Below are positions 1 through 22,711 of a stretch of 22,711 bases of DNA, one piece after another. Location: positions 1 through 22,711 of the IMG/VR virus record IMGVR_UViG_3300021959_000427; one strand, written 5' to 3'. A program made the translations under genes and the position numbers. The notes beneath the pieces were generated by a model. It saw only the letters and a list, made by a program, of their open reading frames with translations, was not told the origin of the DNA and made no database searches. Within the stretch, counting starts at the first letter, position 1, and each line of letters starts with the position of its first letter. The DNA is from a virus.

Positions 1-413
1 TGGTCGATGTGATTGGTATTGGTTCGGGCGTGGTCGACCGCTTGCGTGAACTTAACTTACCCGTGCGTGGCATCAACGTCGCCGAGTCGCCCTCAAGTAA
101 AAAGAATTATTTAAACCTTAGAGCTGAACTTTGGTTTAAAATTAAAGAGTGGTTGGGTGGCCGTGATTGCCGTTTACCCGAAGATGAAGAACTCGTGCGT
201 GAACTAGCATCGCCTGGCTACAAATATACCTCAACGGGTAAAATAAAAATTGAGAGCAAAGAGGAAATGCGTAAACGAGGTGTGAAGTCGCCCGACCGAG
301 CAGATGCCCTTGCGCTTACTATGGCAACAAGTGCAGTAGGTGGTGGCAGTATGACTTATTTAGGGTATAATTTCAGAAAACCTCTAAAATCTAAAATAAT
401 TAGAGTTGGATAA
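1..413 (+). CDS. terL: Terminase large subunit, C-terminal part (5' truncated by window edge)
   Basis: This is the C-terminal nuclease portion of the phage terminase large subunit, the motor that cuts concatemeric DNA and pumps it through the portal. The reading frame is open to the window edge (codons from base 3), so the GTG at base 9 is not the real start. Seen: a strand reading VDVIGIGSGVVDRL, then SPDRADALALTMA near the end. These match the RNase H-like nuclease fold of terminases, where the Asp of the VDVIG strand and the final Asp of the PDxADA motif act as metal ligands. The ATPase domain lies upstream of the window. Arginine codons are mostly CGN (9 of 12), unlike the AGA-rich genes downstream. 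Position just before the portal fits the usual packaging block. Confidence 0.9.
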   Translation, partial: VDVIGIGSGVVDRLRELNLPVRGINVAESPSSKKNYLNLRAELWFKIKEWLGGRDCRLPEDEELVRELASPGYKYTSTGKIKIESKEEMRKRGVKSPDRADALALTMATSAVGGGSMTYLGYNFRKPLKSKIIRVG

Positions 414-423
414 GGAAATATAA

Positions 424-708
424 ATGGCAAAGAAATTAAGCGGTATTGGGAAAGGAATAAAAAAATTAAAAGCAAGACAAGCTAAAATAATGGCTGATCG
501 TCTGAAATTACCAAGTGGCATAGCACGAGCAGAACCTGGTCTTGAGGTTGAATTGAAACCATCAAGATTACCTTACGAAGATTTAGGTGAGGTGGTATTA
601 CCAAGACAAAGACTAAGAGCTGGTATGGGTAAAGGTTTAAATCCAGAAGAAGTTGGTAAATTCCTTGATGAATTATTAGCAAGAACAAAAAATAAAAAAC
701 GCAAATAA
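424..708 (+). CDS. Small basic protein of unknown function between terminase and portal
   Basis: A 94-residue lysine/arginine-rich protein that I do not recognise. Seen: a strongly basic N-terminus (MAKKLSGIGKGIKKLKARQ), a Pro/Leu/Glu middle, a short predicted helix (NPEEVGKFLDELLARTK) and a lysine-rich C-terminus. No membrane segment or enzyme motif is apparent. An AAGGA ribosome site at 412-416 lies 7 bases before the ATG. The gene sits 10 bases after terminase and 3 bases before the portal, so it should be co-transcribed with the packaging and head genes. A DNA-binding or minor head role is possible, but this is only suggested by charge and position. Confidence 0.7.
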   Translation: MAKKLSGIGKGIKKLKARQAKIMADRLKLPSGIARAEPGLEVELKPSRLPYEDLGEVVLPRQRLRAGMGKGLNPEEVGKFLDELLARTKNKKRK

Positions 709-711
709 CAC

Positions 712-2859
712 ATGGCAGAAAAGAAAGAAAAGATCGAAGAACAAATCGAAATCGTATCTGAAGAGCAAGATTTAAGCGATTTATCAAGCTATCTCAAGAA
801 CGAGATGGACGATGCCGAAGATTATTGCAATCAAATCGGACAAGAACGAGCAGAATCAACTGAATACTATCTTGGTAATGAACCAGATCCCAATAGCTCT
901 TTGCAATCTTATTACGTTTCAACCGATGTTAGAGATACGGTCTTATTCATGTTGCCACAAATCATGCGTACCTTTTTTGGTACAAAGCGAGTGGTTGAAT
1001 TTGTCCCAAGAAATCCAGAGGACATTCCCATCGCCCAACAACAAACCGATTACATTAACTACATTGTGCAAGAAAAGAATCCAGGCTTTAAAGTCTTGTA
1101 CGATGCCTTTAAAGATGCCTTGGTAAGAAAGGCTGGCTTTGTTAAAGCCTATTGGGACGATTCGCTATCGACCACAACCCACGAGTACACCAATATTTCT
1201 CCCCCTTCTTACCAAGCCCTCGTTTTAGATAAAGACGTTGAAATCTTAGAAGAGGTTGCCACAACAGAAACCATCACGACATTTGATCCAGTATCGCAAC
1301 AAGAAGTGGTGCAAGAGATACCAGTTTCTTACGATCTAAAAATTAGACGAGTCAAAGCTAAGAACCAAGTCTGCGTTGAATCTGTACCACCAGAAGAAGT
1401 CTTGATTGCCAGACACGCACGCTCGCTCAACGATTCTTCTTACGTTGCTCACCGTATGATTAAAACGGTTGGTGAACTCGTTGCTATGGGTTACGACAAA
1501 GAAGAGATTGAAGAGTACGCTGGTTCAGGTGGTTACTTATTAGATCCACAATCTTTTGAAGAACAAGAAGCTAGAAACCCATTTGACAATATGGTGTACC
1601 CAGATTCACCAGAAGTTAAATCTGTTTTATACATTGAACACTTTGTACATTATGATTTGGACGACGATGGTGTGGATGAACTCGTTAGAGTTTGCACCAT
1701 TGGTGAAGGTCTGCATATTTTAAATGCCGAGCCTTGGGACGATTTACCAATCGTTATGTTCTGTCCAGATCCAGAACCACACACAGCTATCGGTTCGTGT
1801 CCTGCGGATTACCTCAAACCCATTCAATCAGCTAAATCTCAAATTGTTAGAGATACTCTCGATTCGTTAGGACACTCTATTTTCCCACGCATGGGTATTG
1901 TTGAAGGACAAGTCAATATTGACGATGTGCTTAATACCGACATTGGTCAGCCAATTAGAATGAGAGCGCCTGGTATGGTGCAACCATTTACCGTACCTTT
2001 TGTTGGTCAGCAAGCATTTCCAGTTTTAAATTACTTAGACGATGCCAAAGAAAACAGAACAGGAGTTTCCCGTGCGTCTGCTGGACTTAATGCCGATGCC
2101 TTACAGTCATCAACCAAAGCAGCCGTATCTGCTACTATGTCAGCAGCTCAAGGCAGAATTGAATTGATTTGCCGACACTTTGCTGAAGGTGGACTGAAAG
2201 AACTCTTTAGCTTAATTAACAATCTGGTCATTAAACACCAAGAAGCTCAAGATGTGTTTAGACTAAACAACGAGTTCATTCCAGTTGATCCAAGATACTG
2301 GGACAACAACAAAGACATCGTGGTTAATGTTGGTTTATCCAAATCTTCCGATGAAGAAAAACTTGGTTTCTTAACACAACTTGCAGCCAAACAAGAACAA
2401 ATACTACAAACATTAGGACCAAACAATCCAATCGTATCGTTACAGCAATACGCTAATACCTTGTCAAGATTGGTTGAAATGGCTGGCTTTAAAGACGTTA
2501 ATAGTTTCTTAAATACGCAAGTACCGCCACAACCACCAATGCCACAAGAGCCACCACAGCCAGATCCAACTGCATTGTTGGCACAAGCTGAAGCTCAGAA
2601 AGCACAAGTACAAGCCCAGAAAGCTATCATTGATGCCGAAACAGATCGTATGAAAATCATCATGGACGACGATCGTCAGCGTGATATTGAGGAAGCACAA
2701 CTTAGAATTAAAGTTGCTGAACTGCAAGCTAAGTATGGCGCACAAGTTAATATCGCTGAGATCAATGCCATCATGGAACGTGATCGTGAATTAATCAGAC
2801 AAGCACAAAAATCTCAGTCACAAGGATTATTTAGAAATGTCCCAACTGAAAATATTTGA
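712..2859 (+). CDS. Portal protein, podovirus (P22/SU10-like) type
   Basis: A 715-residue portal protein, which forms the dodecameric ring at one capsid vertex through which DNA enters and leaves and to which terminase and tail attach. Seen: an acidic N-terminus, then a portal-like core (for example DVRDTVLFMLPQIMRTFFG and RKAGFVKAYWDD early on, and RVKAKNQVCVESVPPEEVLI in the middle). A wing and stem region contains TGVSRASAGLNADALQSSTK, and a Pro/Gln linker leads into a long charged alpha-helical C-terminus rich in AQAEAQKAQVQAQKA-like runs. The helical tail resembles the barrel of P22-type portals. The length (about 700 aa) fits that class better than the shorter HK97-type portals. There is no strong ribosome site before the ATG, so it may depend on upstream translation. 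The last 23 bases overlap the next gene. Confidence 0.88.
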   Translation: MAEKKEKIEEQIEIVSEEQDLSDLSSYLKNEMDDAEDYCNQIGQERAESTEYYLGNEPDPNSSLQSYYVSTDVRDTVLFMLPQIMRTFFGTKRVVEFVPRNPEDIPIAQQQTDYINYIVQEKNPGFKVLYDAFKDALVRKAGFVKAYWDDSLSTTTHEYTNISPPSYQALVLDKDVEILEEVATTETITTFDPVSQQEVVQEIPVSYDLKIRRVKAKNQVCVESVPPEEVLIARHARSLNDSSYVAHRMIKTVGELVAMGYDKEEIEEYAGSGGYLLDPQSFEEQEARNPFDNMVYPDSPEVKSVLYIEHFVHYDLDDDGVDELVRVCTIGEGLHILNAEPWDDLPIVMFCPDPEPHTAIGSCPADYLKPIQSAKSQIVRDTLDSLGHSIFPRMGIVEGQVNIDDVLNTDIGQPIRMRAPGMVQPFTVPFVGQQAFPVLNYLDDAKENRTGVSRASAGLNADALQSSTKAAVSATMSAAQGRIELICRHFAEGGLKELFSLINNLVIKHQEAQDVFRLNNEFIPVDPRYWDNNKDIVVNVGLSKSSDEEKLGFLTQLAAKQEQILQTLGPNNPIVSLQQYANTLSRLVEMAGFKDVNSFLNTQVPPQPPMPQEPPQPDPTALLAQAEAQKAQVQAQKAIIDAETDRMKIIMDDDRQRDIEEAQLRIKVAELQAKYGAQVNIAEINAIMERDRELIRQAQKSQSQGLFRNVPTENI

Positions 2860-3013
2860 TGTGCAAATTGCTGAAGGTGATGAAGTTTACATTGCCAACG
2901 ATGTTAGAGCATTAAACAAAGAACAAGCAGTCGATTTTGCTATTGTTATGTTTGGTGGCTTAATAGATGCAAGTTCAGAAATAATTAATGTTGAGGAAAA
3001 GTTAATACACTAA
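2837..3013 (+). CDS. Small acidic protein of unknown function
   Basis: A 58-residue gene in a different frame from the portal, starting inside its last 23 bases (ATG at 2837) and ending TAA at 3011-3013. That last A is also the first base of the next ATG. Seen: MSQLKIFDVQIAEGDEVYIA at the N-terminus, then an alpha/beta-looking stretch (ALNKEQAVDFAIVMFGG) and an acidic end. It is the only substantial open frame filling the gap between portal and the gene at 3013, and both junctions are tight overlaps, which supports it as real. No family is recognised. The function is unknown and no membrane segment is predicted. Confidence 0.65.
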   Translation: MSQLKIFDVQIAEGDEVYIANDVRALNKEQAVDFAIVMFGGLIDASSEIINVEEKLIH

Positions 3014-3264
3014 TGGCTATTGAATACAGAGGTGAAAAATTTAAGGGTTACAACATACCCAAAAGAACACCAAAGAAAAACAAAAAGTTTGCTGTTCTAG
3101 CAAAATTAAAAGATAAAGTTAAATTAATTCGTTTTGGTGATCCCAATATGACCATCAAAAAAGACCAACCCAAAAGAAGGAAGTCATTTAGGGCCAGACA
3201 TAAATGCGACACCAATCCGCCAAGCAAATTAACAGCTAGGTATTGGTCTTGCAAAAAATGGTAG
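3013..3264 (+). CDS. Conserved-looking basic phage protein with FRARHKCD / RYWSCKKW motifs
   Basis: An 83-residue highly basic protein. Seen: about 20 lysines, a central segment with VKLIRFGDPNMTIKKDQP, followed by RRKSFRARHKCD and a C-terminal TARYWSCKKW. From memory, small phage proteins with this order (RFGDPNM, FRARHxCD, ARYWSC.xW) recur in marine podoviruses and sit near head genes, but no experimentally defined function is known to me. The two cysteines with the nearby histidine could bind a metal or form a structural fold. This is inference. The start codon shares its A with the stop of the upstream gene. The last 7 bases overlap the next gene (ATGGTAG). Confidence 0.75.
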   Translation: MAIEYRGEKFKGYNIPKRTPKKNKKFAVLAKLKDKVKLIRFGDPNMTIKKDQPKRRKSFRARHKCDTNPPSKLTARYWSCKKW

Positions 3265-3581
3265 CCAAAGTTGATGACAAAACATCTTTAAATATTTCAC
3301 TAAGTTATCTAGTGCAAATCATTGCGACCATTAGCATTGCTGTCTATGGTTATGCCAACATAAGTGAGCGTATTGAAAAAAATGCCAGAGAAGCTCGCAA
3401 CATTAGAGGGAATCAAAACAATTATATCTTTCCTGATATTAGAGAACTAGAAGCAAAAACAGTTGAACTAGAACGACAAGTCTTTGTCTTGGAAACTGAG
3501 ATCAATTTATACAAACAAGAAATAGATGGTTTAAGGCAAAGAGAATATGAAAGCCTACAACTATGTGAGAATCCAAGTTAG
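3258..3581 (+). CDS. Membrane-anchored coiled-coil protein
   Basis: A 107-residue protein when started at ATG 3258, which overlaps the previous stop as ATGGTAG. An in-frame TTG at 3243 would add five residues but is a poorer choice. Seen: a short polar N-terminus, one hydrophobic segment at roughly residues 13-32 (SYLVQIIATISIAVYGYANI), then a charged helical region with heptad-like spacing (ELEAKTVELERQVFVLETEI) at roughly residues 60-100. This N-in single-pass plus coiled-coil layout is what inner-membrane spanins (Rz-like) show. Many other phage proteins share it, and no partner outer-membrane lipoprotein gene is visible beside it. It lies two kilobases upstream of the holin and peptidase genes. 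The lysis role is a guess; the membrane and coiled-coil calls are firm. Confidence 0.72.
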   Translation: MVAKVDDKTSLNISLSYLVQIIATISIAVYGYANISERIEKNAREARNIRGNQNNYIFPDIRELEAKTVELERQVFVLETEINLYKQEIDGLRQREYESLQLCENPS

Positions 3582-3589
3582 AATAAAGC

Positions 3590-3664
3590 ATGAAAAAAAT
3601 AAAAGTCAAAGTTAAAGCAGAAGGCGAGGTCATTAAAGGTGGCAGTAATAAAAAAGATAAGTAA
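3590..3664 (+). CDS. Possible 24-residue basic peptide
   Basis: A very short open frame reading MKKIKVKVKAEGEVIKGGSN and four more residues, KKDK. It starts 8 bases after the previous stop and overlaps the next gene by 26 bases in another frame. The composition (alternating Lys and beta-branched residues) resembles the other tiny basic proteins in this cassette. No clear ribosome site is present, and its length makes chance occurrence plausible. It also covers the leader of the GTG-started gene that follows, so it could simply be leader sequence or could couple translation. Confidence 0.3.
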   Translation: MKKIKVKVKAEGEVIKGGSNKKDK

Positions 3665-4016
3665 AGAGTTTTTTATCAAATGGCAACAAGCTTGTTATGT
3701 TTGTTTCCCTATGATGGTACAAGGTGATTTATCAGCCCTAACATTAAGCCATTGGTACAAAGCAAACTACACAGGCATATTGGCTGGTTTAGGTGCAATT
3801 ATTATCCAATACAGCTTTCTTAAACACTTTGAACAAAAGAAATGGTTTCATGGTTTACAAATAGGAGTTGCTACATTTTTTGCCGATCTATTGATACACC
3901 CAAGTCATTTTTGGGGACAAATTGGTGAAGCATCATTGACAGCTTTAGCAGCAGGGTTGTTGGCAACCTATTTTGCTTACAAACCATTGGTGATAAATAA
4001 TGAGAAAGTTTCGTAA
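3639..4016 (+). CDS. Membrane protein, possible accessory holin
   Basis: A 125-residue membrane protein. The start is a GTG at 3639, preceded at a spacing of 9 bases by GAGG (3626-3629). The only in-frame ATGs are far inside, at residues 25-26, and would remove a conserved-looking N-terminus (KWQQACYVCFPMMVQGDLSA). Seen: three hydrophobic segments near residues 44-61, 72-86 and 98-114, with short loops containing His and Trp and a charged C-terminus. Size and topology are compatible with a holin, and I recall similar sequences in marine phages, but a better holin candidate lies at 4728. It could instead be an unrelated inner-membrane protein. The last 17 bases overlap the next gene. Confidence 0.7.
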   Translation: MAVIKKISKEFFIKWQQACYVCFPMMVQGDLSALTLSHWYKANYTGILAGLGAIIIQYSFLKHFEQKKWFHGLQIGVATFFADLLIHPSHFWGQIGEASLTALAAGLLATYFAYKPLVINNEKVS

Positions 4017-4179
4017 AGTTGCAAAAACAAAAGGTGGCGTACCTAAGAAATACGTTAGTGGTGCAAAAAACCCAAGCGCAAGAGAGCGTGAAATAAAAAA
4101 AACTGCTAAACTATACAGAGCAGGAAAACTTACACCAGCTATGATGAATAGAATATCCAAACTAAGGAGTAAGGGTTGA
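4000..4179 (+). CDS. Small basic protein of unknown function
   Basis: A 59-residue Lys/Arg-rich protein, starting ATG 4000 inside the end of the upstream membrane protein gene and ending TGA at 4177-4179, where TTGA overlaps the next start. Seen: MRKFRKVAKTKGGVPKKYVS, then a helical basic stretch (REREIKKTAKLYRAGKLTPA) and a short C-terminal helix. The central part with a repeated Lys/Arg face could contact nucleic acid or a membrane. No family is recognised with confidence. Both ends nest into neighbours in the same compact manner as the other genes here, which supports it being expressed. Confidence 0.6.
   Translation: MRKFRKVAKTKGGVPKKYVSGAKNPSAREREIKKTAKLYRAGKLTPAMMNRISKLRSKG
4164..4169 (+). 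promoter_or_regulatory. Ribosome binding site supporting a TTG start at 4176
   Basis: AAGGAG lies 6 bases upstream of the TTG at 4176, an ideal Shine-Dalgarno match and spacing. There is no in-frame ATG near the beginning of the downstream gene, so this site decides its start codon as TTG. It lies inside the last codons of the gene at 4000, so the two genes are likely translationally linked. Confidence 0.6.
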
Positions 4180-4415
4180 GTAAACAAGCCGTCATAGATA
4201 AATATTCTAAGTCTAGTGGCATATCAAAAAGCACACTAGGTAAGGTTTATCAAAGAGGATTGGGTGCATATTATTCATCTGGATCTCGACCAAAGGTTTC
4301 AGCTCACCAATGGGCTGCTGGTAGAGTAAGGTCTTTTGCTACAGGTAAAGGTGGTGCAAGAAAAGCAGATGCTGATTTGTACCGACCTAAACAAAGTAAA
4401 AAAAGGAGCAAGTAA
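4176..4415 (+). CDS. Conserved phage protein, possibly DUF5824-like
   Basis: A 79-residue protein started at TTG 4176, chosen because of the AAGGAG site 6 bases upstream and because no ATG is available. Seen: SGISKSTLGKVYQRGLGAYY, then SSGSRPKVSAHQWAAGRVRS and a C-terminal KGGARKADADLYRPK followed by a basic tail. The order (KVxxRGLxAY, SGSRPxxSxxQWAxxRVxSF, KADxDL) is one I associate with a widespread phage family of unknown function, probably the one named DUF5824. The family name is from memory and should be checked. The function is unknown. The pattern of conserved aromatic and charged residues suggests a small globular helical protein. Confidence 0.7.
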   Translation: MSKQAVIDKYSKSSGISKSTLGKVYQRGLGAYYSSGSRPKVSAHQWAAGRVRSFATGKGGARKADADLYRPKQSKKRSK

Positions 4416-4456
4416 TGCCATATCATAAAAAAGGAAAAAAGAAGAAGGGTAAATAA
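4415..4456 (+). CDS. Tiny lysine-rich peptide (13 residues)
   Basis: A 13-codon frame reading MPYHKKGKKKKGK. Its ATG shares a base with the TAA stop of the gene before (TAATG). An AAAGGAG-like ribosome site lies about 8 bases upstream, inside the previous gene's last codons. It ends one base before the start of the next small gene. I have seen similar MPYH-plus-lysine peptides in marine phage genomes, which together with the good ribosome site argues for a real product, though at this size it could also be a translational relay. Confidence 0.45.
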   Translation: MPYHKKGKKKKGK

Positions 4457-4457
4457 A

Positions 4458-4577
4458 ATGCCATTTAGTAAGTATTCACCAAAACAAAAGAAGTTGGCTC
4501 GTGTAGCCAAACCTCGTACTAAAATCACAAGCGCTGATTTTAAAAAACTTAGAGTAGGTAAAAAGAAGAAGAAATGA
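4458..4577 (+). CDS. Small basic protein (39 residues)
   Basis: A 39-residue gene starting ATG 4458, one base after the stop of the 13-residue peptide, and ending TGA at 4575-4577, which overlaps the next ATG (ATGA). Seen: MPFSKYSPKQKKLARVAKPR, then a short helix (TSADFKKLR) and a terminal run of five lysines. The SPKQKKLAxVAxPRxKITxADFxxLR pattern looks like a conserved family of tiny marine-phage proteins (from memory; function unknown). Almost half of the residues are basic, suggesting interaction with DNA, RNA or acidic proteins, which is inference. Confidence 0.6.
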   Translation: MPFSKYSPKQKKLARVAKPRTKITSADFKKLRVGKKKKK

Positions 4578-4726
4578 AAAAGCAAGTGAAAGCACCAAAA
4601 GGCTATCACTTTATGGTTGATGGTAAAAACGTCAAGCTAATGAAAAATCCTGAGGGTGGTTACAAGCCACACAAAGGAGCAAAAAAATCTATTTCTTTCG
4701 AAGTAGTAAAAGTCCATAGGAGTTAA
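4574..4726 (+). CDS. Small basic protein (50 residues) with APKGYH motif
   Basis: A 50-residue gene with an ATGA overlap with the preceding stop. Seen: MKKQVKAPKGYHFMVDGKNV, followed by KLMKNPEGGYKPHKGAKKS and a short beta-like C-terminus (ISFEVVKVHRS). It looks like a small beta-hairpin domain with basic ends. Similar KVKAPKGYHWM-type proteins occur beside holin genes in other marine phages, to my recollection, without known function. The stop is followed one base later by the ATG of the holin gene, and the AGGAG of the holin's ribosome site is within this gene's last codons. Confidence 0.62.
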   Translation: MKKQVKAPKGYHFMVDGKNVKLMKNPEGGYKPHKGAKKSISFEVVKVHRS

Positions 4727-4727
4727 T

Positions 4728-5120
4728 ATGTCCAGCAAACTAATAGAACTTGTTAGTGGTCCAGTCACTAGCATCTTAGATAAATTTGTTGCCGATAAAG
4801 ACCTAAAGGCAAAACTAGAACATGAACTTAAAACGGAATTACATAAAGCCAATATGGCACAAATTGAAGTCAATAAGATGGAAGCTCAATCCCGTCATTG
4901 GTTTGTTGCGTCTTGGCGACCTTGTGTTGGTTGGATTTGTGCATTTGCACTTGGCTATCACTTCATTATCTCGCCCATTGCGGTCTTTGCGTTATCTGTC
5001 GCAGGGGTTGCATACGATCTTCCAGAGTTTGATATGAGTTCATTAATGACTATACTTTTAGGTATGCTTGGTCTAGGTGGACTAAGAACATACGAAAAAA
5101 AACAGAACATAACAAAATGA
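4728..5120 (+). CDS. Holin, GTA three-transmembrane type
   Basis: A 130-residue holin candidate, which would form the inner-membrane lesion that releases the peptidase encoded next. Seen: an amphipathic helical N-terminus (to about residue 55), then the motif SRHWFVASWRPCVGW (55-69) leading into hydrophobic segments near 66-84, 85-96 and 104-118. The C-terminus carries LMTILLGMLGLGGLRTYEK. The SWRPxxGW and LGLGGLRTYEK motifs and the three-helix layout are characteristic of the GTA_holin_3TM family (PF11351). An AGGAG site lies at the end of the upstream gene at normal spacing. The stop overlaps the peptidase start by 4 bases (ATGA), a classic holin-endolysin arrangement. Confidence 0.82.
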   Translation: MSSKLIELVSGPVTSILDKFVADKDLKAKLEHELKTELHKANMAQIEVNKMEAQSRHWFVASWRPCVGWICAFALGYHFIISPIAVFALSVAGVAYDLPEFDMSSLMTILLGMLGLGGLRTYEKKQNITK

Positions 5121-5488
5121 GTTGGGAAAATTTCACATTAGAAGAATTTGCATGTAAACATTGCGGTAAAAACGAAATATCGCATGATTTGATTGACAAA
5201 TTACAGGAATTGCGAGAAGAGTGTGAGTTCCCATTTATCGTTACATCTGGTTATAGATGTTCCGAACACCCAGCAGAAATTAATAAAGATAAACCTGGTA
5301 TGCACGCCAAAGGTCTAGCCGTTGATATTTTGGTTAGTGGTTCACAAGCCTACGAAGTAGTATCTGCTGCTCCTTCCTTTGGTTTCACAGGGATCGGGGT
5401 AAATCAAAAAGGTAAGGACAGATTCATTCATTTGGATATAAATGGTGATAAAAATGGTAAGATAAGACCATATATTTGGAGTTATTAA
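5117..5488 (+). CDS. M15-type peptidoglycan peptidase (endolysin)
   Basis: A 123-residue zinc peptidase of the Peptidase_M15_3 (M15A) type, expected to cut peptide cross-links in peptidoglycan during lysis. Seen: an N-terminal FTLEEFACKHCG, then VTSGYRCSEHP (42-52), HAKGLAVDI (63-71) and FIHLDI (103-108). In this family the zinc ligands are the His and Asp of HxxGxAxD and a later His, here H63, D70 and H105, all present. No signal peptide is seen, so export would need the holin just upstream. The length is normal for a stand-alone phage M15 enzyme without a separate wall-binding domain. Two Cys (13 and 16) form a CxxC near the N-terminus. Confidence 0.88.
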   Translation: MSWENFTLEEFACKHCGKNEISHDLIDKLQELREECEFPFIVTSGYRCSEHPAEINKDKPGMHAKGLAVDILVSGSQAYEVVSAAPSFGFTGIGVNQKGKDRFIHLDINGDKNGKIRPYIWSY

Positions 5489-5727
5489 TGGAACTGACAC
5501 CTTACTTATTTTGGAACATATTTATCACCTTGGTACTTGCTCCAATCTTGTATGGTATTAGACAAAACTTTGATGAAGCAAAACGATTGGATATTTTATT
5601 AAACAAAACTCGTGAAGAGATCCCAACCAAGTACGCTACGAAAGAAGAGCTAAAAGACGATGTATCGCAAATTCTCGATAGATTTGATAGACTTGAGGAA
5701 AAATTAGATAAATTTTTAGTTAAATGA
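5488..5727 (+). CDS. Membrane-anchored coiled-coil protein after endolysin, spanin-like layout
   Basis: A 79-residue protein started at ATG 5488, which overlaps the endolysin stop as TAATG. A TTG twelve bases earlier is in frame but less likely. Seen: a hydrophobic N-terminal segment at about residues 5-25 (PYLFWNIFITLVLAPILYGI) and then a highly charged helix with heptad-like Leu/Ile spacing (VSQILDRFDRLEEKLDKFL) to the end. Directly following holin and endolysin, an N-terminally anchored coiled coil is a reasonable inner-membrane spanin (Rz-like) candidate. No lipoprotein partner (Rz1) was found nested in or after it, so the call stays tentative. The stop overlaps the next start (ATGA). Confidence 0.68.
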   Translation: MELTPYLFWNIFITLVLAPILYGIRQNFDEAKRLDILLNKTREEIPTKYATKEELKDDVSQILDRFDRLEEKLDKFLVK

Positions 5728-7139
5728 GTTTAAAAAAAATAGGCGGAAAAATATTTGACGACATACTGGGCATTGATCCTAGTGGTAAAGGTCTTGTTGG
5801 CAGCATTAAAGACAATCCAAAAACAGCAGCCCTATTAGGTAGTTTGTTTATACCTGGAGTTGGTTCAGCAATTACAGGTGGTTTAGGCGCAGCAGGTTCT
5901 GCCATAGGAAGCGGTTTAGGAACTATAGGTTCTGCTTTAGGAAGCGGTTTAGGAGCATTGGGCGGTTTAGGTTCAAGCGCATTAGGAGCTGTTGGTGGTC
6001 TAAGCGGTTTAGGTGGATTACTAGGTAGTGTTGCTCCTTTTGTTACTGGTTATGGCGTGGGACAACAACAAGGACCACAAATCCCACCACAAGGTTTTTA
6101 CAATATGCCAAGCATGGGTGGAGGATTATTAGGCGGTGGCGCACCAATCGGACAATCGGCTTTTGACTATGCCAGATCAATCGCTGGCGGTATGCCATTT
6201 GAACAAGTAGTACAACCAGGCAGAGAGTTTTCACTAGAATCACCAATGGGTGAACCAGTTGCACCACAAGCACAAGTTCCAGCCGCACCAGTCACAAAAC
6301 TTTTCTCTGGAATAGACGCAAGCATTGGTGGTTATCGTGATCCATCTGAAAGGCTTGGTGGTGTAGAAAGATTTATTGGACCAGATGGCAGAGATCTTAG
6401 ACCTTATCTAGGCATAGATCCTTATGAAAGATTAAGAGTAGAAGAAGATATTTTTGGTAGAGTTGGTGATGATTTTAGACCTACAGAAATAAGAGGACCA
6501 GGTGGAGATATATTCGGTGGACCATTAGGTCCTGGTGGAAGATTAGCAGAATTATTTGGTATAAAAGATAAAGGACAAGACGATGGTGTTTACGTTGGTG
6601 GCTCAAAAGATTTTAGAGAATACGATCCATTAAAAGATCCAGAGCGTTTTAGAGCGCCAGAAATAGATCCATTTAGAGATGGTATTAGGCCAACTGAAAT
6701 CTTTGGTCCTGGTGGTGAGATCATAGGACCTATGGGTAGAATGTCTGATGTACAACCAAGATCAGATCAAGATATTATTGATTTAATCGAAGGTAGGCTG
6801 GGTGAATATCAGCCTGTAATCCCACAGCAAGATTTAAGTGGCTTTGCTCGTTTAGAAGATATACCATCTTTTATCCCAAGAACAGACGAAGAAATTAGGG
6901 GTTTAATTAGTGAAGGTATTGCTGGGATTCCAACGCCAGCTCAATTTGATCCATCAGGATTACAAAGAAGATTGGCTGCATTAGAAGGTAGAGAAATACC
7001 TCAGTTTGATCCATCAGGAATATTATCAAGATTATCTGCCTTAGAAGCTCAAGGCGAACCACGTTACACTCAACCAGGCACAGAAAAAGATATATTGCCA
7101 CCAAAATCACCGCTTGGAAAATTATCTCTTTTTGGTTAA
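5724..7139 (+). CDS. Glycine-rich repeat protein of unknown function, possible virion/membrane-active protein
   Basis: A 471-residue protein. Seen: a basic start, then a Gly/Ala/Leu/Ser region (about residues 36-115) with an 11-residue tandem motif (GSAIGSGLGTI, then GSALGSGLGAL). A Pro/Gln/Gly linker follows. The middle is charged, with RPTEI-x-GPGG(D/E)I at residues 252 and 322. The end carries a tandem 20-residue repeat beginning FDPSG (408 and 428) that continues as coiled-coil-like RLxALE. A hydrophobic glycine-rich segment beside a charged repetitive tail recalls phage proteins that insert into membranes during DNA ejection, but no family is recognised. Its place between the lysis genes and the scaffold is unusual. 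A non-enzymatic virion or host-surface role is possible. No ribosome site is evident; translation is probably coupled through ATGA. Confidence 0.72.
   Translation: MSLKKIGGKIFDDILGIDPSGKGLVGSIKDNPKTAALLGSLFIPGVGSAITGGLGAAGSAIGSGLGTIGSALGSGLGALGGLGSSALGAVGGLSGLGGLLGSVAPFVTGYGVGQQQGPQIPPQGFYNMPSMGGGLLGGGAPIGQSAFDYARSIAGGMPFEQVVQPGREFSLESPMGEPVAPQAQVPAAPVTKLFSGIDASIGGYRDPSERLGGVERFIGPDGRDLRPYLGIDPYERLRVEEDIFGRVGDDFRPTEIRGPGGDIFGGPLGPGGRLAELFGIKDKGQDDGVYVGGSKDFREYDPLKDPERFRAPEIDPFRDGIRPTEIFGPGGEIIGPMGRMSDVQPRSDQDIIDLIEGRLGEYQPVIPQQDLSGFARLEDIPSFIPRTDEEIRGLISEGIAGIPTPAQFDPSGLQRRLAALEGREIPQFDPSGILSRLSALEAQGEPRYTQPGTEKDILPPKSPLGKLSLFG
5895..5954 (+). repeat. 33-bp period tandem duplication coding GSxxGSGLGxx
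   Basis: Two 27-base blocks (5895-5921 and 5928-5954) differ at only two bases and are spaced 33 bases apart, giving an 11-residue protein repeat within the glycine-rich segment. Near identity at DNA level points to recent duplication. Confidence 0.7.
6945..7064 (+). repeat. 60-bp tandem duplication coding FDPSG units
   Basis: Two 60-base units (6945-7004 and 7005-7064) begin with the near-identical TTTGATCCATCAGGA and each encode FDPSG followed by a short helix ending RLxALE. They form the C-terminal part of the 471-residue protein and look like a duplicated turn-plus-helix module. Confidence 0.65.
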
Positions 7140-7151
7140 ACTTAATCAAAA
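7130..7151 (+). other. AT-rich hairpin spanning a stop codon
   Basis: TTTTGGTTAA (7130-7139) can pair with TTAATCAAAA (7142-7151), with one G-U pair and a very tight loop. It covers the TAA of the 471-residue gene and ends just before the ribosome site of the next gene (AAGGG, 7150-7154). It is too AT-rich to be a convincing terminator; at most it may tune translation of the next gene. Confidence 0.25.
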
Positions 7152-7162
7152 GGGAAATCTAA

Positions 7163-7426
7163 ATGAGTGAAGAAAACCATATCGCAAACGCACAAGAAGC
7201 AGAAAACATTTTAAACAGCGATGTTTTTAAATTGGCTTTAGCAAACCTAAAGCAAGAGTATATTCAACATTGGTTAAACAATAGAAATATAGACGATGTA
7301 AGTATGCGTGAAGATTTGCACAAAGCAATCTTACTATTACCAGAAATAGAACGTCATTTAAGAATAATTGTCGATAAAGGCAAGCTTACCAAATTCCAAG
7401 CCGATAGGCTTAAAAAAGTCAAATAG
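7163..7426 (+). CDS. Small helical protein upstream of the scaffold gene
   Basis: An 87-residue, mostly alpha-helical protein of unknown function. Seen: MSEENHIANAQEAENILNSD, a central helix (VFKLALANLKQEYIQHWLNN), and a C-terminal segment with LPEIERHLRIIVDKGKLTK. The pattern resembles small proteins found just before scaffold or capsid genes in several marine phages (EA..ILND..F...L......Y, then EI...L..IV..GKL, from memory). It lies 57 bases ahead of the scaffold gene and may be a minor head or assembly factor, or act in terminase function. Only the position supports that. A ribosome-like AAGGG is 8 bases upstream of the ATG. Confidence 0.7.
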   Translation: MSEENHIANAQEAENILNSDVFKLALANLKQEYIQHWLNNRNIDDVSMREDLHKAILLLPEIERHLRIIVDKGKLTKFQADRLKKVK

Positions 7427-7483
7427 CCTTACATAAACAATATTTATAGTTTAAAATTAATACAACCTATATAAGGAGTTTAT
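7427..7483 (+). promoter_or_regulatory. AT-rich leader with strong ribosome site before scaffold; possible late promoter
   Basis: At 57 bases this is the longest non-coding gap in the window. It is very AT-rich (TATTTATAGTTTAAAATT) and ends with AAGGAG (7473-7478), 5 bases before the scaffold ATG. TATATA at 7469-7474 could serve as a -10-like box, but no convincing -35 is seen. If a promoter for the capsid genes exists in this window, this is the best location by gap size and composition. The ribosome site is certain; the promoter is weak inference. Confidence 0.35.
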
Positions 7484-8461
7484 ATGGCAACAACGGATAA
7501 ACCGATTGCACTACAAACAGATATGCAAAAGACTACTACATCTTTTGAAAGTTTCTTAACTCCCGAAGAAGCGCAAGCTGTTGAGGAGCAATTAGAAGCC
7601 CAAGAAGAAGTCGTAGAGGAAGAAGAGCTTGAAGAGATTGCAGAATCTCTTGAAGATGAAGAAGAAGTTGAAGAACTTGAAGAAGAAGAAATTGAAGAGG
7701 AAGTAGAGCAACCTCAACTTTACACAATTAAAGTTGATGGTGTAGAACAAGAGGTCACGCTCGAAGAACTCCAAAATGGATATTCAAGGCAGCAAGACTA
7801 TACGAGAAAAACTCAAGAACTGTCACAACAACGCAGGTTGATTGAGCAACAGCAATCTGAGCTATCTCAAAGAGATGCAGTTTATTCTCAATTGCTTCCT
7901 AAAATGGAAGCACAACTGAAAGGTGACTTAGAGAATGAACCGAATTGGCAACAGCTAAGTGAAGATGATCCAATCGCATACGTTAGAGAAAAACAAGTAT
8001 GGGATCAGAAGAAAGAAAAGTTGCAAGCTGTACAAGCTGAACAACAAAGAATCCAACAGGAAGCTTTGGTTCAGCAACAACAACAGATTGCACAAGTTGT
8101 TCAATATGGACAACAAAAACTTCTGGAACTTATACCTGAATGGTCTGACGAGAAGATTGCTAGCAAAGAAAAAGCTGCAATCAGAGATTATGGGATAAAC
8201 ACTTTGGGTTACACCCCAGAGGAAATGGATTCAGTTTACGATTACAGAGCTTTGCTTGGTTTACGATCTGCATGGTTACAAAGCCAAAACGCAGAAGCCG
8301 TAAAGAAAAAACCAACGCAGAAAGCACCTGTAAGAGCAGGAAAGCCAGGTTCATCAACTAGGAAGCCATCTAGGTCGGCTGAGAAAAAATTGCGTCAAAA
8401 ATTGAAGCAGACTGGGAAATCTCAGGATGCAGCAAAATTATTTGAACAGCTATTAAAATAA
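7484..8461 (+). CDS. Capsid assembly scaffolding protein
   Basis: A 325-residue scaffold-like protein that would guide capsid subunits into a procapsid and then leave. Seen: an extremely acidic N-terminal region (about residues 24-82, almost all Glu with Leu/Val), then a short conserved module (TIKVDGVEQEVTLEELQNGY, then SRQQDYTRKTQEL) and a long Gln/Glu-rich coiled coil (to about 215). The C-terminus is a basic, helical tail (KPSRSAEKKLRQKLKQTG and beyond). VDG.E.EVTLEEL..GYxRQxDYTRKT is typical of scaffolds placed before SU10- or T7-like capsid genes. A basic C-terminal helix is the usual capsid-contact site in P22 and similar phages. It is preceded by AAGGAG and followed by the capsid gene after 9 bases, consistent with co-expression. 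Confidence 0.85.
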   Translation: MATTDKPIALQTDMQKTTTSFESFLTPEEAQAVEEQLEAQEEVVEEEELEEIAESLEDEEEVEELEEEEIEEEVEQPQLYTIKVDGVEQEVTLEELQNGYSRQQDYTRKTQELSQQRRLIEQQQSELSQRDAVYSQLLPKMEAQLKGDLENEPNWQQLSEDDPIAYVREKQVWDQKKEKLQAVQAEQQRIQQEALVQQQQQIAQVVQYGQQKLLELIPEWSDEKIASKEKAAIRDYGINTLGYTPEEMDSVYDYRALLGLRSAWLQSQNAEAVKKKPTQKAPVRAGKPGSSTRKPSRSAEKKLRQKLKQTGKSQDAAKLFEQLLK

Positions 8462-8470
8462 GGAGAAGAA

Positions 8471-9406
8471 ATGGCTAAAGTAACTAACGCTTTCGATACA
8501 TATAGCGCTACTGCTGATAGAGAGGATTTGAGTAATATTATTTACAACATATCCCCTATGCAAACTCCATTTATGAGTTCTATCGGCACTAGAAATGTAA
8601 ATAACGTGGTATTTGATTGGCAAACAGAATCATTACCAACACCTGTCGCAACTGGTGAATTAGAAGGTTTCGAACTTTCAAGAGCAGCAGCAACAGCTAC
8701 TGTGAGAAAAAGTAACGTTTGCATGATCTCAAAAAGAGATGCAACAGTTTCTGGTTCTCAAGAGAGTTCAGATCCAGCAGGTAAGAGATCAGAAATGGCT
8801 CATCAACTTGCTATCATGTCTAAAGCACTAAAAAGAGATATGGAAGAAGCCCTTTGCCAAAAAGGAGCTAAAGCTACAGGTAGTGCATCAGTCGCTAGAG
8901 TAACTGGTGGTTTCGAAAACTGGATTGAGTCAAACAAATCCAGAGGAGCTGGCGGTGCTGATGGTGGTGATGGAGCTGCTGTAACAGACGGTACACAACG
9001 TGATCTTTCAGAAGATTTACTAAAAGATGTACTAGAACTTGCTTTCCAAAATGGCGGTGAGCCATCAATAGCTATTTGTGGACCATTTAACAAACAAGTT
9101 ATTTCAGGTTTCACAGGTAGATCACAAGCAAGACAGTTTGTTGATGCAAACACTGTAGAAGCATCTGTATCAATCTATTCATCTGATTTTGGTGAGTTAC
9201 AAATCTTACCATCAAACAGATCAAGAGAGAGATCTCTATTATTGGTTGATCCAGAATATGCAAAAGTAGCATATCTAAGAAACTTCCAGACTGTTGATAT
9301 TGCAACAATTGGTGATGCAGAAACCAAGATGATTGTAGTTGAGTACGGCTTAGAAGTATCTAACGAAGCTGCACACGGTGTTGTCGCAGACTTAAACGTA
9401 TCTTAA
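8471..9406 (+). CDS. Major capsid protein, SU10-like (HK97 fold)
   Basis: A 311-residue major head subunit. Seen: an N-terminus NAFDTYSATADREDLSNIIY followed by NISPMQTPFMSSIGTRNVNN. Next comes a beta/E-loop-like region (FDWQTESLPTPVATGELEG), the stretch SKALKRDMEEALCQKGAKA, a glycine-rich loop with ADGGDG, and a C-terminal half with SNRSRERSLLLVDPEYAKVA. The NTFDTY...REDL...I.NISP..TPF start and WQTD/E-L are hallmarks of the SU10-type capsid family (PF17236), which adopts the HK97 fold. The absence of a long N-terminal delta domain fits use of a separate scaffold, encoded just upstream. AGGAG lies 5 bases before the ATG. It is followed by a terminator-like hairpin, in keeping with very high expression of this block. 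Confidence 0.9.
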   Translation: MAKVTNAFDTYSATADREDLSNIIYNISPMQTPFMSSIGTRNVNNVVFDWQTESLPTPVATGELEGFELSRAAATATVRKSNVCMISKRDATVSGSQESSDPAGKRSEMAHQLAIMSKALKRDMEEALCQKGAKATGSASVARVTGGFENWIESNKSRGAGGADGGDGAAVTDGTQRDLSEDLLKDVLELAFQNGGEPSIAICGPFNKQVISGFTGRSQARQFVDANTVEASVSIYSSDFGELQILPSNRSRERSLLLVDPEYAKVAYLRNFQTVDIATIGDAETKMIVVEYGLEVSNEAAHGVVADLNVS

Positions 9407-9416
9407 TGATATAAAC

Positions 9417-9443
9417 GGGTGGGCTTAGTCCCACCCACCTTTT
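9417..9443 (+). terminator. Intrinsic terminator after the major capsid gene
   Basis: GGGTGGG (9417-9423) pairs perfectly with CCCACCC (9430-9436) around a six-base loop CTTAGT, then ACC and a four-T run (9440-9443). This GC-rich stem in an AT-rich genome is the clearest RNA structure in the window. The T-run is short and the next ATG follows immediately at 9444, so termination is probably partial and would lower tail-gene expression relative to capsid. Confidence 0.75.
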
Positions 9444-9737
9444 ATGGCTAGACGAACACTAATAGATCATAAATCAGGTTACAAACATGAATTTGTAACC
9501 GAAGACGATAAAGTTATTTATCACACCCAACAAGACGTACAACCAACATTGGAGTACGTTAAAAATTTATCAGACACTTTAAAACCAGGGAAAGATTTAC
9601 GACACGTTGCTGAAGTTCCTATGGTAATATATCAGAGAGCCATGCGAGAAGGTTGGGCTAAAGATCAGAAGGCATGGAAAAAATGGTTGAACAATCCAGA
9701 TAATAAATTGTTCAGAACTTGGAAAGGTAGAGTATGA
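9444..9737 (+). CDS. Conserved small phage protein (head/neck region)
   Basis: A 97-residue protein. Seen: a start with MARRTLIDHKSGYKHEFVTE, a central DVQPTLEYVKNLSDTLKPGK, then DLRHVAEVPMVIYQRAMREG and a C-terminus with NNPDNKLFRTWKGRV. The order (DVxPxLExxK, DLRxVAxxPxVxxxxxxxEG, LNDPDNxxFRTxxGRV) recurs in phage genes next to capsid and adaptor genes; the function is not known to me. The ATG directly abuts the T-run of the terminator hairpin and lacks a purine-rich ribosome site, so initiation is probably weak or leaderless-like. The stop overlaps the next start (ATGA). Confidence 0.78.
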   Translation: MARRTLIDHKSGYKHEFVTEDDKVIYHTQQDVQPTLEYVKNLSDTLKPGKDLRHVAEVPMVIYQRAMREGWAKDQKAWKKWLNNPDNKLFRTWKGRV

Positions 9738-10384
9738 CATATTCAGAGCTTAAAACTAACATAGCATCATTTCTTAATAGATCGGATTTAGATAGTCAAT
9801 TGGATTTATTTATTGACCAAACAGAAGCCGAACTCAATAGAAGATTAAGAACCAAAGAAATGATTAAAAGAGCTACAGCAACTGCTGATAGCCAATATAT
9901 GTCTTTACCAACCGATTGGTTAGAAGTTATTAATGTTGAGATTACATCAAATGACTTCAGACCTTTATTTCAACAGTCACTAGAATCATTAGATGTTTAC
10001 AGAAGAGCCAACGATAATGTCGTTGGTCAGCCAGTTTATTATGCTGTTATGGACGATGCTTTAGAACTAGCACCAACTCCAGATACATCATATACCTTAC
10101 AACTTACTTATTACGAAAAAGTCCCAGCATTATCGGATTCCAATACATCTAATTTTGTGTCCAATAACAATCCAGACGTTTATCTGTATGGTGCATTAAA
10201 GCACGCTTCTATCTTCTTAATGGAAGATGAAAGAGTTGGTTTATTCAATGCACAATTTGAAAAAGCATTGGAAGAAATGAGATTGGCTCAAGAGAAGGCA
10301 GAATTTGGAAAAGGATCACTAATGCAACGCAGAAGGACTTACGGAAAAGCAAAAAAGAATATATACTATTTTAATAATAACTAG
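9734..10384 (+). CDS. Head-tail adaptor, SU10/P22 gp4-like
   Basis: A 216-residue protein proposed to form the ring under the portal that joins head and tail. Seen: an N-terminal helical part (MTYSELKTNIASFLNRSDLD, then LDLFIDQTEAELNRRLRTKE), a beta-rich middle with MSLPTDWLEVINVEI and VYYAVMDDALELAPTPD. A helical end follows with PDVYLYGALKHASIFLMEDE and EKALEEMRLAQEKA. The pattern FI..AEAEINRRLR, L..LP.D.LE...V, and the final YLYGALxxAxxFLxDxxR matches SU10-type adaptor proteins. It sits downstream of the capsid gene as expected. The start overlaps the previous stop (ATGA), so translation is coupled. Confidence 0.8.
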   Translation: MTYSELKTNIASFLNRSDLDSQLDLFIDQTEAELNRRLRTKEMIKRATATADSQYMSLPTDWLEVINVEITSNDFRPLFQQSLESLDVYRRANDNVVGQPVYYAVMDDALELAPTPDTSYTLQLTYYEKVPALSDSNTSNFVSNNNPDVYLYGALKHASIFLMEDERVGLFNAQFEKALEEMRLAQEKAEFGKGSLMQRRRTYGKAKKNIYYFNNN

Positions 10385-10392
10385 GACAAATT

Positions 10393-10779
10393 ATGGCAGG
10401 ATTTTCAGATTATTTAGAACTTGAAGTATTGGACCACGTTTTTGGTGGCGCATCTTATACAGCACCAGCAACAATCTATGTGGCTCTTTATACTGTCGCA
10501 CCAGACGATACAGGTGGTGGTACAGAAGTTTCTGGCGGTGGCTATGTGCGTCAATCAATGGCATTTGGCACGGCAGCTAGTGGATCTATCAGCAATAGTG
10601 GCTCAGTCGAGTTCCCAACAGCAACAGCCGATTACGGTACAGTCGTTGCTATGGGTTTATTTGACGCTTCAAGTGCTGGTAATTTATTGGCATACGGTGA
10701 CTTAACCACATCTAAAACAGTATCAAACGGAGATGTATTCAGATTCAACGCTAGTTCAGTAACTATTTCATTGGATTAA
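10393..10779 (+). CDS. gp80-like beta-sandwich virion protein
   Basis: A 128-residue beta-rich protein. Seen: AGFSDYLELEVLDHVFGG at the start, ATIYVALYTVAPDDTGGG, then EVSGGGYVRQSMAFGTA, a Ser/Asn/Gly turn, and a C-terminus with TTSKTVSNGDVFRFNASSVT. The order FSDYLExxxLDHVFGGxxYxxP, TxYVxLxTxxPxDxGGGTEVSGGGYxRQ, FPTATxxWGTV matches a family annotated as phage tail fibre protein or Gp80-like (related to mycobacteriophage gp80). Its actual role is unclear: decoration, fibre attachment or neck protein are all possible. Placement between adaptor and fibre fits a structural job. A weak AGGAC ribosome-like site lies 6 bases upstream of the ATG. Confidence 0.75.
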   Translation: MAGFSDYLELEVLDHVFGGASYTAPATIYVALYTVAPDDTGGGTEVSGGGYVRQSMAFGTAASGSISNSGSVEFPTATADYGTVVAMGLFDASSAGNLLAYGDLTTSKTVSNGDVFRFNASSVTISLD

Positions 10780-10783
10780 TTAA

Positions 10784-11437
10784 ATGGCCCAGCAAGGTTA
10801 TGGGTTTGGTGGTTACGGTAAGTCGAACTGGAGTGACTTACAATATGAGCTGGGCGTATCATCCGTATCAGTAACTGCTTCTGTTTCCCCTACAGCTACA
10901 CAAATAGATGTTGGTGAAGCCAGCATATCTGTTACCTCAAGCACCACTTCAGCAGGCAACTACACTCAATTAGGTGCATCATCGGTAAGCGTTACATCAT
11001 CAGCTACACAAGCTGGGATCTTAATTTTAGGTGGTGATGCCGATTTATCGGCAAGTGCATCTTTAAGTGCTGCTGGCACACAGATTGATCTAGGTGTAAG
11101 CACAATCTCAGTATCATCTTCTATATCACCAACTGGAACACAAATTGACGTAGGTGAAGCAACCATTAGCGTTAGTGCATCTATTGCAGCAAATGGTACA
11201 CAACTAACAACTGGTGCATCGGCTATTAGCGTCACTTCTGGTGTGGCATCGAGCTTAAATACCAGATTTAATGGTGCGTCGTCATTTGCACAAACAAGTT
11301 CACTTTCTATCATAGGTGGTTTAAAATGGGAAGATGAAACTGTACCTTCTGAAGATTGGTCAGAATTAACCACAACAGGCAGTTGGACAGAACAAGCAAA
11401 TCCAAGCACATCTTGGACGGAACAACAAAATAGGTAA
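10784..11437 (+). CDS. Structural protein built of eight 20-residue beta repeats
   Basis: A 217-residue protein that I do not recognise as a named family. Seen: a short Gly/Tyr-rich head (MAQQGYGFGGYGKSNW), then eight consecutive repeats of exactly 20 residues (residues 23-182). The consensus is roughly LGxSxISVTSSxSxxGTQID, with alternating small/polar and hydrophobic residues. The tail is Trp-rich, with WSEL, SWTEQ and SWTEQ (W192, W201, W211). Strict spacing and alternation suggest a beta-solenoid or chain of beta strands. It lies between a beta-sandwich virion protein and the tail fibre, so a fibre-base or adhesion role is likely. Only 2 bases separate it from the fibre gene. Confidence 0.75.
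   Translation: MAQQGYGFGGYGKSNWSDLQYELGVSSVSVTASVSPTATQIDVGEASISVTSSTTSAGNYTQLGASSVSVTSSATQAGILILGGDADLSASASLSAAGTQIDLGVSTISVSSSISPTGTQIDVGEATISVSASIAANGTQLTTGASAISVTSGVASSLNTRFNGASSFAQTSSLSIIGGLKWEDETVPSEDWSELTTTGSWTEQANPSTSWTEQQNR
10850..11329 (+). repeat. Eight tandem 60-bp coding repeats
   Basis: Units start every 60 bases from 10850 and all are 20 codons long with no insertions. Protein identity is highest between units ending TQID (1, 4, 5) and those starting VGEA (2, 6); the last two are diverged. The alternation (LGxS.., VGEA.. at units 1-2 and 5-6) suggests amplification in larger blocks as well as single units. Confidence 0.75.
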
Positions 11438-11439
11438 TT

Positions 11440-14055
11440 ATGGCAGATACATTTACAACAAATCTTAACTTAACAAAGCCAGAGGTCGGTGCATCAACCG
11501 ATACCTGGGGAACAAAACTTAATGACAACTTAGACGATGTTGATGCGATCTTTTCCTCCACAGGAACATCGGTCGCCATCAACCTAGATGGTGCAGTTAT
11601 TGATAGTTCCGTCATTGGTGGGACAACTCCCGCAGCAGGGACATTTACAACCCTGACAGCAAACACTTCTATTACAGGAACACTTGCAACCGCAGCTCAA
11701 ACCAACATAACCTCAGTCGGCACACTTACAGGGCTTACTGTTAGTGGTAATGTTTCTATAGATGGTGGATCTATCAAACTAGATGGTAACTATCCAACAG
11801 GTACAGGTAACGTAGCTTTAGGTGATACAGCTTTGAATAGTTTGACAAGTGGTGGTTACAATATTGCTGTTGGAAATCAAGCATTATATAGCAACACTAC
11901 TGGTAGTGATTTAGTTGGTATAGGTTCTGCTGCACTTTATAACAACACTACTGGTACAAGGAATGTTGCTTTTGGTAATAATGCACTTAATGCCGTAACT
12001 ACTGGAACTAACAATACTGGCTTGGGTGATAGAGCATTACGAGATAATACTGGAAGTAATAATACTGCAGTAGGTTCTGATGCACTTTTATCTAACACTA
12101 CAGGTACTAATAATACCGCAGCTGGTTCTGAAGCTTTAGATGCTAATAGTACAGGAGATAATAATGCAGGTTTTGGTAGAGCAGCTTTAGGTGGTAATAC
12201 TACAGGTGGTGCTAATACAGCTCTAGGTTCTCAATCTCTTCTTGCCAATACAACAGCAAACCACAATACTGGTGTCGGTTATTTAGCCTTAGGTGCTAAT
12301 ACAACAGGTACACAAAATACTGCAGTAGGTTCTACAGCCCTAGATGCCAATACTACAGGACAACTTAATGTGGCTATAGGATATGGAGCTTTAGGTGCCA
12401 ATACCACAACAAGTCATGGTACAGCTATAGGTTATGAAGCCCTATCAGCCAACACAGTTTCATTCAATACCGCAGTAGGCTCACAAGCCTTAAAAGCCAA
12501 TACAGCAGGTGATTCACTCGTAGCTGTTGGTGCACAATCCTTAGTAGCCAATACCTCAGGTGCAGGAAATACAGCAGTTGGACGAGATACTTTAGGCTCC
12601 AATACTACAGGTGCTGATAACACAGCACTCGGTAAATCAGCTTTATATGGCAACACCACAGGTACTAGAAACGTAGCTCTAGGTAAGAATGCAAGTTCTA
12701 ATAGAACAACTGGAAGTTATAGTGTGGCTGTTGGTCACGATGCGAAGGTAGGAACAACTGCTACTGGAAACGTTATGATTGGTGACAGTACAGGAACAGG
12801 GTTAACAACAGGAAATAACAACGTAGGTATTGGTTCATTTAATGGCTCAAACCTACCACCTTTTTATGCTGCTACCACCGCTTATCAAAATATAGGTATC
12901 GGTGTTGGTTCATTAAGAAAGATTACTTCTGGTTCTAATAACGTAGCAATGGGACACCTTGCTGGAGAGAGTATAACCACAGGTACATTAAATGTTGCAA
13001 TAGGCTCAAATGCTTTAGATGCTAATGCTACAGGTATTGAAAATACAGCCGTTGGTTATGCAGCTTTAACCACAAATACAGGCTCATACAACGATGCCTT
13101 TGGTAGGTCTGCTTTAGAACGCAATACTTCAGGTTCAGAAAATAGTGCTTTTGGTAGATTTGCTTTATATCAAAACACAACAGGTAATTATAACGTTGCT
13201 GTGGGTGGTCTTGCTTTACAAAATAATACTACAGCATCTAATAATACTGCAGTAGGATATGGTGCTTTGACTGCTAATACAACAGGTACAGATAACGTAG
13301 CCGTTGGGTCATTAGCTGGTGATGCTATTACCACAGGTTCACAAAATGTGTTGGTAGGAGAAGGTGCAGGAACTGCTATCACAACTGCTAATGTTAATAC
13401 TTGTATTGGAGATATTGCAGGAGCAGGAATAACAACTGGTTCAATAAATATCTGTATTGGTGCAGGTGCTGGATATAATGGTGGCACAAATGGAGTTACT
13501 ACAGGTATAGACGGAATATATATTGGTAACAATACAAGTGGTAATAACGACAGTTCAAGAGAAATTGTTTTAGGTCATAATGTAAGAGGGGTTGGAGGCA
13601 ATAGATTTACTTTTGGATATTCAACTGGTAATGATAGAGTTCATAATCAATTTGATACTAATGCTTCTTGGACTAGGGTTTCTGATGAAAGATACAAGAC
13701 AGAAATTCAAGACAACAACGATTGTGGTTTAAACTTTATTAATGACCTACGACCAGTTACTTTTAAATGGAAAGCAAAAGCAGATATAGATTCTGATTTA
13801 CCAGATTACAATCCAGAAGAAACAGAACCAAAACACAAAGAAAAACTTTATGGTTTAATTGCTCAAGAAGTTAAAGAAGCTCTTGAGAAAAACAACATTA
13901 CAGATTTTGGTGGTTGGGATATAGAAGAATCTTCAGGTATTCAAGCCATATCTCAAGAGATGTTTATTCACCCACTAATCAAAGCTATACAAGAACTATC
14001 CAGTCAAGTAGAAAGCTTGAAACAAGAAATTAATGACATAAAAGGAGGAAACTAA
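11440..14055 (+). CDS. Tail fibre/spike with repeat shaft and S74 chaperone domain
   Basis: An 871-residue receptor-binding fibre. Seen, in order: an N-terminal virion-attachment segment (TTNLNLTKPEVGASTDTWG, residues 6-24, common in phage fibres) and a Thr/Gly-rich link (PAAGTFTTLTANTSITG). About 35 repeats of 17 residues follow (124-721), with consensus NTAVGxxALxxNTTGxx, resembling the YadA-type trimeric adhesin head. A C-terminal Peptidase_S74 chaperone starts at SDERYKTEI (S748). In this family the chaperone drives trimer folding and cuts itself off just before that Ser, with a Lys in the same motif (here K753) also needed. Downstream helices (YGLIAQEVKEALEK; SSQVESLKQEI) match the domain's stalk. 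The mature fibre would thus end near residue 747. GGAGG near its end serves the next gene. Confidence 0.88.
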   Translation: MADTFTTNLNLTKPEVGASTDTWGTKLNDNLDDVDAIFSSTGTSVAINLDGAVIDSSVIGGTTPAAGTFTTLTANTSITGTLATAAQTNITSVGTLTGLTVSGNVSIDGGSIKLDGNYPTGTGNVALGDTALNSLTSGGYNIAVGNQALYSNTTGSDLVGIGSAALYNNTTGTRNVAFGNNALNAVTTGTNNTGLGDRALRDNTGSNNTAVGSDALLSNTTGTNNTAAGSEALDANSTGDNNAGFGRAALGGNTTGGANTALGSQSLLANTTANHNTGVGYLALGANTTGTQNTAVGSTALDANTTGQLNVAIGYGALGANTTTSHGTAIGYEALSANTVSFNTAVGSQALKANTAGDSLVAVGAQSLVANTSGAGNTAVGRDTLGSNTTGADNTALGKSALYGNTTGTRNVALGKNASSNRTTGSYSVAVGHDAKVGTTATGNVMIGDSTGTGLTTGNNNVGIGSFNGSNLPPFYAATTAYQNIGIGVGSLRKITSGSNNVAMGHLAGESITTGTLNVAIGSNALDANATGIENTAVGYAALTTNTGSYNDAFGRSALERNTSGSENSAFGRFALYQNTTGNYNVAVGGLALQNNTTASNNTAVGYGALTANTTGTDNVAVGSLAGDAITTGSQNVLVGEGAGTAITTANVNTCIGDIAGAGITTGSINICIGAGAGYNGGTNGVTTGIDGIYIGNNTSGNNDSSREIVLGHNVRGVGGNRFTFGYSTGNDRVHNQFDTNASWTRVSDERYKTEIQDNNDCGLNFINDLRPVTFKWKAKADIDSDLPDYNPEETEPKHKEKLYGLIAQEVKEALEKNNITDFGGWDIEESSGIQAISQEMFIHPLIKAIQELSSQVESLKQEINDIKGGN
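11809..13602 (+). repeat. About 35 tandem 51-bp (17-residue) repeats in the fibre gene
   Basis: Units read N-(T/V)-A-(V/I)-G-x-x-A-L-x-x-N-T-T-G-x-x. Most are exactly 17 residues; at least four are 16 (for example NTGLGDRALRDNTGSN and NTAVGYAALTTNTGSY). Two are longer: one near residues 465-487 carrying LPPFYAATTAY, and one near 690 carrying GGTNGVTTG. Conserved Gly at position 5 and Asn/Thr turns indicate a solenoid with one coil per unit. Confidence 0.8.
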
Positions 14056-14056
14056 A

Positions 14057-14308
14057 ATGTCAATTGAAAGAAACGTAGATGATATTCTAAGTGCCGCAGA
14101 CGATTCTGTTAGTTTAATCAACGGAGTTAATGATGGCAGTTGGAACGTTGAAGGATTAGAACAATCCGAAATTAACGATATGGTACAACGTAATGTAGAC
14201 CATCTAAATATCGTATTAGCTTACGAAGAAGTAGTCGCTGATAGTAGAGATAAGTCATCTTACTCAGGTGCTGTATCTGTTGGTGAAGCTTATATTGCGG
14301 CTAACTAA
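14057..14308 (+). CDS. Small acidic protein following the fibre gene
   Basis: An 83-residue acidic protein with a strong GGAGG ribosome site inside the fibre gene's end. Seen: MSIERNVDDILSAADDSVSL, then a helical stretch (EQSEINDMVQRNVDHLNIVL) and a C-terminus with SYSGAVSVGEAYIAAN. The final pattern looks like a conserved family seen after fibre genes in marine phages (from memory; no function known). Immediate position after a chaperoned fibre suggests a fibre assembly factor or a small tail component, which is inference. No membrane segment is predicted. Confidence 0.7.
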   Translation: MSIERNVDDILSAADDSVSLINGVNDGSWNVEGLEQSEINDMVQRNVDHLNIVLAYEEVVADSRDKSSYSGAVSVGEAYIAAN

Positions 14309-14319
14309 GGAAGATAAAT

Positions 14320-14472
14320 ATGGATTTTATAATTAGTATCGTACAAATAGCAGTACACGTTATTGCCATCGCATCTATTGTGTCGGCTTTAACACCAAGC
14401 ACAAAAGACGATGAGCTAGTAGCCAAAGTTAAAAAATATGTGGATCTACTCGCTTTAAACTTAAAGAAGTAA
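14320..14472 (+). CDS. Small single-pass membrane protein (50 residues)
   Basis: A 50-residue gene from ATG 14320 to TAA 14470-14472, preceded by AAGGAAG-like purines about 6 bases upstream. Seen: a hydrophobic segment at residues 3-24 (FIISIVQIAVHVIAIASIV, then SAL), a turn with TPSTKDD, and an amphipathic C-terminal helix (ELVAKVKKYVDLLALNLKK). Similar ALTPTPKDDE...ALN small membrane proteins occur in cyanophages and other marine phages as far as I recall; the role is unknown. A small lysis effector or membrane anchor is possible. It fills the gap between the fibre-associated gene and the nozzle gene. Confidence 0.62.
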   Translation: MDFIISIVQIAVHVIAIASIVSALTPSTKDDELVAKVKKYVDLLALNLKK

Positions 14473-14481
14473 AATAAATGT

Positions 14482-15993
14482 ATGGCATTAGTTTCTATCA
14501 CTCCACCCGCAGGAATTGTCACCAACGGCACGAATTATTCCAATAAAGGCCGTTGGGTTGATGGAAACTTAGTTCGTTTTGAAAATGGCTACCTAAAACC
14601 TATAGGTGGCTGGTCCAAATTAAGAAGCACAGCTCTCGATGGTGAACCTATCGGGATGCACGCTTATTCAGACAATGCTGGTAATGCTGTTCTCGCTGTC
14701 GGCACAAGGCAAAAAGTTTATGTCTTGTACGACAACACCTGGACCGATATTACCCCTGTAGGCTTCGTCAATGACGCTTCTAACGATCCTTTAGGTTATG
14801 GTGCATATAACTGGGGGGTAGAAGATTATGGCGACGCACGTTCGCAATCTGGCTTACCGCTTGATACAGGGCATTTTTCTTTTGATAACTGGGGAGAGGA
14901 TTTAGTCTTTTGTTTTTCTGGCGATGGTAAAGTTTACAAATGGTCGCCCGATTCATCAGGTGGCACACCAGATACCGTTGCTACCGCAGTAACCAACGCA
15001 CCCACAGGCAACCAAGCCATCATAGTCACCAACGAAAGACATTTAGTAACCATTGGTTCTAGTGATGATCCAAGAAAGGTTGCTTGGTCCAATAGAGAAG
15101 ATCGCACCAACTGGACACCATTAGCTCGTAATACTGCTGGTGATCTACAAATACCAACGGGCGGACGTGCTTTGTATGCCGTTAAGTTTGGTACAGACGT
15201 TATTGTCTTTAGTGATACAGGTATCAGCCGTATGTATTACGCTGGCAGCCCATTTGTTTATTCCATCGCTGATGCTGGGACAAACTGTAAAGCCGTTGGT
15301 CGTAGAGTTATTGTGCCAACTGGTAATTTCCTAGCATGGATGGGAGAAAACTCATTCTTTATTTACGATGGACAAGTTAGAGAAATACAATGCGATGTGC
15401 ATGATTACGTTTTTGATAACTTAAACGTACCAGGTAGAGCTGCAAGCTGGGGTGGACACAACTCAAACTTCAATGAAATATGGTGGGGTTTCCCATCTGG
15501 TGAAGGACAATACACACCAAACAAATATGTTATATGGAACTACGCACAAAACGTATGGTCAATCGGTGAATTAGATCGTGGTTGTTGGATCGACCAAGGC
15601 GTATTTGATTTTCCTATATCTGGTGATTCATCTGGCTTTATCTACGAACACGAAAGCACAACTTTAGCTAAATCACCTAACTTAAATGGTTTATCACCTT
15701 TTTGTCAGTCTGGACCAATAGAAATCGGACAGGGCGACAGAATTGCTCAAGTCAATCAAATCATACCCGATGAAGAAGCCAACGTCTTACCAGGCGTTAC
15801 CATTTCATTTACTGGTAAATTTACCCCATTAGGATCTGAAACAGACTTTGGTTCATTCACCTTTGAGAACGATGGTTATACCGACGCACGCTTTAACGCA
15901 CGTCAGGTTAAGATGAAAGTCACAGGTTCAACCACGCAAGATTTCCAAGTCGGACAAATACGAGTGGATGCTCGTGCGAGAGGACGTAGATAA
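14482..15993 (+). CDS. Tail nozzle/hub-like structural protein (P22 gp10-type, beta-propeller)
   Basis: A 503-residue protein. Seen: an N-terminal PPAGIVTNGTNYSNKGRWVD, then NLVRFENGYLKPIGGWSKL, and repeated beta-strand blocks with Trp/Gly turns such as NWGEDLVFCFSGDGKVYKW, VTNERHLVTIGSSDDPRKVA and GENSFFIYDGQVREI. It ends in a beta-rich domain (VTISFTGKFTPLG). The start (GVxxxGTxYxxxGRWxDxxLVRFxxGxxxPIGGW) is typical of phage proteins annotated as structural or packaged-DNA stabilization protein. P22 gp10 and related nozzle proteins use such a propeller-like fold below the adaptor. The nozzle role is inferred from this resemblance and from the podovirus-like gene set. It overlaps the next gene as TAATG. 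Confidence 0.75.
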   Translation: MALVSITPPAGIVTNGTNYSNKGRWVDGNLVRFENGYLKPIGGWSKLRSTALDGEPIGMHAYSDNAGNAVLAVGTRQKVYVLYDNTWTDITPVGFVNDASNDPLGYGAYNWGVEDYGDARSQSGLPLDTGHFSFDNWGEDLVFCFSGDGKVYKWSPDSSGGTPDTVATAVTNAPTGNQAIIVTNERHLVTIGSSDDPRKVAWSNREDRTNWTPLARNTAGDLQIPTGGRALYAVKFGTDVIVFSDTGISRMYYAGSPFVYSIADAGTNCKAVGRRVIVPTGNFLAWMGENSFFIYDGQVREIQCDVHDYVFDNLNVPGRAASWGGHNSNFNEIWWGFPSGEGQYTPNKYVIWNYAQNVWSIGELDRGCWIDQGVFDFPISGDSSGFIYEHESTTLAKSPNLNGLSPFCQSGPIEIGQGDRIAQVNQIIPDEEANVLPGVTISFTGKFTPLGSETDFGSFTFENDGYTDARFNARQVKMKVTGSTTQDFQVGQIRVDARARGRR

Positions 15994-16358
15994 TGGATTT
16001 ATCCTCACAAAGACAATACATACAACGAGCTGAAAATGTGCATATTAATATCACATTAGCCAATACTGATTACACGGTTTACACCTCACCCTCTGGTGAT
16101 GATTTTAGTTTTTCAGTTATTCAATCATTTTTGGTTTGTGAACATCAAGGACAACAAACACAAATAGACGTTACCAATACGCATGGTTCTGATACCTTTA
16201 ATTTATTTAGTGGCAAAGTTATTAGTGCTAATAGCACAACAGAACTTTTAGAACGACCAATTATTATTCATTCAGACGAAATAATAAAAGTACAAGGCAA
16301 TCATGCTGGTAATTTAGATATTCACATGAGCATTGTTGAATATGCAAGAGGCGATTAA
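15993..16358 (+). CDS. Small beta-rich virion protein candidate
   Basis: A 121-residue protein of unknown family. Seen: polar N-terminus (MDLSSQRQYIQRAENVHINI), alternating hydrophobic/polar strands (TDYTVYTSPSGDDFSFSVIQ; TQIDVTNTHGSDTFNLFSGK) and a C-terminal strand pattern (LERPIIIHSDEIIKVQGN, then NLDIHMSIVEYA). The composition fits a single beta-sandwich domain without membrane segments. Placed between the nozzle-like protein and the ejection block, it could be a tail ring, needle-base or fibre-attachment protein. Only context supports this. The ATG shares a base with the previous stop. The end overlaps the next gene by 17 bases. Confidence 0.68.
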   Translation: MDLSSQRQYIQRAENVHINITLANTDYTVYTSPSGDDFSFSVIQSFLVCEHQGQQTQIDVTNTHGSDTFNLFSGKVISANSTTELLERPIIIHSDEIIKVQGNHAGNLDIHMSIVEYARGD

Positions 16359-16746
16359 AAAATTAGACAGACAATCCCAGTCGCAACAAGAATGGGAAAT
16401 ACAATGGGAACGTTGTAAACCTTGGATTGAGAAAGCCGTAAAACACCAAGACGGCTATACAATAGACGACATAGAGGATAAAATAAGACAAGGAATATTT
16501 CATTTATGGCCTGGTAAGAAATCAGCCATGATTACAGAGTTTGTTGTATTCCCACAATACAGAGCTTTGAACTTATTGTTCTGTGGTGGCAAGTACGAAG
16601 AACTCGCAGAAATGTTACCATATATAGAAGATTTCGCTCGTAGAGCGCAAGTAAAAAGACTTTATGGCGGTGGCCGTAAAGGTTGGCTTAGAAAGCTAAA
16701 AGGATTAGGTTTCGAGCCAGAATATTTAATTAGAAAAGACTTATGA
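16342..16746 (+). CDS. GNAT-like phage protein
   Basis: A 134-residue protein started at ATG 16342; an in-frame TTG nine bases earlier is less likely. Seen: a helical N-terminus (EAIKKLDRQSQSQQEWEIQW), then KQGIFHL-like strand text reading RQGIFHLWPGKKSAMITEF, VFPQYRALNLLFCGGKYEEL, and a C-terminal FARRAQVKRLYGGGRKGWLR, then KLKGLGFEPEYLIRKDL. The sequence strand-strand-GGxxEEL-helix-GRKGWxRxLxxxGF resembles the fold of GNAT acetyltransferases seen in some phages, with the final GRKGW/GF in the place of the usual R-x-x-G-x-G/A and C-terminal strands. The classic acetyl-CoA motif is not clear, so activity is unproven. It could be a structural or host-modifying protein. It overlaps both neighbours. 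Confidence 0.55.
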   Translation: MQEAIKKLDRQSQSQQEWEIQWERCKPWIEKAVKHQDGYTIDDIEDKIRQGIFHLWPGKKSAMITEFVVFPQYRALNLLFCGGKYEELAEMLPYIEDFARRAQVKRLYGGGRKGWLRKLKGLGFEPEYLIRKDL

Positions 16747-17603
16747 GTAAAGGCAAGCAAACAGTAGAAACCACAGTACCACAGTTTCAACAACAACAAT
16801 ATCAAGACATCTATCAACAGGCTAGAGGTTTGGCACAACAGCCATTTATACCTTATACAGGCCCGCAAGTAGCTGGTTTTTCACCAGATGAATTAAGAGC
16901 CTTTGGAGCTACAAGACAACAATTTGGCAGAGCGCAACAATTTGATCCATTTGCTCAAAGACAAGAATTAATGCAACAACCAGCACCATCTTTATTGGGT
17001 GCTGATATATCAGCATATCGTTCACCATTTGAACAGCAGGTAGTTGATGTTGCCCTTGGTGATATTCAAAGACAAGCCGATATAGCTCAACAAAGAGCGC
17101 AAGAACAAGCCATTCGTGCAGGCGCATTTGGCGGTTCAAGAGGTGCGATCTTAGAAGCAGAAGCTGCTCGTCCGTATGCTGAACAAGTAGCAAGAGTTGC
17201 ACCACAATTACGACAAGCTGGATTTGAGCAAGCACAAAGAGCTGCTGAATCCGATATTGAAAGACAGCTTAGACAACAACAATTCCAAGCTGGTTTGATT
17301 GGACAACAAGAACAGGCTCAAAGAGCTGCTGTATCTGGTTTACTAGGTACAGGCGCACAACAAAGAGCATTGCAACAGCAAGCTCTGGGTGCAGGAAGAG
17401 GAGAGTTCGAGCGTGCGTTACGATACCCACAACAACAGTTTGGTTTACTATCACAAGCTCTTAGCGGTATTCCAGCTATGCAAGGACAAGTATCAAGAGG
17501 TACAACAGGCGCTGGTGATATTTTAGGTGGCATAACTGGATTACTTGGTGCAGGTTATGCAGGTGGTTTTAATCCTTTGGGATTTTTGGGAATAGGTAAA
17601 TAA
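16743..17603 (+). CDS. Probable internal virion/ejection protein, Gln-rich
   Basis: A 286-residue Gln/Ala-rich protein. Seen: an N-terminal segment TVPQFQQQQYQDIYQQARGL, AGFSPDELRAFGATRQQFG, and a YRSPFEQQVVDVALGDIQRQ motif. A long alpha-helical region follows (about residues 110-205, AQQRAQEQAIRAGAFGGSRG and onward). The glycine-rich hydrophobic C-terminus carries DILGGITGLLGAGYAGG. The P.tG.qVAGFsp.E......., Y.sPfeq.Vvd....di.R and GAFGGSR motifs are common in phage proteins placed just before the largest virion protein. By position and by the helical plus glycine-hydrophobic make-up it is a candidate for the first of three ejected proteins (compare P22 gp7/gp20/gp16 or T7 gp14-16). No enzyme motif is visible. 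Confidence 0.65.
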   Translation: MSKGKQTVETTVPQFQQQQYQDIYQQARGLAQQPFIPYTGPQVAGFSPDELRAFGATRQQFGRAQQFDPFAQRQELMQQPAPSLLGADISAYRSPFEQQVVDVALGDIQRQADIAQQRAQEQAIRAGAFGGSRGAILEAEAARPYAEQVARVAPQLRQAGFEQAQRAAESDIERQLRQQQFQAGLIGQQEQAQRAAVSGLLGTGAQQRALQQQALGAGRGEFERALRYPQQQFGLLSQALSGIPAMQGQVSRGTTGAGDILGGITGLLGAGYAGGFNPLGFLGIGK

Positions 17604-17605
17604 TA

Positions 17606-18316
17606 ATGGCATACGATCCAAATAATCCATTTCAACCATTTAACACTTCACCAATGAGTCTTTTAAATGTTGGTGGGTTTAGACAGCCTGGCGACAATCA
17701 AGGATTAGCTCCTCAAAATGTTTTTAATCAACAACAATTTAATCAAAACCAACAAAGCAATGATCTGAAAAGACGACAACAACTTGGTAATATGTTGCTT
17801 GCATTCAGTGATGTATTTAGGGGTAAAGATCCATCTAGTGGTGTTTTGCAAAGACAACAATTATTTCGACAACAACAAGAAGAAGAAGAGCAAAAAAGAC
17901 AACAAGAAGAGTTGCAGAAAGAATTAAATAAAGCTATAGACGCTTCTAATTTACCAGAATCACAAAAAGAATTATTAAAACAATTAGACGTTAAAACTCA
18001 AGCTTCTGTATTGTTTGAACCAGAGCCAGGCAAACAAGAAATTATTGATTCAATAATTAGAAAAATAGAAAGAGGTGAATCTTTAACAGCAGAACAACAG
18101 AAGTTATATGAGGATATTGTTTTAAGACCAACCTATCAAGAAAGATTGTTAGGACAATTTGGTGGTTCATCACAATCACAACCACAACCAGGACCTTCTA
18201 TTATTCCACCTAATTTTACAGGAACTTCAGATGAATGGAATAAGTTAAAAATTTCAAATCCAAATGTATCTGATGAAGCTCTTGTTGATTGGTATGATGA
18301 AAACTATGGTAGTTAA
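17606..18316 (+). CDS. Probable internal virion/ejection protein, Gln-rich coiled coil
   Basis: A 236-residue protein with no recognised family. Seen: a Pro/Asn/Phe-rich start (MAYDPNNPFQPFNTSPMSLL), a Gln/Asn-rich stretch, RRQQLGNMLLAFSDVFRGKD, and a charged coiled coil (about residues 86-115, RQQQEEEEQKRQQEELQKEL). A helical middle and a short acidic C-terminus (SDEALVDWYDENYGS) follow. The last segment resembles a small helix-turn unit that could dock to a partner. It sits between the Gln-rich protein and the giant virion protein with gaps of 2 bases on each side, so the three are very likely made together. An ejection role is inferred from that context. Confidence 0.6.
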   Translation: MAYDPNNPFQPFNTSPMSLLNVGGFRQPGDNQGLAPQNVFNQQQFNQNQQSNDLKRRQQLGNMLLAFSDVFRGKDPSSGVLQRQQLFRQQQEEEEQKRQQEELQKELNKAIDASNLPESQKELLKQLDVKTQASVLFEPEPGKQEIIDSIIRKIERGESLTAEQQKLYEDIVLRPTYQERLLGQFGGSSQSQPQPGPSIIPPNFTGTSDEWNKLKISNPNVSDEALVDWYDENYGS

Positions 18317-18318
18317 AA

Positions 18319-21300
18319 ATGGCAGATCCTATAATAGATCCCTTTGCAAAACCAACTAACATTGTTGATCCTTTTAAAACCCAAGAAGAAAAACCAACAG
18401 GATTTGAAAATATTGCTTACCGCACCGTTCTTGGTGCATTAAGAGATGCAGGACAAGCAACTATTGAGTTTGGTGATTTTGTTGGTAATTTAAAAAATCC
18501 ATTTTACTTAACAAATATTGCTCGCTTAACTGCAGCAAAAAGACAAAACGTGCCAGGAGCAGAAAAAGCTTTAGTAGATTTTGTTACACAAAAAGAAGAA
18601 CCATCTCTTACATTACCAGAAGTGCCAGAGCCAGAAGGCGTTGGGCTACAAGTTGCCAGAACGATTGGACAATATGCTCTTCCATACGCAGGCACAAGAA
18701 AAGCTTTATCTGATGCTGGTATAAAAATAACAAAAAAAGCTGGTGAAAAATTCTTTTCTAAAGACCAACTTGTTAGAACTGGTAAAGAAATAGCCTTGGG
18801 TTCAGCAGTAGAACAATACGCATTTTCTCCAGATGAAGAAAGACTATCCAATCTATTACAAGAAGTAGCACCTAATGCTGTATTCGAATTTTTACAAGCT
18901 AACCCAGAAGATCCAGAAGCATTACAAAGACTTAAAATGGCTCTTGAAGGATCTGCCATAGCTGTCCCTTTTGAATTTGCTGCTAGAACTTTGGGTAAAT
19001 TAAGATCACAAAAAACTAAAGAAGTTGAAGTAAAACAAACGGCTGAAACAGATGAAAACATTGTTACTGATGTACCAGCAGAACAAGCAATACAAAATGT
19101 ACAACCATATAAACCACAAGCTGGTGTTAAATCATTTGATGAACTAACAAAAGAAAAACAAAATATTATTAGGTCACAACAAAAAGATCCTATTAATTTT
19201 AAATTTGATGATGTTAGTGGTAACGCTTCTGCCAAAGTTGGTAAAAATAAATTTGATTTTGTGCGTAATCCAGATGGCACATATCAATTAAATATAAAAA
19301 GTTTTAGAAACAAAGAAGAGGTTGAAGCAGCAATAAATATTGAAAAAGATGAGAAAGCAGCTAGGGGTGTTAATATTGATGATGAAATTCCATACCTTAG
19401 AAAACAATTTACTGAAGAAGAAATTAATAGACCAGTAGAAAGATTTGGCAATTTAACAGATGCAAAAAAATACGTTGTTAAAAGATTTGTTAATAAAGGT
19501 GGTTTGCCTAGCGATCTAAGTCCAGTACGACCAAAAGTAAAACTAGCTCGTTCTATATTAAAATTTCACCCAGAAGATTATGGTTTAGAAGATGTTGCAT
19601 CATCTATGGGTTATACAAGAAGAGAGTTACCACCATCATATTTATCAAGAGATTTAAGACCAGGTGATGCTTTTGAAAGGGCTGGAGAAAAATTAACCGA
19701 AGCAGGATTTACTGGCAGATTGGGTGATCGTGCAACAGGATATAGTGGTTTAGAAAAAGACGAAATTAGCAGCATTTTAGCAGACAATAGACCTTTACCA
19801 TCAGATGTAAAATTCGATGATTACCAAAGATTTCAAGATGAACAAAACGCAGCAGATTCATTGGTCAATCAATTAGAAGCTGCTGGTTACGATCCTACTA
19901 CTATGACTAATGCACAAGTTAGATCGGCATTAAAAAATATAGACAATGAACAAAATTATATAGAACAGGGTTTGGATCAAGCAGAGTATTTTGACAGCCA
20001 AACTGATGAATTTGAAATACAACTAAAATCAAGGGCTGAAAGAGTTGCTAGAGAAGCAAGAGAAGCTATTGGTATTGTTGATGAACCAGAAATCAGATTA
20101 TCTCAAGGTGGTAATAAACCACCAGTAGAAGGACCAGAAAAAGCTGGCAATATAAGATTAGATAAATATGTTGAACCAGAAGATTTTAAAAAGATAGTTC
20201 AAGATGTCGTTGACAATAAAGTAAATCTTGATGCAGCTCGTAGGGTGGTTAAGTTTGGTACACAAGGAGAAGAGCTTAAAGCATTAGCACAACAACTTGG
20301 TATGACACCAGATGATGTTATGTTAAGAAAGGTTGGTCAGGCTTTTAATGCTGAACAAGTTACAGCTACTAGAATGTTATTCGATGAAGCTGGCGCAAGA
20401 GTGGCAACATTAGCAAGAAAAGTAGCAGATCCATCGCAAGCATCAGATGCTCTAAGAGTTGAGCTTAAATATGCTATGACCAAGTTTGCTTCTTTAGCAG
20501 AACAATTGGTTGGTATAACTGCTGAAGCTGGTCGAGCTTTAAGAGCTTACAGAGAATACATTGGTCCAGCCGAACAAAAAAATAAATTTATTGCAGACTT
20601 TCTAAAAACAAATACCAGAGATGATATTGATGAATTAGCTAAAGCTATAACACAAATTGATTCCGATGAAGGCTTGGCAACATTTGTCAAAGAAGCTTAC
20701 AAACCAACATACAAAGATATGATTCAAGAATTGTGGATTAATGGTTTGTTATCAGCGCCACCAACACACATGGTTAATATTATTTCCAACACAATAACAA
20801 CTGGTCTTAGACCAGCAGAATATTTCTTGGCTGCTGCTGCAGGAAAATTTAGAAAAGGCGATGATAAAATTACTTTTGGTGAAGCTGGAGCAAGACTTGC
20901 TGGTTCTATTTATGGTGCACTAGAAGGTTTAAGGGGAATTGGTAAAGCCCTAATTAAACCAATACCTTTTGTGGGTGAAAGATTTGGTGCAACCTTAGAA
21001 GAATCTTTTGATTTAGCAGATCCTCTTACAAAATTAGAATTAGCAAGACAAAAAGCCATACCTGGTTTAGCTGGTGATATTATAAGAATCCCAGGAGCAG
21101 CCTTACAAATTGGTGATGCTTTCTTTAAAAACATAGGACAACAACAAGAATATTTTGGTCGAGCTGTAAGAAAAGCCAAAGCAGAAGGAAAAGGTATAAA
21201 AAGAGCTTATGAACTTTTAAGAGATAAATCCAAGCTTGGTGCAGAAGTAAAACTAGATGCCATTGATGAAGGGCGTTATGTAACATTTACTAAACCATTA

Positions 21301-22458
21301 ACAGGGCTTGCTCGTGATTGGCAGGCTTATGTAGCTAGACATCCAGGATGGAGATTCTTAACTCCTTTTATTAGAACACCAATCAATATTGTTAATTACG
21401 CTTTTGATAGATTGCCAACATCAGCATTTTTTGGTCAAACGAAAGAAGATATAGTTAAAGGCGGTCTTGCTAGAGATAAAGCATTAGGCAAAATAGCTTT
21501 GGGAGCCTCAATAATGGCGGGTGTTTCTACACTAGCACAAAACGGACAAATAACTGGTAGAGGTCCTTCAGCATGGAAAGAAAAACAACAGCTTATGGAA
21601 GAAGGTTGGCAGCCGTATTCTATTAAAGTTGGCAATAAATATTATTCTTACAATAGATTTGAGCCTGTTGGTATATTGTTTGGTGTGACAGCCGATCTCA
21701 ATGAAATTGTTAGAGATGCACCACAAAAGTTTCAAGATGAAAACCAAGATGCTATAGCAGATATAGGCACACAATTGATTGGTTCTGTTTCTGAAAACTT
21801 AATTAATAAAACTTTCTTAACTGGCTTGGCTGGTGCAGTTGAAGTTATTAGTGATCCAGACAGATATGCTGATAGATTCCTACAAAGATTTGCAGGTTCA
21901 TTTGTGCCAACTGCTTTTTACTATGGTAGAAAAGCAGAGGATAACTTAGTAAGAGATGCTAGAACAACAACCGATAATTTAATTAATAGATTACCTCAGG
22001 TTGGAGGTGAGTTTTTCTTTGGTAAAACATCAAAAGATTTACCACCTAAAAGAAATGTATTTGGTGAAACCATAGAATACAGACCAACACCAAATGTTTT
22101 TGGTTATACCTTCATTCCAATTAATATTTCTGAAATACAACAAGATCCAGTATTTTCAGAACTAAATAGAATTGGCTATGTTCCAAGCATGCCACAAAGA
22201 AAAATGGGATCTGTTGAATTAACACCAGACCAATATGAATCTTTATTAAGAATACAAGAAGAGCTTGGTACAAAACAAAAGCTTGAACAAATTGTCTTAA
22301 GTCCAAACTACACCAACAGCACAGAATATCAAAAACAAATGATATTAGAAACGCTTATAAAACAAGCCCAAGAACAAGCTAGAACAATTTTTAGACTAAG
22401 AAATCCAAGCGTGGTGCTTGAAGATGAAGAAAACAAACTTAAAGAACTACAAAAATGA
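18319..22458 (+). CDS. Large internal virion / DNA-ejection protein (1379 residues)
   Basis: The largest gene in the window. Seen: a start with repeated DPF motifs (IIDPFAKPTNIVDPFKTQEE), common in such phage proteins, then long Glu/Lys-rich helical and linker regions. A region near 615-790 begins with IRLDKYVEPEDFKKIVQDVV. The motif ELWINGLLSAPPTHMVNIIS (from residue 804) opens an Ala/Gly-rich amphipathic segment (about 804-900). A later section has TRTP-like membrane-edge text (FLTPFIRTPINIVNYAFDR). The C-terminal domain has VFGETIEYRPTPNVFGYTF and a helical tail. ELWxNxLLSxPxTHxVNxxSN is a signature I associate with the large internal proteins or polyvalent proteins of podoviruses, which leave the head to build a channel across the envelope. 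No lytic transglycosylase motif was seen. The stop overlaps the next gene (ATGA). Confidence 0.78.
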   Translation: MADPIIDPFAKPTNIVDPFKTQEEKPTGFENIAYRTVLGALRDAGQATIEFGDFVGNLKNPFYLTNIARLTAAKRQNVPGAEKALVDFVTQKEEPSLTLPEVPEPEGVGLQVARTIGQYALPYAGTRKALSDAGIKITKKAGEKFFSKDQLVRTGKEIALGSAVEQYAFSPDEERLSNLLQEVAPNAVFEFLQANPEDPEALQRLKMALEGSAIAVPFEFAARTLGKLRSQKTKEVEVKQTAETDENIVTDVPAEQAIQNVQPYKPQAGVKSFDELTKEKQNIIRSQQKDPINFKFDDVSGNASAKVGKNKFDFVRNPDGTYQLNIKSFRNKEEVEAAINIEKDEKAARGVNIDDEIPYLRKQFTEEEINRPVERFGNLTDAKKYVVKRFVNKGGLPSDLSPVRPKVKLARSILKFHPEDYGLEDVASSMGYTRRELPPSYLSRDLRPGDAFERAGEKLTEAGFTGRLGDRATGYSGLEKDEISSILADNRPLPSDVKFDDYQRFQDEQNAADSLVNQLEAAGYDPTTMTNAQVRSALKNIDNEQNYIEQGLDQAEYFDSQTDEFEIQLKSRAERVAREAREAIGIVDEPEIRLSQGGNKPPVEGPEKAGNIRLDKYVEPEDFKKIVQDVVDNKVNLDAARRVVKFGTQGEELKALAQQLGMTPDDVMLRKVGQAFNAEQVTATRMLFDEAGARVATLARKVADPSQASDALRVELKYAMTKFASLAEQLVGITAEAGRALRAYREYIGPAEQKNKFIADFLKTNTRDDIDELAKAITQIDSDEGLATFVKEAYKPTYKDMIQELWINGLLSAPPTHMVNIISNTITTGLRPAEYFLAAAAGKFRKGDDKITFGEAGARLAGSIYGALEGLRGIGKALIKPIPFVGERFGATLEESFDLADPLTKLELARQKAIPGLAGDIIRIPGAALQIGDAFFKNIGQQQEYFGRAVRKAKAEGKGIKRAYELLRDKSKLGAEVKLDAIDEGRYVTFTKPLTGLARDWQAYVARHPGWRFLTPFIRTPINIVNYAFDRLPTSAFFGQTKEDIVKGGLARDKALGKIALGASIMAGVSTLAQNGQITGRGPSAWKEKQQLMEEGWQPYSIKVGNKYYSYNRFEPVGILFGVTADLNEIVRDAPQKFQDENQDAIADIGTQLIGSVSENLINKTFLTGLAGAVEVISDPDRYADRFLQRFAGSFVPTAFYYGRKAEDNLVRDARTTTDNLINRLPQVGGEFFFGKTSKDLPPKRNVFGETIEYRPTPNVFGYTFIPINISEIQQDPVFSELNRIGYVPSMPQRKMGSVELTPDQYESLLRIQEELGTKQKLEQIVLSPNYTNSTEYQKQMILETLIKQAQEQARTIFRLRNPSVVLEDEENKLKELQK

Positions 22459-22711
22459 ACCAGAACCAAGTTGGCCGTGCAGGGGAATACCTGACCGCCA
22501 GTTACCTCGCCAGATACTTTGACGAGTTATTTGAATGTCCTCCCCAATCCCGCTACGATTACTTAAGCGTACTTGATAACATTTCTTACAAGATCCAAGT
22601 TAAAACATCGGCTTCTACATTCATTAAAAACAGCAACGACTGGGTGCGTTGGGACATCAAGAAAAAAGTATCAAACAAGAATACAATAAGGTTATATGAT
22701 AAAAATGAGGT
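22455..22711 (+). CDS. PD-(D/E)XK-like nuclease, N-terminal part (3' truncated by window edge)
   Basis: An 85-codon open frame runs off the window. Seen: MNQNQVGRAGEYLTASYLAR at the start, a D-containing RYDYLSVLD and, after a short strand, YKIQVKTSAS. In PD-(D/E)XK nucleases (including Holliday-junction resolvase-like and restriction-like enzymes) an early helix Glu (here E11 in GRAGEYL), an Asp (here D35) and an (E/Q)xK (here Q48-V-K50) make up the active site. All four elements are present in order and spacing. It overlaps the stop of the giant virion gene (ATGA). The window ends before the C-terminus, so domain completeness and subfamily cannot be judged. It could resolve DNA branches before packaging or be a homing-type nuclease. 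Confidence 0.7.
   Translation, partial: MNQNQVGRAGEYLTASYLARYFDELFECPPQSRYDYLSVLDNISYKIQVKTSASTFIKNSNDWVRWDIKKKVSNKNTIRLYDKNE

Follow-up and report, generated by a model that had tools for sequence, protein, structure and literature searches.

Directly downstream of the collar gene in the virus DNA analysed here (the window, 22,711 nucleotides of IMG/VR record IMGVR_UViG_3300021959_000427) lies a gene whose product is built on 20-residue units and may well serve, in the neck of a podovirus tail, as a collar-associated β-coil rod or fibre base of adjustable length, not as the tip that confers host specificity. The chain opens with a 22-residue head rich in Gly and Tyr, continues with the array of 20-residue units and ends in a second array with a 10-residue period. 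The gene, its parts and its neighbours are as follows, with positions given in the window.

9734 to 10384, plus strand: head-to-tail adaptor (PF24175 SU10_adaptor, 3.4e-36; PDB 9nwi_A, 1.2e-9)
10393 to 10779, plus strand: collar protein of the GP4 gp80 family, 128 aa (PF23140, 6.4e-46; PDB 8jou_a, 2.4e-12, by profile 7.4e-25)
10784 to 11437, plus strand: repeat-protein gene, an ORF of 217 aa (dN/dS ~0.10 against two close relatives, L004 and L007)
10784 to 10849, plus strand: Gly/Tyr-rich N-terminal head of 22 aa that may act as an anchor (eight residues invariant across 56 aligned relatives)
10850 to 11329, plus strand: array of eight 20-residue units (score at lag 20 well beyond that of shuffles; position 2 of every unit is Gly)
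11321 to 11434, plus strand: C-terminal second array, starting at an LKW motif that still belongs to unit 8 (Trp residues 182, 192, 201 and 211, a spacing of 10, 9 and 10)
11440 to 14055, plus strand: tail fibre or spike with 17-residue repeats and an S74 chaperone (PF13884, 3.1e-12; phrog_4636 tail spike, 3e-91; 51-bp tandem repeats)

The main array corresponds to residues 23-182 and lies in frame inside the ORF. As a first-pass annotation of this DNA had claimed, it consists of eight units of exactly 20 residues each, free of indels. At lag 20 the BLOSUM62 score averages 1.62, compared with -0.23 (SD 0.16) in 2,000 shuffles, whose maximum over lags 5-40 is 0.64; this score rules out chance or a reading artefact as the source of the array, and the next observed peaks fall at lags 40 and 60. 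Within the units, Gly occupies position 2 in 8/8, Ser position 7 in 7/8 and Gly position 16 in 6/8. The consensus proposed earlier, LGxSxISVTSSxSxxGTQID, describes units 1 and 5 best and units 7 and 8 least well. The likeness that had been noted between units 1-2 and units 5-6 is also present, units 1 and 5 resembling each other most (14 of 20 residues and 39 of 60 bases in common), and identity within the array is higher at lag 80 (0.44) than at lag 20 (0.38). Tandem Repeats Finder, at score 30, calls no tandem repeat in the array, whose DNA has diverged too far. Strong purifying selection is seen in the forward frame of the gene, which a reverse ORF at 10966-11409 overlaps; dN/dS is higher in other pairs, at 0.27 and 0.38, and synonymous changes are missing from one pair. 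Ser and Thr together make up 33% of the protein.

Overlooked in the first-pass annotation were the second, 10-residue array and the relatives that exist outside the window. Among 82 distinct relatives, the Trp or Tyr residues of the second array are spaced by 10 in 233 of 267 steps and by 9 in the other 34, with one to five such steps per protein. The two ends of the chain are better conserved than what lies between them: mean pairwise identity across 21 cluster representatives is 0.63 in the head and 0.59 in the tail, against 0.47 in the array.

Three overlapping searches of IMG/VR returned 64, 80 and 37 loci. The pooled 178 loci are redundant, some contigs being present twice, and distinct counts are used instead: once identical proteins are removed there are 98 family members, 83 of them complete, in 22 clusters. 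The 20-residue frame is retained in relatives with as little as 25-35% identity. Variation in unit number among related contigs, proposed earlier as a check, is indeed found. Distinct complete relatives have about 6, 7, 8, 11 and 18 units, and in 74 of the 82 that carry the LKW landmark the number is exactly whole when a fixed 22-residue head is assumed (7 units in 22 proteins, 8 in 43, 11 in eight and 18 in one); the remaining eight are one to four residues off, near 6, 7, 8 and 11 units. The earlier suggestion that the array grew in blocks becomes directly visible in the 18-unit relative L143, whose DNA, compared with that of its close 11-unit relative L131, repeats internally with offsets of 180 bp (98% identical) and 240 bp (86%). 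Read at the sequence level, these offsets are in-frame duplicated blocks of three and four units, in a form known from one metagenome contig in which the extra units could partly be assembly error.

The function is best judged from the order of the genes. The repeat gene stands directly before the fibre gene, as had been pointed out, and its place directly after the collar gene is more telling. A PF23140 gene is found immediately upstream in 96 of the 98 distinct members, a count that stems from searches seeded with the repeat protein itself. An independent check is provided by 80 contigs collected with the collar protein as seed: once two loci that lack a testable downstream ORF are dropped, the next protein has a significant 20-residue period in 68 of 78. 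The linkage to a collar ring gene by which a collar or neck fibre can be recognised is thus observed in both directions. The 10 collar-seeded proteins that lack the period comprise three weak family matches by BLAST and seven different proteins. Two of the 68 proteins with a significant period (in L239 and L254) have no family match by BLAST; they could be remote members of the family, or the period could have arisen twice. The collar part itself crosses phage groups, since relatives of the gene at 10393-10779 occur in 263 phage records, 192 of which are Mycobacterium phages. Elsewhere in the window, a Gly-rich protein is encoded at 5724-7139, with a 33-bp tandem repeat at 5880-5957, and an incomplete ORF at the window end (22455-22709) looks by eye like a putative small nuclease-like protein.

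The boundary between the repeat gene and the fibre gene is informative in its own right. In seven contigs the upstream DNA is 96-100% identical to that of the window; four of these carry a divergent fibre, two the same fibre and one a truncated one. The divergent fibres depart after residue 79, and three of the four retain a diverged C-terminal chaperone. The repeat protein is 96-100% identical in all seven contigs and 97-99% identical in the four with a different fibre. Judged from these identities, swapping takes place on the downstream side of the repeat gene, and the repeat gene itself remains beside the collar gene. Exchange of the fibre next to a retained repeat protein is evidence against a host-range adhesin, and the repeat protein is probably not a host-range part; the argument concerns host range and is compatible with binding to a conserved surface molecule. 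The fibre gene of the window has tandem repeats of its own, with a 51-bp (17-residue) period, at 12048-12364, before the S74 chaperone.

Structure prediction with AF2 gives a poor model of the window protein (pLDDT 50, pTM 0.43). The 11-unit relative L131, modelled with 56 aligned members, reaches a mean pLDDT of 58.7, the ten-residue blocks between about residues 21 and 180 scoring 65-81 and the first coils 70-81. The first-pass annotation had named a prediction that lacks repeating β-coils as a result that would count against its reading; the single-chain models do show stacked coils with two to three short strands per 20-residue unit, at low to moderate confidence. In the L131 model the strands fall at unit positions 5-8, 11-15 and 18-20. 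Large hydrophobic residues occupy unit positions 6, 12 and 19 in 90%, 90% and 74% of 145 units, and this spacing of 6/7/7, which is independent of AF2, is what is expected of a three-sided coil of 20 residues. The earlier claim of one coil per unit thus agrees with the modelled strands and with the hydrophobic spacing, and stays unproven in view of the low pLDDT and of the bias of AF2 towards solenoids. According to the accessible part of a study of this bias, AF2 over-predicts β-solenoids for repeats, a permuted Ser/Thr-rich unit of 20 residues being one example, and for diverged natural repeats the different methods gave concordant models (PMC11795689). The repeats of the present family are diverged.

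Foldseek against the PDB gives no match at E<=0.001 for either the window or the L131 model; the poor window model has pectate lyase PL3 as its top match (E 0.13), and its quality is too low for homology to be drawn from it. In BFVD a single match passes E<=0.001 (A0A6J5SI72, E 2e-4, TM 0.16-0.19), an uncharacterised protein of an uncultured phage that is perhaps a family member. VIA-align, whose ranking speaks only for the families on its list, puts HxuA (4i84_B) first for the L131 model (Z 21.3, rmsd 2.0 over 195 residues). The left-handed helices LpxD and GlmU also give Z ~17, with an rmsd of ~12, so that the coil may be of either hand.

The earlier statement that the protein belongs to no named family agrees with the libraries searched (Pfam, PHROGs and PDB). 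The window protein has no meaningful Pfam match and is not a PF23140 member, and it matches none of the PHROGs v4 families at E<=0.1; its relatives match PHROGs weakly, at 0.003 at best, except for the C-terminal domain of MEP401 gp59 (1.2e-5). Pfam profiles locate the S74 chaperone in the next gene and not in the repeat protein, and profile searches reveal no lectin or depolymerase domain in the latter. Searches of PDB sequences find no relative, either with the window protein or with the family profile; three matches to picornavirus 3C at E 0.4-1.4 are taken as chance. By tblastn against 50,697 phage records there is no match to the window protein and none with the relatives L064 or L057 as queries, while L069 and phiM5 gp18 retrieved only themselves. 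The relatives in isolated phages were reached through L131, Venkman gp51 and gene order. The 27 pattern matches in bacterial genomes include no relative. A literature search found no phage paper on a "20-residue repeat" or "20-amino acid repeat", and the accessible portions of papers on the OM43 methylophage, PhiGT1, Moo19/B2 and T7 contain nothing on the repeat protein. The repeat proteins are accordingly a new and widespread family that has no name, and the object itself is of an ordinary kind, a tail part built of repeats.

Twelve proteins of named phages, several of them chosen as neighbours and not as family members, were tested for the lag-20 period. It is significant in six, including Venkman gp51 and the proteins of MEP401 and MEP402, all three Methylophilales phages, and not significant in phiM5 gp18, CRP-4 gp54, CRP-5 gp55, Venkman gp58, HTVC106P gp52 and MW202496. 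The Venkman gp51 gene (L067:14723-15439) lies ~5.5 kb after the collar gene, not adjoining it; its product, a family member, is annotated "putative E3 ubiquitin-protein ligase HERC6", clearly in error. Pelagibacter phage HTVC106P has neither the collar gene nor the repeat protein at the corresponding place, so that neither gene is universal in the lineage. The C-terminal 39 residues of MEP401 gp59 (L071:3671-4483) are common to minor tail proteins of Arthrobacter and Microbacterium phages, suggesting that they form an exchangeable Trp-rich end module. In Sinorhizobium phage phiM5, gp16, gp17 and gp19 are marked in the particle proteome and gp18, the positional counterpart of the repeat protein, is not; this counts against a virion role, though with only seven Lys and Arg residues (the window protein has four) gp18 yields few tryptic peptides and could be missed by trypsin. 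The repeat protein is a putative virion component, for which the analysis found no evidence from particles.

In the arrangement proposed here, the Gly/Tyr-rich N-terminus would anchor the protein to the collar and adaptor region, and the 20-residue units are predicted to stack as a β-solenoid-like rod, one coil each. With the textbook value of 4.8 Å per coil, eight coils amount to about 4 nm. The Trp array with its steps of about ten residues would cap the rod and probably contact the next part, for example the base of the fibre encoded downstream. Whole units are, as the sequences show, gained by duplication or lost, and the length of the rod could thus change with the fold intact. The role of such a part would be that of a fibre base or collar whisker. 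The first-pass annotation had left the choice between a fibre base and a second adhesin; the former fits better, since exchange of the fibre gene leaves the protein in its place by the collar.

A variant that keeps the same place and role has three chains intertwined, as a triple β-spiral or another trimeric β-shaft, with each unit forming one turn of the shaft. It is a possibility of some weight, given that the collar fibres of podoviruses are trimeric as far as the accessible parts of two reports describe them (DEV, PMC10925440; the A-1(L) neck fibre, PMC10966104), that such a fold would be invisible to a single-chain prediction and that AF2 prefers solenoids for repeats (PMC11795689, in the part available). 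The hydrophobic positions 6, 12 and 19, together with the three strands of the better model, nevertheless suit a closed three-sided coil, and the stacked-coil model is held to be about twice as probable as the intertwined trimer.

Readings that change the role or dispense with the fold fare worse. That the rod or the Trp array might bind a host surface molecule, making the protein a second adhesin, is suggested by its Trp-rich end, its Ser/Thr-rich surface and the label "serine-rich adhesin" given to relatives in Manatee Spring records, but it is unlikely in a protein that is so strongly conserved where the fibre is replaced, whose ends are its most conserved parts and in which the profile searches found no lectin or depolymerase domain. 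Less probable again is an unstructured low-complexity spacer whose period is a relic of slippage: the low pLDDT of the window protein and its Ser and Thr content would fit, whereas the DNA tandem repeat has gone from the window array and the 20-residue frame is still kept in distant relatives, Gly2 and the hydrophobic positions are conserved, and the dN/dS ratio is low in the closest pairs. An assembly helper for the collar or fibre that is missing from the finished virion would account for the unmarked phiM5 gp18 but is very improbable, as chaperones do not usually contain a rod-like array whose length varies.

Returning to the collar-associated β-coil rod, a wider reading seems possible, if doubtful: these proteins could constitute a very common, unnamed collar-rod family of aquatic podoviruses that acts as an adjustable spacer, in which coils added or removed in blocks set the stand-off of the fibre, and the fibre is swapped on a constant socket. 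The repeat family would supply a missing tail part of a large podovirus group, next to a collar ring now being studied for its symmetry mismatch, and it sets a conserved socket apart from a fibre that can be exchanged. None of the family libraries searched contains the family, and the annotation of at least one member is wrong. The changes in length by whole coils offer a simple natural series for asking if the length of the rod affects infection.

Several known systems can be compared with this arrangement. Among them are proteins of isolated phages: Venkman gp51, MEP401 gp59, MEP402 gp62, Roseobacter phage CRP-4 gp54 and phiM5 gp18 belong to the same or a related family, and most are encoded directly after the collar gene under annotations such as HERC6 ligase, tail protein or hypothetical. 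MEP401 gp59 differs in having another C-terminal domain, and phiM5 gp18 and CRP-4 gp54 in the lack of a significant 20-residue period. Right-handed parallel β-helices, as in the HxuA secretion domain (4i84) and in tailspikes such as that of HK620, resemble the L131 model, which aligns to 4i84_B, but have no sequence similarity to the repeat protein. The GP4 gp80 family (PF23140) is represented by a clear member encoded immediately upstream, and the repeat protein itself is no member. The PDB entry that matches this collar protein contains 10 chains of gp80, and by analogy with DEV and GP4 the collar protein of the window would form a ring of the 15-fold type. In phage DEV, as its report describes in the part available, the collar consists of 15 gp53 N-terminal barrels and has the same 15:12 symmetry mismatch as in GP4, and five trimeric fibres project from it (PMC10925440). 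Phage A-1(L), according to the accessible text, has five bead-chain neck fibres on a 15-fold ring, made of gp82-gp81-gp80, and the distal carbohydrate-binding module of the fibre showed no host binding (PMC10966104). So far as these partial accounts go, DEV and A-1(L) have, as is proposed for the window, an appendage whose genes accompany those of a ring of small proteins around the neck, or which such a ring carries, and the A-1(L) neck fibre is likewise a chain of repeating beads; the repeats of both phages are whole globular domains or chains, whereas those of the present protein are 20-residue units within one short chain.
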